Assembly: GCA_026003195.1 (NCBI GenBank)
Contig: BPGU01000004.1
Location: forward strand, 1 to 64,000
DNA: 64,000 nucleotides
Direction: 5' to 3'
Source of the DNA: Armatimonadota bacterium
GTDB lineage: Bacteria; Armatimonadota; HRBIN16
Part shown: one piece after another, positions 1-64,000 of the stretch
Layout: the number at the start of each line of letters is the position of its first letter
How positions within the stretch are numbered: the first letter of the stretch is position 1
Notes under the pieces: generated by a model
What the model was told of the DNA's origin: nothing
What the model saw: the letters and a program-made list of their open reading frames with translations, nothing else
The model's database searches: none
Made by a program: the position numbers and the translations under genes

Positions 1-165
1 ATCATCTGCCATCTCAGCGGTAACGTTGGTCAGCTCCCAGCGGGTACCGCACCGTGGGCACTCGCCGTCGTAGGTGTTCTGATACTGACCACCTACCAGC
101 TCCAGCTGAACCTGAGAACCGCAGGGGCAGGTAATGATGATGTACTGGGGATTGGTGTTGTACAT
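1..165 (-). CDS. Zinc-ribbon protein, C-terminus off the window
   Basis: Partial gene of 55 visible codons that leaves the window at base 1. The protein starts MYNTNPQYIIITCPCGSQ and carries a CPC near residue 13 and a CPRC about 23 residues later. This C-x-C/C-x2-C spacing is that of a small zinc ribbon. The start at 165 is set by an AAGGAG about 8 bases upstream on the minus strand. It is the most downstream visible gene of the minus-strand accessory module, preceded by a 15-bp tandem repeat in its leader. The function is unknown; DNA or RNA binding is only a guess from the fold. Confidence 0.75.
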   Translation of the reverse strand, partial: MYNTNPQYIIITCPCGSQVQLELVGGQYQNTYDGECPRCGTRWELTNVTAEMADD

Positions 166-181
166 GGCTTCTTAACTCCTT

Positions 182-226
182 CTTGTTCCCATCCTGCTTG
201 TTCCCATCCTGCTTGTTTCTATCCTG
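182..226 (-). repeat. Three-copy 15-bp tandem repeat in a leader
   Basis: Three adjacent 15-base units (182-196, 197-211, 212-226). The first two are identical and the third differs at two positions. They lie in the 74-base gap between the 77-aa gene and the zinc-ribbon gene, just upstream of the latter's Shine-Dalgarno site. On the transcribed strand each unit reads CAGGATGGGAACAAG. Confidence 0.8.
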
Positions 227-239
227 CTCCGGTATGTTG

Positions 240-473
240 CTAACGTGTGTTCTCGTCAATGTTAGCTTCCTGCCTCTGGATGGTCTCCCTGACACGCTCC
301 CACGCTTCGTCCAGCTCGTCTCTGGTTAACTGCAGTCGCCACTGCTCCATATCGATAAGGTGCTGGTAAGCGAACAGGAGCATGTCCTCCAGATCCAGGG
401 ATTGCTCTTGCTGTTTCATGAACAGCACATCCTGTAACATGAACTCAACTGCTTCCTGTACCCGTTCGTCCAT
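240..473 (-). CDS. Small hypothetical acidic helical protein
   Basis: 77 residues beginning MDERVQEAVEFMLQ, rich in Glu, Asp, Gln and Arg and predicted by eye to be almost wholly helical with no membrane segment. The start at 473 has a GGAGGT 7 bases upstream. It follows the 364-residue gene by 39 bases in the same direction, so it is probably part of one transcript. I do not recognise a family. Its small size and position suggest a phage or plasmid accessory protein. Confidence 0.7.
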   Translation of the reverse strand: MDERVQEAVEFMLQDVLFMKQQEQSLDLEDMLLFAYQHLIDMEQWRLQLTRDELDEAWERVRETIQRQEANIDENTR

Positions 474-512
474 GTCGTATACCTCCAGATAATGTATTTG
501 TGCACGCCAGGT

Positions 513-1607
513 CTAACATGATAGCACTTCCAAGAGTGCCTCAACACCTTTGTCACCACGTACGCTATACTCCAGCACAAGCGCTTGCATGTCCTGACCG
601 GTCTCCACCTTCTGCCAGGTAACCTCATGCACAATGGGCTGGGTGTTCAGTATGCGGTCTATTAATGTAGCCAGATAGGGCAGACTGCCCTTGCAAAGCC
701 TCTCCAGAGCGTCGTCCAATCTGAAGGTTCTAATAAGCCTGCGTGCTTCCGCTTCCAGATTGGCATCTGGAGCCAGAACCCTGTACGAGCTTGCAGAGAC
801 GTCGTAATATGCATGGATCAGTAAGTTGTCTATGATGACCAGATTCCTGGCGTCCTTCAGATCCATGCCTCTGCGTAGATACTGCTCCATGGATGCAAGC
901 GATATCAGATCTGCAGCCAAACGACGACCATACAGGAGCAGATCGTCGTACCTATCGTATAGCGTATTCCTGAACTCACTTTTGGCTATCCGGGATTGAT
1001 AGTCCAGCGCATCTCTCAGAGTCTCGATAACGTGTCTGGAGTAATATGTATCCCTCATGCCGTACATGAGCTCTGCCCTTACTACAGCGTTGGTGAACCG
1101 ATCCTTGATAGACAGGGAGCTGATGAACTTGATGAAAGGAGCCGTGTATCTCGTAGCGTCCTCCCAAAGAGCCTGTTCACAGGCATCTTTCCATTCCCGA
1201 CGGAACCGCCTGAAGAACGTGCAGGCATCCCTGTGAGCCCGTTCCACTTCGTTACCGTACAGGTAGTGGTACATTCGAGAGCCGTCCGGGTTACTCAGAA
1301 TGGACTCCCTGAGCATCCCTTCTCCTGCGCGGATGAAGGAATCGCTGAAGGCTGCCCCATCATCGTATTCAGATACAGCAACTTCCATATCGCCTGCGCG
1401 TACAACAAACGTACCCTGCTCATCGATATGCCTGCCCGGTTTGTACAGGAGAGTGGTGCCAGGAGTGAGTTCTACCTCTCTCGGTTTCATAAGGTGCACT
1501 ACTCTGTCGGGCCATCTGGTGCAGGACGGGAATTCGTATGGGGCGTCGAACAGCTCAACGGCACGGCGTGAGATGTAACGCAGAAGGAATCTGTAGTTCT
1601 TGGCCAT
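513..1607 (-). CDS. Hypothetical protein of the accessory module (364 aa)
   Basis: The reading frame stays open 25 codons further upstream, but the start at 1607 (MAKNYRFLLRYISRR) is chosen because AGGAGGT sits 6 bases before it. The protein is soluble, charged and largely helical in its second half (about residues 150-300), with many Arg and Tyr residues. No catalytic motif or known domain was recognised. It lies 13 bases downstream of the stop of the 140-residue gene, so it is probably co-transcribed with it. Phage or plasmid origin is inferred only from context. Confidence 0.7.
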   Translation of the reverse strand: MAKNYRFLLRYISRRAVELFDAPYEFPSCTRWPDRVVHLMKPREVELTPGTTLLYKPGRHIDEQGTFVVRAGDMEVAVSEYDDGAAFSDSFIRAGEGMLRESILSNPDGSRMYHYLYGNEVERAHRDACTFFRRFRREWKDACEQALWEDATRYTAPFIKFISSLSIKDRFTNAVVRAELMYGMRDTYYSRHVIETLRDALDYQSRIAKSEFRNTLYDRYDDLLLYGRRLAADLISLASMEQYLRRGMDLKDARNLVIIDNLLIHAYYDVSASSYRVLAPDANLEAEARRLIRTFRLDDALERLCKGSLPYLATLIDRILNTQPIVHEVTWQKVETGQDMQALVLEYSVRGDKGVEALLEVLSC

Positions 1608-1620
1608 GTTTGACCTCCTG

Positions 1621-2043
1621 CTAGCGGGAAGTGTTATGAAATAACGCGGACAGTTCAACCGGATACTCGAGCCTGTATTCATACCTTGGGATAGCTATCT
1701 GCGCTTGCATGTTGCCGGCTCTGTTGCACTCTATCATCAGGAAGGCATCCCACAGGTATCGCTCGCCTATCAGATCGACGACTTCCCTCCATTGTCTGTC
1801 GTTGATCAGGATGGGCGATTCCTGTTCCAGTGCCTTATCAAGATGCGGCAGGTCCAGTACAGGGATAACTTCACGGTCGATGACAACTACAGGCATTCTC
1901 CACAGGATGGACTGGTGCTCATCGAGCTGCTGAGCCATAGCCTGCATCCTGTCCAGCCTGGTTGATACCTCGTCACGGCTGTATCGCCGAACGATAATCC
2001 AGAGATCGCCTTCCTCAGTGATAAGCGGAATCACCAGATGCAT
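1621..2043 (-). CDS. Hypothetical protein (140 aa)
   Basis: Start at 2043 (MHLVIPLITEEGDLW) is supported by GAGGAG 7 bases upstream; the open frame extends 14 codons further without a ribosome site. The N-terminal half has alternating hydrophobic stretches (VIPLI, LWIIV, VVVID) compatible with beta strands, and the C-terminal half is mixed. No family was recognised. It lies 11 bases downstream of the 91-residue gene, in the same direction. Confidence 0.65.
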   Translation of the reverse strand: MHLVIPLITEEGDLWIIVRRYSRDEVSTRLDRMQAMAQQLDEHQSILWRMPVVVIDREVIPVLDLPHLDKALEQESPILINDRQWREVVDLIGERYLWDAFLMIECNRAGNMQAQIAIPRYEYRLEYPVELSALFHNTSR

Positions 2044-2054
2044 GGTTAGCCTCC

Positions 2055-2330
2055 TCATTGCCCAATTAACACCTTGTCCTGCCATTCCTCAGCCTCATGT
2101 AGCAGGTTGTGGAGTTCCAGCCTGGCACTGAAGTCGCCATCGTCTGCGTTATGAACGAGCTCCACGAATCGGCTTATCGGCAGGTGGTGGTATAGCACTT
2201 TGCTATCTACCAGGATAGCTGTGACCTCTGTACCGTCTCCATCTGATATCACCGCATAGCGGAACCGATAGACGGTGTTCCCTGTCTGATACCGGGCTTT
2301 GTCCACAAGGGCTACGTTGAGTGTTGACAT
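2055..2330 (-). CDS. Hypothetical small protein (91 aa)
   Basis: Begins MSTLNVALVDKARYQTGNTVY, with GAGGTAG upstream of the start at 2330. A beta-rich first half (YRFRYAVISDGDGTEVTAILVD) is followed by a helical, acidic C-terminus. It lies only 6 bases after the stop of the 219-residue gene, consistent with one operon. No known domain is recognised. Confidence 0.65.
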   Translation of the reverse strand: MSTLNVALVDKARYQTGNTVYRFRYAVISDGDGTEVTAILVDSKVLYHHLPISRFVELVHNADDGDFSARLELHNLLHEAEEWQDKVLIGQ

Positions 2331-2336
2331 GTTTGA

Positions 2337-2996
2337 CTACCTCTGATTCCTCACGAACTGGATGCAATGTTCGATGATGCTTGCGAACTGTTCGTCGGAG
2401 ATGACCTCTGAGCATTTGGCGGACCTCAACGGGTACTTGTACCACCATAGCGCCCAGTCTGTCGGCTTATACAGGAAGTTCGGTCTGATAACGGCGCATC
2501 CACGCCGGTGTCCGGCATGACCTTCTTGCCGGATGATCTCCAGCAGCTTCTCCTCTATCCGCCGGTGGTAGTCGCAGGAGCACTTGATGGCAACTCCATG
2601 CCACCAGTCGTCTCCTTCAGTGGGCCAGCCTAACTGCTGGTATACCGGTTTGATGATCTCTTCCAGCTTCTGCTCGTATTGCTTCCTGAAACTGCCTCCC
2701 ATATAGGCCAGACGACCGTACTGGTCCTCAAACCGCTTCCATACCTGCTGGAAGCAATCCTCCCGGTGCTGAAGCTGGTCTCGCCATTTCCAGAAGGGAT
2801 GGTAGTCCCAGCCGCAGTCACACTCCTGGTCGTAGTCTGGGAGCAACTCGAACAAGCCGCACCGGAATTCGTCGTAGACCGAGATGTCCAGCACATGGTA
2901 GAGTGGCAGGAATATCTGCTCCCAGCGTTTCCTGTCCGGGATAGGATGGCGTTCGTAGTACTGGTCGCCTTCTTCAATGCGAGCAATGTCCAGCAT
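2337..2996 (-). CDS. Cys/His/Trp-rich hypothetical protein (219 aa)
   Basis: The start at 2996 has AGGAGG 5 bases upstream. The sequence is unusually rich in Trp, Tyr, His and Cys. An ECDCGWDYHPFWKW segment (residues about 55-68) and a KCSCDYHRR segment (about 135-143) each combine C-x-C with nearby His, as in metal-binding sites. I recognise no family. Its leader (2997-3075) carries a 12-base direct repeat and a strong inverted repeat, and beyond it lies pentamer island 1. It is the promoter-distal neighbour of the HAD gene. Confidence 0.7.
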   Translation of the reverse strand: MLDIARIEEGDQYYERHPIPDRKRWEQIFLPLYHVLDISVYDEFRCGLFELLPDYDQECDCGWDYHPFWKWRDQLQHREDCFQQVWKRFEDQYGRLAYMGGSFRKQYEQKLEEIIKPVYQQLGWPTEGDDWWHGVAIKCSCDYHRRIEEKLLEIIRQEGHAGHRRGCAVIRPNFLYKPTDWALWWYKYPLRSAKCSEVISDEQFASIIEHCIQFVRNQR

Positions 2997-3008
2997 TTGA
3001 GCCTCCTG

Positions 3009-3075
3009 TGGTGGAATATCTGTCGTTGCGTGGTGGAATATCCGCCGGCAGATGGATTGGATTCCACCTGCCGGC
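3009..3075 (-). repeat. Leader with 12-base direct repeat and 8-bp hairpin
   Basis: Two copies of TGGTGGAATATC (plus strand 3009-3020 and 3031-3042) stand 22 bases apart just upstream of the 219-residue gene. They are followed by an inverted repeat GCCGGCAG (3044-3051) / CTGCCGGC (3068-3075) with a 16-base loop. The hairpin lacks a T-run, so it is not a convincing terminator. The direct repeats could be an operator. Confidence 0.6.
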
Positions 3076-3310
3076 TTGTTTGCCGTGCCTCGCCTTGGCT
3101 AGCCTAGCCAGGACTCGCCCCGCCCAGACAAGACTCGCCTTGACTGCCACGACGCGCCCAGCCGCACCATGTCGCGCCGTGTCGTGCCTTGCCAGGCCTG
3201 CCCAGCCTCGCCTTGCCACGCCTGGCCTCACCATGCCGTGCCTGCCATGCCAAGCCAAGTCTTGCCATGCCACGACGTGCGATGCGGTTCCTAGCCCAGC
3301 CAAGCCAAGC
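3076..3310. repeat. GCC-core pentanucleotide island 1
   Basis: About 235 bases made mostly of consecutive pentamers of the form NGCCN (plus strand), with the outer two bases varying and occasional one-base slips of phase. The island starts directly after the stop codon of the HAD gene (stop at 3311-3313 on the minus strand) and ends at the leader hairpin of the next gene. This is the most degenerate of the three islands, with several units such as TGGCT, GGACT and AGACA departing from the core. It shows no conserved reading frame. Confidence 0.85.
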
Positions 3311-4018
3311 CTATTTGCCGGATAGAGAATCTATTATCAGGTCCGGCAAACCTTCCAAACTGCTCAGCACGGGAACACTCGGATCTATCTCTACCTGCTG
3401 TGTAGCCTGCCAATCGCCACGGTCTATCAATATACCTCTCGCACCACATTGCAGTGCAGGTAGAATGTCAAACTGATAACTGTTTCCCACCATGACCACT
3501 CGCTGTGGATTGTGCTGAGCATCAAGCATCTCCAGCAATCGCAGGAAGCTATCTCTGTCCTTCGTGGCTGTGACCACCACATGGTGGAAATAGCCCCGAA
3601 TCCCAGACAGGTCTATCCTGCGGTTCTGGTGTTCCATATCACCGGCTGCGGAGTAGAGCACCAGCAGATGACCTCGTTTGCGGAGCTCCTCCAGCACAGG
3701 TATCGTCTCCGGATAGAGTTCCGGCGGAGCGTCCAACAGATGACGGAATGAGTAAATCGCTGCCTCTACTCCTGGATTGAACGGGATACCGTGTCTGGTT
3801 GCCAGAATGGTGTAGGTAATCACCAGACTCTCAATGAACCGTTCCGGTCTCAGACCACGATACGGTACACGGGCACGATCCAGATCGTCCAGCTGCTGTA
3901 TGATGTCCTCACCATAGATACCTATTTGCCCTAGCATCTGTTTGAACTCAGTCTTGATCCTCTCGTACACCGACTGTGTTCGCCAGAGCGTATCGTCTGC
4001 ATCAAGCACTACGGTCAC
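3311..4018 (-). CDS. HAD-superfamily hydrolase/phosphatase
   Basis: 235 residues from a GTG at 4018. GGAGGT sits 4 bases upstream of that GTG, and the next gene has the same GGAGGTAGA-plus-start arrangement. An in-frame ATG at 4030 would place the Shine-Dalgarno inside the coding region. HAD motif I is DADDTLW near the N-terminus (nucleophile Asp and acid/base Asp). Motif II is in LVLYSAAGD, the motif III Lys in TATKDRD, and motif IV is GNSYQFDI. This is a complete catalytic set for a Mg-dependent phosphatase of the haloacid dehalogenase type. The substrate is unknown; such enzymes occur in phages as nucleotide or DNA-end phosphatases. It is flanked by islands 1 and 2. Confidence 0.85.
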   Translation of the reverse strand: MTVVLDADDTLWRTQSVYERIKTEFKQMLGQIGIYGEDIIQQLDDLDRARVPYRGLRPERFIESLVITYTILATRHGIPFNPGVEAAIYSFRHLLDAPPELYPETIPVLEELRKRGHLLVLYSAAGDMEHQNRRIDLSGIRGYFHHVVVTATKDRDSFLRLLEMLDAQHNPQRVVMVGNSYQFDILPALQCGARGILIDRGDWQATQQVEIDPSVPVLSSLEGLPDLIIDSLSGK

Positions 4019-4038
4019 GTCTACCTCCATAGAGTAAT

Positions 4039-4063
4039 TCCCACCCGCCACAACCCAGATGCC
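4039..4063 (-). promoter_or_regulatory. Conserved 25-base leader element, copy A
   Basis: Matches bases 5082-5106 with only two differences across 25 bases. On the transcribed strand the core reads GGGTTGTGGCGGGTGGGA. It lies exactly at the junction between pentamer island 2 and the HAD gene, 20-45 bases before the start codon. A promoter, processing site or translational element is possible; I cannot tell which. Confidence 0.7.
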
Positions 4064-4158
4064 TCGCCAGGACTCGCCGTGCCGTGTCGGGCCTCGCCTC
4101 GCCTGCCTTGCCTCGCCAGGACTCGCCGTGCCGTGTCGGGCCTCGCCTCGCCTGCCTT
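4061..4158. repeat. 49-bp perfect tandem duplication in island 2
   Basis: Bases 4061-4109 are repeated identically at 4110-4158, followed by 9 bases of a third copy. The unit is itself a string of GCC-core pentamers plus one 4-base step, which explains the period of 49 rather than 50. A perfect match implies recent duplication by slippage or unequal recombination. Confidence 0.9.
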
Positions 4159-4320
4159 GCCTCGCCACGTCCTGCCGAGTCGCGCCTTGCCAAGCCCAGT
4201 CACGTCATGCCTAGCCGAGCCCTGCCTGCCTTGCCAGGACGTGCCGCGCCGGGCCTTGCCCAGCCTCGCCTTGCCTGCCGTGCCACGCCATGCCGAGCCA
4301 AGCCTAGCCGTGCCACGCCC
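4064..4320. repeat. GCC-core pentanucleotide island 2
   Basis: About 257 bases of NGCCN-type pentamers filling the gap between the stop of the parB-like gene (stop codon 4328-4330) and the leader of the HAD gene. Bases 4173-4270 form a block almost identical to 5172-5270 in island 3: two substitutions plus a one-base indel with an adjacent change. Confidence 0.9.
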
Positions 4321-4327
4321 GCCGAGA

Positions 4328-5056
4328 CTAGCTCTCTACAGGTTGCTTACGTTTGCGGGCAGTCTTGAACTGGCTCAGGAAAGCACCGAGAGCTTTGTAC
4401 AGGAGCCGCATCTCCCGGATGAGCTCACCGTTGCCAGTCGGTACCAGCCCGTTCTCCAGAGCAGACCTTAGCTGCTTCACCTGGAAGGTGATGGAACTGC
4501 CGAGCACCTTGCTGTGAGCGGATGCCTGATCCTCTGTCATCTCGGTGCCGGAGAGGTGACGAACGGCGAACTTGACCGGAATGGGCTTTGGTTCATCGCC
4601 TCCGTTCTGTACACGAGCCTCACGCACCAGCAGACGCTGCGTGTACTCCAGAGGACGACCGAACAGACGAGCCAGATGGGGAACGTCTACCCCATACGGT
4701 CTCAGCAGTTGAGCTGCATGTACCAGGTCCTGAGAAGTGAGAGCCTTGCCGTGCTTGATGTTGGCACGCACGGCCTCCTCAACCATCGACCTCTCGTCCT
4801 CGTAGTGCTTGATGACAGCCGGAATCTCTGCTTCCGGACCGAACTCGGCGATGAACGCCTCCCTGCGGTGAGCACCGTCTACCAGGATGCCCGTGTCGGA
4901 TACAAGGATAGGTGGCAGATTCTCACCGGCACGGATGGCGAGCTGCAGATGGTAGACGTGTACCCGGTCTATCCCTCCGGCACGGGGATAGATGCGTTCG
5001 TCCAGGATTAGCTGGTTTGCTCGAATCCTGGTAGTTGCAACGGTATCGTCAGTCAT
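4328..5056 (-). CDS. ParB/sulfiredoxin-fold nuclease-like protein
   Basis: 242 residues. The start at 5056 has AAGGAGGT 5 bases upstream; the open frame continues into island 3 without a ribosome site. Residues about 10-75 match the ParB N-terminal (ParB/Srx) domain. They include LPPILVSDTGILVDGAHRRE, containing the GxHRxxA-type motif that in ParB proteins binds nucleotide. Residues about 100-165 (SQDLVHAAQLLRPYGV, HLARLFGRP) resemble the helix-turn-helix region that follows in ParB. The rest is basic and helical. Family roles are centromere binding in partition or DNA-binding regulation in phages. No ParA is in the window. It is flanked on both sides by repetitive islands, which could be its binding arrays (inference). 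Confidence 0.82.
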   Translation of the reverse strand: MTDDTVATTRIRANQLILDERIYPRAGGIDRVHVYHLQLAIRAGENLPPILVSDTGILVDGAHRREAFIAEFGPEAEIPAVIKHYEDERSMVEEAVRANIKHGKALTSQDLVHAAQLLRPYGVDVPHLARLFGRPLEYTQRLLVREARVQNGGDEPKPIPVKFAVRHLSGTEMTEDQASAHSKVLGSSITFQVKQLRSALENGLVPTGNGELIREMRLLYKALGAFLSQFKTARKRKQPVES

Positions 5057-5081
5057 ATCTACCTCCTTACGTGATGTGTTA

Positions 5082-5106
5082 TCCCACCCTCCACAACCCT
5101 GATGCC
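5082..5106 (-). promoter_or_regulatory. Conserved 25-base leader element, copy B
   Basis: Second copy of the element at 4039-4063, with two mismatches in 25 bases. It sits between island 3 and the parB-like start codon, 26-50 bases upstream of it. Its conservation, while the DNA between element and gene differs, suggests selection or recent duplication of an island-plus-leader cassette. Confidence 0.7.
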
Positions 5107-5451
5107 TTGCCTCGTCGTGCCGGGCCCTGCGTTGACGTGCCACGCCCCGCCTCGCCTGCCTTGCCTCGTCTTGCCGAGTCGCGCCGTGCCAAGCCCAGTC
5201 ACGTCATGCCTAGCCGAGCCTTGCCTGCCTTGCCAGGACGTGCCGCGCCGGGCCTTGTCCCAGCCTCGCCCTAGCCTGCCTTGCCTGGCCGGGCCCTGCC
5301 TTGCCGATCCATGCCCAGCCGAGGCGTGCCACGCCGTGCCTGCCTTGCCCAGCCAAGCCAAGCCGCGCCTCGCCCGGCCACGCCTTGCCTCGCCTTGCCT
5401 GCCGTGCCAAGCCCGGTCGCGCCATGCCCCGCCTCGCCATGCCTGCCAGGA
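5107..5451. repeat. GCC-core pentanucleotide island 3
   Basis: About 345 bases, the longest and most regular island. In the row 5341-5400 all twelve consecutive pentamers have the form NGCCN. In 5281-5340 ten of twelve are NNGCC, in a phase shifted by one. It begins immediately after the stop codon of the 246-residue gene (stop 5452-5454). Bases 5172-5270 are shared with island 2. Frames through it are open only because the repeat lacks stop codons, so I do not call genes here. Confidence 0.92.
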
Positions 5452-6192
5452 CTACTGGTTATCGTTCTCGGTGGGCGGGACGAACGTCGGTTTGGGATCT
5501 GCCAGGGCTACCGCCGCGATCTCAAACAAACCCCAGCCGAGACCGTGACTCTCACGACTGTCCGGTCTGCCTTCACCGATACCGACCTGCAAGCCTACAC
5601 GAGCCAGCAGGTTGGTCACATCGGCCAGGCTGAACTGAGACTCGTCCCATGAGATGACTACGTTCGCCGCCCACTGTCGCCACATAGGACGGGCACGCAG
5701 GTCCAGCACGCCGGTAGCGTTACGCACGGGCATCACCGACATCTCGGGCTCGCCCTCAATCTTGACAAGCGGCGTACCATCCACTGCGTCCAGCCCGTCG
5801 GGGGCGACGAACAGCGACAGCTTCGCCAGAGTCATGCGGTATCCGACCAGTCGACAGGCGGAGATGAGCGCGTTGCGGAAAGCACTTGCGGGGATGCCGA
5901 CCCAGCCCTCGGAGCTGACATGCATCGCCTGCTTGTAATCTTCCTCAAAGTTGCGAGGCTCACGAGATTTGCCCTTGCGGGCTCGCTGACCTGCCTCGTG
6001 CTGCTCCCGTATCGCCTGCATCGCCTTCTGCGAGAACCGTGCCTGGCAATACGGAGTGATGCCGACGATGCGGAACTGGGCTGAGGCGAACCGTGGCGGC
6101 TGGATGACAACCTCCTGACCAGCCGAAGCGGAAAGCTCCAGCGTCGGATCGGAGCCGTTGCTCCTGGATTTGGATTTGGTTGCAACTGGCAT
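5452..6192 (-). CDS. Conserved phage-type hypothetical protein, possibly RAMP-like
   Basis: 246 residues from 6192, with AAGGAGGT 7 bases upstream. A disordered basic head (MPVATKSKSRSNGS) precedes a structured body. Features include GWVGIPASAFRNALISAC (about residues 97-114) and, near the C-terminus, a Gly-rich QVGIGEGRPDSRESHGLGWG stretch (about 202-221). A late Gly-rich loop of this kind resembles RAMP-superfamily (Cas5/6/7-like) folds. I also recall similar hypothetical proteins in tailed phages, but cannot check it. No catalytic residues are obvious. Its stop codon borders island 3. Treat the RAMP comparison as a weak structural hypothesis. Confidence 0.7.
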   Translation of the reverse strand: MPVATKSKSRSNGSDPTLELSASAGQEVVIQPPRFASAQFRIVGITPYCQARFSQKAMQAIREQHEAGQRARKGKSREPRNFEEDYKQAMHVSSEGWVGIPASAFRNALISACRLVGYRMTLAKLSLFVAPDGLDAVDGTPLVKIEGEPEMSVMPVRNATGVLDLRARPMWRQWAANVVISWDESQFSLADVTNLLARVGLQVGIGEGRPDSRESHGLGWGLFEIAAVALADPKPTFVPPTENDNQ

Positions 6193-6216
6193 TGTACTTA
6201 CCTCCTTGTTGGTTGT

Positions 6217-6552
6217 TTATGGGATATCTACACCTACCGCACCGGCCAGGTTCGGTCTGGGAGCTCTCACCGGGAACTGCTCATCGGTGAGGTCCACACC
6301 TTCACCTGCACCGGACGCCAGCGGGTATTTCCGTTCCAGGTCTTTGAGCACATCCGTCAGCGTCTCCTGATACTGCTCTGGGAACGATGACGCCACCTCC
6401 CGGATACGGTCTATCCCGCAACCGGACTTGAGCAGATCTTCACATCTGTCGTAGAGCTCCTCGTCCAGCGAGACACCGAACGTGTCCGCTATGGCGAACG
6501 CCTCTTGCAGAGTGCTCTTTATCGTCGTCATCACGATGTCCAGCTCGCTCAT
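6217..6552 (-). CDS. Hypothetical protein (111 aa), coupled
   Basis: Starts MSELDIVMTTIKSTLQEAFA at 6552. Its ATG overlaps the TGA of the upstream gene in an ATGA junction, so translation is coupled, and AGGAGC lies in the end of that gene. It is mostly helical for about 75 residues, followed by a Gly/Pro-rich tail. Cys residues at CEDLLKSGCG are notable but form no clear metal motif. No family was recognised. Confidence 0.7.
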   Translation of the reverse strand: MSELDIVMTTIKSTLQEAFAIADTFGVSLDEELYDRCEDLLKSGCGIDRIREVASSFPEQYQETLTDVLKDLERKYPLASGAGEGVDLTDEQFPVRAPRPNLAGAVGVDIP

Positions 6553-7352
6553 AGATGTGCTCCTGTCAACTTCATGGTTTCAATCGCTATCCTGACGTGA
6601 CTCCCGAACTGGAGATGGGTCAGTGTCCGTTCGTCGGACTTAAAGACCGCATAAACGTCGCCGGAGGAATGGGAGAGCAGAGCACGACGTGGCGATGTCT
6701 CTACCACCAGCATCGTCCCGCTCTCATTACGCTGCTTCAACTGCGCACCGAGCTCGCCGAGCAACAGGTCGTCCATGTTGCCGTAGAAGCCCGTGCCGAG
6801 CCTTATCGTCAACTCGCCCGGATAGTCCAGCTGCGGTAACTGCCCCGTATCCAGAACGGTGGCTGCACGGACGACGGACAACGGGATGAAGTACACCATG
6901 TGGGTGTATGGCGACTTCTGGGAATATATCAGACAGGGCTCTGTGCGCTCCTCAACGGGCTCCGTCTCTATGACAGGGAGCTGCAAATCCTCCGGAAGCT
7001 CCAGACAGTGCATAGCCCCCTTATGCTCTACACAGAGCGCCATCCAGCTCTTATCATCAGTCTTGACCAGCTTCAACTGTAGTTGCGCCGTCTGCTGGTT
7101 ACAGACCTGACGAGCGATATCATCACTGCACCAGATGACCTTACCGTGCTCGTTGTAGTGCAATGCACGTCGGAGCTCCGGACTGGTGATATCCTGAGCG
7201 GTGGCGACAGTTACCGTGCCGATGTTCAGCGAAGCCTCTACCGGCATTGAACAGTTGAGTAACCGGGCTGCGGTCTCCAGAACCGGTTGCAGGTCGTCTG
7301 TGAACGCAACCAGCGGCGAACGGTAACTGTCTTCAAGTATCAGGGCGTACAT
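6549..7352 (-). CDS. Hypothetical beta-rich protein (267 aa)
   Basis: The start at 7352 (MYALILEDSYRSPLVAF) is fixed by GGGGAGGTG about 7 bases upstream; the frame is open 56 codons further but through the sigma-gene terminator. The protein has regularly alternating hydrophobic residues and about two similar halves. Segments near residues 145-267 (PYTHMVYFIPLSVV, ELTIRLGTGFYGN) suggest beta sheet. It resembles sliding-clamp-like or two-domain beta proteins only vaguely, and I assign no function. It is the first gene after the terminator at 7432-7458, so it likely has its own promoter in 7353-7431. Confidence 0.7.
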   Translation of the reverse strand: MYALILEDSYRSPLVAFTDDLQPVLETAARLLNCSMPVEASLNIGTVTVATAQDITSPELRRALHYNEHGKVIWCSDDIARQVCNQQTAQLQLKLVKTDDKSWMALCVEHKGAMHCLELPEDLQLPVIETEPVEERTEPCLIYSQKSPYTHMVYFIPLSVVRAATVLDTGQLPQLDYPGELTIRLGTGFYGNMDDLLLGELGAQLKQRNESGTMLVVETSPRRALLSHSSGDVYAVFKSDERTLTHLQFGSHVRIAIETMKLTGAHL

Positions 7353-7431
7353 AGTCGTACACCTCCCCTTAAGAGAACTCACTGGAAAGAGATATGAGGA
7401 ACGGGCGGAGAAGGTACCGCATGTGCAAAAT

Positions 7432-7458
7432 AAGGCGCCGGTATTTATCCGGCGCCTT
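7432..7458 (-). terminator. Rho-independent terminator of the sigma gene
   Basis: Perfect 10-bp inverted repeat AAGGCGCCGG (7432-7441) / CCGGCGCCTT (7449-7458) with a 7-base loop. Read on the minus strand it is followed by TATTTTGC. It lies 37 bases past the stop of the sigma-like gene. Confidence 0.85.
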
Positions 7459-7494
7459 GAACCGCAGAGAAGGAGGATGGAAGGATGTGACGCA

Positions 7495-8094
7495 CTAAAC
7501 CCAGCAAGGAGGATCTGCACGCAGAATCTCTAAAGCCCTCTGGATATGCTGATGCACTCGCTGCCTGGACATGTTCAATAACCTGCCTATCTCGTCCATA
7601 GTGCATTCTCTCGTGCCGATACCAAAGTAACAGACGATGCATTGATACTGCAACGTGTTCAGTCGTTCCCTGAGATACCTCTGCCAGGAGAGGACGCTGA
7701 GTATGCTGTCATAAGAAGGTTCCTCATAACTCAGGGCGTTCAATACCTCATAATAGGCTGGATGTTCCTCATTCTCTAACACGCTCTCTATGGGCAACCA
7801 GGACGGACCGGTGCATCGGTTCCTGAAGTCGCATTGAGACACGACGCAGAGATACCTGTTGTTCCTTATCCATTCCAGCATGGCATGCACCAGTCTGGTA
7901 TACAACAGCGTGCTGAACTTCGTGCCTCGTGATGGATCGTAGTCCAGAATGGTCTGCCAGAGCACTATCCTGGACTCCTGCAATAACTCCTCACGCTCGT
8001 AACTGTTTCTGGCATACCGACGCACGAGTCTGTATATCATGCGCTCGTAAGCGCTCCAGAACTGGTTGAACCTGGTCTCGTCCTGCTGCTGCAT
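7495..8094 (-). CDS. Sigma-70-family RNA polymerase sigma factor
   Basis: 199 residues from the ATG at 8094, with GTGAGGG a few bases upstream; a GTG 5 codons earlier is an alternative. Region 2 is seen in ELLQESRIVLWQTILDYDPS followed by RGTKFSTLLYTRLVHAMLEW (core binding and -10 recognition). Region 4 is the C-terminal helix-turn-helix, CTMDEIGRLLNMSRQRVHQH. The linker (residues about 90-150) is not a normal region 3. The size and the region 2 plus region 4 layout suit a small alternative or phage-encoded sigma factor. It is the first gene of the minus-strand module and ends in its own terminator, so it may direct transcription of the downstream genes (inference). Confidence 0.88.
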   Translation of the reverse strand: MQQQDETRFNQFWSAYERMIYRLVRRYARNSYEREELLQESRIVLWQTILDYDPSRGTKFSTLLYTRLVHAMLEWIRNNRYLCVVSQCDFRNRCTGPSWLPIESVLENEEHPAYYEVLNALSYEEPSYDSILSVLSWQRYLRERLNTLQYQCIVCYFGIGTRECTMDEIGRLLNMSRQRVHQHIQRALEILRADPPCWV

Positions 8095-8100
8095 ACTTTC

Positions 8101-8122
8101 CCTCACCACTGGAGATAGATAG
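8101..8122 (-). repeat. Duplicated 22-base element, copy next to sigma gene
   Basis: Matches 8267-8288 at 19 of 22 positions. The minus strand reads CTATCTATCTCC at its core, ending in GTGAGG, which also provides the sigma gene's Shine-Dalgarno. Possible operator or autoregulatory site. Confidence 0.7.
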
Positions 8123-8164
8123 CGGAACAGGGGGCATTAAGTGCCGGCATTGGGCATAAAAATT

Positions 8165-8187
8165 GGGGAGGCGGTAGATGCCTCCCC
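8165..8187 (-). terminator. Minus-strand hairpin with U-run, possible small RNA end
   Basis: GGGGAGGC (8165-8172) pairs perfectly with GCCTCCCC (8180-8187), with a 7-base loop. On the minus strand it is followed by AATTTTTAT. There is no protein gene upstream on that strand before the tRNA promoter. It therefore ends either a roughly 100-base untranslated transcript or an attenuated leader of the sigma gene. Confidence 0.75.
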
Positions 8188-8266
8188 AGACAAACAGAAC
8201 ACGGCAACGATAGAGTTGGAGACGAGGAGGGAAGCCTGTGGGCGGGCTGGTTTTGATATACAATTG

Positions 8267-8288
8267 CCTTACCAGAGGAGATAGATAG
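8267..8288 (-). repeat. Duplicated 22-base element, upstream copy
   Basis: Second copy of the element at 8101-8122, 166 bases away in the same orientation. It lies about 80 bases before the hairpin at 8165-8187, a geometry consistent with a regulated promoter or operator for a short transcript. Confidence 0.65.
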
Positions 8289-8338
8289 GAATGCTCGCAT
8301 CAAATGGTGCCAGGCTCAGGTCAATTTCAGTTTCCTAC

Positions 8339-8367
8339 TTGCACAACGCCCAGATATGTGATACAAT
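8339..8367 (+). promoter_or_regulatory. Sigma-70-type promoter for the tRNA pair
   Basis: TTGCAC (8339-8344) and TACAAT (8362-8367) are separated by exactly 17 bases, about 120 bases upstream of the first tRNA on the same strand. Confidence 0.65.
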
Positions 8368-8488
8368 AGCAACTGCATGTTCAAAACAGAGGTGCAGACG
8401 GGGCATAAACCTGTGGTATAAGAATGCACAAGGAGTGACAACACAAGGGCAACCTTGCTGAGTAATGTCATCAGGAAGAGCCTACCCT

Positions 8489-8565
<77 letters not shown>

Positions 8566-8583
8566 ACCTGCTGCTTTTTCGGT

Positions 8584-8662
8584 GGCGGCTGTAGCTCAGC
8601 TGGTCCAGAGCGCCTGACTGTGGCTCAGGAGGTCGTGGGTTCGAATCCCATCAGCCGCCCCA
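8584..8662 (+). tRNA. tRNA-His (GUG)
   Basis: The anticodon loop CTGTGGC between stems CCTGA/TCAGG gives anticodon GTG. The 5' extra G (8584) opposite C73 (8659) is the G-1:C73 identity pair of histidine tRNA, and CCA is encoded. It is separated by 18 bases from tRNA-Arg. tRNA genes are frequent integration sites, and this pair sits at the edge of the accessory module. Confidence 0.95.
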
Positions 8663-8665
8663 TTT

Positions 8666-10144
8666 CTACTCGAGAAGCCCCAGAAATCGCTCGTATGCCG
8701 CATTCCATGCCTCTGGGTCACGAGGCGCGTATTCGACGATCTCCGTGGAGCGACGGATGAGCTCGCGCCCCTCGCTCACGCCTCGCAGCTCGCCCAGCGC
8801 AATCATCTGCAGCATCACGTTGCCCGCCGCCGTTGCCTCTACGGGACCTGCCAGCACGGTGCGATGGCAGGCGTCGGCGGTGAACTGGCAGAGCAGGCGG
8901 TTCTGGGTGCCTCCACCGACGACGTGGATGACCTCCAGCCGCTTCCCCAGCAGGCTCTCCAGCTGTTCCAGCACCCAGCGGTAACGCAGGGCAAGGCTCT
9001 CTAAACAACACCGCACAAACTGCCCGGGTGTCTCCGGCGCGGGCTGTCCGGTGCTTTCGCAGTACTCGCGAATAGCTTGCAACATGTTGGATGGGTTCAG
9101 GAACCGACGGTCGTCGGGGTCTATCACTGCACGGAAAGGTTCTGCCTCCGATGCCAGCTGGGTGAGCTGTTCGTAGGTGTATTCCTGTCCCTCGCGAGCG
9201 TAGGCGCGACGGCATTCCTGCACCAGCCACAGCCCCATGATGTTGCGCAAGAACCGTATCGTGTGGTGTACGCCGCCTTCGTTGGTGAAGTTCAGCGTGC
9301 GTGTATGAGCGTTAATCAACGGTTCGGGCAACTCCACACCCATCAGTGACCAGGTGCCGCTGCTGATATAAGCAAAATCGCTGCCAGTTGTCGCGGGCAC
9401 AGCAGCTACCGCGGAAGCAGTATCGTGACTGCCCGGTGCGATTACCTCCACGTTCTGTGCGCCTGTTTCCTCCACCACTGCTTTGCGTAGTTTGCCCAAT
9501 CGCGTGCCCGGCGGCACAATCTCCGGCAGGAAGTGCACAGGAAGCCCCACATGCCTGAGCAAATCCAGCGCCCACTGGCCGGTGCGCGCGTCCATCATCT
9601 GCGAAGTGCTGGCAATGGTGCGCTCGCTCACCTTGGCCCCGCTCAGCCAGTAGTGGAACAGGTCGGGCATCATCAGCATCTTGTCCGCCAGGTCCAGTAG
9701 CCCAGGATGTTGTTGTTGCACTGCTACCAGCTGGTACAGGGTGTTGATAGGCATGAACTGGATACCTGTGTAGTCGTAGATAGTATCTGCACCGACCATT
9801 GCCTGTACATTCTCCATGATACCGTCGGTGCGGTGGTCGCGGTAGTGCACGGGATTGGTCAACAAAGTGCCTCGCGCGTCCAGTAGACCAAAGTCCACGC
9901 CCCAGGTGTCCACCCCTACGGAACGCACCGCCTCGCCGTACTCGCGCACGGTCAGGGCGATCCCCTGCAGAATCTCCGCATACTGTCGCAACACGTTCCA
10001 GGTAAGCGCATCGGGCAGGCGCAGCGGCGTGTTGGGGAAACGGTGCAGGGTTTTCAGCTCCAGGCGATGTCCATCGTAGATTCCCGCCACCGCGCGTCCG
10101 CTCTCAGCACCCAGATCGAAGGCGATGTACACTTGCGGGGACAC
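8666..10144 (-). CDS. rhaB: Rhamnulokinase (FGGY carbohydrate kinase)
   Basis: About 492 residues, the usual FGGY length. The N-terminal phosphate-binding motif is YIAFDLGAESGR, with later VGVDTWGVDFGLLD, PVHYRDHRTDG and the C-terminal ATPase motifs GSHDTASAVAAVP and VVGGGTQNRLLCQ. All are typical of rhamnulokinase, which phosphorylates L-rhamnulose at O1 in cytoplasmic rhamnose breakdown. The start is a GTG at 10144, behind GGAGG in AAGGAGGTCG; a GTG at 10153 is also possible. No isomerase or aldolase of the rhamnose pathway is adjacent, so the gene stands alone. Its stop lies 3 bases from the end of tRNA-His on the other strand. Confidence 0.92.
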   Translation of the reverse strand: MSPQVYIAFDLGAESGRAVAGIYDGHRLELKTLHRFPNTPLRLPDALTWNVLRQYAEILQGIALTVREYGEAVRSVGVDTWGVDFGLLDARGTLLTNPVHYRDHRTDGIMENVQAMVGADTIYDYTGIQFMPINTLYQLVAVQQQHPGLLDLADKMLMMPDLFHYWLSGAKVSERTIASTSQMMDARTGQWALDLLRHVGLPVHFLPEIVPPGTRLGKLRKAVVEETGAQNVEVIAPGSHDTASAVAAVPATTGSDFAYISSGTWSLMGVELPEPLINAHTRTLNFTNEGGVHHTIRFLRNIMGLWLVQECRRAYAREGQEYTYEQLTQLASEAEPFRAVIDPDDRRFLNPSNMLQAIREYCESTGQPAPETPGQFVRCCLESLALRYRWVLEQLESLLGKRLEVIHVVGGGTQNRLLCQFTADACHRTVLAGPVEATAAGNVMLQMIALGELRGVSEGRELIRRSTEIVEYAPRDPEAWNAAYERFLGLLE

Positions 10145-10480
10145 GGTTCTCACGACCTCCTTGCCAATATGGGTTCTAAAAAATCGGTTCGCCAGGCACA
10201 AAGGAACTCCTGCCGCAGCAAAAGGAACCTCTGCACACAGGTTGTGCGTAAGCGTTATAAAAGCAGGGAGTTACGCAGCGGAAGTTGAACTGGGGATAAG
10301 GCAATGGGGCATCCTGAGCGACGGCGAAGCATCTCACGGTATCCTTGTCCTGCCGAACGCAGTGAAGCCCTCGAGATTCTTCGCTCGTGATCAGAACGAT
10401 GGAAGTGTGCAACCACCTTATCATCATCAAAAATTCTACCGGATAGAACACTAAACGAAGGAACATAGAGAGGACAGAAG
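10145..10480. other. Divergent intergenic region with a REP-like element
   Basis: The 336-base gap between rhaB (minus) and the zinc-ribbon gene (plus). The only clear structure is the imperfect inverted repeat at 10309-10400. A TTTATAAC on the minus strand near 10255 could be a -10 for rhaB, but no convincing -35 accompanies it. Confidence 0.5.
10309..10400. repeat. REP-like imperfect inverted repeat
   Basis: The left arm contains CCTGAGCGA...GCGAAGCATCTC and the right arm GAGATTCTTCGCTCG...TCAGAACGAT. These are degenerate inverted copies of the widespread pattern seen in bacterial intergenic REP-type sequences. The loop is about 38 bases. It is probably a non-autonomous repeat. Confidence 0.5.
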
Positions 10481-10765
10481 ATGCGTGTGACAGGAAGACT
10501 ACTCTGCCCTGCCTGCCAGGAACTGCTGGTTCCTGTAGATAGAGACGGAGTGGAGATAGACTACTGCCCTCACTGTCGCGGCGTCTGGCTGGACAGGGGC
10601 GAACTGGATAAGATTCTGGAACGCGCCTCACTGGGAGCACCGCGTCCCCCAACCAGACAACAACCGCGCCATGAGGAATGGCATGAGGAAGAGTATGAGC
10701 GCAAACATCCTCGCAAGCGCAAGAGGATCAAGTCGTTCTTAGAAGACCTCTTCGACTTCGACTGA
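10481..10765 (+). CDS. zf-TFIIB-type zinc-ribbon protein
   Basis: 94 residues. CPACQELLVPVDRDGVEIDY (residues 10-29) is followed by CPHCRGVWLDRGELDKILER, the signature of the small TFIIB-like zinc-finger family: two C-x2-C pairs with the GVEIDxCPxCRGVWLDRGEL core. The C-terminus is Arg/Lys/Glu-rich and disordered, ending in FLEDLFDFD. GAGAGGA lies upstream of the start. The family is common in bacteria but has no settled biochemical role. It precedes pcrA by about 45 bases. Confidence 0.85.
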   Translation: MRVTGRLLCPACQELLVPVDRDGVEIDYCPHCRGVWLDRGELDKILERASLGAPRPPTRQQPRHEEWHEEEYERKHPRKRKRIKSFLEDLFDFD

Positions 10766-10809
10766 GGCTATTGATTCCAGGCACCATTTCCCGTAAAATG
10801 TATGGTGCA

Positions 10810-12963
10810 ATGGATGAATGGCAAAAGTTGAACGATGCTCAGCGAGAAGCGGTAACGTACGGCGAGGGACCGCTTCTCATTTTTGCTGGCGCAGGCAGTG
10901 GCAAAACGCGCGTGCTCACCATGCGCATTGCCCACCTCATCTCCGCACGAGGCGTGTCGCCGCGACGTATCCTCGCGGTCACCTTTACCAATAAAGCCGC
11001 CAACGAGATGCGCGAACGCATCGAGCAGCTGGTCGGCTCGACGCAGGTGAAGCAGATGTGGGTGGGCACGTTTCACGCCATCTGCGCCCGTATCCTGCGT
11101 GAAAGCGGACGCCCGCTTGGCATAGACCCCGAGTTTGTGGTGTTTGACGAAGACGATCAGCTCAGCGTGGTCAAAGAGGTGCTGAGGCTGCTGGATATCG
11201 ACGAGAAGCGCTTTGCCCCGCGTTCGATCCTCAATTTCATCAGCCGTGCGAAGGAAAAGCTGATACCACCGCACCTGTACACGCCGGTAGACTACTTCAC
11301 CCAGATCGTGGGCAGGGTATACCCACGCTATCAAGAGCGGCTGGAAGCGTGCCACGCGCTGGACTTCGACGACCTGCTGATGAAAACGGTGCAGCTGTTC
11401 GACCAACACCCCGATGTGCTGGAACGCTACCAGAAGCGTTTCCTGCATGTGCTGGTGGATGAGTTTCAGGATGTGAATCAGGCGCAGTATCGCATCGTGA
11501 AGCATCTCAGCGCGATACACCGCAACCTGTGCGTGGTGGGCGACGACGACCAGTCCATCTACTCCTGGCGCGGGGCGGATGTGAGCATCATCCTTTCGTT
11601 CGAGCGTGACTTCCCGGATGCGCACGTGGTGAAGCTGGAGCAGAACTATCGTTCCACCCAGCCTATTCTGGACGCGGCTTTCCACGTGGTGGAGAAGAAT
11701 GTGCGCCGTGCCCCCAAACGACTGTGGTCTGAAAAGCGCGACGGCTTGCCTATCACTGTGACCGAAGTGCAGCACGAGCGCGAGGAGGCGATGGTGGTTG
11801 CGCAGCATATCGCGCTCAGCGTGCAGCAACTGGGGCGCAGGTACGGCGATTTCGTGGTGCTCTATCGTACCAACGCGCAGTCGCGCACCTTTGAAGAGGT
11901 CTTCCTGAACTACCGCATCCCGTACCAGATTGTGGGCGGCGTGCGCTTCTACCAGCGCAAAGAGGTCAAAGATGTGCTGGCTTACCTGCGCGTGGTCCAG
12001 TCGCCCAGCGACGACGTGAGTCTGCTGCGTATCATCAATGTGCCCACGCGCGGCATCGGGTTGCAGACGATAGATGTCATCCGCCAGCTGGCTACAGAAC
12101 AGGGTGTCAGCCTGTGGGAGGCGATACAACATCCCAGCTTGTCCAACTGCCTGACCCAGCGTGCTTACCATGCGGTCGCCCAGTTTCGTGAACTGATCGA
12201 GCAGCTACGCGCCCTGCGCGAGACGAGCTCCGTCACCCAGCTGCTGAACGCGGTGCTCCAGCGCACCGATTACCTGCAACGGTTGGGCGATACGCGCGAC
12301 CCTGAGGTACAATCTCGGGTGGAGAACGTTCGCGAACTGCTCACCGCCACCCAGCAGTTTGATGCCAGCCCCGACGCGGAACGTGGTCTGGCGGGATTTC
12401 TGGAAAGTGTGGCGCTGGTAGCGGATGTGGACTCGTTGGAAGAGGGCAGCGACCGCGTGACGCTGATGACGGTGCACGCGGCGAAGGGGTTGGAGTTCCC
12501 TGTCGTCTTCCTGGTGGGCATGGAGGAGGGTCTGTTCCCGCATATCCGCGCCATCAACGAAGACCCCAACGTGGAGGAGGAGAGGCGGCTGTGCTACGTC
12601 GCCATCACTCGTGCCAAGGAACGGGTGCATATCACCCATGCGCGCCTGCGCAGCGTCTTCGGCACAACCAGCGGCATGTTCGCCTCGCGCTTTCTGCACG
12701 ACATCCCTGAGGGGTTGAAACTGTACTGGAGCCCTGCCGAGCTGGCGCATCCGTTGCCCGCGGCTCCGCCTGCACGCCAGCCCGCTCCCAAAACGCAGGA
12801 CGCCTACCGTGTAGGGCAAAGGGTGCGCCACCATAAGTTCGGCGAGGGTGTTATCATGAAGTGTGAGCCTCAGACCGACGACCATCTGCTGACGGTGGTG
12901 TTCCCGAACGCGGGTATCAAGCAACTGCTGGCATCCATCGCTAAATTGGAGAAGCTCTCGTAG
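10810..12963 (+). CDS. pcrA: UvrD/PcrA-family ATP-dependent DNA helicase
   Basis: 717 residues from ATG 10810 (MDEWQKLNDAQREAV); ATG 10798 is an alternative and neither has a clear ribosome site. Superfamily-1A motifs appear in order: Q motif LNDAQREAV, Walker A AGAGSGKTR, motif Ia AVTFTNKAANEM, Walker B LVDEFQDVN, motif III VVGDDDQSIYSWRGA, motif IV QNYRSTQ, motif V VTLMTVHAAKGLEFP and motif VI YVAITRAKERV. The C-terminal tail (YRVGQRVRHHKFGEGVI, residues about 650-717) is the Tudor-like RNA-polymerase-binding module of PcrA. Such 3'-5' helicases act in nucleotide excision repair and in clearing protein-DNA conflicts. ftsY follows after 15 bases. Confidence 0.93.
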   Translation: MDEWQKLNDAQREAVTYGEGPLLIFAGAGSGKTRVLTMRIAHLISARGVSPRRILAVTFTNKAANEMRERIEQLVGSTQVKQMWVGTFHAICARILRESGRPLGIDPEFVVFDEDDQLSVVKEVLRLLDIDEKRFAPRSILNFISRAKEKLIPPHLYTPVDYFTQIVGRVYPRYQERLEACHALDFDDLLMKTVQLFDQHPDVLERYQKRFLHVLVDEFQDVNQAQYRIVKHLSAIHRNLCVVGDDDQSIYSWRGADVSIILSFERDFPDAHVVKLEQNYRSTQPILDAAFHVVEKNVRRAPKRLWSEKRDGLPITVTEVQHEREEAMVVAQHIALSVQQLGRRYGDFVVLYRTNAQSRTFEEVFLNYRIPYQIVGGVRFYQRKEVKDVLAYLRVVQSPSDDVSLLRIINVPTRGIGLQTIDVIRQLATEQGVSLWEAIQHPSLSNCLTQRAYHAVAQFRELIEQLRALRETSSVTQLLNAVLQRTDYLQRLGDTRDPEVQSRVENVRELLTATQQFDASPDAERGLAGFLESVALVADVDSLEEGSDRVTLMTVHAAKGLEFPVVFLVGMEEGLFPHIRAINEDPNVEEERRLCYVAITRAKERVHITHARLRSVFGTTSGMFASRFLHDIPEGLKLYWSPAELAHPLPAAPPARQPAPKTQDAYRVGQRVRHHKFGEGVIMKCEPQTDDHLLTVVFPNAGIKQLLASIAKLEKLS

Positions 12964-12978
12964 GGGGATACACGGTCT

Positions 12979-13872
12979 ATGCCTTTGGGAATATTCAAGG
13001 GACTTTTGCAGAAGGTAGACACGCTGCTCACAGGACGTGGGCGCGTGGACGAGGAGCTGTTCGAGGAGCTGGAAGAAGTGTTGCTCACCGCCGACATCAA
13101 CGTACATACCACGATGCAGGTGCTGGAAGACCTGCGTCGGGCGGTGCGCGAGCAGAGGCTGAAGGAACCCTCTGAGGTAAAGGCAGTACTGAAAGAAAGC
13201 CTGCTCGCTTCGCTGCGGGCGGGGGGAGATGCACAGCTCAAGGTCTCTCCGGAGCCGCCGACGGTGTACCTGTTCGTGGGTGTCAACGGTGTGGGCAAGA
13301 CCACCTCCATCGCCAAGCTGGCGTACCGACTGCGCCAGCAGGGTAAAAGTGTCATTCTGGCTGCGGGTGACACCTTCCGCGCCGCCGCCATTGACCAGCT
13401 GGAGATATGGGCACAGCGCGTGGGGGCAACCCTCATCAAGCATCGTGAGGGAGCAGACCCTTCGGCGGTCATCTATGATGCTATCGCCGCCGCACGCAAT
13501 CGGGGCGTGGATTACGTGCTGGCAGATACCGCCGGCAGATTGCATACACGCTCCAACCTGATGGAAGAGCTCAAAAAAGTATGCCGCGTCACTGAACGGG
13601 CATTGGGGCGTCCACCCGACGAGGTGTTGCTGGTGCTGGACGCGACCACCGGACAGAACGCCATCCGCCAGGCGGAAGAGTTCGTGCAGGCAGTGAATGT
13701 CACGGGTATCGTGCTGGCAAAGCTGGACGGCACCGCGCGAGGAGGAGCGGTCATCACTATTCACGACGAGCTCAAAGTGCCCATCAAGCTGGTAGGGGTA
13801 GGAGAAAAGCCGGAAGACCTCGAAGATTTTGACGCAGAGGAGTATGTTGCCGCGCTTTTGGAAAAGGAGTGA
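12979..13872 (+). CDS. ftsY: Signal recognition particle receptor FtsY
   Basis: 297 residues, short for FtsY because the acidic A domain is lacking, so it is essentially an NG form. The N domain occupies residues 1-85. The G domain has G1 GVNGVGKTTSIAKLAY, the insertion-box motif DTFRAAAIDQLE, G3 DTAGRLHT, G4 AKLDGTARGG and closing motif GVGEKPEDLEDFD. It is the SRP-receptor GTPase that docks ribosome-SRP complexes at the inner membrane for cotranslational insertion. It lies 15 bases after pcrA in the same direction, so is probably co-transcribed. Confidence 0.95.
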   Translation: MPLGIFKGLLQKVDTLLTGRGRVDEELFEELEEVLLTADINVHTTMQVLEDLRRAVREQRLKEPSEVKAVLKESLLASLRAGGDAQLKVSPEPPTVYLFVGVNGVGKTTSIAKLAYRLRQQGKSVILAAGDTFRAAAIDQLEIWAQRVGATLIKHREGADPSAVIYDAIAAARNRGVDYVLADTAGRLHTRSNLMEELKKVCRVTERALGRPPDEVLLVLDATTGQNAIRQAEEFVQAVNVTGIVLAKLDGTARGGAVITIHDELKVPIKLVGVGEKPEDLEDFDAEEYVAALLEKE

Positions 13873-13944
13873 CAATTCATTTACTATCTTGATGAAAAAT
13901 CAAAACTGGTAGATTTAACGTTCCCTCTTTGCGACGACAGGTTT

Positions 13945-13950
13945 TATAAT
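13945..13950 (+). promoter_or_regulatory. Possible -10 box before the CBS-GGDEF gene
   Basis: A perfect TATAAT lies 34 bases before the start codon, in the 111-base gap after ftsY. No good -35 is present at 16-18 bases, so the promoter call is tentative. Confidence 0.4.
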
Positions 13951-13983
13951 GGGCGTAGAACATCCCCAAAAGTACGCGCGGTT

Positions 13984-15282
13984 ATGAGAAAACTGAGAGA
14001 ACTCATTCATGCGCCGCCGGTGTGGGTGAACCCGCAACATCCGGTGAAGGTGGCTATAGCGCTGATGCAGGGGCTTCAGGTGGATGTGCTGCCTGTGCGA
14101 GATGGCGACCAGGTGGTTGGCATGGTCGCGGCAAGGCAGCTGCTTGGTGTCGCCGAGGACACTGCCGTGTCTGAGGTGATGAGCACCGAAGTCCTGTTGC
14201 TCAGCGCCGAAATGCCCATCCGTGAGGCGGCAGCCAAAATGGCGGAAAAAGGCGCGGACGTCGCCTTCGTGCTCGATGATACTCTGTCAGGTGTGGTGCG
14301 AGCAACCGATCTGCTCCCGGAGGTCTCCCGCTCGTACGACCCGCTGACCAAACTGCCCTGGCAGGACGCTCTGCGCGAGTGGAGCATCGAGAAACTGCGC
14401 AGTGGACATGAAATCTCCATCCTCTTCTTCGATATCGATCGCTTTGGGCAATTTAACAAACAGTACGACCATGTGACTGGTGACCGTGTGCTGGAGGTGG
14501 TCGCGCGCACGATAGAGCGCGAGCTGGACCCGGACTTGACCATCCTCTGTCGCTACGGTGGTGACGAGTTTGCCGTCGCTACCATGTACATGATTGACGA
14601 AGCAAGACAGCTCGCCGCTCGTATCGCCCAGCGAGTGGAAGATTTGCAGCCGCCTCAGGTACGCGAGACCATTTCGGTATCCTACGGCGTCTTCGGTGGA
14701 CGTCGCACCCGCGAGCGTGAAGACGTGCACTATGCGGCGACAGTGGACGACCTCATCATACGCGCCAGCCGACTGTGTTTGCAGATGAAACAGCGTAAAG
14801 GCACCCTGGCGATGCTGCAATTGCCTCTCCCCGGGGTGGAGATGGAGGAACGTTCCGAACCACGCGTGCAGGTGACCGGAATCAGCTTCATCACCCGGGG
14901 CAAGGAGGCGGAAGCCAGCGTGGAGCTGGCGATAGGGGGTGTGCGTGCTCTGCGCCAGGTGACCGGCGACGCGAAGCAGCCTCCAGAGGAATTGATGGTG
15001 CAGGCGGCGCGCGATGCGCTGCTCGCACTGGTGCCCGGCATAGGTGCTGTGCAGGTGCACCATGTCTCCAAAGTCACGGTGGAACTACACGAGAAGAACG
15101 AGAAGATGGATGGTGTGATGGTGGTGGTGGAGTTGCAAACTGCTTCGGGTAGTCAGCTGTTGTCCGGGTTCGCTCCTGTTCGCGAAAACGTACAGCGTGC
15201 GGCGGTGAATGCTCTGCTCCACGCGCTCAATCGCCCTCTGGCGAAGTGGCTCTCTGGATCGCGGCTAAGCTCCGCCACGTGA
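13984..15282 (+). CDS. CBS-GGDEF diguanylate cyclase with novel C-terminal domain
   Basis: 432 residues in three parts. Residues 8-112 are a CBS pair. Residues about 120-275 form a GGDEF domain with FFDIDRFGQFN, TGDRVLEVVA and intact RYGGDEF at 190-196; no RxxD inhibitory site is seen at the usual position. Residues 293-423 are an unnamed domain that also ends the protein at 20120-20803, matching at AEASVEL/AEATVHL, the LxGxAxVRxxxxRAxVNAxLxALNR end and overall length. It is predicted to make cyclic di-GMP under control of a ligand bound by the CBS pair. It has no transmembrane segment. Its end overlaps the convergent TauE gene by 56 bases. Confidence 0.88.
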   Translation: MRKLRELIHAPPVWVNPQHPVKVAIALMQGLQVDVLPVRDGDQVVGMVAARQLLGVAEDTAVSEVMSTEVLLLSAEMPIREAAAKMAEKGADVAFVLDDTLSGVVRATDLLPEVSRSYDPLTKLPWQDALREWSIEKLRSGHEISILFFDIDRFGQFNKQYDHVTGDRVLEVVARTIERELDPDLTILCRYGGDEFAVATMYMIDEARQLAARIAQRVEDLQPPQVRETISVSYGVFGGRRTREREDVHYAATVDDLIIRASRLCLQMKQRKGTLAMLQLPLPGVEMEERSEPRVQVTGISFITRGKEAEASVELAIGGVRALRQVTGDAKQPPEELMVQAARDALLALVPGIGAVQVHHVSKVTVELHEKNEKMDGVMVVVELQTASGSQLLSGFAPVRENVQRAAVNALLHALNRPLAKWLSGSRLSSAT

Positions 15283-16066
15283 CCAGAGCTATCGCGGTCA
15301 ACGCCGCCCCGAAGCAGAGAACCAGCATCCCTGCGCTGAAACTGATTGCCCAGGTTGCCCCTGCGACCCCTCCCAAAAACGCGCCAGCCGATAGCCATCC
15401 TTCTTGCGACCACGCAGGCGTTGTGCGCCTGATACTGACCAACGCGCTGAGCAACGCTAACGGCAGCATCAGCCATAACGACAGCCAGAGCGCACCGTGC
15501 GGCGCGATCCCCGCAAATACCAGCGCGGGCACCAGCACATATCCCCCACCGAGACCGGTCGTCCCGCCAAGCACACCCGCCAGTAGCCCGGCGATGACCA
15601 CCGTTCGCCACTCCCTCTGTGATAACAGTGCGATGTGTGTATCCGCCGCACGAAACACGCCCTCGGAAAGCGTCGGGTAAGCTTGCCAAACCATGCCCGC
15701 TCCTACCACCGTCAACAGCAGGAGAAGGTACATCTGCAATGTTATCCTCCAGCGACGGGGAAACACCGCATTGCCCACCAGACCTGCAATGATGTACGCT
15801 CCCCACAAGAAGAGCACCAGAAATCGGAGGGGGAAATACTGCGCAAATACCGTTAGCCCACCGATGCAGGCGCACAGGGTCGCCAGCCATCCCGCTGCCG
15901 TTGCACGAGCCACCGAAAAGCCGAGCAACGCAGTGCTCACCGGCAGAAAAACCGCCAGTGCGCCCAGGCTGGTGAGCCCGTACAGCGTACCGAACGTCCA
16001 GCCTAACACCAGCAGTACCAGCCCGCGCAGTATCAAAAACAACCAGTCGGAACGTGGCTGAGACAA
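15227..16066 (-). CDS. TauE/SafE-family membrane anion exporter
   Basis: About 279 residues starting with TTG at 16066, 4-5 bases after GGAGGAG; an ATG at 16102 lacks a ribosome site. There are seven to eight hydrophobic helices with the two-fold repeat of the family. The glycine motif LAGVLGGTTGLGGGYVLVPA (mid-protein) marks the second repeat. The family exports sulfite, sulfoacetate or other organosulfur anions across the inner membrane. The substrate here is unknown, with no sulfur genes adjacent. The 3' end overlaps the convergent CBS-GGDEF gene. Confidence 0.85.
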   Translation of the reverse strand: MSQPRSDWLFLILRGLVLLVLGWTFGTLYGLTSLGALAVFLPVSTALLGFSVARATAAGWLATLCACIGGLTVFAQYFPLRFLVLFLWGAYIIAGLVGNAVFPRRWRITLQMYLLLLLTVVGAGMVWQAYPTLSEGVFRAADTHIALLSQREWRTVVIAGLLAGVLGGTTGLGGGYVLVPALVFAGIAPHGALWLSLWLMLPLALLSALVSIRRTTPAWSQEGWLSAGAFLGGVAGATWAISFSAGMLVLCFGAALTAIALVTWRSLAAIQRATSPEGD

Positions 16067-16163
16067 AAGGCTCCTCCGTGATGAAATGCTGGCACTCAGC
16101 ATATCATATCGTAATCAGATTGCTCAAGATTTTGTAAGCCCCTGCTCCCGCAGGCAACTGCAC

Positions 16164-17783
16164 TCATCTCTGCCTCTCCCACACCTCAATGCGCGGGAAA
16201 GGATACAACATATCGTGAGGCACGTTGCGCTTGCCGAAGCGGATGCCGCCCAGACGAAACGTTGTGTCAAATCGCGCCGCCCGATGGAAGGAGCGGTTCA
16301 GCTCCTCCAGAAACGCCTGTGCGGGCGCGTGGCGTACCCGTACCGCGTCATCCAGCTCGAACTGACTCAGCACCACCACCTGCGCCTGCCGAAGCACGTT
16401 CACATCCCACTCCGCACCCGGCACCAGCAGGCGATACTCCTTGACTTCGAGAGCGCGCTCTGCCCTGCGCGATGGTTGCAGCTCGCCCCAGTAGGGGCTG
16501 AGAGGAGGCGTGTAGAACCAGGGAATAGTGGCAAAGCCGATGCGTGTACCTTGTGGCACGTGCTGGCGTATCCACTCCAGCGCTTGCAGACGCGGGTCTG
16601 TTCTGGTCAGAGCAAGTAGGACTGCCATGCCCCACAGGACGGTGTACAGGGTGACGGCTCCTGCTGCTACTGCCACGATGACCCTGCCCGCCTGCTGCGT
16701 GTTGCGCCAGCCTTCCGCTATCAGCCACGCGGTCAATACCGTCAGCGGAGGCAGGATGGGCAGCAGATACCGCGCGAACCGCACGGCAAACGAGCCGAGA
16801 AACAGGTAGTACACCACCACGAAAGCCCACAGGATGAGCACCCGCGGTCGGCGCGACAGGGGAGCAATCAGCACGCTGAGCGTTGCTAGCAGCAACAGCG
16901 GCAGTCCCAATCCGAAGCGCAGATTCGTCCAGTAATGATATACCCACCCCAAGCCGGTATTTACAAAAACCAGACCATGCCCCTCGCGCACATGTTTTGC
17001 CTCATACCCGAAGTCGCGCCAGAACTCTTGCGGGTTCATCCACACGCCCGGGCAAAAGAGCAGAAAAGCCACTCCGCTTATCGCTACCAGAAGCACAGCC
17101 TTGCTTAACCACGCTTCGCGGTGCTCCATACCTCGTAGCCATAAAGCCAGCAGGGGAGCGATAAGCACCAGCGCAGTGTTGTAGCGAGTAGCGGACGCCA
17201 GCCCTACCAGCACCCCTGCCGTTATCAGGATACGCTTTGCACCGGTCTCATGCAGTTTCAGTGCGGCGAGTAACACGCTGGTAGTGAATAATGTAGCGGT
17301 AGCGTCGGTAGTGAGGAAGTGGCAGTGCAGGGTATGCAAGGGCACTATCGCCAGCAGGAAAGCGGCTATCATCGCACACCGATACCCGCAGAGCCGTTTG
17401 CCCATCTCCCACACCAGCCAGCAGGTGAGCACTCCTGCCAGCGCAGACAGCCACCGACCGGTCAGATAGAGCCCTGCAAAAGCGTCGTACTGCGCGATGT
17501 CACCGGGCGGAGTAAGCCACCCGTAAGTGGAACCGGCAAGAATAGCCAGGTGCAGCAGATACAGATATACTGTGCCGTAGTTGTAGAAGTGCGGGTCTAT
17601 CTGCCCATGCGGGATGTCCAGCCCCAGCGTATACCCCAGTATCACCCACTCGTCAGGATGAAAGGAGAAGTAATGCGAGGAGTCAGGTATTCCCCAGCGA
17701 ATACCCGTCGCGCGAAACAGAAAGGCTATCACCAGTATCGCCAGCAGCGCCAGTTTGGCAGGGCGTTCAGGCATATCGTTCAT
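16164..17783 (-). CDS. GT39/PMT-like membrane glycosyltransferase
   Basis: 539 residues with about eleven membrane helices. The first periplasmic loop carries FHPDEWVILGYT, the acidic catalytic-loop motif of the PMT/ArnT/GT83-like GT-C superfamily. ASATRYNTALVLIAPLLALW and FAVRFARYLLPILPP are further family hallmarks (SxRY-type loops). Such enzymes transfer sugars from polyprenyl-phosphate donors to lipids or proteins on the periplasmic side. The start overlaps the preceding HD gene by 17 bases, so it is the last gene of a three-gene coupled unit. That physical link to c-di-GMP-type regulators may matter for envelope glycosylation (inference). Confidence 0.85.
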   Translation of the reverse strand: MNDMPERPAKLALLAILVIAFLFRATGIRWGIPDSSHYFSFHPDEWVILGYTLGLDIPHGQIDPHFYNYGTVYLYLLHLAILAGSTYGWLTPPGDIAQYDAFAGLYLTGRWLSALAGVLTCWLVWEMGKRLCGYRCAMIAAFLLAIVPLHTLHCHFLTTDATATLFTTSVLLAALKLHETGAKRILITAGVLVGLASATRYNTALVLIAPLLALWLRGMEHREAWLSKAVLLVAISGVAFLLFCPGVWMNPQEFWRDFGYEAKHVREGHGLVFVNTGLGWVYHYWTNLRFGLGLPLLLLATLSVLIAPLSRRPRVLILWAFVVVYYLFLGSFAVRFARYLLPILPPLTVLTAWLIAEGWRNTQQAGRVIVAVAAGAVTLYTVLWGMAVLLALTRTDPRLQALEWIRQHVPQGTRIGFATIPWFYTPPLSPYWGELQPSRRAERALEVKEYRLLVPGAEWDVNVLRQAQVVVLSQFELDDAVRVRHAPAQAFLEELNRSFHRAARFDTTFRLGGIRFGKRNVPHDMLYPFPRIEVWERQR

Positions 17784-18459
17784 GACGGGAGAAGCTCATT
17801 TGCCGGCGCGTCTCCGCACGGACTACCGCCAGAAAGGCATCCAGCACTTTCGGGTCGTATTCGTTTCCCTTGCCTGCCTCCAGTTGCTCTGCGACCCGCA
17901 GGCGGGTGTCAGCATCATCGATATCCTTGCCGCGCAGCGCGTCCGCATAATCACCAACGACATGCAGGATTCGCGACGCCAGAGGAATCTCCTCTCCCTG
18001 CAACCCGTCGGGATAACCACTGCCGTCCCAGTTTTCGTGGTGATGCCGGATCAAGACGCCCAGCCTCGCCAGGGAGGAAACTTGTTCTACCATCCTCTGG
18101 CTGAGTACGCTGTGCAGCTTGAGCATCTCCGCTTCATCGTCGGTGAGGGGCTCCTGCTTGTTCAGAATTGCGTAGGGAATGCTGACCTTACCGATTTCTT
18201 GCAGCAGCGCAGCAAACTCGACATCCTGTACCGTCCGCGAGGGTAACCCAAGTCGCCTGGCGATTTCGGCGGCATAGTGCGCTCGCAACCGTGCGCTCCC
18301 TGTCGTATCGCGCTCCCGAATCTCCACCGTTCGCGCCAGCGCCTGTAAGACCTGGCGATAGTCGCGCCGAATCTGCCGGGGCAACCACAGCAGCGCGTAG
18401 TAGCACAGGAAGGTAACACTCCCCAGTACCACGATATATACAAAGGTCGTGAAACTCAT
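17767..18459 (-). CDS. Membrane-anchored degenerate HD-GYP protein
   Basis: 230 residues: one N-terminal helix (residues 5-25), then an HD-GYP-type domain (about 40-215). The expected LLHDIGK metal motif reads LLQEIGK, so both catalytic residues His and Asp are replaced by Gln and Glu. The GYP part is retained as HHHENWDGSGYPDGLQGEEI, with LKLHS upstream. Loss of the HD pair argues against phosphodiesterase activity and for a sensing or partner role, possibly with the intact HD-GYP encoded immediately upstream. Its ATG overlaps the TGA of that gene (ATGA), so the two are translationally coupled. Confidence 0.85.
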   Translation of the reverse strand: MSFTTFVYIVVLGSVTFLCYYALLWLPRQIRRDYRQVLQALARTVEIRERDTTGSARLRAHYAAEIARRLGLPSRTVQDVEFAALLQEIGKVSIPYAILNKQEPLTDDEAEMLKLHSVLSQRMVEQVSSLARLGVLIRHHHENWDGSGYPDGLQGEEIPLASRILHVVGDYADALRGKDIDDADTRLRVAEQLEAGKGNEYDPKVLDAFLAVVRAETRRQMSFSRHERYA

Positions 18460-19805
18460 GCTACCGCCTGTCTTGCCACTACCGATACGGCGTGTCGGGC
18501 ATGTTCGACGCCGAACTCGCCTGCTGCCATTGCCTCAACAAAAGCTTTCACCACCTCGGGATGGAACTGCGTGCCTGCGCCCTTCTGCAACTCCTCAATC
18601 GCTTCTTCAACGCTCATGGGCTTTCGGTAGGGGCGCTGTTCGCCTTTTTCGTTATCCCCCACCATCGCGTCGAAAGCGTCTACGACAGCAATGATGTGCG
18701 CTTCGATGGGGATTTCTCCCAGCTTCAATCCGAACGGATAGCCTTTCCCGTCAGGACGCTCATGATGCAACGCAATCCACAGTGGGACCGGCCCGCGGTG
18801 CTTGATTCCGCTCACGACCTCCGAGCCTTTGAGGGGATGTGCACGAATCATCTGCCAGTCGGCGTCCGTCAGCGGGGTCAGTTTGTTCAGCACCGCCTCG
18901 TCAACACCAACTTTGCCGAGGTCATGCAGAGCAACTGCTTCGGGGAGCAGGTCGATATGGCGTGCCGGCACACCGAGTCGAGTAGCTACACTCATCGCCA
19001 TCTGGCTGGCGCGTTGCAGATGCCCCGACGTATACGGGTGGGTGTGTTGCACCAGAAGACCCAGCGCACGGATGGTCTCGCGATAGTTGCGTATCTGCTG
19101 GATGCGCTGGCGGAAGCACTCACGAGCGGCCAGGAAGGGTACCGCAACCAGCAGAAAGCCAGCCACATGATACGCTTGGAGCAACAGGATTAGCAAAATG
19201 GAAAGAGGCATCAATAGCACGTATGTGGGCACCACAATGCGAAGCAGATACTGCCAGATATTCGAGAACGGCTCCTGATTGTAGAGTGCACTCGATACCG
19301 ATACCAGCAAGGCATTGACCAGCAGATAAACGACAGCAGCTGCCGTCAGCGCCAGCAAAGAGCGACCCGTGAGAAAATCTGTAGAACCAGCATAGAGCCT
19401 GTGGTAAGCCAGCGCCGCCAAGCCTGCGCTCAGAGCAGACTGGGCAGCATTAAACAGACCCCATCGCAGGCGGTGTTGGAGGGGATGTGTACGATGGAGC
19501 AGTACACCCGCCAGCAGGGTGGGCAGGCTATCCACTGCCATCGCAGGGACAGTGCCGTACAGTGCGATCACAGTGCAGACGATGGGAAAGCCCATAGTGA
19601 CCTGCGCACCGCCCCGCAGCAGCGAAACCGGCAGCATTTCGGTAGCGACCGAGAACAGCAAAATGGCGATTGCTCCTACGGGCAGCCACTGCGCAGGAGG
19701 GGTACGCCATAGTGCCACCGCTACTGCCCCTGCCGCTATCAGGACGATACTCTCATGATAATAGCGTATGAGAAAACCGCTCCACTTTGGCGGGATGTCC
19801 CGCAT
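18456..19805 (-). CDS. Seven-helix membrane HD-GYP phosphodiesterase
   Basis: 449 residues. Residues 1-235 hold about seven hydrophobic helices, similar in layout to MASE-type sensor regions. Residues about 245-420 are an HD-GYP domain with an intact ALHDLGKVGVDEAVLNK, then IRAHPLKGSEV and ALHHERPDGKGYPFGLK. The family hydrolyses cyclic di-GMP to GMP or pGpG at the membrane. AAGGAGAAAGG precedes the start at 19805. It is the first gene of a coupled triad with the degenerate HD-GYP and the GT39-like transferase. Confidence 0.9.
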   Translation of the reverse strand: MRDIPPKWSGFLIRYYHESIVLIAAGAVAVALWRTPPAQWLPVGAIAILLFSVATEMLPVSLLRGGAQVTMGFPIVCTVIALYGTVPAMAVDSLPTLLAGVLLHRTHPLQHRLRWGLFNAAQSALSAGLAALAYHRLYAGSTDFLTGRSLLALTAAAVVYLLVNALLVSVSSALYNQEPFSNIWQYLLRIVVPTYVLLMPLSILLILLLQAYHVAGFLLVAVPFLAARECFRQRIQQIRNYRETIRALGLLVQHTHPYTSGHLQRASQMAMSVATRLGVPARHIDLLPEAVALHDLGKVGVDEAVLNKLTPLTDADWQMIRAHPLKGSEVVSGIKHRGPVPLWIALHHERPDGKGYPFGLKLGEIPIEAHIIAVVDAFDAMVGDNEKGEQRPYRKPMSVEEAIEELQKGAGTQFHPEVVKAFVEAMAAGEFGVEHARHAVSVVARQAVA

Positions 19806-19831
19806 AACCTTTCTCCTTGTCTATATCTATC

Positions 19832-20102
19832 AGAGCCTGTTGTAGCCAGCAGCGGTCGAGGCAGTGGCACCTAGATTTTAGTAGGTAGCCGATGGTGGCG
19901 GTGGTGGTTTGGGTGGCGGGTATATCTCTAACTTCGCGCCGTAGGTAGTAGCCCATACCACCAGGAGCAACAACATGGTAAGCCAGTATTTCACTGCGAG
20001 CGACCTCCACAAGTGTTCCGTTCGCGCCGCTAAGCGAACAGACACTCACTCCGCTTCAGTGCCACCCCAGCCTGTACGACGCTGCTGGCTACAACAGGCT
20101 CT
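19832..20102. mobile_element. 271-bp MITE-like inverted-repeat element
   Basis: Perfect 23-bp terminal inverted repeats: left 19832-19854 starting AGAGCCTGTTG, right 20080-20102. Slightly further in, GTGGCAC (19864-19870) pairs with GTGCCAC (20059-20065). The element fills nearly the whole 314-base gap between two minus-strand genes and has no credible transposase. I could not define a target-site duplication: the flanks TATC and ATGC do not match. The size and terminal repeats fit a non-autonomous transposable element; a very large regulatory hairpin is the alternative. Confidence 0.65.
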
Positions 20103-20119
20103 ATGCGATTGTCTGGAGG

Positions 20120-20803
20120 CTACTCGTCCTGGAGTGCTGCGGTCCGACGATTCAATGCATCCAAAACGGCGTTTACCACTGCGCGATTCAAATCGTTACG
20201 TACCAGTGCTGAGCCGGTAAGGATGTCTTCACCGTATTGCGAAAGCATATTCACTACAGCGACCACTATTTGCCTGCCTGCTACCATCACGTTGGGGCTG
20301 ATGTCCTCAATGGCAATCTGGTCTGTCATATTGCAGGCTTGCTCCACCGCACGCACCGTGGCGCTGGCAATCAAGCGCAACTGGTTGGAGAGACTTCCCT
20401 GCCCAGCAGCCTGTCCGGTGAAGGTTTCAGAGCCACGTTGCAAATGCACAGTGGCTTCCGCCTTCGTCCCGTTGATGGTGAGTTCTACGTCAGCAACGCG
20501 GAGACGGTTTCGCATGGAGCGCAACAGGGCGCCCTGCATCTGGGCGACGCTAATTTTGCGGTGGTCCACTACAATCCCATGAGATGTCAGTAGAGCCGAT
20601 TCGATATCCCGTACCACCTGCTTGGGCGAACGACTGGAGGAGACCAGCACGTGAATCTCCTGGATCGCTCCGTTCTTGTCCACGACGACACGAGCTGACA
20701 GAACATCACGCAGCTGGCGAATGACCTTCTCGACCTGCTCAGCAGGCACCTGAGCTGTAGTGCCTTTGGCGGTTGCCATTTCACCTGTTGGCTGGTGGGA
20801 CAA
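20120..20803 (-). CDS. Uncharacterised protein sharing a domain with the CBS-GGDEF protein
   Basis: About 227 residues from TTG 20803, 5 bases after AAGGAGGGG; ATG 20779 is an alternative. Residues 20-90 form a small alpha/beta domain (VEKVIRQL, IQEIHVLVSSSRSPKQVVRD, HRKISVAQM). It is of a type I have seen in uncharacterised proteins of Gram-positive and thermophilic bacteria. Residues 100-223 match the C-terminal domain of the CBS-GGDEF protein at 13984-15282. The spacing of Gly-rich turn, central strands and final ALNRR helix vaguely recalls the regulatory domain of isopropylmalate synthase (inference). No membrane segment or catalytic motif is seen. Confidence 0.75.
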   Translation of the reverse strand: MSHQPTGEMATAKGTTAQVPAEQVEKVIRQLRDVLSARVVVDKNGAIQEIHVLVSSSRSPKQVVRDIESALLTSHGIVVDHRKISVAQMQGALLRSMRNRLRVADVELTINGTKAEATVHLQRGSETFTGQAAGQGSLSNQLRLIASATVRAVEQACNMTDQIAIEDISPNVMVAGRQIVVAVVNMLSQYGEDILTGSALVRNDLNRAVVNAVLDALNRRTAALQDE

Positions 20804-21068
20804 CCCAACCCCTCCTTAAGCAGGTGTTGCCAAGTCCACAATCCCCTTGGGACACCACTACCGCAATATTGCCGGAGTTGTGTTTTATTGTAGCACTACC
20901 GTGTTGATTATTCAAGATACCTGTTACCTTTTCCTGCACATTTTTTCCGACACCTGCCCAGATTCCTTTTTAAGGAACCATGAAGATTGTTTCCTCCGCG
21001 CAGGAAGCCTTCGCTCGATGAGCAAAATGTACACTGCAACCTTACGGAGAGGAAGGGAGGCGTGTCCC

Positions 21069-22118
21069 ATGCGCTGGTTCATGCTCGGACTCATTCTGGC
21101 TGTTGTGCTGGTGGGGTGTTCCCGCAAGGAGAGCACTTCGCCAACTTCGACCACACAAACCGGCACATCCCAGCGAACTTTCCGATTCGCTATCATTCCC
21201 AAGCAGCTGGACAATCCGGTGTTCAATTATGCGAAGATGGGCGCTCTGGGCGCAGCGGCTAAACTGGGCAATGTGGAAATCTACTGGAACGCCCCGGAAA
21301 CCAACGACGAAGCCAAGCAAGCGCAAATCTTCGAAACCTACGTGCGCCAGAAGGTGGATGGCATTGCCGTTTCCTGTGTCAACGCCGAGATGATGCGCCG
21401 GGTAATCGACAAGGCGGTGGAACAGGGCATCCCGGTGGTGACGTGGGACAGCGACTCGCCGAAGAGCAAGCGTCAGGCGTTCTTTGGAATGGACGACTAC
21501 GAGGCGGGGAAGACCATCGGCGAGGAACTGGCAAAGCTCATCGATGGCAAGGGCAAGGTGGCTATCCTTTCCGGAGTGCAGGGCGCACAGAACCTGACCA
21601 CGCGCATTCAAGGCGTGCAGGACGCTCTGAAAGATTACCCGGACATCCGCATTGTGACCACAGTCTACTGTAACGACGACGCTACCCGCGCCGAATCGCT
21701 TATTAACAGCGTGATGCAGCAACATCCCGACCTCGCCGGCTGGGCGATGGTGGGTGGCTGGCCCCTGTTTACCAAAACCGGTCTGAACGGCATCAAGCCG
21801 GGCGTGACCAAAGTGGTGGCGGTAGACCCGCTGGAGGGCAATCCCTGGACATGGATTGAGAAAGGCTATGTGCAGGTGTGCATCGGGCAGAAGGTGTTCG
21901 ACTGGGGCGCCAAGAGCGTGGAGATGCTGTACAACCTGGCGCAAGGTAAAGGCATCCCGCAGGCGGATGAGAAAGGCTTCGTGAACTCGGGGCTGGACAT
22001 CGTCGTGCTGGACAGAACAAAGTTCAAAGACCCCTCGCGCTATATCTCGCTGGACGATTACAAGAAGATGTTCGAACAACGCAAACAGGAGGCGCAGGAC
22101 ATCGAGGCGAAGCAGTAA
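21069..22118 (+). CDS. Ribose-type sugar-binding lipoprotein
   Basis: 349 residues from ATG 21069 behind AGGGAGG. The signal peptide ends in the lipobox VLVGC, making this a lipid-anchored periplasmic protein. The body is a type-I periplasmic binding fold (Peripla_BP_4): RFAIIPKQLDNPVFNYAKMG, GIAVSCVNAEMMRRVIDKAV, GIPVVTWDSDSP, YEAGKTIGEEL and KVVAVDPLEGN. It would deliver a sugar to an ABC importer of the ribose/xylose kind. No matching RbsA or RbsC gene is near. Its only partner is the isomerase 24 bases downstream. Confidence 0.88.
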   Translation: MRWFMLGLILAVVLVGCSRKESTSPTSTTQTGTSQRTFRFAIIPKQLDNPVFNYAKMGALGAAAKLGNVEIYWNAPETNDEAKQAQIFETYVRQKVDGIAVSCVNAEMMRRVIDKAVEQGIPVVTWDSDSPKSKRQAFFGMDDYEAGKTIGEELAKLIDGKGKVAILSGVQGAQNLTTRIQGVQDALKDYPDIRIVTTVYCNDDATRAESLINSVMQQHPDLAGWAMVGGWPLFTKTGLNGIKPGVTKVVAVDPLEGNPWTWIEKGYVQVCIGQKVFDWGAKSVEMLYNLAQGKGIPQADEKGFVNSGLDIVVLDRTKFKDPSRYISLDDYKKMFEQRKQEAQDIEAKQ

Positions 22119-22142
22119 ACCATTCTCAGGAGGAGGAAAACA

Positions 22143-22952
22143 GTGGCGAAAATCGGTGTGATTCACTATAACTGGCCCGGCTTCTCGTTCGAGGAGTTTC
22201 TGAAGTTCGCCGCGGAGACGGGCTACCAGTACGTGGAACTGCAAATTGGTGACGTCTGGACACCTGACATCGACAACCCGGAAGCCAACGCCGAGCGCGT
22301 GCGCAAACTGGTGGAATCCTATGGGCTGAAGGTATCCGCGCTGGCTGCAGGCAACGACTTCCTGCAAACCGACGAGGAAGCCATCCGCTACCAGGTAGAG
22401 CGCATGAAGCGAATCTGCGGACTCACCCGCATTTTGCACGAGGAGGCGGTGGTGCGTAGCGAGGGCGGTGCCCCCAAAGAGAGCGTTCCCCGCCAGAAGT
22501 GGCTGGACGCACTGACCGAGTGCTTCCAGCGATGCCTCGATTTCGTGGATGAGATGGGTGTTGCGCTGGCAATCGATAATCACGGCTACATTACCAACGA
22601 CTACACCATCTTGTATATGCTGCTGCAGAGGCTGAACCATCCACTCGTCGGCACCAATCTGGACACCATGAACTACCGCTGGTATGGGCACGACTTGCAG
22701 GTGTGCAACCGCATCTACGAGCTGATGGCTCCATACGTCAAGCACACACACTTTAAGGACGGCTTCGGCAGTCTGGCGGAGTATCGTGGTACTGCGCTGG
22801 GCGACGGTGAGATAGACCTGCTCCATGCCCTCCACTGCCTGAGGCAGGCTGGTTATCAGGGCGTATATTGCGCGGAGTACGAGGGTCCTGAGGCGGCAGG
22901 CGGCATCGGCTACGCGAAGTGCTTTCGCTGGCTGAAGCAGCACGTGGGCTAG
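22143..22952 (+). CDS. TIM-barrel sugar isomerase/epimerase
   Basis: 269 residues from a GTG behind AGGAGGAGG. It has the xylose-isomerase-like (AP endonuclease 2-type) barrel: YQYVELQIGDVW early, GVALAIDNHGYITND mid, GTNLDTMNYRW, and VKHTHFKDGFG with the metal-binding His. A final CAEYEGPE supplies the C-terminal Glu. Such enzymes isomerise or epimerise ketoses or inositol derivatives in the cytoplasm. It follows the ribose-type binding protein by 24 bases, so it probably acts on the imported sugar. A terminator-like hairpin lies just downstream. Confidence 0.87.
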   Translation: MAKIGVIHYNWPGFSFEEFLKFAAETGYQYVELQIGDVWTPDIDNPEANAERVRKLVESYGLKVSALAAGNDFLQTDEEAIRYQVERMKRICGLTRILHEEAVVRSEGGAPKESVPRQKWLDALTECFQRCLDFVDEMGVALAIDNHGYITNDYTILYMLLQRLNHPLVGTNLDTMNYRWYGHDLQVCNRIYELMAPYVKHTHFKDGFGSLAEYRGTALGDGEIDLLHALHCLRQAGYQGVYCAEYEGPEAAGGIGYAKCFRWLKQHVG

Positions 22953-22968
22953 AGGAGACACTCCCGCC

Positions 22969-22993
22969 GGAGGGCGAAGCTCCTGCCGAGCTG
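22969..22993. repeat. Dispersed repeat copy (GGCGAGGCTCCTGCC family)
   Basis: A 25-base copy of a family also found near 43925, 44020, 44430, 58555, 58620 and 62215. This copy reads GAAGCT in place of GAGGCT. It is intergenic, between the isomerase and its terminator. Confidence 0.7.
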
Positions 22994-23008
22994 TTGGTGT
23001 CCTTTGCG

Positions 23009-23035
23009 AGAGAGGGCGCTCCTTGCGCCTTCTCT
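23009..23035 (+). terminator. Hairpin after the isomerase gene
   Basis: AGAGAGGGCGC (23009-23019) pairs with GCGCCTTCTCT (23025-23035) through one G-U pair, with a 5-base loop, and is followed by TAATCGTTTC. The T-run is weak, so it is a plausible but imperfect terminator. It would separate the two sugar-uptake units. Confidence 0.6.
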
Positions 23036-23113
23036 TAATCGTTTCAGTGAAGGATTTCGGCAAGAGAAAGCAGAATACTGCAACTGCTATCCTTTTGTGG
23101 AGCGTGAACGATC

Positions 23114-24439
23114 ATGCGCTTTCCATACGGACCTGCAGCGCTAAGCATGCTGATTCTATCGATCATTTCGGGGGTATGGCTGGCTTTCAACCCGGTTCCG
23201 CCCAAGAAAGCCACGCTGGTGATGTGGACTTTCGCCAAAACGCATTACGATGCCTACAAACAGGCGATCCCTTCCTTCGAAGCCAGGCACCCCGGCGTGA
23301 AGGTAGACCTGCAGCTGGTTTCCTGGCAGGCAGTGACCTCACGCCTGCAGGCGGCTTTCCTGTCCGACCTGGATGTGCCCGACCTGGTGGAAGTGGAAAT
23401 CAGCGCGGCGGGCAGCTTCTTCCGCGGACCGCTCAAGGATGTTGGCTTTCTCGACCTGACCGACCGCATCAAGCAATCGGGATTGTATGACCGGATGGTG
23501 CAGGCACGCTTTGCCCCTTACACCAGCCGCGGACGTATCTTCGGACTGCCTCATGATGTGCACCCGGTGATGATTGCCTATCGCCGCGACATCTTCGACC
23601 AGCTGGGCATTGACCCCAACGAGATACAAACATGGGATGACTTCATCCGCATCGGGCGCAAAGTGACCATCCCGGGCAAACGCTACATGCTGGAACTGCC
23701 CGATAGCGAGTCCAGCCGATTCGAACCCCTGCTCTACCAGCGCGGGGGTGGGCTGTTTGACCCGCAGGGCAACTGCACGATGGACAACGAAATCGCAGTG
23801 CAGACGATGCTCTTCTACGTGCCGCTGGTGGCAGGTCCCAATCGCATCGCCAGCGACCTGGGCGGAGGACAAATCTTCACGCGGGCGGTGGAAGATGGCT
23901 ACTTCCTGTGCATGATCGCCCCCGACTGGCGTTCCAAAACAATTGAAGTAGACGTCCCCAAAATGCGCGGCAAGATGGCGCTGATGCCCCTGCCTGCCGT
24001 GTACCCGGGCGGCAGACGGACCAGCACCTGGGGAGGCACGATGATAGGCATTACCAAAAGCTGTAAATACCCCGACCTGGCGTGGGAGCTGGCACTGCAC
24101 CTGTATCTGAATAAAGATGACCTTGCTCAGCGCTTCCGTGATACCAACATCTTGCCCGCGCTGAAAGAGGCGTGGGATCACCCTGCTTATGACGAGCCTC
24201 GTCCCTACTGGAGCAACCAGCCTCTGGGTAGGTTGTATGCCCAACTTGCCCCCGACGTGCCGTTCCAGTACACCAGCCCCTTCGTGGGCACGGCGAAAGG
24301 CAAGCTGAGCGAGGCGCTGGTGGCATGCGTGCAGTACTACAAGCAGAACGGGGACAAAGGCTTTGAAGAGTTCGTGCGCAAACGCCTGAAACAGAGCGCC
24401 GATGAAGTGCGAAGACTGATGCGGAGGAACCCGTACTGA
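23114..24439 (+). CDS. Family-1 extracellular sugar-binding protein
   Basis: 441 residues. The N-terminal hydrophobic segment (residues 8-25) is followed by a UgpB/MalE-like fold: LVMWTFAKTHYDAYKQAIPS, FEARHPGVKVDLQLVSWQ, DVPDLVEVEISA, GIDPNEIQTWDDFIRIGRK and WGGTMIGITKSCKYPDLAWE. No lipobox Cys is evident, so it may be anchored by the helix or secreted. It binds an oligosaccharide or polyol for the two permeases that follow. Its TGA overlaps the ATG of the first permease by one base. Confidence 0.9.
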   Translation: MRFPYGPAALSMLILSIISGVWLAFNPVPPKKATLVMWTFAKTHYDAYKQAIPSFEARHPGVKVDLQLVSWQAVTSRLQAAFLSDLDVPDLVEVEISAAGSFFRGPLKDVGFLDLTDRIKQSGLYDRMVQARFAPYTSRGRIFGLPHDVHPVMIAYRRDIFDQLGIDPNEIQTWDDFIRIGRKVTIPGKRYMLELPDSESSRFEPLLYQRGGGLFDPQGNCTMDNEIAVQTMLFYVPLVAGPNRIASDLGGGQIFTRAVEDGYFLCMIAPDWRSKTIEVDVPKMRGKMALMPLPAVYPGGRRTSTWGGTMIGITKSCKYPDLAWELALHLYLNKDDLAQRFRDTNILPALKEAWDHPAYDEPRPYWSNQPLGRLYAQLAPDVPFQYTSPFVGTAKGKLSEALVACVQYYKQNGDKGFEEFVRKRLKQSADEVRRLMRRNPY

Positions 24440-25386
24440 TGGCCACCCGACCGACTGATATCTCCCTGACACCCACGCGAGCCGCGCGCACCTCGCGCTG
24501 GTTCGTGCTGCAGTACAGGATGGCGCCCTACCTGTTTGTCTCGCCTTTCCTGATACTGTTCTTTACCTTTGGCGCATATCCGATTGTTAAAAGCCTGATA
24601 CTCGCCTTCTACGCCACGAACGGTCCCAAAAGCGCGGTGTTCGTGGGCTTGCAGAACTTCATCTTCCTCTTCTCCGACCGCGATTTCCACAAGGCAGTGT
24701 GGAATACCGCCGTGTTTGCCTTCTGGTCGGTGTTCCTGCAACTGCCGTTGAGCCTGGGGCTGGCACTGCTATTGAACAGCCGCTGGGTGCGCGGGCGGGA
24801 GCTGCTGAGACTGGCGTTCTTCTCGCCCAACCTGCTGGGACAGGTGTTCGTGGGCGTGCTGTTCAGCGTGCTGTTCATCCCGCAGTATGGACTGGTCAAC
24901 CGTTTCCTGCACTTCATCGCGGGCGTGCCACTGGACACCAAGTGGCTGGCGAACCCCAATCTGGTGATGCCTGCTCTGGTGCTGACCTCGCTATGGATGT
25001 ACGTGGGGTTCAACATGATTTACTTCCTCGCCGCGCTGCAGGCGGTGGATAAAGACCTCTACGAGGCGGCAACGGTAGATGGCGCGAACGCCTGGCATCA
25101 GTTCTGGGCGGTCACCCTGCCCGGCATCAAGCCGGTGGCGGTGTTCGTGCTGGTGATGAGCACCATCGGCTCGTTCCAGCTCTTCGAGCTGCCCTGGATT
25201 ATGCTCAACAACTCCGCCGGTCCCGATCAGGCGGGGCTGACCATCGTGATGTATCTCTATCAGACGGGCTTCGTGACAGGCGACCTGGGCTATGCGTCCA
25301 CCGTTGGCTGGACGCTGGCGCTGGGAGTATTGCTTATTAGCCTGTTCCAGATGCGAGTCACGGGCGCGTGGAAGGGGGGAGACTGA
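24439..25386 (+). CDS. Sugar ABC transporter permease, MalF type
   Basis: 315 residues with six predicted membrane helices. The EAA loop is LYEAATVDGANAWHQFWAVT, about 90 residues from the end, as in CUT1 permeases (UgpA/MalF). Translation is coupled to both neighbours through TGATG overlaps. It forms the inner-membrane channel with the following permease. No ATPase gene is present, so a shared MsmX-like ATPase elsewhere is expected (known for CUT1 systems). Confidence 0.93.
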   Translation: MATRPTDISLTPTRAARTSRWFVLQYRMAPYLFVSPFLILFFTFGAYPIVKSLILAFYATNGPKSAVFVGLQNFIFLFSDRDFHKAVWNTAVFAFWSVFLQLPLSLGLALLLNSRWVRGRELLRLAFFSPNLLGQVFVGVLFSVLFIPQYGLVNRFLHFIAGVPLDTKWLANPNLVMPALVLTSLWMYVGFNMIYFLAALQAVDKDLYEAATVDGANAWHQFWAVTLPGIKPVAVFVLVMSTIGSFQLFELPWIMLNNSAGPDQAGLTIVMYLYQTGFVTGDLGYASTVGWTLALGVLLISLFQMRVTGAWKGGD

Positions 25387-26207
25387 TGAAGACCTTTCAC
25401 CGAATCGTCCGCTTTGTGGTCAACCTGTTTCTGCTGGCATTTGCCGCGCTCACGCTCACGCCGATGGTGTGGCTACTGGCAGCGACGCTGAAATCGCCCG
25501 ACGACCTGTTCAGCTACACCTTCTTCGCGCCGCGAATCAGCACCTTCAACTTCCGCGACCTGTTCAGCACCGTGCCCTTCCATCGTTACATGATCAACAG
25601 CATCTTCGTCGCCAGTACGATGGTCATCGTACAGCTCTTCTTCTCTTCGCTGGCGGGGTTCGCCCTGGCGAAGTACGATTTTAAGGGCAAAAAGCCCATT
25701 ATGATCCTGATGCTTTCCACCATGATGCTCCCCAGCCAGGTGCTGATGGCGCCGCTGTACGAGCTCATCTACCGCATGGGGCTGGTGGATAGCTACGCGG
25801 GACTGGTAGTACCTGGCGCGGTCAGCGTGTTCGGCATCTTCCTGTTCCGGCAGTCCATCCTCCAGGTTCCCGACGAGTTGTTACACGCGGCGCGTATCGA
25901 CGGCTGTTCGGAGTTCCGCATCTACTGGGACATCGTGATGCCCGTCTCCCGCCCGATGATTGGCGCGTTCTGCCTGATTTCCTTCATGGGCACGTGGAAC
26001 AGTTTCCTCTGGCCCCAGATTATCCTGCACAAGGCGGAGCGGTTCACGTTGCCTATCGCGCTCAACCAGCTGGTGGGATTATACCAGCAGCAGTATGGTA
26101 CGCTCATGGCGGGCACGTTCCTGAGCGTACTGCCGGTGATTATCCTGTTCCTGTTGCTGCAGAAGGAGTTCATCGCGGGGTTGACCGCAGGTGCAGTGAA
26201 AGGGTAA
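25386..26207 (+). CDS. Sugar ABC transporter permease, MalG type
   Basis: 273 residues from ATG 25386, which overlaps the upstream TGA. There are six predicted helices and an EAA loop in LLHAARIDGCSEFRIYWDIV. The N-terminus is short, as in MalG/UgpE. It completes the transmembrane pair with the preceding permease. A strong hairpin at 26211-26229 ends the operon. Confidence 0.93.
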   Translation: MKTFHRIVRFVVNLFLLAFAALTLTPMVWLLAATLKSPDDLFSYTFFAPRISTFNFRDLFSTVPFHRYMINSIFVASTMVIVQLFFSSLAGFALAKYDFKGKKPIMILMLSTMMLPSQVLMAPLYELIYRMGLVDSYAGLVVPGAVSVFGIFLFRQSILQVPDELLHAARIDGCSEFRIYWDIVMPVSRPMIGAFCLISFMGTWNSFLWPQIILHKAERFTLPIALNQLVGLYQQQYGTLMAGTFLSVLPVIILFLLLQKEFIAGLTAGAVKG

Positions 26208-26210
26208 CCT

Positions 26211-26229
26211 GGGGCGCGTTCCGCGCCCC
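26211..26229. terminator. Bidirectional hairpin between convergent genes
   Basis: GGGGCGCG (26211-26218) pairs with CGCGCCCC (26222-26229) over a 3-base loop, 4 bases after the permease stop and 8 bases before the stop of the convergent isomerase. There is no clear T-run on either side, but placement and stability support a shared terminator. Confidence 0.65.
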
Positions 26230-26237
26230 CGTGGTAC

Positions 26238-27008
26238 TTACACCTTAAACTGCTCGTATGCGCGACGCAGGGCAGCGAAGGTATCATTGCCTTTGGGGAT
26301 GAACTCGTGCCCCACCCAGCGGTCGTATCCCGTATCCCGAATCGCACGGGCAATGGCGGGGTAGTACAGCTCCTGCGTCTCGTCCATGTCGTTGCGACCC
26401 GGGTTGCCTGCGGTGTGGAAGTGTCCAATCCACTGGATGTTCTCGCGAATGGTGCGGATGATGTCGCCTTCCATAATCTGCATGTGGTAGATATCGTATA
26501 GCAGCTTCACCGCTGGCGAGCCTACCATCTGGCATACCTTCACGCCCCAGGCGGTGCGGTCGCACTGATAGTCCTTGTGGTCCACTTTGGAGTTGAGCAG
26601 CTCCACCACCAGCAGCACCCCCGCTTCCTCCGCCGCTTTGGCTACCAGTTTCAATCCCTCGGCGGTGATTTCCGCGCCACGCTCGTCGTCTAACCCGCCG
26701 CGGTTTCCTGAAAAGCAGACAAGATTGGGAATGCCGTACTTTTTCGCCAGTTCGATATTGCGATGCAGTTCGTCGGTAATGCGCTGGTGGTTCTCCCGTC
26801 GGTTCAACCCATCGGTGAGTGAAGCGTGCCCTACGTAGCTGGCTATCTCCAGACCGTGCTCCTGGACCAGGTCCAGGATGTCTCCGGGCACCAGGTCCAC
26901 CCCATCGTATCCGATGGCTTTCGCCCCCTTGAGCAGTTTGACAGCATCTCCTCCGATATCCGGGCGTCCGGCAAAGCACCACCACGAGAAAGACTGTTTG
27001 AACGCCAT
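26238..27008 (-). CDS. TIM-barrel sugar isomerase (hydroxypyruvate-isomerase-like)
   Basis: 256 residues. The start at 27008 has AGGAGGA 5 bases upstream. Features are [70 protein letters not shown] and [16 protein letters not shown]. These are the Glu, Asp/His, His and metal-ligand segments of the hydroxypyruvate isomerase/Hyi-like group. It is cytoplasmic and converts a keto-acid or ketose. It is convergent with the sugar transporter operon, which suggests a linked sugar pathway. Confidence 0.87.
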
Positions 27009-27107
27009 GCTGTTCCTCCTGCGGTCGGTTTGTGCCTCTCTGTTCCGTACGCGGAGAGGGGATTCCTGCATTCTGGACAGAATCCCACAGAGAGCAGAGA
27101 AATCCCG

Positions 27108-27443
27108 CTACTTATCCGGCATCCATTTCAACGATGGGTCTTGCTCGAGGTATTCGTGGAAGTCAATCATCTCGTCGACGGTAATCGGTCCCAGTTTCTC
27201 CACGCGCTCCTTTTCAGAGGGGGTCAGTTCGTTCGCCTCGCCGCGCAGCAGGCGTTCATCCCAGCGCTCCTGCCGGATAAATTGCTCACCCAGCCGCTTA
27301 CATCGGGGACACCGGTAGCGGATGTAGACGAAGTTGGAGCCGACTCGGCGCAGATAGTAACTCCGATGCACCACATCCTTCTCGTAGATACGCTGTCCGC
27401 AGGAGCAGAAGATACCGGTTCGCATGTTCTGAGAGTCTTCCAT
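27108..27443 (-). CDS. Zinc-ribbon hypothetical protein (111 aa)
   Basis: Begins MEDSQNMRTGIFCSCGQRIY, with GAGGAG before the start at 27443. A CSCG (residues 13-16) and an RCPRCKRLG (about 44-52) frame a beta-rich stretch, typical of a zinc ribbon. The C-terminal half is acidic and helical (LTPSEKERVEKLGPITVDEM, IDFHEYLEQ). It lies 15 bases downstream of the dGTPase-like gene in the same direction. No function known to me. Confidence 0.75.
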   Translation of the reverse strand: MEDSQNMRTGIFCSCGQRIYEKDVVHRSYYLRRVGSNFVYIRYRCPRCKRLGEQFIRQERWDERLLRGEANELTPSEKERVEKLGPITVDEMIDFHEYLEQDPSLKWMPDK

Positions 27444-27458
27444 CGTCGTATCTCCTCA

Positions 27459-28544
27459 TCAGGAGGTAATATGCCACATGCGCGGCACGAAATACCGGCT
27501 ATATGTGTTCATGGCGAAGCGGTCGGTCATCCCCGCCAGATAGTCGCACACCGCCTGCGCCAGAGATTCCACACTGGTATTATCGGTCAATCGTCGCCCG
27601 CTCTGCGGTAGCAGGTCGGGATGCTCCATATAGAAACGGAACAACGCCTTCAAGATGCCTTTCGCCTTCTGCAACTCCTTCAAACCGATAGCCTCTTCCT
27701 GATACACCCTTTCAAACAAGAACTCTTTCAGGCTGTCTGTCGCCTGTTGTATCGGTTCGCTCATACGCACCTGAGCACGATCCAGGCTGTTCTCGATGAC
27801 ATCCAGTACCATAGACTCGATGCGCTCGGAAGATGTTTCACCAAGCACTTCCACACATTCTGACGGCAAATCGCTTGGCTGAATGACTTTCGCCCGAATG
27901 GCGTCATCGATATCATGATTCACATACGCAATTCGATCGGCAATACGCACCACCTGTGCCTCCAGTGTGCACTCATCGGGCAACAGGTCGGCGTCCAGGT
28001 CGGCTCGCCCTTTACTATGATACAGGATTCCTTCGCGCGTCTCGCAGGTCAGGTTCAACCCTCTGCCGTCTCGCTCCAGCACGTCCACCACACGCAGGCT
28101 CTGCTCCCAGTGACGAAAGCGCTTGCCGGGAAGGTACTCCTGCAACACCTCATCCAGTGCCTGCTCCCCTGCGTGTCCAAACGGCGGATGCCCCAGGTCA
28201 TGCGCCAGCGCGATCGCCTCGGTCAGGTCCTCGTTCAACCGCAGGGCACGGCTGATAGTGCGGGCAATCTGCGCCACTTCTAACGTGTGCGTGAGGCGCG
28301 TGCGATAGTGGTCCTCCTCCGGGTCCAGAAACACCTGTGTTTTATGCTTCAGACGGCGAAACGCTTTGGAGTGCAGCACCCTGTCGCGGTCTCGCTGGAA
28401 ACACGTTCTCACTGGACAAGGCGGCTCAGGGCGCAGTCTACCGCGCGACTGCACACTTTTCGCCGCGTAGGGCGAGAGAGACTGCAACTCCCACTGTTCC
28501 ATCCGCTGGCGGATGAAACCGTCCCGAAGTGAAACGCTGGTCAT
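27459..28544 (-). CDS. dgt: dGTPase-like deoxynucleotide triphosphohydrolase
   Basis: 361 residues from ATG 28544. The HD-domain signature is complete: CFQRDRDRVLHSKAFRRLKHKT, then RTRLTHTLEVAQIARTISR, ALAHDLGHPPFGHAGE (HD metal pair) and RIADRIAYVNHDIDDA. This is the Dgt/YfbR-type dNTP triphosphohydrolase class 2 subfamily, converting dGTP or other dNTPs to nucleoside plus triphosphate. The length is a little below E. coli Dgt but normal for the class. It starts a short minus-strand unit with the zinc-ribbon gene and the Hyi-like isomerase. Confidence 0.9.
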   Translation of the reverse strand: MTSVSLRDGFIRQRMEQWELQSLSPYAAKSVQSRGRLRPEPPCPVRTCFQRDRDRVLHSKAFRRLKHKTQVFLDPEEDHYRTRLTHTLEVAQIARTISRALRLNEDLTEAIALAHDLGHPPFGHAGEQALDEVLQEYLPGKRFRHWEQSLRVVDVLERDGRGLNLTCETREGILYHSKGRADLDADLLPDECTLEAQVVRIADRIAYVNHDIDDAIRAKVIQPSDLPSECVEVLGETSSERIESMVLDVIENSLDRAQVRMSEPIQQATDSLKEFLFERVYQEEAIGLKELQKAKGILKALFRFYMEHPDLLPQSGRRLTDNTSVESLAQAVCDYLAGMTDRFAMNTYSRYFVPRMWHITS

Positions 28545-28629
28545 AAAAAACACTCAGCCACTGGGTTCGGTAACACCCATAGTATACACCATCTAGGAGA
28601 AGGGCGCAATGTTACTGGATGTGTCCTAT

Positions 28630-28659
28630 TTGACAAATCGCTCCTTAATCCGATAAAAT
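28630..28659 (+). promoter_or_regulatory. Promoter of the Rieske/cytochrome operon
   Basis: A consensus -35 TTGACA (28630-28635) and TAAAAT (28654-28659), spaced 18 bases (17 if ATAAAA is taken as the -10). It lies about 155 bases upstream of the Rieske start, in the divergent gap from dgt. Confidence 0.65.
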
Positions 28660-28814
28660 GTTAGTGTGTTCAAACTCTATCTACTGGCATCAGTGAAAAT
28701 GTTTTATTGAATGTAATCACCTGTTGCGAGATTGAGCGGGAAGGTTTCTGTCAAAGACGTGGCGAACAACAGTTTGAGGCGCATCCAGCATCGAGGAGTG
28801 AGGACACGTTTAGC

Positions 28815-29291
28815 ATGGAACAGAAGGTGACACGTCGGGAATGGCTGGCTACGCTAGTGAAAGCGTTAGCAACTCTTTTGGCAGTCGTATACAGTATACC
28901 CACACTTGTCATGCTGGTCGTACCTGCCTTTCGCAGACAAAAGCCTCCGTGGGTGAAAGTGGGTAACGTGAACGAATTCCCTGCTGGTGAGCCCAAAGCG
29001 GTCACTTTGAGCTATCAACGCCGCGATGGATGGGTAGTTCGCACAGTGCGCAGTACGGTGTACGTGGTCGCTAAGCCCGATGGTTCGCTGAAAGTGCTTT
29101 CGAATATCTGTACACACGCCAGCTGTGCCGTCCGCTGGGAACGAACAAAAAACTCCTTTTTCTGCCCCTGTCACGCGGGATATTTTGACGCCGATGGCAA
29201 AGTGGTGCAGGGGCCACCTCCCCGTCCGTTATCCGAGTACCCGCACAAAGTGGAAGGCGGTTTACTGTACGTACGCATGGAGAACGTGTAG
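28815..29291 (+). CDS. Rieske iron-sulfur protein
   Basis: 158 residues from ATG 28815, with GAGGAG upstream. The N-terminus TRREWLATLVKALATLL is a Tat-like signal/membrane anchor with Arg-Arg. Cluster ligands are CTHASC (first Cys and His) and CPCHAGYF (second Cys and His), giving C-x-H and C-x2-H plus the disulfide Cys pair. It is the 2Fe-2S subunit of a cytochrome bc/b6f-like quinol oxidase. It is first in an operon with a b6-type cytochrome b fused to multihaem c and an 11-haem cytochrome, 26 bases ahead of the former. Confidence 0.93.
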   Translation: MEQKVTRREWLATLVKALATLLAVVYSIPTLVMLVVPAFRRQKPPWVKVGNVNEFPAGEPKAVTLSYQRRDGWVVRTVRSTVYVVAKPDGSLKVLSNICTHASCAVRWERTKNSFFCPCHAGYFDADGKVVQGPPPRPLSEYPHKVEGGLLYVRMENV

Positions 29292-29317
29292 CGCGCAGCG
29301 AGAAGGGAGGAGCGGCA

Positions 29318-31585
29318 TTGCGAAAACTGCTGGACTGGCTTGAACGCGAAACAGGACTGATTAGCGCATGGGGGCGTTTCTGGACACAACCTCTGCCTGC
29401 TGGAGTGGGATGGGGACACATCTTCGGCGCATTGACCCTGCTGACTCTAGTGGTGCTTTTCCTTACCGGCGGCGCGTTGATGTTCTACTATAGCCCTACT
29501 CCAGACCAGGCGTACGCTTCGGTGCAGTACATTGAGCACTATCTGCCTGCCGGGCAGTTTATCCGCGCGCTACACTACTGGGCGGCACGGCTTATTGTGC
29601 CTCTGATCATCATTCACATCCTGCGCGTGTTCTTCTGGGGTGCATATAAACGACCGCGCCAGATGATATGGGTCACCGGCGTGCTGCTTCTGCTGGTGGT
29701 CATTGGTTACGGCTTGACCGGTTACGCGCTGCCGTGGGACCAGAAGGCGTACTGGGGTACGGTAGTACGCCTGAAAATTGCCGAGGGAGTGCCTTTGGTT
29801 GGGGAGGCGGTAGCCACCTTCCTGCGCGGAGGCGATACAGTGGGTGCGGTCACGTTGATGCGTTTCTTTGTGCTGCACGTATTTGTGCTCTCGGTGCTGG
29901 TGTTCCTGCTGGTGGCGTGGCATGTTTTGCAGGTGCGGCGAATGGGGGTCACTCCTCCGGGCGTGCGCGTCAACGAAGAAGCAAACGTAGAAAAAACGCA
30001 ACGCCTGTATCCTGAACATACCGCTCGCATCGCGGTAGGGGCGGTGGTTCTCTCTATACTACTGATATGGCTCTCCCTGAGGTTCCCTGCCCCACTGGAG
30101 CCTCGCGCCAACCCGATGGACACCGCCTACAAACCGCATCCTGACTTCTATGTGCTGTGGATGCATGAACTGGTAGACTTCTTCCCGCCCAAACTGGAGT
30201 TCTTTGGCTCGTTTGTATTGCCCACCTTGCTGGTTCTCCTGCTGTTGATCGTGCCGTTTATCGAGCGCAATCCCGAACGTCAGCCGCGCAAACGTCTGCT
30301 GGCGCTCAGCACCGGCACACTGATTCTGCTCGCTATCGTGGCGCTGAACGTCAAGGGGATGGAAGCCCTGCCCGAACCTGAACGGTTATCGCCGCTGGAA
30401 AAGCGGGGGCAACAGGTGTTCGTGGAACTGAAGTGCTACTCCTGCCACGGCATTAACGGCGGAGGTGGACCCGTCGGTCCTGACTTAGGACTGGGTGGCA
30501 AGCGCGACCCGGAAACGGTGCGGAACCTCCTGCGTAACCCAAGGGCGCACAACCCGCACACTATCATGCCCGCCTATCAGCTCTCGCCAGAGAAAGAAAC
30601 CGCGCTGGTGGCGTATATCGTGAGCATCGGACCGAACTCCAAGATGCCACCCATCCCTCCTACCGAGCCGGAGAAACCCGCCTCGCACTTCGAGGAGAAC
30701 TGGTTCGTGAACCACAAGTTCGAGGTGCGTAAGGACCCGGGCAGCTGTAGTGACTGCCACAAGCCGTTCTTCTGCCAGGCATGCCACCAAAACCGCCGCC
30801 CCAGCTCGCACGACGCGCAATGGCTGAAGTTCCACTTCGGCAACGCGGCGGAACGACCGGAGATGTGCGCTGCCTGCCACTCGCCGGATTACTGTGAGAG
30901 TTGCCACCAGGTGATGCGCCATGACACACGGTGGATACAGCAACACGGTTCCAAACTGGCGCAGTTCGGTGAGAAGCTCAAGTGGGCAGGGCAAACCATG
31001 CACCAGATGTGCTATCAGTGCCATACACCGCAGTCTTGCCAGGGCTGCCATAGCGGAGCATTGCCAGCCAGTCACAAAGTGGCAAACTTCCTGCGTGACC
31101 CACAGGTCGGACACGGCAAACTGGCACTGAAGCAGGGAGCGACAGCGTGCTCCTCCTGCCACCAGCCCCAGTTTTGCCAGAGCTGTCACGGTCTGCCCAT
31201 GCCGCACCCCGAAGGGTGGGACTCGAATCACCCGCAGGTCGGGCACAAGAACCCCGCGCTGTGCCAGCGTTGTCATAACTTCCAGGAGGAGACTTGCCAG
31301 ACATGTCATCAAGCACCCCCCTCATCGCACACGGAGGACTTCCGTAAGGAGCATCCGCGACGTATTACGGACAGCGGAGCCAGCTGCCAGGTGTGTCATG
31401 GGCGCAACGCCTGCATGAACTGCCATAAGACGCCAATGCCACATCCCAAGGACTGGGGCGAGACCCACGGCAAGCTGGGTCTGCAACGCGGCTGGAAAGG
31501 CTATCAGGGGGTCAAAAACCTGCAGAAAGCACAGTGCGCTACTTGCCATGATATCCAATACTGTAACCAGTGCCATCAGCCGTAG
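29318..31585 (+). CDS. Cytochrome b6/IV-type fused to 15-haem cytochrome c
   Basis: 755 residues from TTG 29318, 6-7 bases after GGGAGGAG. Residues 1-215 are a cytochrome b6-like four-helix core. Haem-b ligands are H86/H100 (13 between) and H187/H202 (14 between, the b6-type spacing). Residues 235-345 match the C-terminal b domain, with PDFY (275-278) in place of PEWY at the quinol site. C373-H377 is a mono-haem c segment (CYSCH, later PAY with a Met ligand). From 477 to 753 there are seven paired CxxCH modules, 14 motifs, roughly 38 residues apart. The total is fifteen CxxCH. It should be an inner-membrane quinol oxidase subunit with a long periplasmic haem wire. Confidence 0.93.
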   Translation: MRKLLDWLERETGLISAWGRFWTQPLPAGVGWGHIFGALTLLTLVVLFLTGGALMFYYSPTPDQAYASVQYIEHYLPAGQFIRALHYWAARLIVPLIIIHILRVFFWGAYKRPRQMIWVTGVLLLLVVIGYGLTGYALPWDQKAYWGTVVRLKIAEGVPLVGEAVATFLRGGDTVGAVTLMRFFVLHVFVLSVLVFLLVAWHVLQVRRMGVTPPGVRVNEEANVEKTQRLYPEHTARIAVGAVVLSILLIWLSLRFPAPLEPRANPMDTAYKPHPDFYVLWMHELVDFFPPKLEFFGSFVLPTLLVLLLLIVPFIERNPERQPRKRLLALSTGTLILLAIVALNVKGMEALPEPERLSPLEKRGQQVFVELKCYSCHGINGGGGPVGPDLGLGGKRDPETVRNLLRNPRAHNPHTIMPAYQLSPEKETALVAYIVSIGPNSKMPPIPPTEPEKPASHFEENWFVNHKFEVRKDPGSCSDCHKPFFCQACHQNRRPSSHDAQWLKFHFGNAAERPEMCAACHSPDYCESCHQVMRHDTRWIQQHGSKLAQFGEKLKWAGQTMHQMCYQCHTPQSCQGCHSGALPASHKVANFLRDPQVGHGKLALKQGATACSSCHQPQFCQSCHGLPMPHPEGWDSNHPQVGHKNPALCQRCHNFQEETCQTCHQAPPSSHTEDFRKEHPRRITDSGASCQVCHGRNACMNCHKTPMPHPKDWGETHGKLGLQRGWKGYQGVKNLQKAQCATCHDIQYCNQCHQP

Positions 31586-31602
31586 TGCAAAGGTGGAACA
31601 CA

Positions 31603-33630
31603 ATGAACACTCGCCTCACGCGGATACTGGCAAGCACCCTGACGGTGCTGGGGGTGATCGCTGTCGTATGGGCACAACAACCTGCCCGACATGCGATGAC
31701 CGCTCAGCAAGAGGTACAAGTCTGCCAGCAGTGCCATGGCAAAACCGACCTGTATGGCTTTGATGTGCACGGGCGGCGCAAGAGTGTGTTTGTGGACCTG
31801 GCGGTGTTCAACCGCTCGGTGCACAGGAACCTGCGCTGCACACAGTGCCACACGGACATCGACCCCGCTCAATTGCCGCACGCCAAGCATGCGCAGAAGG
31901 TAGAGTGTGGCAGCTGTCACCTGGAGAAGCGCGTGGCACAGGCGCCCACCTTTGCGCAGGCGGTATTTAAGACCTACGCCGATAGCGTACATGGCGAAGC
32001 AGTAGCACGGGGCAACCCTGATGCTCCACGTTGCGCGGATTGCCATGGACATCACGACATCCTGCCTGCCAGCAACCCAAGTTCGCATGTGTACCACGCG
32101 AACATTCCGCAAACCTGCGCCCGTTGCCATAGCGATGCCCAGCTGGTAGAGTGGAACCGTATCCCCAAGGGAGAGGTGCTGCTCTATTACGAGCGCAGCG
32201 TGCATGGTCAGCTGCTCCGGCAGGGCAGAAACGGCTCCTCCTCCGCACCGGGGAAGCCACCAGCAGTATGCACCGACTGCCACGGCGTGCACGGTATCCG
32301 TCGTGCTGCCGACCCCAACTCTACCGTCGCACGCGCCAACTTGCCCGAAACCTGCGGCAAGTGCCATGAGAGCATCTTCCGAGAATGGCAGCAGAGTATC
32401 CATGGACAGGCAGTCGCGAAGGGCGTGAAGCAAGCCCCTATCTGCACCGATTGCCACGGTGAGCACACCATCCGCAGCCCCCAAGACCCCGAATCTTCGG
32501 TGTACCCACAGCATATTGTGGCTACCTGCAGCAAGTGCCATGAGAACCAGCAACTGCAACGCGCTATTGGCTTGCCTACCCTGCGCCTGTCCACGTACCG
32601 CCAGAGCTATCACGGTATCCTGAACCGCTACGGACAAAGCACGGTGGCACATTGCGCCAGCTGTCATGGAGCGCACAACATCCTGCCCTCTACCGACCCA
32701 CGCTCCACCATCTACCCGGCAAACCTGCAGAAGACCTGCGGTTCCTGTCATCCGGGTATCGGCAAAGGGGTTGTGATGGGTAAAGTACATTTCGTGGGCA
32801 CGCGCACCGCCAGCCCGCTCTACTGGTACATCAAGGTAGCATACCAGATTGCTATCTTTACCACCATCGGCTTCTTCACCCTTTACCTGATACTGGATCT
32901 CCTCAGCTATCGGCGGGGACGACCGAGCCATGCAGTCTCGCCCCATCGCCCGGATGACCCATTGTCGCACCAGTTCGTGGAACGCCTCAGTCTGAACGAA
33001 CGGCTGCAGCACCTAGTGCTGGTAGTGGCGTTCACCCTGCTGGTGATTTCAGGAATGCCCGTGAGCTACTCCGAAGCAGGCTGGGCAAGAGTGTTTTACA
33101 GCTTTCCGGGTAGTGTGGAACTGCGCGGCATCATCCATCGCGTCGGTGCGGTGATGCTCATCGCGCTGGCGATATGGCATCCTCTGTGGTTACTGACCCC
33201 TCGTGGGCGCGAGCAACTGAAACACCTGCGCTGGACACGCAAGGACTTTACCGACATCTGGCAGATGATTCGCTGCTATCTGGGGCTGTCGCAGGAGAAA
33301 CCACGCTTCGGACGGTTCAACTGGATTGAAAAGTTCGAGTACCTTGCCGTCGTGTGGGGCACTGTGGTGATGATATTGACCGGCTTCATCATGTGGGCGG
33401 AGGAACTGGTTCTCCGCTACCTGCCGTTGTGGTTATGGTACATCGCCCGCCTGATACACGGCTATGAGGCGTTGCTGGCGTTCCTGACCATCATCATCTG
33501 GCACATGTATCACGTGCATTTCAAGCCAGGCATGTTCCCCATGAGCCGCGTGTGGCTGGATGGGCGCATCTCCCTGCGCCACCTACAGGAGGAACACCCG
33601 CTGGAGTACGAGCAGATGCAGAAAGGGTAA
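31603..33630 (+). CDS. 11-haem cytochrome c fused to membrane cytochrome b (CbcL-like)
   Basis: 675 residues from ATG 31603 behind AGGTGG. There is a signal peptide (residues 1-25). Eleven CxxCH motifs (Cys at 41, 79, 102, 144, 172, 223, 251, 281, 309, 351, 379) follow, many as CxDCHGxH(D/T)I repeats. From about 405 there are four to five membrane helices with His residues (LIALAIWHPLW, IARLIHGYEALL, IIIWHMYHVHF) like the HydC/FdnI diheme cytochrome b. The layout of multihaem c plus HydC-type b is that of Geobacter CbcL, a menaquinol oxidase for low-potential extracellular electron transfer (named from memory). It is the last gene of the Rieske/cyt b operon. Confidence 0.9.
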   Translation: MNTRLTRILASTLTVLGVIAVVWAQQPARHAMTAQQEVQVCQQCHGKTDLYGFDVHGRRKSVFVDLAVFNRSVHRNLRCTQCHTDIDPAQLPHAKHAQKVECGSCHLEKRVAQAPTFAQAVFKTYADSVHGEAVARGNPDAPRCADCHGHHDILPASNPSSHVYHANIPQTCARCHSDAQLVEWNRIPKGEVLLYYERSVHGQLLRQGRNGSSSAPGKPPAVCTDCHGVHGIRRAADPNSTVARANLPETCGKCHESIFREWQQSIHGQAVAKGVKQAPICTDCHGEHTIRSPQDPESSVYPQHIVATCSKCHENQQLQRAIGLPTLRLSTYRQSYHGILNRYGQSTVAHCASCHGAHNILPSTDPRSTIYPANLQKTCGSCHPGIGKGVVMGKVHFVGTRTASPLYWYIKVAYQIAIFTTIGFFTLYLILDLLSYRRGRPSHAVSPHRPDDPLSHQFVERLSLNERLQHLVLVVAFTLLVISGMPVSYSEAGWARVFYSFPGSVELRGIIHRVGAVMLIALAIWHPLWLLTPRGREQLKHLRWTRKDFTDIWQMIRCYLGLSQEKPRFGRFNWIEKFEYLAVVWGTVVMILTGFIMWAEELVLRYLPLWLWYIARLIHGYEALLAFLTIIIWHMYHVHFKPGMFPMSRVWLDGRISLRHLQEEHPLEYEQMQKG

Positions 33631-33731
33631 ACTCCGTTCGCAGCAGGCATCCTGTTTCCAGTCAAGCACTGGTAATGGCAGAGGTAGCCGTCTGAACCGG
33701 TTTTGTGGTATCCTCTTTAACGGTGTCCACT

Positions 33732-35111
33732 ATGGAAAAGACCTCGGTACAAACCATCGGTGAATCCCAGCAGTTGCGGCTGCCCACCGTGGCGATTGTG
33801 GGGCGACCGAACGTCGGCAAGTCCACCCTGTTCAACCGGCTGGTGGGCAGGCGCGTGGCGATTGTGGAAGATACGCCCGGCATCACCCGCGACCGCCTGT
33901 ACGGAGAAGCCGAGTGGCGGGGGCGCGTTTTTCAGGTGGTGGATACCGGCGGCGTGCTGCTGGAAGATGAAGACCCTCTCATCACGCAAGTGCGCGTGCA
34001 GGCTTTAGCGGCGATTGAGGAGGCGGACGTGATCCTGTTTCTGGTAGATGCGGTAGAGGGCATTACTCCTGCCGATGAGGAACTGGCGGACGTGCTGCGC
34101 ACCACCACCAAACCCGTGCTGCTGGTAGCGAACAAAGTGGACAATACCCGTCGGGAAGCAGACGCCACCGAGTTCTACGCGCTGGGCTGGGAAGAGGTGT
34201 TCACCATCTCGGCGATACACGGGCATGGTGTGGCGGAGGTGCTGGACCGGCTGATCGAACTGCTTCCCCCTGCACGCCCCACGGAAGAGGAAGACACCGC
34301 CATCAAGCTCGCCATCGTGGGCAGACCCAACGTGGGCAAATCGTCGCTGGTGAACGCCATCCTCGGTGCACCGCGCGTGATTGTGAGCGAAATACCGGGC
34401 ACCACCCGCGACGCAATAGACACTCCTTTCGAGCGTGACGGGCAGAAGATGGTGCTGATTGACACCGCAGGCATCCGCCGACCGGGCAAGGTGCAGGGTT
34501 CCATAGAGTACTACAGCGTGCTGCGGGCGCAGAAAGCCATCCAGCGATGCGACGTGGCGTTGCTGGTGCTGGATGGTCCGCAGGGCGTCACCGACGGCGA
34601 CAAGCGCGTGGGCGGTTACACGGTGGAAGAGGGACGTGCCTGTGTGGTCGTGGTGAACAAGTGGGACCTGATGAAGAACCCCACCAGCAAGACGCTGATG
34701 ATGGACTTCACACGCATTTTCCGCAAGGAGTGTCCGTTCCTGCACTTTGCACCGCTGGTGTTCACCAGTGCACTCACAGGCATGGGCGTTTCGGCTGTGG
34801 TGGACACCGCGCTGGAGGCAGCGGAAGCGCACGCACACCGCATCCCCACCGGCGTACTGAACCGCCTCATCCATGACGCAGTAGACGCACGTCCCTACAG
34901 CCGCAAGGGCAAGATGCTGAAGGTGTATTATGCCACCATGCCCTCCACCAAGCCGCCGACAGTGGTGCTTTTTGTGAACGACCCGGAGATTGTGCATTTT
35001 TCATACTTACGCTATCTGGAAAACGCCATCCGCCAGCAGTTTCCGCTGGAGGGTACGCCCATCCGTATCGAGGTCAGGGAAGCAAAAGGCAAACATCGCG
35101 ACGATGCATGA
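33732..35111 (+). CDS. der: Ribosome-assembly GTPase Der (EngA)
   Basis: 459 residues with two tandem G domains. The first has GRPNVGKSTLFNRL, DTPGITRDR, DTGG and NKVD (residues about 20-180). The second has GRPNVGKSSLVNAI, PGTTRDAID, DTAGIRRPGKVQ and NKWDL (about 195-365). A KH-like C-terminal domain contains PTVVLFVNDPE and YLENAIRQQFPLEGTPIRIE. Der is needed for 50S subunit maturation. ATG 33732 is chosen by homology; an earlier in-frame start lacks support. Confidence 0.95.
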   Translation: MEKTSVQTIGESQQLRLPTVAIVGRPNVGKSTLFNRLVGRRVAIVEDTPGITRDRLYGEAEWRGRVFQVVDTGGVLLEDEDPLITQVRVQALAAIEEADVILFLVDAVEGITPADEELADVLRTTTKPVLLVANKVDNTRREADATEFYALGWEEVFTISAIHGHGVAEVLDRLIELLPPARPTEEEDTAIKLAIVGRPNVGKSSLVNAILGAPRVIVSEIPGTTRDAIDTPFERDGQKMVLIDTAGIRRPGKVQGSIEYYSVLRAQKAIQRCDVALLVLDGPQGVTDGDKRVGGYTVEEGRACVVVVNKWDLMKNPTSKTLMMDFTRIFRKECPFLHFAPLVFTSALTGMGVSAVVDTALEAAEAHAHRIPTGVLNRLIHDAVDARPYSRKGKMLKVYYATMPSTKPPTVVLFVNDPEIVHFSYLRYLENAIRQQFPLEGTPIRIEVREAKGKHRDDA

Positions 35112-35132
35112 GGGATTGGGCGTTGTGTTGGA

Positions 35133-35245
35133 CCTCTCCCACGGGGAGAGGGAGGCAGGGAGGTAGGTGAGCCAGAAAAACCTCACCCCCGTCCCCTCTC
35201 CTACAAGGAGAGGGGAGTTTCCCCCTTCCCTCGCAGGGAAGGGGG
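35133..35245. repeat. Cluster of GC-rich hairpins after der
   Basis: Three near-perfect hairpins in a row: CCTCTCCC/GGGAGAGG (35133-35151), CCCCTCTCC/GGAGAGGGG (35193-35215) and CCCCCTTCCC/GGGAAGGGGG (35221-35245). The same set occurs inverted at 44198-44290, with the flanking words CCTCACCCCCGTC and CTAACCCCC. It is a dispersed intergenic repeat; the first hairpin may also terminate der. Confidence 0.75.
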
Positions 35246-35280
35246 GGACAGGGGGTTAGGTTCCTCCATCCTACAAGCAG

Positions 35281-38200
35281 ATGATTCGTCATCATCGTTC
35301 CTATCGGGGGGCGCCAGTGGAACAACTACCGAACCCGTTAGAATCGCTGACCGATGCGCAACTGCAGGAGCTGGGCATCCGCGACCTGCAGCGGGCACGC
35401 ACCATCTTGGAAATCCTGCGCGGCTGGGGTCCGCACGCCGAAGCCTTCGACCAGATGCTACCCCATCTGCTGCAGGCGATGAAACTCTCTCCCGACCCCG
35501 ACATGGCGCTGAACAACTTCGAACGCTGGCAGGCGAACCTGGCGAACCGACTGCCTTACTACCGCTTCCTCGCCCAAAACCCAGCGGTGCTGGAGATTTT
35601 CTTCACCGTGTGCGCGACCAGCCAGTTCTTCTCCGAAATCCTGATACAGAACCCCGAGTACTTCGAGTTCTTCTCCGACCCCAGCTTGCGCCGGCACCCC
35701 AAAACAGCTCCCCAGCACTACCGCGACCTGCAGAACCTGCTGCGTACCTGCTCCAGCTACGGCATGAAGATAGACGCCCTGCGCCGCTATAAACAACGTG
35801 AGGTGCTGCGTATCGGCGTCATGGACATCCTGGGTGTGCTGGACCTGCCCGAGGTCGCACAGGCATTTAGCGACTTTGCCGACGCCTGCGTGCAGGTAGC
35901 CTACGAGATGGCGCATGAGGAACTCGCTCGACGCTACGTGATGACAGGCACGCCCGCTTTCGCGGTGATAGGCATGGGCAAGCTGGGCGGCAGGGAGCTG
36001 AATTACTCCTCCGATATCGACCTCATCTTTGTACACGATGATGACGTGGGCGTCACCGGAAAACTGAGCGGCTCCCAGTACGCCGAACGGCTGGCGCAGG
36101 AGATAGTGAACGTGCTGGCGCGTAACACTGAGCGCGGCTTCGTTTTTCGCGTAGACCTGCGCCTGCGTCCCGAAGGCAGGTATGGACCGCCCAGCCGATC
36201 GCTCAGCAGTTATCGCCACTACTATGAGAGCTGGGCGGAAACGTGGGAACGACAGGCGTTGATCAAGGCACGCTTCGTAGCGGGTGACCCGCGAGTGGGC
36301 GAAGATTTCACCCGTATCGCGGAAGAGTACACCTACCAGATCTATGTGCCCGCCGAATGGGTGGAAGACATCCGCCACAATAAACGCCGCCTGGAGCAGA
36401 AAGCGGCACTTGCCGACGAAACGCACACCAACGTGAAAATCGGTGAAGGAGGCATTCGCGACATCGAGTTCACCGTGCAGCTGTTGCAGCTGCTGGTAGG
36501 AGGACAGCACCCCTCCGTGCGCACGGGCAATACCATCGAGGCACTGCACCGTCTGCGCCGCGAGGGGTTCCTCACCCCAGAAGAAGCTATCATCCTGCGC
36601 GAAGGTTATTGCTTCCTGCGTACAGTGGAGCACCGCCTGCAGATACTGTACGAGCAACAGACGCAGAAGCTGCCCACCGACCCACGACAACTGGAGCTGC
36701 TGGCAAGACGCATGGGCTTCGAAAACGCCACGTACTTCCGCGAGACCTACGACCGCGTGCGTGCGCAGGTGCGAGAGATATTCCTGCGCGTTTTCTACGG
36801 CGAGGCGGGCGACCGCGTGATGCGACAACAGGAGAGCCCCCTGCGCGACCTGCTGCACGCCATCGATGAACCCAGAGCGCAGGAGCGGATACGCCAGCAT
36901 CTGGAGCAGAACGGTTTTTGCGACCCACAACGCGCTCTGCACCTGCTGCAAATTCCGTTAATGGGCACAGACGTGGGCGTGGAGGAAGCGGAAGGCACGC
37001 AGAGTGCCTCTGTGGCTCGCGGTGCAGCCAGCCCTGCCATGCGCCAGAGCTTCCTGCGCATCGCCCCCGCGCTCATCACCTACGCCTCGCGTAGCCCATC
37101 CCCCGACGACGCCTTGCTGGGCATCGAAACGCTTGCACTGGCAGTGCCTAACCGCGCACAGTTGTACGCCGCCTTCGCCGACAGCCCGGAGGTGCTGCGC
37201 CGACTGGTAGAGCTGGCTGGTGCCAGCCCCCCCACCATGCGCCTGTTGAGCAGCCATCAGGAGCTGCTGGACCTGCTCTTCAGTGAGGAGATTATCGCCA
37301 GCGAAACCAAAACGCGCGAGCAAATGATTCGGGAGCTGCGCCAGCGTCTGGGATTGCCGGAGGAGCTACGTCCCGGCACCCCGCGCGGCTTCCCCCAGCG
37401 ACAGGTGCAGGCGATAGCCTCTTTTATCCGGCGCGAGCGGTTGCGCATCGTTGCCCGAGATGTATGGGGCGAGGCACGTGGCGTAGATACCGCCAGAGAC
37501 CTGACCAGCCTGACCGAAGCGGTGCTGGAATGCGTGCTGCAGATGGTTCAGGCGCAGGCAATAGAGGCGCATCCTGAGTGGGAAGAGGTGTTACGTTCGG
37601 TAGCCATCTTAGGTATGGGCAAGCTGGGTGGATGGGAGATGGGCTATGCCTCCGATGCGGACATCCTGTTTGTCTTCGAGCACCCCGCCTCCGTGTCCCA
37701 CAGCGAGGCGTATGCTGTTACTGCGAAGATGTGCGAGCAGTTCCTGCAGTTCTGCCGCCTGGTGCACGCACAGGATGTGCCCCTGGAGGTGGATGCTCGT
37801 CTGCGCCCAGAGGGGCGGTTCGGAGCCATCGTGCGCACAGTGGATGATTATCGCCAGTACTATCGGACGCGAGGCGAGACATGGGAACGACAGGCGCTGA
37901 TTAAAGCACGCCCGGTGGCGGGCAACGCGGTGGTCGGTGAAGCCTGGCGCCAGATGGTGGAAGAAGAGGTGGTGTACGCGCGCGGTCTGAGCGAGGAGGA
38001 GCTGCACTCCATCCGCCACATCAAGCGTCGGGTGGAGAACGAGCGATTGAAGCCGGAACACCGCTGGCGTGATGTGAAGCTGGGATATGGAGGGATGGTA
38101 GACATCGAGTTCGCGGTGCAAACGTGGCAGCTGCGCGTGGGCAAACAACACCGCAGCATACGCCATACCAGCACCCTCTCCGCCCTGCACGCCCTGCGCA

Positions 38201-38448
38201 TGATCGCTCTGGTCTCGCCGGCGGATAGCCGCAATGCCGCCGAGGCATATTCCCTGTGGAGCATTGTCCGCAATGCACTCACCCTGCGGCACGGTATGCC
38301 ACGCGACGTGATACCCGACGACGAGGTGGAACGGAAGGTGCTGGCGCGCATACTGGGCAAGGAAGACCCGATCCAGATGTTGCAGGAGTTTGAACATCTG
38401 ATGCGCGAAGTAAGAGGGTGGGTAGAGCGCGACTTGTTCGGGGAATGA
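35281..38448 (+). CDS. glnE: Glutamine synthetase adenylyltransferase/deadenylylase
   Basis: 1055 residues, close to the roughly 950-1000 typical of GlnE. Two nucleotidyltransferase-fold domains are seen, with GMGKLGGRELNYSSDIDLIF (residues about 228-247) and GMGKLGGWEMGYASDADILF (about 780-799). Each is followed by its helical GlnD-PII-type region (GGIRDIEFTVQ; GGMVDIEFAVQ). The N-terminal half removes AMP from glutamine synthetase by phosphorolysis and the C-terminal half adds it, under PII control. The start is uncertain: ATG 35281 has no ribosome site; GTG 35317 is an alternative. plsY follows after 4 bases. Confidence 0.95.
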   Translation: MIRHHRSYRGAPVEQLPNPLESLTDAQLQELGIRDLQRARTILEILRGWGPHAEAFDQMLPHLLQAMKLSPDPDMALNNFERWQANLANRLPYYRFLAQNPAVLEIFFTVCATSQFFSEILIQNPEYFEFFSDPSLRRHPKTAPQHYRDLQNLLRTCSSYGMKIDALRRYKQREVLRIGVMDILGVLDLPEVAQAFSDFADACVQVAYEMAHEELARRYVMTGTPAFAVIGMGKLGGRELNYSSDIDLIFVHDDDVGVTGKLSGSQYAERLAQEIVNVLARNTERGFVFRVDLRLRPEGRYGPPSRSLSSYRHYYESWAETWERQALIKARFVAGDPRVGEDFTRIAEEYTYQIYVPAEWVEDIRHNKRRLEQKAALADETHTNVKIGEGGIRDIEFTVQLLQLLVGGQHPSVRTGNTIEALHRLRREGFLTPEEAIILREGYCFLRTVEHRLQILYEQQTQKLPTDPRQLELLARRMGFENATYFRETYDRVRAQVREIFLRVFYGEAGDRVMRQQESPLRDLLHAIDEPRAQERIRQHLEQNGFCDPQRALHLLQIPLMGTDVGVEEAEGTQSASVARGAASPAMRQSFLRIAPALITYASRSPSPDDALLGIETLALAVPNRAQLYAAFADSPEVLRRLVELAGASPPTMRLLSSHQELLDLLFSEEIIASETKTREQMIRELRQRLGLPEELRPGTPRGFPQRQVQAIASFIRRERLRIVARDVWGEARGVDTARDLTSLTEAVLECVLQMVQAQAIEAHPEWEEVLRSVAILGMGKLGGWEMGYASDADILFVFEHPASVSHSEAYAVTAKMCEQFLQFCRLVHAQDVPLEVDARLRPEGRFGAIVRTVDDYRQYYRTRGETWERQALIKARPVAGNAVVGEAWRQMVEEEVVYARGLSEEELHSIRHIKRRVENERLKPEHRWRDVKLGYGGMVDIEFAVQTWQLRVGKQHRSIRHTSTLSALHALRMIALVSPADSRNAAEAYSLWSIVRNALTLRHGMPRDVIPDDEVERKVLARILGKEDPIQMLQEFEHLMREVRGWVERDLFGE

Positions 38449-38452
38449 CATC

Positions 38453-39076
38453 ATGTCCACTCTGGATTTGCTCATCTGGTTTGCCAAGGATTACGGGCTG
38501 GCGCTGCTGGTCGGCTATCTGATTGGGGGCATCCCCTTCGGCTGGTTGATTGCCAAACTGTGGAAAGGGGTAGACCTGCGCGAGGTGGGTAGCGGCAACA
38601 TCGGCGCGACCAACGCCTATCGGGTGCTGGGACCGACGGCGGGAATTCTCGTCTTTGTGCTGGACACTGCCAAAGGCAGTATGCCCATCTTGCTGGGCAA
38701 CCTTTTGGATTGGGACGGCATCTGCGCAGGTATCGGCGCGATTATCGGACACAGCTTCTCGCCCTACCTGCATGGAAAGGGAGGCAGGGCAGTCGCCACC
38801 AGTCTGGGCGTGTTCCTCGCGCTGTCGCCATGGGCTTCGCTGAGTGCGTTTGCCACGTGGGGCGTTCTGGTACTGCTCACCCGCTACGTGTCGGTCGCGT
38901 CGGTGCTGGGCTCGCTGTCCCTGCCGCTGGTGTGGATGTGGGTGTTTCCGACCAACGGCATCGTGCACGGAGCCGCTTTGCTTGCTGCGCTGTGGATTAC
39001 CTGGAAGCATCGTCCGAACTTTCAACGACTGAGAGTGGGCACGGAGCCACGAGTGAATCTCTGGGGGAGACGCTGA
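38453..39076 (+). CDS. plsY: Acyl-phosphate glycerol-3-phosphate acyltransferase PlsY
   Basis: 207 residues with five to six membrane helices. Family motifs are LIGGIPFGWLIAKLWKGVDL with REVGSGNIGATNAYR (motif 1), GHSFSPYLHGKGGRAVATSL (motif 2) and the C-terminal WKHRPNFQRLRVGTEPR (motif 3). It transfers the acyl chain from acyl-phosphate to sn-glycerol-3-phosphate in the first step of phospholipid synthesis. Its TGA overlaps the ATG of the AMMECR1 gene. Confidence 0.95.
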   Translation: MSTLDLLIWFAKDYGLALLVGYLIGGIPFGWLIAKLWKGVDLREVGSGNIGATNAYRVLGPTAGILVFVLDTAKGSMPILLGNLLDWDGICAGIGAIIGHSFSPYLHGKGGRAVATSLGVFLALSPWASLSAFATWGVLVLLTRYVSVASVLGSLSLPLVWMWVFPTNGIVHGAALLAALWITWKHRPNFQRLRVGTEPRVNLWGRR

Positions 39077-39603
39077 TGGGAAAAACGCATCATCCGTACG
39101 TTCAGCTGGCGCGCGAAGCCGTGGAGCATTTCCTGAGAGACAGGGAGATCATTGAACCACCTGCTGACCTGCCTCCTCCCCCTACGCAGAATTGGCAGGG
39201 CGTTTTCGTCTCCATACACACTTCGAAGGGACAACTGCGGGGATGCATCGGCACCCTGCGCCCACTACACCCCGACATTGGCAGGGAGATTATCGCCGTT
39301 GCGCTGGATGCCGCGCTCAGGGACCCGCGCTTCCCACCGGTAGACGTGTCGGAACTGCATGACCTCGAATATGCCGTCTACGTGTTGCATCCTCCCGAGC
39401 CGGTGCAGTCGATGGAGGAGCTGGATCCGCGCGTGTACGGGGTGATCGTGCATACGGAAGATGGCAGGCGTGGGCTGTTGCTGCCCGACTTGTCGGAGGT
39501 GAACAGCGTAGAACAGCAGCTGCACATCGCCTGCATGAAGGCAGGCATCGCCCCCGGCGAGTCCTTCACGGTGGAGCGTTTCAAGGCGGATAAGCTGGAA
39601 TAG
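39076..39603 (+). CDS. AMMECR1-domain protein (AmmeMemoRadiSam system A-like)
   Basis: 175 residues from ATG 39076, coupled to plsY by a TGATG overlap. The hallmark LRGCIGTLRPLH (residues about 53-64) is followed by DPRFPPV and ELHDLEYAVYVLHPPEP. GVIVHTEDGRRGLLLPDLSE and the C-terminal ESFTVERFKADKLE complete the AMMECR1 fold. The family often clusters with MEMO and radical-SAM genes, but neither is seen here. Its biochemical function is not settled. Confidence 0.9.
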   Translation: MGKTHHPYVQLAREAVEHFLRDREIIEPPADLPPPPTQNWQGVFVSIHTSKGQLRGCIGTLRPLHPDIGREIIAVALDAALRDPRFPPVDVSELHDLEYAVYVLHPPEPVQSMEELDPRVYGVIVHTEDGRRGLLLPDLSEVNSVEQQLHIACMKAGIAPGESFTVERFKADKLE

Positions 39604-39619
39604 GGTCTTCACCCTCTGC

Positions 39620-40279
39620 TTATACCCGTGCCGGATGCACCAGCTTGCCGTCGCGCAGGGAGTATACTCTGTCGGCATCGGCAAGCATCTCCGGGTCGTG
39701 CGTGACCACCACTACTGCCCCCTTCTCACGATAACTTGCCAGCAGACGGATAACCGCGTGTCCGTTGATATGGTCCAGCGAGGCAGTGGGTTCATCGGCA
39801 AAGATAATCTGCGGTTGATGCACCATCGCCCGCACCACACACACCCGTTGCCGCTCTCCGCCGGATAGCTTGTGCGGATAGCGGTGAGCCAGATGGGATA
39901 GCCCCAGCTGCTCGAACAGTTCCAGAGCGCGTTCATACGCCTCGCGGTCGCCCGGCACCGCCACCAGCACGTTTTCCAGCGCGGTGAGATACGGCAGCAG
40001 GTAGGGTTGCTGGAAGACGAAACCGAACTCACGCCGACGCAGGCGCATCCTTTCGCGCTCGCTCAGCAAGTGAATGACCTGATTGCGGTAGCGCACCTCG
40101 CCACTGGTAGGCAGCTTGAGCCCGCTCATCAGATAGAGCAAGCTGCTCTTGCCCGAGCCTGAGGGTCCCATAATGCCCACGAACTCGCCCTGCCGTACCT
40201 CCACCGAGACGCGGTCTACCGCCAGCACCACACGCTCCGCTTCCCGATAAGCCAGAGTGACCTCGTCTGTCCACAGCAT
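39620..40279 (-). CDS. LolD/MacB-type ABC transporter ATPase
   Basis: 219 residues. Walker A is GPSGSGKSS, the Q-loop is FVFQQPYLLPYLTALEN, the signature is LSGGERQRVCVVRA, Walker B is IIFADEPTASLD and the H-loop VVTHDPEM. Size and sequence fit the MacB/LolD/FtsE-like class that partners with FtsX-fold permeases. The adjacent upstream gene encodes one, 4 bases away. It probably powers export or mechanotransmission at the inner membrane, not import. Confidence 0.93.
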   Translation of the reverse strand: MLWTDEVTLAYREAERVVLAVDRVSVEVRQGEFVGIMGPSGSGKSSLLYLMSGLKLPTSGEVRYRNQVIHLLSERERMRLRRREFGFVFQQPYLLPYLTALENVLVAVPGDREAYERALELFEQLGLSHLAHRYPHKLSGGERQRVCVVRAMVHQPQIIFADEPTASLDHINGHAVIRLLASYREKGAVVVVTHDPEMLADADRVYSLRDGKLVHPARV

Positions 40280-40283
40280 CTTC

Positions 40284-41462
40284 CTACACCTTCCGCTCTA
40301 TCACCAGCACGGGGTCCATCGCCAGCAGGCGCGGTCCCACCGACATCGCCGCGAATGCCAGCACCGCAATCGGCACCGGAATGGTGTACTGGTATGCTTG
40401 CCAGTCCATCGGCTGCAACAGCATCCCGCGCGGCTCGAAAACCCACCCGTACAGCCCCCACAGGATACCCATGCTCAACAACACGCCCACCGTCCAGCCG
40501 ATAGCCACCAGCAACGCGGTTTCCCGCACCACACGCCACAGCAACATACCGCGCGTATAGCCCATCGCTGCCAGCAGGGCGAACTCCGGTAGCCTCTGCA
40601 TGAAGAAGATGTTGGAGAGCATGCCCATCATGATGGCAATCACCAGCACCACGATCATAATCACGATATTCATGATCAGATACAGGTTCCTGAGCGAGGA
40701 GCGCAGCTCCCGCACCAGTTGCCCATACGTGAACAGGCGCACCTGTCTTTTGTCCAGAGCCTTGTCCAGACGCCTGTCCAGTTCCGGCTGCTGCTCAGGC
40801 GTAGGCGCGGCGACCACAATCTCTTCCAACGGTGGAAAGTAGTTCTTCTGCACGAACTCTTTCGAGATAACAGCGAACCAGTTCTCGCCGTCCAGCAGCC
40901 CCACCAGCTTCACCGGTACAGGGGCGAAGCTGTCTTCGATGTGGGGCGCAAGCACCACGTCGCCGATTTTCAGGTTACGGTTGCGCGCGATGCCCACCGA
41001 AAGCGCACACGCTGCTTCACCTTCACGGGGCAACCTGCCTTCCACCAGCCTCATGCGCGTCAGACGCAGCATCTGCGGCATCTCTTCCTGCGTCAAGCCG
41101 AACAGCACAAACGGGAATTTGCCAAAGATGGTGTGGATATTGGTAAAGCACACGCTGATACGGTAAATCTGGCTCGCCAGTGGCTCGGCGCGGAGGATTG
41201 CCTCTGCACGGGGGTCTACTTGATTCCCATTGCGGGGCACCGCCACCAGAAAGTAGCGATTATAGCCGTACACGGTGAGCACCGTGAGGTCGATGCTGCG
41301 GATGATGGTCACCACCGTGCCGATGAGCACCACCGACAGCACGATGACCAGCGCTACCGGCGCGGTGCGCGACAGGTTGCGCCGAAAAAAGAGCCATGCG
41401 GAAAGCGGATTGGTAGCTGCGTGAACAGCGGGAATGCTTTCCCTCTTCTCTGCTGTGTGCAT
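40284..41462 (-). CDS. FtsX/MacB-fold ABC permease
   Basis: 392 residues. One N-terminal membrane helix (about 35-58) is followed by a periplasmic MacB-PCD-like domain (about 60-255, with MRLVEGRLPREGEAACALSV and LVGLLDGENWFAVI). Three C-terminal helices (about 270-385) contain RLPEFALLAAMGYTRGML, the FtsX coupling segment, and the closing MDPVLVIERKV. With the ATPase it forms a four-helix type VII ABC system. No MacA-like fusion protein or lipoprotein is adjacent; the next gene upstream is a glycosyltransferase. Confidence 0.9.
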   Translation of the reverse strand: MHTAEKRESIPAVHAATNPLSAWLFFRRNLSRTAPVALVIVLSVVLIGTVVTIIRSIDLTVLTVYGYNRYFLVAVPRNGNQVDPRAEAILRAEPLASQIYRISVCFTNIHTIFGKFPFVLFGLTQEEMPQMLRLTRMRLVEGRLPREGEAACALSVGIARNRNLKIGDVVLAPHIEDSFAPVPVKLVGLLDGENWFAVISKEFVQKNYFPPLEEIVVAAPTPEQQPELDRRLDKALDKRQVRLFTYGQLVRELRSSLRNLYLIMNIVIMIVVLVIAIMMGMLSNIFFMQRLPEFALLAAMGYTRGMLLWRVVRETALLVAIGWTVGVLLSMGILWGLYGWVFEPRGMLLQPMDWQAYQYTIPVPIAVLAFAAMSVGPRLLAMDPVLVIERKV

Positions 41463-41502
41463 ATCTCCAGTATACTTGAGCCAAGGGGAGCAAAATCAAG
41501 GG

Positions 41503-42732
41503 CTACCAGTCGCTCTTGCGGTACTCGTTCCACACCTGTCGATACTGCTCAATGGTCTGCCGGGCGATGCGCTTCCAGTTGTAGATGGTCTTCACCCTTC
41601 GGTATGCCTCTTGGACCATCTCTTGCGCGCGATTGGGGTTTTGCAGCACTTCCAAAATACCCCACGCGAGGCTATCGGAGTTGTTGAGCCAGGTGACGAT
41701 GCCCGTCACGTTGTGCTCTACCACCTCTCTCAAGCCTCCCGCATCGGAGACCACTACGGGGATGCGCGCCGCCATCGCCTCTAACGCCACAATGCCGAAC
41801 GGCTCGTACAGACTGGGGAACACCGCCACGTCGGCGATGCGATAGATGCGCAACAGCACATCGTCGGGCACAAAGCCAGTGAAATACACGTGTGGAGCGA
41901 TGCCCAGCCAGTTCGCCAGTTGCACCAGGTGGTCGCGATAACCCCCTCCCACAATCAACAGCTTCACCTTCGGATACACCACCCGCACCTTGGGCAACGC
42001 CTCCAGCAGGATATGTGCTCCTTTCTCGCGTACCATCCTGCCTACAAAGAAGAGAATCTTCTCATCGGGTGCGGCGTAGTTATTGCGAAAGGCTTGTCTC
42101 TCTGCCTCGTCAAACTGGAATTCAAACTTGGTGGCATCCACGCCGTTGGGTATGACCACAATCTTATCCGAAGGGGTCTGCAGGGCAAACTCCACCTCGC
42201 CTTTCATATACCAGGAGCAACAGATCACCCGCCACGCCTCGTAACTGAGCTGCCACTCCACGCTGGCGATGTAACGCTGCAGGTCGTTGTGCAGACCGTT
42301 ATTGCGCCCGTACTCGGTGGCGTGGATGGTGGCGATGAGCGGTAGATGATAGGCGTGTTTGAGGGAAGCGCCGCTGTAGTGCGCCAGCCAGTCGTGCGCG
42401 TGCAACAGCACACCGTCGGCAAAGGGGCGCGACTTAAAGGGTTTGCCCTCCTGCAGCCAGCTGTTCAGCAGCTCCTCTGCTTTCGCCTGCATGGAGCGGT
42501 TGAGCAGCTGCACCCAGTGCACGAAGTCGTTGGCTTGCTCGGTCACCGGCACCCGGTGCACGTGTAGCAGGTCCTGTTGCCTTTCATACGCGGGCGCACC
42601 GGGGAACTCGGCGGTGATGACATGCACCTCCACATCCTCTTCCGCCAGCGCGTGCCCCAGTTCGTACACGTGCCGCGCGATGCCCCCCACAATCTTCGGA
42701 GGGTACTCCCACGAAAGCATGACAATACGCAT
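41503..42732 (-). CDS. GT4-family glycosyltransferase
   Basis: 409 residues from 42732 (MRIVMLSWEYPPKIVGGIAR). The glycine-rich donor-side start, HAHDWLAHYSGASLK, VVIPNGVD, FVGRMVREKGAHILLEALP and the E-x7-E motif SLYEPFGIVALEAMAA identify a GT-B retaining transferase of family GT4. The opening WEYPPxxxGGI pattern is close to archaeal/bacterial glycogen-synthase-like members. It is cytoplasmic, using a nucleotide sugar. AGGAGG lies 13 bases upstream, a long spacing. It is encoded between an epimerase and the ABC exporter genes. Confidence 0.92.
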   Translation of the reverse strand: MRIVMLSWEYPPKIVGGIARHVYELGHALAEEDVEVHVITAEFPGAPAYERQQDLLHVHRVPVTEQANDFVHWVQLLNRSMQAKAEELLNSWLQEGKPFKSRPFADGVLLHAHDWLAHYSGASLKHAYHLPLIATIHATEYGRNNGLHNDLQRYIASVEWQLSYEAWRVICCSWYMKGEVEFALQTPSDKIVVIPNGVDATKFEFQFDEAERQAFRNNYAAPDEKILFFVGRMVREKGAHILLEALPKVRVVYPKVKLLIVGGGYRDHLVQLANWLGIAPHVYFTGFVPDDVLLRIYRIADVAVFPSLYEPFGIVALEAMAARIPVVVSDAGGLREVVEHNVTGIVTWLNNSDSLAWGILEVLQNPNRAQEMVQEAYRRVKTIYNWKRIARQTIEQYRQVWNEYRKSDW

Positions 42733-42779
42733 TCGCCCAGTTGAACCTCCTGTTGTCCATCGGCGGGTCGCCAGAATGT

Positions 42780-43817
42780 TCAGAACCTTCCGTCTCTCAC
42801 CTCGTAGTGTGTGGGCTTGTTCAGCACGGGAAGCCCTTGCATCACCCAGTACGCCACCCACTGGATGACCGTATCTACCGCCACCGTCGGATAGCCGAAC
42901 AGGCGTTGCGCTTTACTCGCGTTGCTGAGCAGAGCTGTCTCCGCTTCCGCTCCCTCAAAGCGCGGTGGTTTGCCCATCAGCTCACCCAATCGGTGCGCCA
43001 GATAACGGATGGAGAGCGTCTCGGGACCGGTAGCGTTCAGCACCAGCGGCGGCGACTGCGCCAGCGACAAACAGCGCAACGCCCACGCACAGGCATCGCC
43101 CTGCCAGATGACGTTCACACAGCCCATCGCCAGCGGAACCGGCTCGCCCGCCCATACCTTCTGCGCCACATCCAGCAGGATACCGTAGCGCAGATCCACC
43201 GCATAGTTCAGGCGATAGATGACCGCCGGGGTGCCATAGCGCAGAGAGAAGTACTGGAACACACGCTCCCTGCCCAGGGCGGACTGCGCGTACTCGCCGA
43301 TGGGTGCAGGAGGGGTCTCTTCGGTCGCGCCACCACTGGTCACTGGCACCAGCGGATACACATTGCCGGTGGAAAACACAATGATTCGCGACTGGCGGAA
43401 CCGGTTTGCCACGTGAGCCGGGGCGACGGTGTTCATGGCCCAGGTGAGTGGTTCTGCGCCGGTAGTACCAAACTTCATACCCGCCATGAACACCACGTTG
43501 GGAGCATCGGGCAGGCGTTGCACCGCTTCCGGGTCCAGCAGGTCACAGGCGATGGTCTGCACCCCTATCTGCTCCAGTTGCTCGCGCACCTCCGGTTGTG
43601 AAAAGCGGGCAACACCGATGACCTTTGCCCGGTTGCCCGCCTCGTCCATCGCACGACGCGCCATCCGCGCCAGCGTGGGACCCATCTTTCCTGCCACGCC
43701 CAGCACCAGCAGGTCGCCCTGCATCTCGCGAAAGAGCTGCACCACATCCGGCGTGGGGCGAGCAAGGCGCTCTTCCAGTTCGTCTATGCTCGTGATGGGC
43801 GGTTGTGTCATCCTCAT
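42780..43817 (-). CDS. NAD-dependent epimerase/dehydratase-like protein
   Basis: 345 residues from 43817. An N-terminal extension of about 35 residues precedes the Rossmann start LLVLGVAGKMGPTLARMARR (GxxGxxG). Downstream are VVFMAGMKFGTTG, IIVFSTGNVYPL and YAQSALGRERVFQYFSLRYG, where the short-chain YxxxK Lys position is occupied by a YAQSALGRE sequence. It then has VNVIWQGDACAW and VLNATGPETLSIRYLA. The missing canonical YxxxK suggests an atypical active site. The substrate is probably a nucleotide sugar, given the neighbouring glycosyltransferase (inference). Confidence 0.8.
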   Translation of the reverse strand: MRMTQPPITSIDELEERLARPTPDVVQLFREMQGDLLVLGVAGKMGPTLARMARRAMDEAGNRAKVIGVARFSQPEVREQLEQIGVQTIACDLLDPEAVQRLPDAPNVVFMAGMKFGTTGAEPLTWAMNTVAPAHVANRFRQSRIIVFSTGNVYPLVPVTSGGATEETPPAPIGEYAQSALGRERVFQYFSLRYGTPAVIYRLNYAVDLRYGILLDVAQKVWAGEPVPLAMGCVNVIWQGDACAWALRCLSLAQSPPLVLNATGPETLSIRYLAHRLGELMGKPPRFEGAEAETALLSNASKAQRLFGYPTVAVDTVIQWVAYWVMQGLPVLNKPTHYEVRDGRF

Positions 43818-43916
43818 GTCGCCTGTTCCGCTCAAGATTACAGATTGTTTCGCGATACGGTTATCCCTCTCCTGCCAAACCTGTTCCCCCGTTTCGCCCA
43901 GTACTCTGTCAAGGCT

Positions 43917-43950
43917 CCATCTTCTGGAGGGCGAGGCTCCTGCCGAGCCG
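43917..43950. repeat. Dispersed repeat copy (GGCGAGGCTCCTGCC family)
   Basis: The best copy of the family: TTCTGGAGGGCGAGGCTCC at 43922-43940 followed by TGCCGAGCC. The core GGCTCCTGCCGAGCC can fold as a small hairpin (GGCTC/GAGCC). Confidence 0.8.
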
Positions 43951-43960
43951 ATGTTGTTGG

Positions 43961-44017
43961 CATTCACGGCTAAAGCCGTTCCCTTGCAAACAAAGCCAGC
44001 CCGCGCTGGCTGCTAAA
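43961..44017. repeat. CACGGCTAAAGCCG repeat unit, copy 1
   Basis: Contains two hairpins: ACGGCTAAAGCCGT and AGCCAGCCCGCGCTGGCT. It matches the reverse complement of 44451-44507 over nearly its whole length, so the two copies are inverted about 430 bases apart. Confidence 0.75.
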
Positions 44018-44048
44018 CCTTCTGGAAGGCGAGGCTCCTGCCGAGTCT
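44018..44048. repeat. Dispersed repeat copy (GGCGAGGCTCCTGCC family)
   Basis: TTCTGGAAGGCGAGGCTCC followed by TGCCGAGTC, adjoining the CACGGCTAAAGCCG unit. It is continued at 44090-44120 by TTTCGGTTCACCGAGAGG, which also follows the copy at 62211. Confidence 0.75.
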
Positions 44049-44197
44049 TCTCCTCCCCGCTTGCGGGGAGGTAGGGTGGGGCTGTATGTTTCGGTTCACC
44101 GAGAGGTTCACCCTCCAGAGCAACAAGCGAAGATTCACGTTTGACAAAGTACTCAGCGTGCACCAGGGCTGTATGTGTGATGGTGAGAGGATACGTC

Positions 44198-44290
44198 AAC
44201 CTAACCCCCCAATCCCCTTCCCTGAGAGGGAAGGGGGAATACGCGCCTGCGCCCCTCTCCCCGTGGGAGAGGGGACGGGGGTGAGGTTGA
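44198..44290. repeat. GC-rich hairpin cluster, inverted copy of 35133-35245
   Basis: CCCCTTCCCTGAGAGGGAAGGGG and CCCCTCTCCCCGTGGGAGAGG-type hairpins (44214-44236 and 44252-44274), flanked by CTAACCCCCC and GGGGGTGAGG. They are the same components as the cluster after der, in opposite orientation. Confidence 0.75.
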
Positions 44291-44309
44291 CCAGCCAGGC
44301 ACAGTAGGG

Positions 44310-44425
44310 GTAATCACTAATGGCAGCACACAGGTGATAAGCAACAACCTGTATGACCTGTTCGGGCCGTGCGCTACCAGCAGGGCAGTGCGCAGATGCT
44401 GCGGAGGTGGGATATAGAACGTCAT
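44310..44425 (+). pseudogene. Remnant of an RHS/YD-repeat-type protein
   Basis: In frame from 44310 the DNA encodes VITNGSTQVISNNLYDLFG. After a 2-base shift at about 44367 it encodes VRYQQGSAQMLRRWDIER. Joined, these read like the NxYDxFGVxRYQQGSAxxxWR motif of RHS-repeat proteins (from memory). There is no start, no upstream repeat and no continuation. It is a short frameshifted relic trapped among dispersed repeats. Confidence 0.5.
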
Positions 44426-44450
44426 CGGCTCGGCAGGAGCTCCAGAGAGT

Positions 44451-44507
44451 TGATAGCCAGCGCAGGCTGGCTCTGTGTGAAAGGGAACGGCTTTAGCCGT
44501 GAACGCC
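44451..44507. repeat. CACGGCTAAAGCCG repeat unit, inverted copy 2
   Basis: Reverse-complement match to 43961-44017, with the same two hairpins (AGCCAGCGCAGGCTGGCT and ACGGCTTTAGCCGT). A partial inverted copy of the GGCGAGGCTCCTGCC family precedes it at 44427-44445. Confidence 0.75.
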
Positions 44508-44566
44508 TCCGGTACACAGACCGTACGCTTCACCGCTAAAGCCGCATACTCGCATCAGCAAACCCT

Positions 44567-46804
44567 CTATGACCTTGCCTCAATCAGCCTCCACTCCGCT
44601 TCGGTCAGGCTGGTCTTGCCCCGTGGGGCAACCTGTACCGCCACACGCTCCAGCTGCACTACCACATCCTCACCCAGCGACAGGTATTGCCTCAGCTCCG
44701 GTCGCTTGCGCAGCAGGGCAAAGTGCGCCTCACTGAACGCCTGAATGGTGATGACCTGCTGACCGCTCTGGTATCGGCTATCCACCCACTGCCTGCCCTG
44801 CTGATAGAAGGTGCGTACGCCGATATTACGCACTACCTGCTGGGCGCGCTGCGCCACCAACGAGGGCACGTATGCCAGTCCGAGGCTTTCCTGGCTCTGT
44901 TGCGCTCTGCCCGGCTGAGCAGGATGCGGAGCTGCTGCCGCGCCGCCGAAGCCTTGCCGTTGCAAGCTTTGCGCCTGCACGCTGCTGTCCATTGCTCTTG
45001 CACCAGACGGTGACTGGGTTATGCCAGCCACCAAACCCTGAGCACGAAAGAGCACCCTGCGATCGTCCGCTTGCGCCATAATCATATCTTCGTCTATCAG
45101 GAAGGAGGTGAACTCGGTCACCACACCGTACTCCTTTGCGAGGCGCACGATCTCCTCTATCACCTCCTGGTTGCGGTGTAAGCGCACCTCGTCCAGCAGG
45201 TAGCCGATTTTGCGCACCGCCCACAGGCGCGGGATGAAGTCCGTGCTCTCGGCGCGTTCGGGGAAGTCCACTACATGGCGGACCTGCTCGCGTTGCTGGC
45301 GTGACATCGCCTCCAGCACCACTGCTCCCCGCCCGCTGCCTTTGTAGCGACCGGTGACCACTATCTGGTCGCCGGCGAACAGGTCGGGGAGGTCGCGCGG
45401 ATAGACATCATACGCCTCCACCCCCTCGCAGAGCAGTTTGAGGTCTGCCAGGATGGGCACGTTAATGGCGTTGTAGAAGGCGGACACACGCGCCTCGATG
45501 TTCTCCTCCGGGCGTACGTAGCTGGAGATGCCCCGATTCTGCTGGCACAGTCTGTCCAGCAGGTGCACGTTCACATCATACCCCACTCCGAAGGAGAAGA
45601 TACGGATGCGGCGGTTCGGATTCAGCTCGCTCACCGCGTTCAGGATGCGGTTGGGGTCGGTCTCGCCTACGGTGGGCAAGCCGTCGGTGAGAAACACCAC
45701 CGCCTGCAGGCTGTTCGTCTCCTCTTGGGGGAACAGGCGCAATGCCTCGCGCAGCGCGTCGGCGATGTTGGTTCCGCCCTGCGCGGTGAGAGCCTCCACC
45801 TCGCGCACCGCCTTGTCCACGTTCTCGCGGGTGACGGGCACGAGCCCTTCGAATAGCGTTCGAGGCTGCTCGTTGAACAGGATGACGTTGAAGCGGTCTT
45901 CGGGTTGCAGGCTGCGCACGCAGTAAGCCAGCGCCTCTTTCGCCTGCTGGATTTTATCGCCCGCCATACTGCCCGTGCGGTCCAACACGAACACTATCTG
46001 TTTGGGCAGCCTGGGCGGTTTCTGTCCGCCGTTGGGTGCGAGTAGCATCACGAAATAGCCGTCCCCTGAGGCACGATAGGTGAGCACGCGCAGGTCGTAC
46101 TTCTCAGAAGAGGTGCTATACACCACCTGCAGGTCGCGCTCAGGAAGGATGCTCTCCGCGCTCCACTCGATGGTGGCGCGGTTGGCGGCTTCGCGTTTCA
46201 CTATCGCCTCGGGATGGGAAGGGCAGTAGACGTTTGTAAGGGGTGTGCTAGTCGCTAACTCTACCCGCACGCGCACGTAGCCTGTCGGCTTGGAAACCGC
46301 TCGCGTTGCCCGCAGGGACAGGAGATAGCGTTGCACCTCTCCCTCGCGCCGCAGGGTTTCGGCGTAACGCAGCTGGATGCGTCGCTCGCCTTTCGGCGGG
46401 ATGGGAAACACGCGAGCGCGCAGCAGATTGCGCTCGGCAAACTCCAGCAGGGCAGGGTCGCGCCGTCGGCGCACGATGTTCTCGTAGATGCGTCGTGCCT
46501 CCTCTTTGGGCAAAAGGCGCGCCTCTACCGCGCGGTCGCCGACGGTGAGCGTGAAGCGAGTGACCGCCGCACCCTCCGGCACGGGGAACCAGTACTCTGC
46601 CTCTTGAGCCACCTGGGAGGTGTTGACGAAGGTCTGCTCAACGGTGGTCTCCGCCACGCCGTCGCGGATGGAGACATTCACCAGATGTTGCTTCACCTGA
46701 AACGGCTGTGCCCGTTCGTCCTCAGGCGCAATCAACACACCCTGTGCCGCTGCCATCGCCGCAAAGCACATCAGCAGAACACCGACAATCACGGGAGTGC
46801 GCAT
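44567..46804 (-). CDS. VIT and von Willebrand factor A domain protein
   Basis: 745 residues with a signal peptide (residues 1-20, cleaved after AMAAAQ). A VIT domain follows (about 30-165: VKQHLVNVSIRDGVAETTVE, YWFPVPEGAAVTRFTL). A VWA domain spans about 265-440, with FVLDRTGSMAGDK; the MIDAS motif has Thr where Ser is usual, D-x-T-x-S. GGTNIADALREAL and VFLTDGLPTVGET complete it. The C-terminal 250 residues are less conserved, with a Gln/Ala/Pro-rich stretch near 615-650. It resembles inter-alpha-trypsin-inhibitor heavy-chain-like bacterial proteins (MarProx/XrtA-type), secreted and probably adhesive. AAGGAGGG precedes the start. Confidence 0.9.
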   Translation of the reverse strand: MRTPVIVGVLLMCFAAMAAAQGVLIAPEDERAQPFQVKQHLVNVSIRDGVAETTVEQTFVNTSQVAQEAEYWFPVPEGAAVTRFTLTVGDRAVEARLLPKEEARRIYENIVRRRRDPALLEFAERNLLRARVFPIPPKGERRIQLRYAETLRREGEVQRYLLSLRATRAVSKPTGYVRVRVELATSTPLTNVYCPSHPEAIVKREAANRATIEWSAESILPERDLQVVYSTSSEKYDLRVLTYRASGDGYFVMLLAPNGGQKPPRLPKQIVFVLDRTGSMAGDKIQQAKEALAYCVRSLQPEDRFNVILFNEQPRTLFEGLVPVTRENVDKAVREVEALTAQGGTNIADALREALRLFPQEETNSLQAVVFLTDGLPTVGETDPNRILNAVSELNPNRRIRIFSFGVGYDVNVHLLDRLCQQNRGISSYVRPEENIEARVSAFYNAINVPILADLKLLCEGVEAYDVYPRDLPDLFAGDQIVVTGRYKGSGRGAVVLEAMSRQQREQVRHVVDFPERAESTDFIPRLWAVRKIGYLLDEVRLHRNQEVIEEIVRLAKEYGVVTEFTSFLIDEDMIMAQADDRRVLFRAQGLVAGITQSPSGARAMDSSVQAQSLQRQGFGGAAAAPHPAQPGRAQQSQESLGLAYVPSLVAQRAQQVVRNIGVRTFYQQGRQWVDSRYQSGQQVITIQAFSEAHFALLRKRPELRQYLSLGEDVVVQLERVAVQVAPRGKTSLTEAEWRLIEARS

Positions 46805-46829
46805 GGTTTGTTCCCTCCTTGAGGAAAGT

Positions 46830-46884
46830 AGTGCGCTCTTTAGACGATTCGACAGGAAGAAGGGTTATGGGCAAAGAGCGCACT
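46830..46884. repeat. 12-bp perfect inverted repeat in a divergent promoter region
   Basis: AGTGCGCTCTTT (46830-46841) and AAAGAGCGCACT (46873-46884) with a 31-base spacer. It lies 26 bases upstream of the VIT/VWA start codon and about 95 bases before the consensus promoter of the opposite operon. Could be a regulator binding site pair or a long-loop hairpin. Confidence 0.7.
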
Positions 46885-46976
46885 GTGAAGGGCGAATGAT
46901 TTGGGGGCAAAGACGTGATGGCGCTCAGAGGGTTTTCGAGCCTCCTTCATATGGGAGCCGTGATCACCTGAGATGG

Positions 46977-47005
46977 TTGACAAACGCAGCACCAACCACT
47001 ATAAT
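46977..47005 (+). promoter_or_regulatory. Perfect-consensus sigma-70 promoter
   Basis: TTGACA (46977-46982) and TATAAT (47000-47005) with exactly 17 bases between them, 39 bases before the start of the first dioxygenase gene. It is the strongest promoter match seen in the window. Confidence 0.85.
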
Positions 47006-47044
47006 TTATCCATGCTAAATTTGCCATACAAGGGAGAGTATCTG

Positions 47045-47923
47045 ATGGCCCTTCAACCGTTCACAGACTCCCGTGCTGTGGTAGACGAACCAGACGCCTT
47101 GCGAGAAAGGATGCAGGAGGAAGGCTATCTCTTTCTCTCCGGGCTGATTCCCGAAGCAGAAGCGAACGCAGTGTACGAAGCCATCATGCACATCTGCCGT
47201 GAGCAAGGATGGGTGGACGAACACAACCTGGCCCTAGGTGAACCCCGCCTGGAAGGACATGAAGGCTGGTGGGAAGTATACGACCGCGTGCAGTGTCTGG
47301 AGCAGTTTCACGCTCTGGCACACCATCCCCACATCCTGCGCGTGATAGAGGCGATTGTTCAGGAACCGGTGCTGGTACATCCACGCAACATCGCCCGCAT
47401 CACCTTCCCTGCTACTGCACATTACACCACCCCACCTCATCAGGATTATCCGCTGATTCAGGGCACACCCGATACTTACACGGTGTGGATACCGTTGTGT
47501 GATTGCCCGATAGAACTGGGTGGGCTGGCGGTGCTACCGGGTTCTCACAAGGTGGGGCTATTGCCGGTGCATCGCGCCAGCGGACCTGGTGGTTTGAGCG
47601 TGGATACTGATCGCTGGGGCGACACCTGGCTGGCGCAGGACATGCGTGCTGGTGATGCGCTGGTATTCCATAGCTATACCGTACACCGCGCTCTGGTGAA
47701 CGTGAGCCAGCGCAGGCTGCGCGTGTCGGTAGACTACCGTTATCAGGGGGTCTCGCAGCCTATCGTGGAAGACTCGCTGCGCCCACATTACGAGCGACTC
47801 CGCTGGGAACAGGTGTATCGTGGCTGGAGGAGGAAGGACATCCAGTACTACTGGCAAAAGTTCGCGTTGAACGTGGTGGCTCGCGATTTCAGCATCATGC
47901 AACCGGAAGAGGAGTACCGGTAG
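47045..47923 (+). CDS. Phytanoyl-CoA dioxygenase-family Fe(II)/2OG oxygenase
   Basis: 292 residues from ATG 47045 behind AGGGAGAG. The iron facial triad is HQDYP (His-x-Asp, residues about 137-139) and the distal His in FHSYTVHRAL, with a downstream Arg (RRLRVSVDY) for 2-oxoglutarate. LGGLAVLPGSHKVGLLPVH is the conserved PhyH strand-loop. Family members hydroxylate diverse small molecules. Here the operon context (a large sugar-active-like protein and a second PhyH) hints at sugar or glycoside modification, which is only an inference. Confidence 0.9.
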   Translation: MALQPFTDSRAVVDEPDALRERMQEEGYLFLSGLIPEAEANAVYEAIMHICREQGWVDEHNLALGEPRLEGHEGWWEVYDRVQCLEQFHALAHHPHILRVIEAIVQEPVLVHPRNIARITFPATAHYTTPPHQDYPLIQGTPDTYTVWIPLCDCPIELGGLAVLPGSHKVGLLPVHRASGPGGLSVDTDRWGDTWLAQDMRAGDALVFHSYTVHRALVNVSQRRLRVSVDYRYQGVSQPIVEDSLRPHYERLRWEQVYRGWRRKDIQYYWQKFALNVVARDFSIMQPEEEYR

Positions 47924-47959
47924 AAGCGAGGCACCTCACATCAGTCTGGGAGATGCAAG

Positions 47960-50900
47960 ATGGATATCTGGATCACACCCGCTACAACAGGACGCCAGCT
48001 GGTGCGCCAATCGCTACCGCTGCCTGTGGGCTTCCTGCAGGAAGGACAATCCTTGCTGGTATCGGATGGAAAACACAGCCTCCCCGCCAGTGTGCGCGTG
48101 CTCACGCGACATCCGCGAGACCGCTCGGTGCGCCGGGCGATGGTGACGTTCGTCTATACTTTTGAAAGCATCGCGCCAGTGCGCTTCCAGTTGACCGCCG
48201 CGCCAGAGGAGAGCAGCTCCTCGCTCGCCTTTCCCGTTACCGTGCGCATAAGCGGAGAGAGGCTAACCATCGCTTACGAGGATGGTGCCACATTCACCGC
48301 GCAACTGCTTGCTCCTCAGCGCAGCACGTCTCAACGGGCGCGTGTGGAGACGATAGAAGAAAACGCCCACTTCCTCTGGCAGAGGGTGATACTGCCCGCC
48401 CCACAGTGGGTGCGCATCATCGAGGTGCGAGCCGATGCGTTGGGATGCGTCGCGGTGATAGCCCACCTTCAACGCAACCTGTCGGGGGATGGATATGCAC
48501 CTCCCTTTGGTTGGGAAGTCAGGTGGAGGCAGGCTCCGGCAGATGCCCGACTGCAACGGGACACAACCGTGACCCCGCTTTCCAGCACATCCGTTGTCCA
48601 CCCTTTTCGCGACGGAGAGGATAGCGTACTGTTTGCCGGTGATTACCGCCTTTATCATCCTGCTGCTCCCTTCAAGCGGCGAGGGCAGGTGGAAGCGTGG
48701 TATGAAGATTCAGGCACGCTGGGCTACCGCTACTGGCGATGCACTGATGATGAAAAAGTGCCGATGCAGGAGAGCGCGTGGCGTCGCGCGGAGTTTGTGA
48801 TTTCGCCGGCGGCAATCCCGTCCCTCAAGCCCACGCTGCAGTATCCGCAGTCGTTTCGGGTAGACCCGCAGCTGTGGCACGAGCTGTACGGGATAGAACC
48901 TCTGCCCAAACTACCACCGGAACTGCAGGAAGTGCTCCGTCATCATCACGAGGCAATCCTTCGTAGCGTTGCAGCAGGTGACGACTGGGGCAACATCACT
49001 GGCTACACGGAAGGCAGCCCTCATGGGGACGTGTTCGGCATGAACCGTCTCAATCATTGCGCTCCCATCTTTGAGGAGGCTTATCGTTCTGACAATCCCC
49101 GTCTGCTGGAGGCGGCGTTGCTCTGGTGTCAGAACTTCGCCGACCTCAGCATCTGGTGGGGAGCGAGGGAACACGGCGGCACTCGTTACAACAACGTGGT
49201 CGCTCAGGGAGGGACACCTCCTCAGGGCGACCGTCCGTTTATGTGGCGTTCCAACGACGCGGTGAGTTTCTGCACCAAAGGCTTCGATGCCTTCTACCTC
49301 GCTTATGAAGAGACAGGCGACCCGCGCATGAAAGAGGCACTGGAAGCGCAGGTATCTTATGCCAGCCAGTGGGTACATGCCCATCAGGGAGAATGCCGCA
49401 ACGTGGGTATTGTAAGCGATTTCGTGCGCCTCTATCAGTTGACTGGCGAGCGCAAGTATCTGGACGAGGCGTTGCGCCTCTTCCGCGAACTGCGCACCAG
49501 ACTGTGGGAGAACAACCTGTTTGACCAGGGCGGTAAGCCCCCTTCCCCTGACCTGCCCTTCTTTGACGACGACGCTACCGGCTCGCGATACGGTTACGCA
49601 AAGCCGTACATCATCGGTTACGCGCTTGCGGGATTGCCCGCTCTGCTGCGTTATGCCCGCAGAGAGCCGCGGCTCAGAGACGTGGTAAAAGCGGTGTCGG
49701 ATTTTCTGGCGGAAAGCCAGGACCCCCTCGGCGGGTGGCGATATCCTCACCCCCGTTCCAGTACGCTGATACTCTCGCAAGCAATAGAGCACGCGTGGCA
49801 GATAGTGCAGGCGGACAGGGCGATCGGCGCGGCGGAAAGCCATCTGGACGCCGTAGAGCGCGTGCTTCGCCAGCGAATCTGGAGCCTGCGCGAGAAAGGC
49901 ACCCTGCTCAGCGCGGTGCGAGGTTGGGAATGGGAAACGGGAACTGTCAAGAGCCAGCAGGAGATCGACGCGCTTTACCGTCGCTTCGAAGAGCGCGACT
50001 TTGCCCGCGACTACGAGCAGGGACAGGTGCAACTAGGTGCCTCTTGGCCTGAGGGGCTGGTCTATTTCCCGGAGGTGCTGGCGTTTTACCTGCGCCACCG
50101 TCCGGTATCGCGCCTGCTTGCCCCGCCTTTGGGTAATGAACCCCTGGCAAAAGTGCTGCGTCGTATTTCGCAACGAGAAACCCCTGCGTCGCGTCATATA
50201 ACCAACCGCCAGGAGGCCCCCGCCATGCTGGTCACCGCCAACAATCCGAACCCCAAAGCCTTTCCCACACTGGCGGTGTGGGAAGATGAAGAGCTGAGCC
50301 CGGGCAGGAAACTCACGATGGTCGCAGCAACCTTCCCCAATGTGCCCGGCTTCACCTGCGATTCCTGGTGCTATGAGAGCGATCTGGATTTTGTGGATGC
50401 ACGCGCTTTGTCCCGAGGCAGGCTCCAGCTGCGCCACCGCTGGCGAGCACACCTACAGGTACTGCTGGTGACCATCGTCACACCAGAGCCGGGCGCAGTG
50501 GAGTTTCTCACGCATTTGGAACTGGCAGACAAGCGAGCGGAAATACCTTCCGAAATGCCCTTTGTGAACCTGTGCTGGCAGGTGCGTCGCGCCCCTGCGT
50601 TCGCCAGCAAACCTGACCCCTATCCTGAGTTCGTCAAGCGATGCTTTATCTTTACCGCAAAAGGCAGAACGTTCTTGCACGAGACGGAGCGACGTAAAAT
50701 CCCTGTGCGACCTGCCGACGACCCGTACAACAACCCACCCTGGGTGCAGATGTATGCGGCAGCATGGCAACCGCTGCCTCAAGTGTCTCCAAACTCGTGG
50801 GCGGATTACAGCCCTGACCAGTATACGACGTCGGTTATCGGGGTGGTGTCGCGCGATGGCAGGTATCTCGCTGCGCTGGCGAACGACTCGGCAACCGTGA

Positions 50901-51091
50901 TGGCGCAGGCATGGCATGACTGTCTGCACAACAACCCGCAGTGGGCGCCTGCCAATGCACCGCCGCTGAAACGCCGATGGAGACTGAAGGTGTACGCACT
51001 ACCGAACGACCCGAACGCTTTGCTCCAGCGGGTGGGTAAAGATTTTCCAGACGCCTTGCGTGCCCTTCCCGTACACAGTAGACCAGAGTAA
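47960..51091 (+). CDS. Large predicted carbohydrate-active (alpha/alpha-toroid) protein
   Basis: 1043 residues, no signal peptide, behind GGGAG. Residues 1-70 (RQSLPLPVGFLQEGQSLLVS, VRRAMVTFVYTF) resemble the N-terminal beta domain of exo-rhamnogalacturonan-lyase-like (PcRGLX/YetA) proteins. Residues about 330-690 are a helical-repeat region (NPRLLEAALLWCQNFADLSI, MKEALEAQVSYASQWVHAH, KYLDEALRLFRELR, HLDAVERVLRQRI), as in six-hairpin glycosidases. Residues 730-1043 are beta-rich. Conserved-looking acidic and aromatic residues line the toroid, but I cannot point to the catalytic pair. The enzyme class (lyase or hydrolase) is inferred from fold pattern only. It lies between two dioxygenase genes. 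Confidence 0.7.
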   Translation: MDIWITPATTGRQLVRQSLPLPVGFLQEGQSLLVSDGKHSLPASVRVLTRHPRDRSVRRAMVTFVYTFESIAPVRFQLTAAPEESSSSLAFPVTVRISGERLTIAYEDGATFTAQLLAPQRSTSQRARVETIEENAHFLWQRVILPAPQWVRIIEVRADALGCVAVIAHLQRNLSGDGYAPPFGWEVRWRQAPADARLQRDTTVTPLSSTSVVHPFRDGEDSVLFAGDYRLYHPAAPFKRRGQVEAWYEDSGTLGYRYWRCTDDEKVPMQESAWRRAEFVISPAAIPSLKPTLQYPQSFRVDPQLWHELYGIEPLPKLPPELQEVLRHHHEAILRSVAAGDDWGNITGYTEGSPHGDVFGMNRLNHCAPIFEEAYRSDNPRLLEAALLWCQNFADLSIWWGAREHGGTRYNNVVAQGGTPPQGDRPFMWRSNDAVSFCTKGFDAFYLAYEETGDPRMKEALEAQVSYASQWVHAHQGECRNVGIVSDFVRLYQLTGERKYLDEALRLFRELRTRLWENNLFDQGGKPPSPDLPFFDDDATGSRYGYAKPYIIGYALAGLPALLRYARREPRLRDVVKAVSDFLAESQDPLGGWRYPHPRSSTLILSQAIEHAWQIVQADRAIGAAESHLDAVERVLRQRIWSLREKGTLLSAVRGWEWETGTVKSQQEIDALYRRFEERDFARDYEQGQVQLGASWPEGLVYFPEVLAFYLRHRPVSRLLAPPLGNEPLAKVLRRISQRETPASRHITNRQEAPAMLVTANNPNPKAFPTLAVWEDEELSPGRKLTMVAATFPNVPGFTCDSWCYESDLDFVDARALSRGRLQLRHRWRAHLQVLLVTIVTPEPGAVEFLTHLELADKRAEIPSEMPFVNLCWQVRRAPAFASKPDPYPEFVKRCFIFTAKGRTFLHETERRKIPVRPADDPYNNPPWVQMYAAAWQPLPQVSPNSWADYSPDQYTTSVIGVVSRDGRYLAALANDSATVMAQAWHDCLHNNPQWAPANAPPLKRRWRLKVYALPNDPNALLQRVGKDFPDALRALPVHSRPE

Positions 51092-51112
51092 ACTTTCCAG
51101 GAGGTGAGCGTA

Positions 51113-52024
51113 GTGAACACAACCCATCGCACCGTCATTACCGATGAAGAGCGTGATTTCTTCCTGCAGAACGGCTTCCTCGTCCTGCGCAATGTGCTTG
51201 AAGGAGAGGAGTTGCACCGCGTCCAGCAAGCCATGAGCGTTCTCACCGCCTACGGCTCCGCCGAAGTGCGCGACGACCCCGACTACATGTATGGCACGGG
51301 TCCCCAATCGGGCAAACCCGTTTTACGACGCATCGAGTATGTGATCGACAAGCGCGACGAGATGAAAGTGCTGTTAGGGCATCCTTTTATCCTGCGCTCT
51401 GTGGAGAAGCTCATGGGCACAGACCTCATCCCCACGTGGGACTCGATGGTGCTGAAGATGCCGGGCGAGGGAATCATCGTTCCCTGGCACCGAGACGCCG
51501 GCACCGAGTGTGTGGGCGACACGCCCATCTTCAATGTGGACTTTTATCTCGACGAGGCAGACGAGGATACCTGCCTGTGGGTGCTACCAGGCAGTCATCT
51601 TTGGGATGCGGAGCGAGTAGAGCAGTGGCTCTCCAGCCACAAGGAGAGCGACACCACCAAAGCCGATTTCGAAGCCTCTGGAGCCGAGCCTGTTCTCATG
51701 CAACCGGGAGATGTGCTGTTCCACAATATTCTGGTACTGCATGGTTCTCCGTACAACTTCTCCGAGAAGGTACGGCGTGTGGTGTACTACGAGTTCCGCG
51801 CGGCACATGTGGAGTACGCGCTGGGACCCCACGTTCCGGAGTACATCCCACTGAAGCAGCGGGTTTTGCTCCGATGCATAGAGAGGCGACAGCAGGCAGA
51901 CTACATCCCCAAGGATGAAGAGCCCTTCGAGTATCATCCGCCAGAACCCTTTACAGTGGACTGGCAGCCGGGCACTGAGCTACCCACCTACCGCTACCCG
52001 CACGAACAATACTGGAGAAAGTAG
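51113..52024 (+). CDS. Phytanoyl-CoA dioxygenase-family protein, second copy
   Basis: 303 residues from GTG 51113, 8 bases after AGGAGG; an earlier GTG at 51104 overlaps the ribosome site. It has the iron site HRDAG (His-x-Asp), PGEGIIVPWHRDAGTE, the strand LWVLPGSHLWD, and the distal His in HNILVLHGSPYNFSEKVRRV with a following Arg. It belongs to a different branch from the first copy: identity is low by eye, and the C-terminus is extended (YIPLKQRVLLRCIERR to the end). It follows the 1043-residue gene by 21 bases. Confidence 0.9.
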   Translation: MNTTHRTVITDEERDFFLQNGFLVLRNVLEGEELHRVQQAMSVLTAYGSAEVRDDPDYMYGTGPQSGKPVLRRIEYVIDKRDEMKVLLGHPFILRSVEKLMGTDLIPTWDSMVLKMPGEGIIVPWHRDAGTECVGDTPIFNVDFYLDEADEDTCLWVLPGSHLWDAERVEQWLSSHKESDTTKADFEASGAEPVLMQPGDVLFHNILVLHGSPYNFSEKVRRVVYYEFRAAHVEYALGPHVPEYIPLKQRVLLRCIERRQQADYIPKDEEPFEYHPPEPFTVDWQPGTELPTYRYPHEQYWRK

Positions 52025-52029
52025 GGACT

Positions 52030-52494
52030 GTGATGGAGAACCGGACATTGCACTTCACAGCCCCAATAGTTCAGCAAGGAAACAGGGCTTTTCTCGTTTT
52101 GCCAGAAGAAGTGGGCGACCGTTGGGGCAAGAGACCTCACCACTACGTGGCAGGAACCATTAGCGAACGCAAGGTACGCGGGCGCACGGAGGTATGGAAC
52201 GGACAATACATCCTGCCTCTGGGTCCGACGTGGCTTCGAGATAACGAGGTTCAGGTGGGCACGAACGTAGAATGTGTGCTTTGCCTGGAAAGCCCCGTGA
52301 TAGAGGAGCTCGCCGACGATATTGCCAGCGCACTCGAGGCGGAGCCGCAGGCGAAGGCGTTTTTCGAGGAGATAGCGCCGTTCTACCGCAAAAACTACCT
52401 GCGCTGGATAGAGGATGCCAAAAGCCCTGAAACGCGCGCCGGGCGTATCGCGGAGGTGGTACAGCTGCTGAAAGAGGGACGCAGGCAGAGGTAG
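52030..52494 (+). CDS. YdeI/OmdA-like DUF1905 protein
   Basis: 154 residues starting GTG 52030 or ATG 52033. An N-terminal DUF1905 beta barrel (HYVAGTISERKVRGRTEVWN, GTNVECVLCLE) is followed by a helical OmdA/bacteriocin-protection tail. The tail contains EAEPQAKAFFEEIAPFYRKN, YLRWIEDAKSPETRAGRIAE and VVQLL. The family is widespread with poorly known function (E. coli YdeI-type stress-linked). It is 5 bases after the dioxygenase, at the end of the operon. Confidence 0.85.
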   Translation: MMENRTLHFTAPIVQQGNRAFLVLPEEVGDRWGKRPHHYVAGTISERKVRGRTEVWNGQYILPLGPTWLRDNEVQVGTNVECVLCLESPVIEELADDIASALEAEPQAKAFFEEIAPFYRKNYLRWIEDAKSPETRAGRIAEVVQLLKEGRRQR

Positions 52495-52497
52495 TTT

Positions 52498-52815
52498 TTA
52501 CCTCTGCTTCTGCCTGTCCCTTTGCCATAAATGATGGGCTACCAGAGCTTGAAGCAAGGTGAAAAGTACCAGCATGATGCTGTTGAGCACATAAGCGGAG
52601 ATAAAGAAACCGGTGAGGCGACGGATCAGCAGGATCAACACCAGTCCGAACAGCACGTTCGCGCCGTACACCAGTATCCAGCAGCCGATAAACTCCAGCG
52701 CCCCCTGTATCGCCCGCACCACGTCCTGGCGCTGGAGGTGCCATCTCCGCCTCGCGTAAAAGTAACCGACGAGGGAACTGAACAATATCAGCAGGGGTAC
52801 GTACAGTTTATCCAT
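52498..52815 (-). CDS. Small three-helix membrane protein
   Basis: 105 residues: hydrophobic segments at about 4-20, 42-65 and 72-95, with basic loops (YARRRWHLQRQD) and a basic C-terminus (WQRDRQKQR). No family was recognised. Its start at 52815 almost touches the stop of the YdcF-like gene at 52817, so the two are co-translated. It may assist that protein. Confidence 0.7.
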   Translation of the reverse strand: MDKLYVPLLILFSSLVGYFYARRRWHLQRQDVVRAIQGALEFIGCWILVYGANVLFGLVLILLIRRLTGFFISAYVLNSIMLVLFTLLQALVAHHLWQRDRQKQR

Positions 52816-52816
52816 C

Positions 52817-53494
52817 TCACTCGCCAGCGCGATAGAGCCACCGCCCCATCGCTTCGCGTAACGTATACCACATCAGCTCCAGACGCCCATCCGTTCCGTC
52901 GGTGTGCACCGGCATATCGTCTGCAGCCACGGGAAACACCTTGAGACCATATCGTTCGAATCGCGGCACCGCACGAGACAGATGGAGCGAGTTGCTCACC
53001 AGCAAGATACTCTTCGCACCACGCTGCTTCAGCCTGGTAGCGATGTTCTGCGCCTCTTCGGCGGTCGTCTGGGCGTGTGGCTCCAGCAAGATAGCCTTTT
53101 CCGGTACGCGCAGCTGGCGAGCGAGGGAAGCCCGTACCTCTGCCTCCACCGGAGACCCCTCGTATGAGGTGCCAGAGAAGACGATCGTCGGCGCCAGTCC
53201 ACGATAATATAACACGATACCCTGCACCGCTCGTCGCAGGGAGGGACCGCTCAGCGTACCGTCCCGATGGACGCTGGCACCCAGCACCACAATCGCGTCG
53301 GCGGGCTGCACCCGGGAGGAGGTTGCCAGCGCGCGGGCGAGCACGTTGGGCAGGGGTGTGTACGCGCTGAGCAGCACCCCCAGCACGCCCAGCAAGCCGA
53401 GAAGACGCAGCAGATTTGCGAAAAGAGTATGTTGCCCCATGGGTGTGAACCATTGTTCCATGCGGACAAGGGGTATTCCTGCTATGGAAGCCAT
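52817..53494 (-). CDS. YdcF/ElyC-like DUF218 protein
   Basis: 225 residues with an N-terminal membrane anchor (about 25-45). The DUF218 core is DAIVVLGASVHRDGTLSGPS, RAVQGIVLYYRGLAPTIVFS, EKAILLEPHAQTTAEEAQNI and SILLVSNSLHLSRAVPRFER. Family members SanA, ElyC and YdcF act in envelope integrity and polysaccharide or enterobacterial-common-antigen metabolism. It overlaps the DUF429 gene by 13 bases. Confidence 0.88.
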   Translation of the reverse strand: MASIAGIPLVRMEQWFTPMGQHTLFANLLRLLGLLGVLGVLLSAYTPLPNVLARALATSSRVQPADAIVVLGASVHRDGTLSGPSLRRAVQGIVLYYRGLAPTIVFSGTSYEGSPVEAEVRASLARQLRVPEKAILLEPHAQTTAEEAQNIATRLKQRGAKSILLVSNSLHLSRAVPRFERYGLKVFPVAADDMPVHTDGTDGRLELMWYTLREAMGRWLYRAGE

Positions 53495-54186
53495 ATCGTG
53501 CCCGTACTCTCCTCGCCCACCACCTCACCGCCGTGCATCCACGCCCGAGCCGCCAGCCATGCGCAGAAGAGGGCGTCTACCCTGTCCTCGAACCGCTTCA
53601 GCTCGGCGGCGGTTTCAGGGACGGGATTCAACCAGTCTGGCAAGCGGAGAGGAGGATGTGGCAGACACCCCAGTAACTCGATATATCGCTGCATCTGCTC
53701 CCGACGATATGCGAGGCTCCTGCCCGGTCGCGCCTTGTATTGCAGGACGCGGGGCAAATCGAACAGCCTCACCATCGCCGCATGAGGGTACACTTCAAAG
53801 GCGACACGACAGTACTGGCGTCGCGGAGGGGCGAGCATCACCTGCACCCCCAGCTTCTCCGCCAGCAGGGTGCACAACCTTTCTCCACGCGGCGGGTCTC
53901 CCAGCAGTTGTCGATTTGCCGGATGACATGTCGCATGGCAGCGGGCAAACCGCCTGCGCATCTCCCTCTCCACAGGGCGTTCCCCGCTGAAGTTGGGCAC
54001 TATCAGCGGCGCATCGATGGCGATGACCAGCGTGCCGCCGTCGTCCTGCGCGGCTACCGCCTGGCAAATCTGTTCGTCGGTGACAGGTAGCTGCGCAGGC
54101 GTGACCTCGTGCAAGGCTTCTCCTTGCCAGCGCAGGATCGCCAGCCCGGAGGGGTTGCGGTTGCCCCAGGCGAGGTCTATCCCCAT
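53482..54186 (-). CDS. DUF429-family protein
   Basis: 234 residues from 54186 (MGIDLAWGNRNPSGLAI). The opening MGIDLAWG, VIAIDAPLIVPN, the REMRRRFARCHATCHPANR segment and VAFEVYPHAAMVRLF are those of the DUF429 family (RNase-H-like fold, predicted nuclease). The terminal region EDRVDALFCAWLAAR carries the late acidic residue. Substrate and role are unproven. It sits between the MFS transporter and YdcF genes in one minus-strand run. Confidence 0.85.
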   Translation of the reverse strand: MGIDLAWGNRNPSGLAILRWQGEALHEVTPAQLPVTDEQICQAVAAQDDGGTLVIAIDAPLIVPNFSGERPVEREMRRRFARCHATCHPANRQLLGDPPRGERLCTLLAEKLGVQVMLAPPRRQYCRVAFEVYPHAAMVRLFDLPRVLQYKARPGRSLAYRREQMQRYIELLGCLPHPPLRLPDWLNPVPETAAELKRFEDRVDALFCAWLAARAWMHGGEVVGEESTGTIWLP

Positions 54187-54211
54187 CAAATGTGTTGTCC
54201 CATTGTGAGGT

Positions 54212-55477
54212 CTATTCGTGTGCGTAGCTTGCCTGTGGTGTAATGCCTCCATCCCTTTCTCTAATATACCGAATCACCACCGTACCGATTGCCCAGTACA
54301 CCATCGCCAGCACCATCAGCGCACGATACCCCACGCCCATCTGCACCTGCGTATTGATGGTGTAAGCAATCGGTCCGGCGATTAAAGGAGCGATCACCTG
54401 CGGCAGGGTGTCTGCGATTCCCCACACGCCCATATACTTTGCCGGAGCCTCTTCCGGCAACAGGTTGCACGCTAACGCCCAGTCCACCGCCTGAAACACG
54501 CCGAATCCTGCCCCAAAGATACCTACTGCGATATATACTATCGTCAGGTCTTCGGCGAAAAGAAAACCCATGCCTGCCACCAGACAGATGAGGCAGGAGA
54601 GAGCCAATATGAGACGCTTGCTGTAGCGGTCGGCGAGCTTGCCTGCGGGAATCGTGCCGAAAATGCCGGTCAAGGTGGAGAGTATCATGAAGTTGGTAAT
54701 GAGCTGGAACGCTTCCTCGCGGTAGCCTAACGTGTCACGCAGGTAGTATAGCAAGCAGAAGTTCACCGTGTAGATGCCCATCATGATAGCCAACCGGCTG
54801 AGCAGCAACCAGACGAAGCTGGGATACGGCTTGAGCGGCACGCGGTAGCTGGAGACTATCGCTTCGCGCAGGGTGGGCGAGTTGCCGGTATACGGCTCTT
54901 CGCGGATGAGCCACACATTGAGCAGCATGAAGGCGTTGAGGAAGAGAGCAAACAGCACCATGAGCCAGAATAGCCCTCGCTCAGAACCCAGCAGCAGGCT
55001 GGCGGCAAAGGGTCCACCGATGCGCCCCAGCAGGGTGCAGATGCCCATCCAGGCGGAGGCGGTTCCATGATACTGCCAGGGGATGCGGTCGGGAATCAGA
55101 GCCTGATAGGGTCCGTTGGCCACATTCAGAAAAAACTGAATCACAATGTACACGCCCAGCAGTGTCCACGCGGTGCGCGCCAAGGGAAAAGCGAACAGTG
55201 CCACAGTGGTCAGTAGCGTGCCCACTATCAGGTAGGGGCGTCTGCGTCCCATACGGTGGCGGCTGCGGTCGCTGATGGCGCCAAACAGTATCTGCGTGGC
55301 GGAAGCCACAAACGCACCGATACTGGTAATGACCGCCAGCACGCGATCTTTCTCGTGCGAGCCGACCAGCTGCTCCACCCGGTCGGGTAGAACCAGTATC
55401 AGCACCGCTCCCCAGAAAAAAGAGAGCGCGAACCAGAAGAGGCTAATCCCCAGATAATCGCGCAAGGTGGGTTTCAT
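54212..55477 (-). CDS. MFS transporter of the GPH/sugar-cation type
   Basis: 421 residues with twelve predicted helices. The loop 2-3 motif FGAISDRSRHRMGRRRPYLI is the expanded GRR/PYL signature shared by GPH-type and plant-sucrose-type symporters. GKLADRYSKRLILALSC is the matching loop in the C-terminal half. It probably imports a sugar or glycoside with a cation. No clear ribosome site supports the start (MKPTLRDYLGISLFWF), so it is chosen by sequence. It opens the minus-strand run with DUF429, YdcF and the small membrane protein. Confidence 0.88.
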   Translation of the reverse strand: MKPTLRDYLGISLFWFALSFFWGAVLILVLPDRVEQLVGSHEKDRVLAVITSIGAFVASATQILFGAISDRSRHRMGRRRPYLIVGTLLTTVALFAFPLARTAWTLLGVYIVIQFFLNVANGPYQALIPDRIPWQYHGTASAWMGICTLLGRIGGPFAASLLLGSERGLFWLMVLFALFLNAFMLLNVWLIREEPYTGNSPTLREAIVSSYRVPLKPYPSFVWLLLSRLAIMMGIYTVNFCLLYYLRDTLGYREEAFQLITNFMILSTLTGIFGTIPAGKLADRYSKRLILALSCLICLVAGMGFLFAEDLTIVYIAVGIFGAGFGVFQAVDWALACNLLPEEAPAKYMGVWGIADTLPQVIAPLIAGPIAYTINTQVQMGVGYRALMVLAMVYWAIGTVVIRYIRERDGGITPQASYAHE

Positions 55478-55661
55478 CAACTGATGCAATTCGATACATG
55501 GAGGCGAAATTACCTGCTACTGCAGAGGTTTTCCATCCCCCTCGTGGGCGCAGGAAACTGCTTTGCTCCTGCGTCGTACACACAGGGGTTCACGCAGGGC
55601 ATAGCTTCGCGGCTCGCAAGGACACAGAAGACGCGCGCGACTCGAGGTGCGAACCCCTCCC

Positions 55662-56588
55662 CTATATTCCCAATAGCGTCACCACCACTGGCAGTACCAT
55701 GATGGTACACAGCGTACCCACCACAATCACCAGCGTTGCCAGCTGATGGTCACAGCCGTAGCGTTCGGTAATCACCGCGTTCACCATCGCGCTGGGCATC
55801 GCAGACTGTGTGACCGCGACCAGCCGGGCGATGCCCTGCACCTCCATCCATCCCGTCGCCAGCCACATCAAGTATGGGAACAACGCCATCTTGGTGAGCA
55901 AGATAAGCACTACCGGCAGGTAGTAGCGGTTTGCCCGCAAGTGTGCGGGTTCCAGCATCAGCCCCAGCGATAACAACACCAGCGGCACCGTCGCACCTGC
56001 TACCAGTTGCGCCGCATGGGTGATAAATGAAGGTACGGGTATCTGTAAAGCGTTAATCATCAGGGTTGCAATCAACACGAGGAAGGTGGGAGTGGTAAAG
56101 AAGCTCATCATCTCACGCCAGTTGGTCTCATACTTGCTACCATAATGCATGGCGACCGCTACCCCGACGGTATATACGGGCAGAGCCATGCTAAACTGGT
56201 CATACACCACTGCCGCTGCCATCGCGCCTTCGGTCTTTCCGAAAATCGCCTGCACGACAGGATACCCCAAAAAGCCCGTGTTTCCGTATACAGCGGTCAG
56301 CAAAAAGGTTCCCAGCACGGGGCGAGGAAAGCGAAGCATACGGGCGGGCACCCACAACAGCGCCATCACGACCACCTGCAGGATACCGAACAGCCACGCG
56401 GCATGAACCATATCCGCAGTCACCCGCTGGCGATACAGGGCGTGGAAAACAAAAGCGGGCAGGGTCACATCCAGAATCAGGCGGTTAATGACGCCTGTAT
56501 CGGTGTCGCGCAAGATACCCCGCCGCTTCAGCAGGTAACCGGTGAACAGTACCAGAAACAGCGACAGCACTACCTGAAAAACATCCAA
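55662..56588 (-). CDS. AEC-family (auxin efflux carrier-like) transporter
   Basis: 308 residues with ten predicted helices in two five-helix halves, starting TTG 56588 close behind GGAGG in the end of pyrG. Family-typical segments are LILDVTLPAFVFHALY (broken helix with Pro), YGNTGFLGYPVVQAIFG and a matching second-half VTQSAMPSAMVNAVI. Bacterial AEC proteins export or import organic acids such as malate. It lies 4 bases downstream of pyrG, so is probably co-transcribed. Confidence 0.9.
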   Translation of the reverse strand: MDVFQVVLSLFLVLFTGYLLKRRGILRDTDTGVINRLILDVTLPAFVFHALYRQRVTADMVHAAWLFGILQVVVMALLWVPARMLRFPRPVLGTFLLTAVYGNTGFLGYPVVQAIFGKTEGAMAAAVVYDQFSMALPVYTVGVAVAMHYGSKYETNWREMMSFFTTPTFLVLIATLMINALQIPVPSFITHAAQLVAGATVPLVLLSLGLMLEPAHLRANRYYLPVVLILLTKMALFPYLMWLATGWMEVQGIARLVAVTQSAMPSAMVNAVITERYGCDHQLATLVIVVGTLCTIMVLPVVVTLLGI

Positions 56589-56591
56589 GAG

Positions 56592-58655
<2,064 letters not shown>

Positions 58656-59529
58656 TTATCGGTACTCAGGTACCTGCCAGCAGTTCTGCTGCCAACCGCG
58701 CAGCACGTTCGGGTCTACGCCAACCCACCACTCCCACAGATAGTCGTCCGGCGGAGTGTCACCCGGGTTCCACCGTAACGCACCGAAGGTGGCGCATACC
58801 TTGATGGCTTTGGCATGACCATCCAGGAACGTCCAGTTACTCACCCCGTTGTGGCTGGTGAACCAGCCCTTATTGTTGTCGAACCAGATGCGCCAACCAT
58901 CTACGCACCAGGTGCCCAGGTCATGGAAGTACTCGCGCGACTCCAGCACCTGGATCAGCGTTGCCGGGCGCGGAATGGACGACATCTTCACGGGGTTGGG
59001 CAACCAGCCGGACACGATCCATCCGTTCCACTAGCCAACAGTACCCCGATGTGCCCAGCTGTTCGCTCCCGCGTACGAGCGCCTCCAGCCATGGTAATGT
59101 TCCAGAGTGGTCTCCTCGGGAGGGGGTAATGGATTCACTCCGTCATGCAGCCCGCTGTTGGCATCATCCTCCCCAGCGAGAGCACTGCCAGTTCTAGATA
59201 GGCTCGTTGGGGCGCTCGTAGGATGGGCAAAGCGAGATGCCCGTGTTTTTGATGTAAGGCTGTATTGCCCAGCGCCACGAGTAGCAGGATGTCCTGCCGT
59301 TAGGCGCGCGCGCAGGCATCCAGCCGGGATAGGGCAGGCAGTCGTCGTAGTCCTGGGTGTACTGCAGGATGCCCAGAGCAATCTGCTTCATGTTAGACAG
59401 ACAAGATGTCTTGTTCGCCTGTTCACGGGCACGTTCAAACACGGGGAACAGGATCGCCGCCAGAATCGCGATAATCGCGATGACAACTAGCAGCTCAATC
59501 AGTGTAAAACCTCGCGAGATTTGTCGCAT
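58656..59529 (-). pseudogene. DUF1559 prepilin-type protein, frameshifted and interrupted
   Basis: The start at 59529 follows AGGGAGG. The N-terminus [20 protein letters not shown] is a class type-IV-pilin-like signal with the GFTLIE cleavage site, then [14 protein letters not shown] and [20 protein letters not shown] of DUF1559. The frame ends at a TAG (59194-59196) after [11 protein letters not shown]. Homologous sequence resumes in another frame (TTLEHYHGWRRSYAGANSW), hits an in-frame TAG at 59031-59033, and continues (PRPATLIQVLESREYF, NWTFLDGHAKAIK) to 58656. The DGHAK motif and C-terminal tail are intact. It has at least one frameshift and one nonsense mutation, so it is very likely a pseudogene. 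Confidence 0.82.
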
Positions 59530-59826
59530 CTCTTGCACCCTCCCTTTTGATATCTGTGCACAGTAAGAACACAACGAAATGTGATACAATCACTCTTTTC
59601 GCTCCCCAGTGCCTTCGCATCACCCCCTCTCGGGCGCAGTTGTTTTTTTCCTTGCTCGCCAAATGGCTTCCAAAGGCTATAAAGACTTGCAACTTTCAGG
59701 AGCGGAACCGTTTACACTTCCATCATAGCACTCTATGTTCAAAAATGCAATATCGCATACTCTACAGCAGCATTCCCCTGGGGAAAGCGCGTCTTCCAGA
59801 AGATGGAGGTCATCAAGAGGAAACAA

Positions 59827-60342
59827 TTAGGGGGTGTTCTGGCGTACTGCCACTGGCTCACTCAGGTCTACATGCTCCCCGATGGTGTCTATCCGCTTGC
59901 CTTCTACCAGGATAACCACCTTCTCGATGTCGGAAAACTGCGCCAGGGTCTTGCACAGACTTTCCACTATCCACGCCTCGGTGGTGGAACCTCCGGGAAA
60001 GTTGTCTATCAGCTCGCGGCTGAAGTCCACTTCCGCCAGTCCATCCTTCACACTCACCCGTAGCAGGCGTGTTCCCTGCGGGAAGGGGGTGTCGCGGGTA
60101 ATCAACAGATGTTCTAAGGCGATGCGCAGAGGGTCCTCGCCTTCGCCCACAGGCACGGGCTTTGCCTCCCACTCGGTGCGTGCGCCCACAAAATGCGGCA
60201 CATAAACCACCACCGACGGCTTGGTAGTGACCCCAGCAGGTCGGGGTGACAGAGCCGGGCGGCGGCTGGTGTACCAGTAGCTCAGCCCAAAAGCGAGTAT
60301 CCCCAGCAGTGTCACCACCAGTATCCAGCGTATTCCTCTCAT
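59827..60342 (-). CDS. GerMN-domain lipoprotein-like or anchored protein
   Basis: 171 residues with an N-terminal membrane helix (7-24). The GerMN (sporulation/spore germination) fold follows: VVVYVPHFVGARTEWEAKPV, DPLRIALEHLLITRDTPFPQ, VKDGLAEVDFSREL and IVESLCKTLAQFSDIEKVVI. In non-spore formers such domains are envelope-associated and often travel with amidases. It starts 3 bases after the N-acetylmuramoyl-L-alanine amidase stop, so the two are probably translated together. No lipobox Cys is seen. Confidence 0.88.
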   Translation of the reverse strand: MRGIRWILVVTLLGILAFGLSYWYTSRRPALSPRPAGVTTKPSVVVYVPHFVGARTEWEAKPVPVGEGEDPLRIALEHLLITRDTPFPQGTRLLRVSVKDGLAEVDFSRELIDNFPGGSTTEAWIVESLCKTLAQFSDIEKVVILVEGKRIDTIGEHVDLSEPVAVRQNTP

Positions 60343-60344
60343 CG

Positions 60345-61811
60345 TTAGAGTTGCTCCGGTATCTGCACGGGGGGCTCGGTCTCCTTTTTATCCGAAGCAG
60401 GACGGATTTGCACTTCCTGCTGCTGGACGACCTGCTCCTCGCGCTCCCCCTCGATATACGCTTTTAGCCCCGCCACAATGGCTTCCGCCACCTTCTGCTG
60501 GAATTCGGGGTCTTTCAGCTTTGCACGGTCTCTGTCGTTGTTGATGTACGCCACCTCAATCAACACTGCAGGCATCTCGCTACGACGCAACACCGCAAAG
60601 CCCGACTGGTAGATAGCGGTGTCGGTCTGTGCGCCGCGATTCGGCAGTCCTGTGACGGCAGCGAGGTGTTTCTGTATCGCCTGAGCCAGCGCGCGCCCGT
60701 CAGGGTCGGAGGCGTGGTAATAGGTAGTGGTGCCGCTGGCGGAATTGGGCTTGGGGGTGGAGTCGCAATGGATGCTGATGAAGAAATCCGCACCTTTTTC
60801 GTTCGCCAGTTGAGGACGGGCGTAAAGGTCTACGGTGCTGTCGTCTTCGCGCGTCATGGTGACGGTGGCTTTCTCTTTCCACAGTAGTGCCTGCACCCTC
60901 TGCGCGATGGCGAGGTTGATATCTTTTTCGTACACCACCGAGTCCTTGTCTCGCCCTACCGCTCCTTTGGAGGTGCCTCCATGCCCGGGGTCTATCACGA
61001 TATGCTTCTCGGAGAGCTTGCCATGCGCGTTGCGTGGACGGTTCACCGCCAGGGTGATGACCGGTTGTTGCTTGTCGTATTCCACACTCAGGCTGGCAGC
61101 CCGTGTGGTGCGAATCAGCAACGCCGAGCGCACGCCTTTCCCGTCAGGCGAGAACTGCACCTCTTCGATAAGGGGGTGCTTCACACTCCAGTCCGCAGGC
61201 AGGTCTGCCCCCGGCTTCACCTGGGGCATCTCCAGCAGAGTGCTGTAGCCCTCTTTGAGCGGGCGCAGGCGCACCGGCACTTTGCGGCTGAGCTTCATCC
61301 GCAGACGCGCAACGTCCTGATCGTGTTCCCATTCTATGTGCACCAGCTCGGCGGGAGGTATCGCAGATGGGGCAGCCGGTGTCCCAGGGCGTGGTTGCTT
61401 CTCCTCCCCTGCAGCACCGCCCAGTGCAAGCATCGCTTCAACACCGCTGGCGGCGGTAGAGAGAGCATACTGGGTGTTCTCGCGCAGGTCGAGCACTACG
61501 CGCACCACATCTTCCTGAAACTGCGCCCAGCGCAGACGCTCTACCGCAGCGGGGGTGTCGCCTTCTGGCTGGATGGCTTCCCGGGGCAGGACGCAGGGCG
61601 AAATGTCTATCACCACGCGCAACGGCTCGCGCAGGGTGAAGGTGCGGAAGGTCACTTTGCCCGAGGTGACGATATGCAGCACGCTCTCTTCCCAGCGCAG
61701 TGCCTGCAGAGTGGGGGGCGAGGCGACAGGTTCCGCCGACTGTGCCAACATCCGCACAGCCGCTAAGCCGAGCAACAATACCACTACCGCTACACGCCAC
61801 GCCGTCGGCAC
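60345..61811 (-). CDS. N-acetylmuramoyl-L-alanine amidase with AMIN domains
   Basis: 488 residues from GTG 61811 behind GGAGGTGG, with a signal peptide (1-24). AMIN-like beta repeats (about 35-130 and 150-260) precede a linker. The catalytic Amidase_3 domain (about 270-450) has VIDPGHGGTSKGAVG (Zn His), the Glu in YEKDINLAIA, SIHCDS (His) and LIEVAYINN (catalytic Glu). It cleaves peptides from peptidoglycan in the periplasm during cell separation, recruited by AMIN domains. It stands between cutA and the GerMN gene in one operon. Confidence 0.93.
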   Translation of the reverse strand: MPTAWRVAVVVLLLGLAAVRMLAQSAEPVASPPTLQALRWEESVLHIVTSGKVTFRTFTLREPLRVVIDISPCVLPREAIQPEGDTPAAVERLRWAQFQEDVVRVVLDLRENTQYALSTAASGVEAMLALGGAAGEEKQPRPGTPAAPSAIPPAELVHIEWEHDQDVARLRMKLSRKVPVRLRPLKEGYSTLLEMPQVKPGADLPADWSVKHPLIEEVQFSPDGKGVRSALLIRTTRAASLSVEYDKQQPVITLAVNRPRNAHGKLSEKHIVIDPGHGGTSKGAVGRDKDSVVYEKDINLAIAQRVQALLWKEKATVTMTREDDSTVDLYARPQLANEKGADFFISIHCDSTPKPNSASGTTTYYHASDPDGRALAQAIQKHLAAVTGLPNRGAQTDTAIYQSGFAVLRRSEMPAVLIEVAYINNDRDRAKLKDPEFQQKVAEAIVAGLKAYIEGEREEQVVQQQEVQIRPASDKKETEPPVQIPEQL

Positions 61812-61823
61812 CGCGCCACCTCC

Positions 61824-62153
61824 TCACTGATCCGACGAATTCTCGCTGGCGTTGCAAAGTTCCTCTTTCAGCCAGTCGGCAAACTCGTTATTGATTCTCG
61901 GCACATCCAGTTGCGCCATGAAGTTGGTGTAAGTGATGTGCCGTCGCACCTCCTCGGTGACCGCCTCATACAGATCGGGCAGCGTCTTGACGATAAGCAC
62001 CGTTTCGGGTTCCTCCACGATGTCGCCCTGCCAGCGGTAGGCGCAGGTGATGGGGAACCAGTTGGTACACACCGCCAGACGCTTCTCCAGCAAGGCGCGA
62101 GAGATCGCCCGCGCCTCCTCATCGGTATTGAGCGTGATGTACAGGACGACCAT
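61824..62153 (-). CDS. cutA: Divalent-cation tolerance protein CutA
   Basis: 109 residues from ATG 62153 behind GGAGGAGGG, the normal CutA length. Family features are VVLYITLNTDEEARAISRAL, LEKRLAVCTNWFPITCAYRW, VEEPETVLIVKTLPDLYEAV and a YTNFMAQLDVPRINNEFADW-type C-terminal strand. CutA forms a very stable trimer that can bind copper. The exact physiological role is debated. Twelve bases separate it from the amidase start. Confidence 0.92.
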   Translation of the reverse strand: MVVLYITLNTDEEARAISRALLEKRLAVCTNWFPITCAYRWQGDIVEEPETVLIVKTLPDLYEAVTEEVRRHITYTNFMAQLDVPRINNEFADWLKEELCNASENSSDQ

Positions 62154-62210
62154 AGTTGCCCTCCTCCGGGTTTGGGTCGTGATAGAGTGTACCCGCACGG
62201 CAAAGCAATT

Positions 62211-62280
62211 CGAAAGCGATGCTCCTGTCGAGCGGTATGCGTAAAAAGATTTTCGGCTCACCGGGAGGTTCGCCCTCCAG
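62211..62280. repeat. Dispersed repeat copy (longer form)
   Basis: GCGATGCTCCTGTCGAGCG (62217-62235) continues to TTTCGGCTCACCGGGAGG and TTCGCCCTCCAG at 62252-62280. The second half also occurs near 44090-44120, suggesting a longer unit about 70 bases with inverted GGAGG/CCTCC ends. Confidence 0.65.
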
Positions 62281-62302
62281 ACAGGCAAACACAAGGCACC
62301 CC

Positions 62303-62331
62303 TTGACATCTTGCACAAAAGGTAGTAACAT
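62303..62331 (+). promoter_or_regulatory. Promoter of the right-end secreted protein gene
   Basis: TTGACA (62303-62308) and TAACAT (62326-62331) with a 17-base spacer, 44 bases upstream of the ATG at 62375. Confidence 0.7.
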
Positions 62332-62374
62332 GCAAGTAGTCACACACCCCTCGTGAGCGAAAGGAGCAAACCAG

Positions 62375-64000
62375 ATGAAACGCTTGCTTGTGCCACTCAC
62401 ACGGGGGGTACTGACCGCCCTCGCCCTGCTGTGCCTCGCTAACAACGCCTGTGCTTCGGTCAGGATGTACATCGTGTGGTATCCCAACGGATACACCAAC
62501 CAGCCTGCAGTCGCCCAAGAGGGAGCCACCGTCGGCGGATGGTTCACTCTCCGTCTGGTCGTGCAGCCCCAGAGTGGCTACATCCTGAGCGCCGGTGTCA
62601 CTCAATCCTCCCTTGCCGAGCAGACCAGCGCCCATGCGGTCACGCCTATGCCGGTGCCATTCCAGACAACTACCCCCAACCCTGCCTATGGCGACCCGAC
62701 AAGCAACGTGGTGATGTTGCAAAGCCTGCAGAACCTGGCGGACAAGCACAATGGGCAGTATCGGGTAGAGGCGACCATCCAGTATACGGTGTCCACCGGC
62801 AGCCCCCCTCCCAACGACCGGGGCACGTTCACGGAGACGGTTTCATTCACCTTCAACGTGTTGAACCTGTTGCTGGTAGACAGTCGTTCGGAGCCATGCA
62901 TTGTCTGGAAGCCGGAGCAGATGATCGGTGTGTCGTTTGCGGCGCAGCTCATTCATGCCCAGCAGGGAACCTGCACGGTAAAGCTGGAGATATTCCGCAG
63001 TGATGACAACCAGAACCCGGTGCTGGTGAAGGAGTTTGCGAACGTGGCACGTCCGGGCACATGGTCATGGACGTGGGATGGGAAGTTGGGAGACGGTAGC
63101 ACTGCCCCGCGAGGGATATACCTGTATCGGTTGTCGGCGTATGTATACGGCAGTGCGCCACCGGACAGGGACAGCAATCGGTCGGATTTTATGCATCTTG
63201 CAGCAGGCTCCATCCAATGTGTGGATGATGGACAAACAGCCACATATTGCATACAATACCATCTGTCCTCCGCGCAAGGTTACCCAGCCTCTCAAGGACA
63301 GATACAGGTTTTTGACCCTGCGCTGGACGTATACTTTGCGTGTGCGCTTAGTTCACCCGATTTGACTGACGGCAGTCACGATGTGACGTTTACCATACCA
63401 TCGCCCACCGAGGCAGGCAGATACATCTTTCTGTTGCGGGCACAGGATAACCACCGTGACCTCGACAAGGCACACCGTTTGCGGGAAGCGCTTCCCCATA
63501 ACCAGCAGAAGATATACAGTGCTCTCATTGCCTTCACACATGGAGAGTTCAATTCTCAGGCTCTCTATTTTGTGAACGGAGGAAAAGCCTTAGGCTTCAA
63601 AAAAGTACCCGGTTACGATTGGTGGTATGGCAATCCCTGGATAAGACACATGCGGGGTGCTCTGGAATATTACGACCCGGCGATAGGCAGAAAGCTGCTA
63701 AAGATGGTGCTTTTTAGCGGACACAGCCACGCTGACCTTGAGGGCAAACTGCTGCTCATGAAAGGTGACAACCAGATGCCGCAGTCGGCTCCTCAGGGTA
63801 GCCAGAAGTGGCTTGTCACCAGCTATGCCGACTGGAACACTATTCCCGGGCTACGTGGGTGGCAGGACTGCCTGATCGTGGAAAGCATCGGCGGACCTGG
63901 ACAGACTCTGACGAATCTGGAACTGGTAGTTCTGGTGGGTTGCGGGCTGAACGCGGGGTTTCAAGCAGGCGGTCTGAGCGACTGGTTTCTGTATAAGGGG
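62375..64000 (+). CDS. Large secreted protein, FlgD-like Ig and possible caspase-fold region (partial)
   Basis: Open for 542 codons from ATG 62375 (behind AAAGGAG) to the window end. The signal peptide covers residues 1-28 (TALALLCLANNACAS). Residues about 30-170 form a beta domain. Residues about 175-265 are a FlgD-Ig-like module (KLEIFRSDDNQNPVLVKEFA, TWSWTWDGKLGDGSTAPRGI). Late in the visible part, LKMVLFSGHSHADLEG and, about 60 residues on, LELVVLVGCGLNAG resemble the His and Cys strands of a caspase/CHAT-like peptidase fold. That reading is tentative. Because the C-terminus is missing the domain cannot be judged. It is secreted or surface-exposed. Confidence 0.75.
   Translation, partial: MKRLLVPLTRGVLTALALLCLANNACASVRMYIVWYPNGYTNQPAVAQEGATVGGWFTLRLVVQPQSGYILSAGVTQSSLAEQTSAHAVTPMPVPFQTTTPNPAYGDPTSNVVMLQSLQNLADKHNGQYRVEATIQYTVSTGSPPPNDRGTFTETVSFTFNVLNLLLVDSRSEPCIVWKPEQMIGVSFAAQLIHAQQGTCTVKLEIFRSDDNQNPVLVKEFANVARPGTWSWTWDGKLGDGSTAPRGIYLYRLSAYVYGSAPPDRDSNRSDFMHLAAGSIQCVDDGQTATYCIQYHLSSAQGYPASQGQIQVFDPALDVYFACALSSPDLTDGSHDVTFTIPSPTEAGRYIFLLRAQDNHRDLDKAHRLREALPHNQQKIYSALIAFTHGEFNSQALYFVNGGKALGFKKVPGYDWWYGNPWIRHMRGALEYYDPAIGRKLLKMVLFSGHSHADLEGKLLLMKGDNQMPQSAPQGSQKWLVTSYADWNTIPGLRGWQDCLIVESIGGPGQTLTNLELVVLVGCGLNAGFQAGGLSDWFLYKG

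Follow-up and report, generated by a model that had tools for sequence, protein, structure and literature searches.

Three islands of pentanucleotide repeats in the window, the 64-kb stretch of DNA analysed here (on contig C4), are in all probability guide-RNA (vrRNA) arrays of a VIPR system, borne by a large phage and predicted from sequence to be aimed at competing mobile elements. VIPR (Viral Interference Programmable Repeat) is a phage-borne RNA-guided system presented in a 2026 preprint, whose vrRNAs consist of 9-16 YNNGG repeats with a conserved GGY and a hypervariable NN, occur in phages next to a RAMP-like vipr gene and target competing mobile elements under a 1-nt skip rule (PMC13142463). 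The published arrays are mainly viral or proviral, are intergenic, flank vipr and have a conserved structured 3' tail; accessory genes with DNA-related function (vap1-6), seven types, and staggered arrays with overlapping vrRNAs are also reported, and the system is proposed as an ancestor of class 1 CRISPR (PMC13142463). The islands had been put forward in the original prediction as the best candidate in the window for something undescribed, a claim since superseded by the 2026 description of the YNNGG vrRNAs (PMC13142463).

Period-five islands between minus-strand genes

The period of five is real, as had been claimed from the sequence. Identity at lag 5 is 0.60-0.63, with z scores of 10.6, 10.9 and 11.1 for islands 1, 2 and 3 against 300 dinucleotide-preserving shuffles, and harmonic peaks are present at lags 10, 15, 20 and 25, so the lag-5 autocorrelation check did not refute the claim. 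Successive GCC cores are spaced by exactly 5 nt in 18/30, 30/42 and 39/56 cases in the three islands, and the perfect run of twelve pentamers was recovered (12/12 at 5341-5399). Nothing like the islands was found when the rest of the 64-kb window was scanned for the lag-5 pattern. Read on the minus strand, which bears the genes, the pentamers become GGCNN. The three-base core had been described as invariant: GGC does predominate (81% of pentamers in the window), but GAC (10%) and GTC (6%) occur as well, for a total deviation of about 19%, and in other viral arrays the core deviates mostly to GGT. The NN positions are close to random, with an entropy of 3.69 of 4 bits in the window and of 3.7-3.9 bits across the NN positions measured.

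The placement between minus-strand genes also holds for all three islands. Island 3 lies between the stop of the gene at 5452-6192 and the leader of the gene at 4328-5056, island 2 between the stop of the latter and the gene at 3311-4030, and island 1 between the stop of that gene and the one at 2337-2996. The islands are unlike REP, CRISPR, HIP1 and STRR repeats, in agreement with the original prediction; a CRISPR array was rejected because the repeat unit is 5 nt, not the ~23-50 nt of identical repeats separated by unique spacers, and because no Cas family was matched among the ten neighbouring proteins. An Rfam scan returned two tRNAs alone at meaningful scores, and promoter and terminator scans stayed at chance level.

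In each island the phase is interrupted by a 4-nt step, GGCA/GGC, and a simple segmentation at these steps gives units of about 9-15 pentamers (Table 1). The NN strings of the last two units of array B are nearly identical. A G-rich tail, GGGTTGTGGNGGGTGGG, closes arrays A and B and is conserved in HRbin16; that of array A appears G-quadruplex-like by inspection. The conserved 3' tail is present once per island and not once per unit.

Table 1. Features of the locus, in window coordinates; units are given 5' to 3' on the minus strand
Feature	Position	Strand	Basis
Segment that the window has in common with 202-kb phage contig C5 (its right end)	1..8237		BLAST, 99.5%
vipr, 246-aa RAMP-fold protein (phrog_4652), homologue of SUSP1 Vipr	5452..6192	-	Family profile and AlphaFold
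Island 3, putative vrRNA array A	5102..5451	-	GGCNN segmentation with GGCA/GGC steps; lag-5 z = 11.1
Units of array A	5443-5400, 5399-5341, 5340-5258 (irregular), 5257-5226, 5225-5157, 5156-5102	-	
G-rich 3' tail of array A (CAGGGTTGTGGAGGGTGGGA)	5082..5101	-	Side-by-side comparison of 3' flanks
ParB-like DNA-binding protein, 242 aa, candidate vap	4328..5056	-	phrog_1033 ParB-like, E = 4e-11
Island 2, putative vrRNA array B	4059..4323	-	Segmentation; 49-nt tandem duplication; z = 10.9
Units of array B	4319-4276, 4275-4227, 4226-4153, 4152-4104, 4103-4059	-	
G-rich 3' tail of array B (CTGGGTTGTGGCGGGTGGGA)	4039..4058	-	Side-by-side comparison of 3' flanks
HAD-family phosphatase between arrays B and C	3311..4030	-	PF00702, E = 1e-14
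Island 1, putative vrRNA array C	3080..3305	-	Segmentation; z = 10.6
Units of array C	about 3305-3243, 3242-3199, 3198-3145, 3144-3080	-	
Long hairpin closing array C (GCCGGCAGGTGGAATCCAATCCATCTGCCGGC)	3044..3075	-	Fold; conserved in HRbin16

A RAMP-fold gene beside the arrays

The gene upstream of island 3 codes for a protein without Pfam family that matches phrog_4652, a family of unknown function also matched by all 70 members (70/70) of the family that we assembled. The profile of this 70-member family hits the solved SUSP1 Vipr (PDB 36pp) with E = 4.2e-40 and has no other match below 0.3; since the window protein as a lone query reaches SUSP1 Vipr at only E = 0.21, the link to Vipr rests on the family profile. 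Three glycines (G200, G204 and G221) are near-invariant in the alignment. The AlphaFold model of the protein (pLDDT 89.6) finds mostly CRISPR RAMPs among its Foldseek matches in the PDB, with Csm3-type subunits first, in a structure library extending to April 2026, pointing to a predicted Csm3/Cas7-like fold. Several homologues of the window Vipr are annotated as hypothetical in named phages: tblastn identified the mycobacteriophage/Gordonia phage proteins Saal gp51 and UmaThurman gp39 as well as one in Quico, and a further one is g34 of Cyanophage Cy-LDV1 (BK059895.1 31478-32104; 61% identity).

The association of arrays and vipr extends well beyond this locus. Homologues of vipr turned up in most of 120 viral contigs fetched solely by the GCCNN DNA pattern. 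Counted over 116 array-bearing viral contigs, 78 harbor a vipr homologue, against none of 71 control viral contigs fetched for other patterns. The array nearest to vipr lies at a median distance of 14.5 bp (maximum 791 bp, nearly always below 500 bp), and 167 of 174 arrays are on the vipr strand, 7 being on the opposite one. The 4-nt step accounts for 322 of the 403 phase breaks in the viral set, 196 of them spelled GGCAGGC, and the lengths of pentamer runs peak at 9-12. No vipr homologue was detected in the other 38 array-bearing contigs (L034, L039, L040 and 35 others), which may encode Vipr of divergent types or be cut off before the gene.

A large phage as carrier

A search of the whole 4.58-Mb genome gave 66 forward and 0 reverse matches to the pattern, which is therefore strand-specific, and all 66 fall in two copies of one locus, on contigs C4 and C5. 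The pattern is also present in G003 and G005, two further genomes of the genus, at the homologous locus; the G003 contig is identical to a contig of HRbin16 (bacterium HR16). With the 116 viral contigs, these loci bear out the expectation that similar tracts would be found elsewhere.

Contig C5 codes for an endolysin, a primase, a ribonucleotide reductase, a helicase, an RNA ligase, sigma factors and a terminase, which places the locus in a large phage. In the window, the phage sequence stops about 250 bp before genes for tRNA-Arg and tRNA-His, suggesting a prophage. The carrier is probably a large and temperate phage of a hot-spring bacterium of the HR16 lineage.

Some other features of the phage sequences were recorded. 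The phage segment has a sigma-70 family factor at its right end (7495-8109), which weakly resembles the anti-phage system protein MzaA at a score far below the cut-off for MzaA. Between small genes of the segment, 3.5 copies of a 15-bp tandem unit, TCCTGCTTGTTCCCA, occupy 177-228. In phage contigs of genome G000, the terminase frames contain three in-frame TGA (C8, L278-L279) and three in-frame TAG (C6, L273-L275); their open-frame statistics do not separate stop recoding from decayed prophages, and no suppressor tRNA was found on the scanned stretches of the two contigs.

Turnover of the guides

The guides differ between copies of the locus that are otherwise nearly identical. The C4 and C5 copies diverge by 0.2% outside the islands, whereas island 3 differs by 7% plus indels, islands 1 and 2 being unchanged. 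Compared with G005, divergence outside the islands is 0.26%, whereas islands 2 and 3 differ by 11-12% and by deletions of 40-61 nt. Changed islands thus diverge 30-50 times more than the flanking genes. Across the three close copies, whole stretches are replaced within islands while the GGC register is kept, and HRbin16 has the same layout with different guides.

These comparisons bear on the possibility that the arrays belong to a VIPR locus that has decayed or fallen silent in the prophage and are kept as remnants. The deviating cores, the irregular stretch at 5340-5226 and the failure to find perfect targets (see below) would fit such decay, but the vipr frame is intact, the three close copies change by replacement in register, and HRbin16 maintains the layout around other guides. 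We consider decay improbable, and VIPR guide-RNA arrays the far better reading.

Neighbouring genes and other explanations

The ParB-like gene is a likely candidate for an accessory gene, because homologues are also neighbours of vipr in L047, L094, L103 and L138, four independent viral contigs. Homologues of the HAD-family gene are confined, within the contig set examined, to loci of this genus, and none of ten neighbouring proteins matched a Cas family. The position of the ParB-like gene between islands 2 and 3 would also suit an array of DNA sites bound by its product, such as the centromere or partition site of a ParB system. However, vipr stands beside arrays in 78 viral contigs and a ParB-like homologue in only four, the arrays keep to the strand of vipr (167 versus 7), which a DNA site would not need, and the NN positions are near-random, leaving this explanation a very slight chance. 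The protein-binding array of the original prediction was nevertheless near the mark in another form, since it is the RNA copy of the islands that would be expected to bind the neighbouring Vipr. Two other early suggestions, a selfish microsatellite prone to slippage and an element acting in transcript stability or attenuation, have as little in their favour: internal duplications such as the exact 49-nt tandem repeat at 4060-4167 recall slippage, which would however homogenise NN rather than leave it at 3.7-3.9 of 4 bits, and the RAMP-fold gene beside the array in 78/116 contigs, the unit lengths and the regular GGCA/GGC step would go unexplained, while the vipr association and the convergence of targets described below also argue against both.

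Candidate targets

Patterns were built from the NN strings of the putative guides, skipping 0-3 bases between pairs, and compared with about 1.2 Mb of sequence from the genus. A concentrated signal appeared at the 1-nt skip only, where three unrelated guides match strongly in C14, an 11-kb contig of the same genome bin. Unit 4226-4153 fits at 21/24 positions in the integrase gene (3748-3782), on the opposite strand and with the skips falling on the wobble base; unit 4275-4227 fits at 15/16 in a third gene, and a guide of HRbin16 at 18/20 in the leader of a D5-type primase gene. The genes of C14 (integrase, D5-type primase, sigma-70 fragment and terminase) indicate a small phage or satellite, the type of target reported in the VIPR preprint (PMC13142463). 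Its per-bin convergence score is S = 10.5 at skip 1, the best bins reaching 2-3 at skips 0, 2 and 3, and controls with shuffled NN order (132 guide sets) do not exceed 7.5. Taken singly, the matches to C14 are no better than those of the best shuffled guides; it is their convergence that stands out.

In ten genomes of the genus, the three patterns match C14 and one other place only, a short dispersed repeat in G005, to which the HRbin16 guide fits better (19/20) than to C14. This repeat of about 120 bp has three copies in G005 with 78-82% identity (G005:C7 98706-99503; C14 4296-4433). If the repeat match is real, the HRbin16 guide may be aimed at a mobile repeat. Close to the repeat, on G005 contig C7, a putative type III CRISPR effector operon with Cas10-like and RAMP-like genes was recognised by inspection (L396, 10344-16504). 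The three converging guides give moderate support from sequence matching for C14 as a target, as the matches are imperfect, one guide also fits the dispersed repeat, and the test was partly post hoc, having been devised after the convergence had been seen.

No guide has a perfect full-length target, and the full-length patterns of three guides gave nothing at up to 3 mismatches in the ten genomes. Two guides had no exact match in IMG/VR, and the guides of all viral loci gave no target signal in the ~1.2 Mb. Exact matches at skip 3 were discarded as arrays matching themselves. A 16-base core common to units 4226-4153 and 5225-5157 has 54 matches in IMG/VR, of which 40 fall in genes encoding the portal-protein motif EAxKQTIYE. 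The portal protein was rejected as a target because the flanking NN disagree and a control with the order reversed still produced 17 matches with a similar frame bias; the matches were put down to chance likeness to a motif that is common. The genus yielded no P22-type portal.

Proposed mechanism and comparison with known systems

By analogy with the preprint (PMC13142463), from which transcription, assembly of Vipr on GGC, gapped NN recognition and silencing are all carried over, a minus-strand transcript would give rise to guide RNAs of about 9-15 pentamers bounded by the GGCA/GGC steps. Vipr subunits would coat each guide by way of its fixed GGC, leaving the variable NN pairs to read double-stranded DNA as NNx, one target base being skipped per repeat. 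The complex, with the ParB-like protein as accessory factor, would then silence genes in competing mobile elements, C14 being one likely victim.

The locus shares with published VIPR a phage-borne RAMP-fold Vipr, noncoding pentamer arrays beside vipr on the same strand and hypervariable NN; it may further share mobile-element targets, predicted under a 1-nt skip, and, in the ParB-like gene, a DNA-interacting accessory gene nearby. It differs in that the arrays are interleaved with genes (ParB-like and HAD), the tandem units have no tails of their own and are joined by the 4-nt step, the core tolerates GAC and GTC where the published one is GGY, and the host lineage is thermophilic. With class 1 CRISPR-Cas it has in common the predicted fold (Csm/Cas7 RAMPs) and the principle of a guide RNA carrying RAMP subunits, whereas CRISPR repeats and spacers are missing, no Cas family was matched among the ten neighbouring proteins, and the guide information would be gapped.

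New here are the thermophile lineage, the arrays set among ParB-like and HAD genes, the tail-less units and the GNC-tolerant core. We regard the locus as a new member of VIPR rather than as a new type, because the staggered arrays of the preprint may be this very architecture. That the clade forms a distinct type, with tail-less GGCA/GGC cassettes interleaved with genes, a ParB-like accessory gene, a relaxed GNC core and a gain and swapping of guides that far outpaces change in the flanking genes, is conceivable but rather doubtful; if true, it would imply a dedicated or recombination-based acquisition of guides predating CRISPR.

As an independent member of VIPR in a thermophilic lineage, reached from raw sequence alone, the locus offers a candidate natural target in the same bin, so that the gapped code becomes testable outside model systems. 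The 78 viral contigs in which arrays and vipr co-occur constitute a large set for the study of array architecture, and the three near-identical copies with altered guides open guide turnover to direct study.
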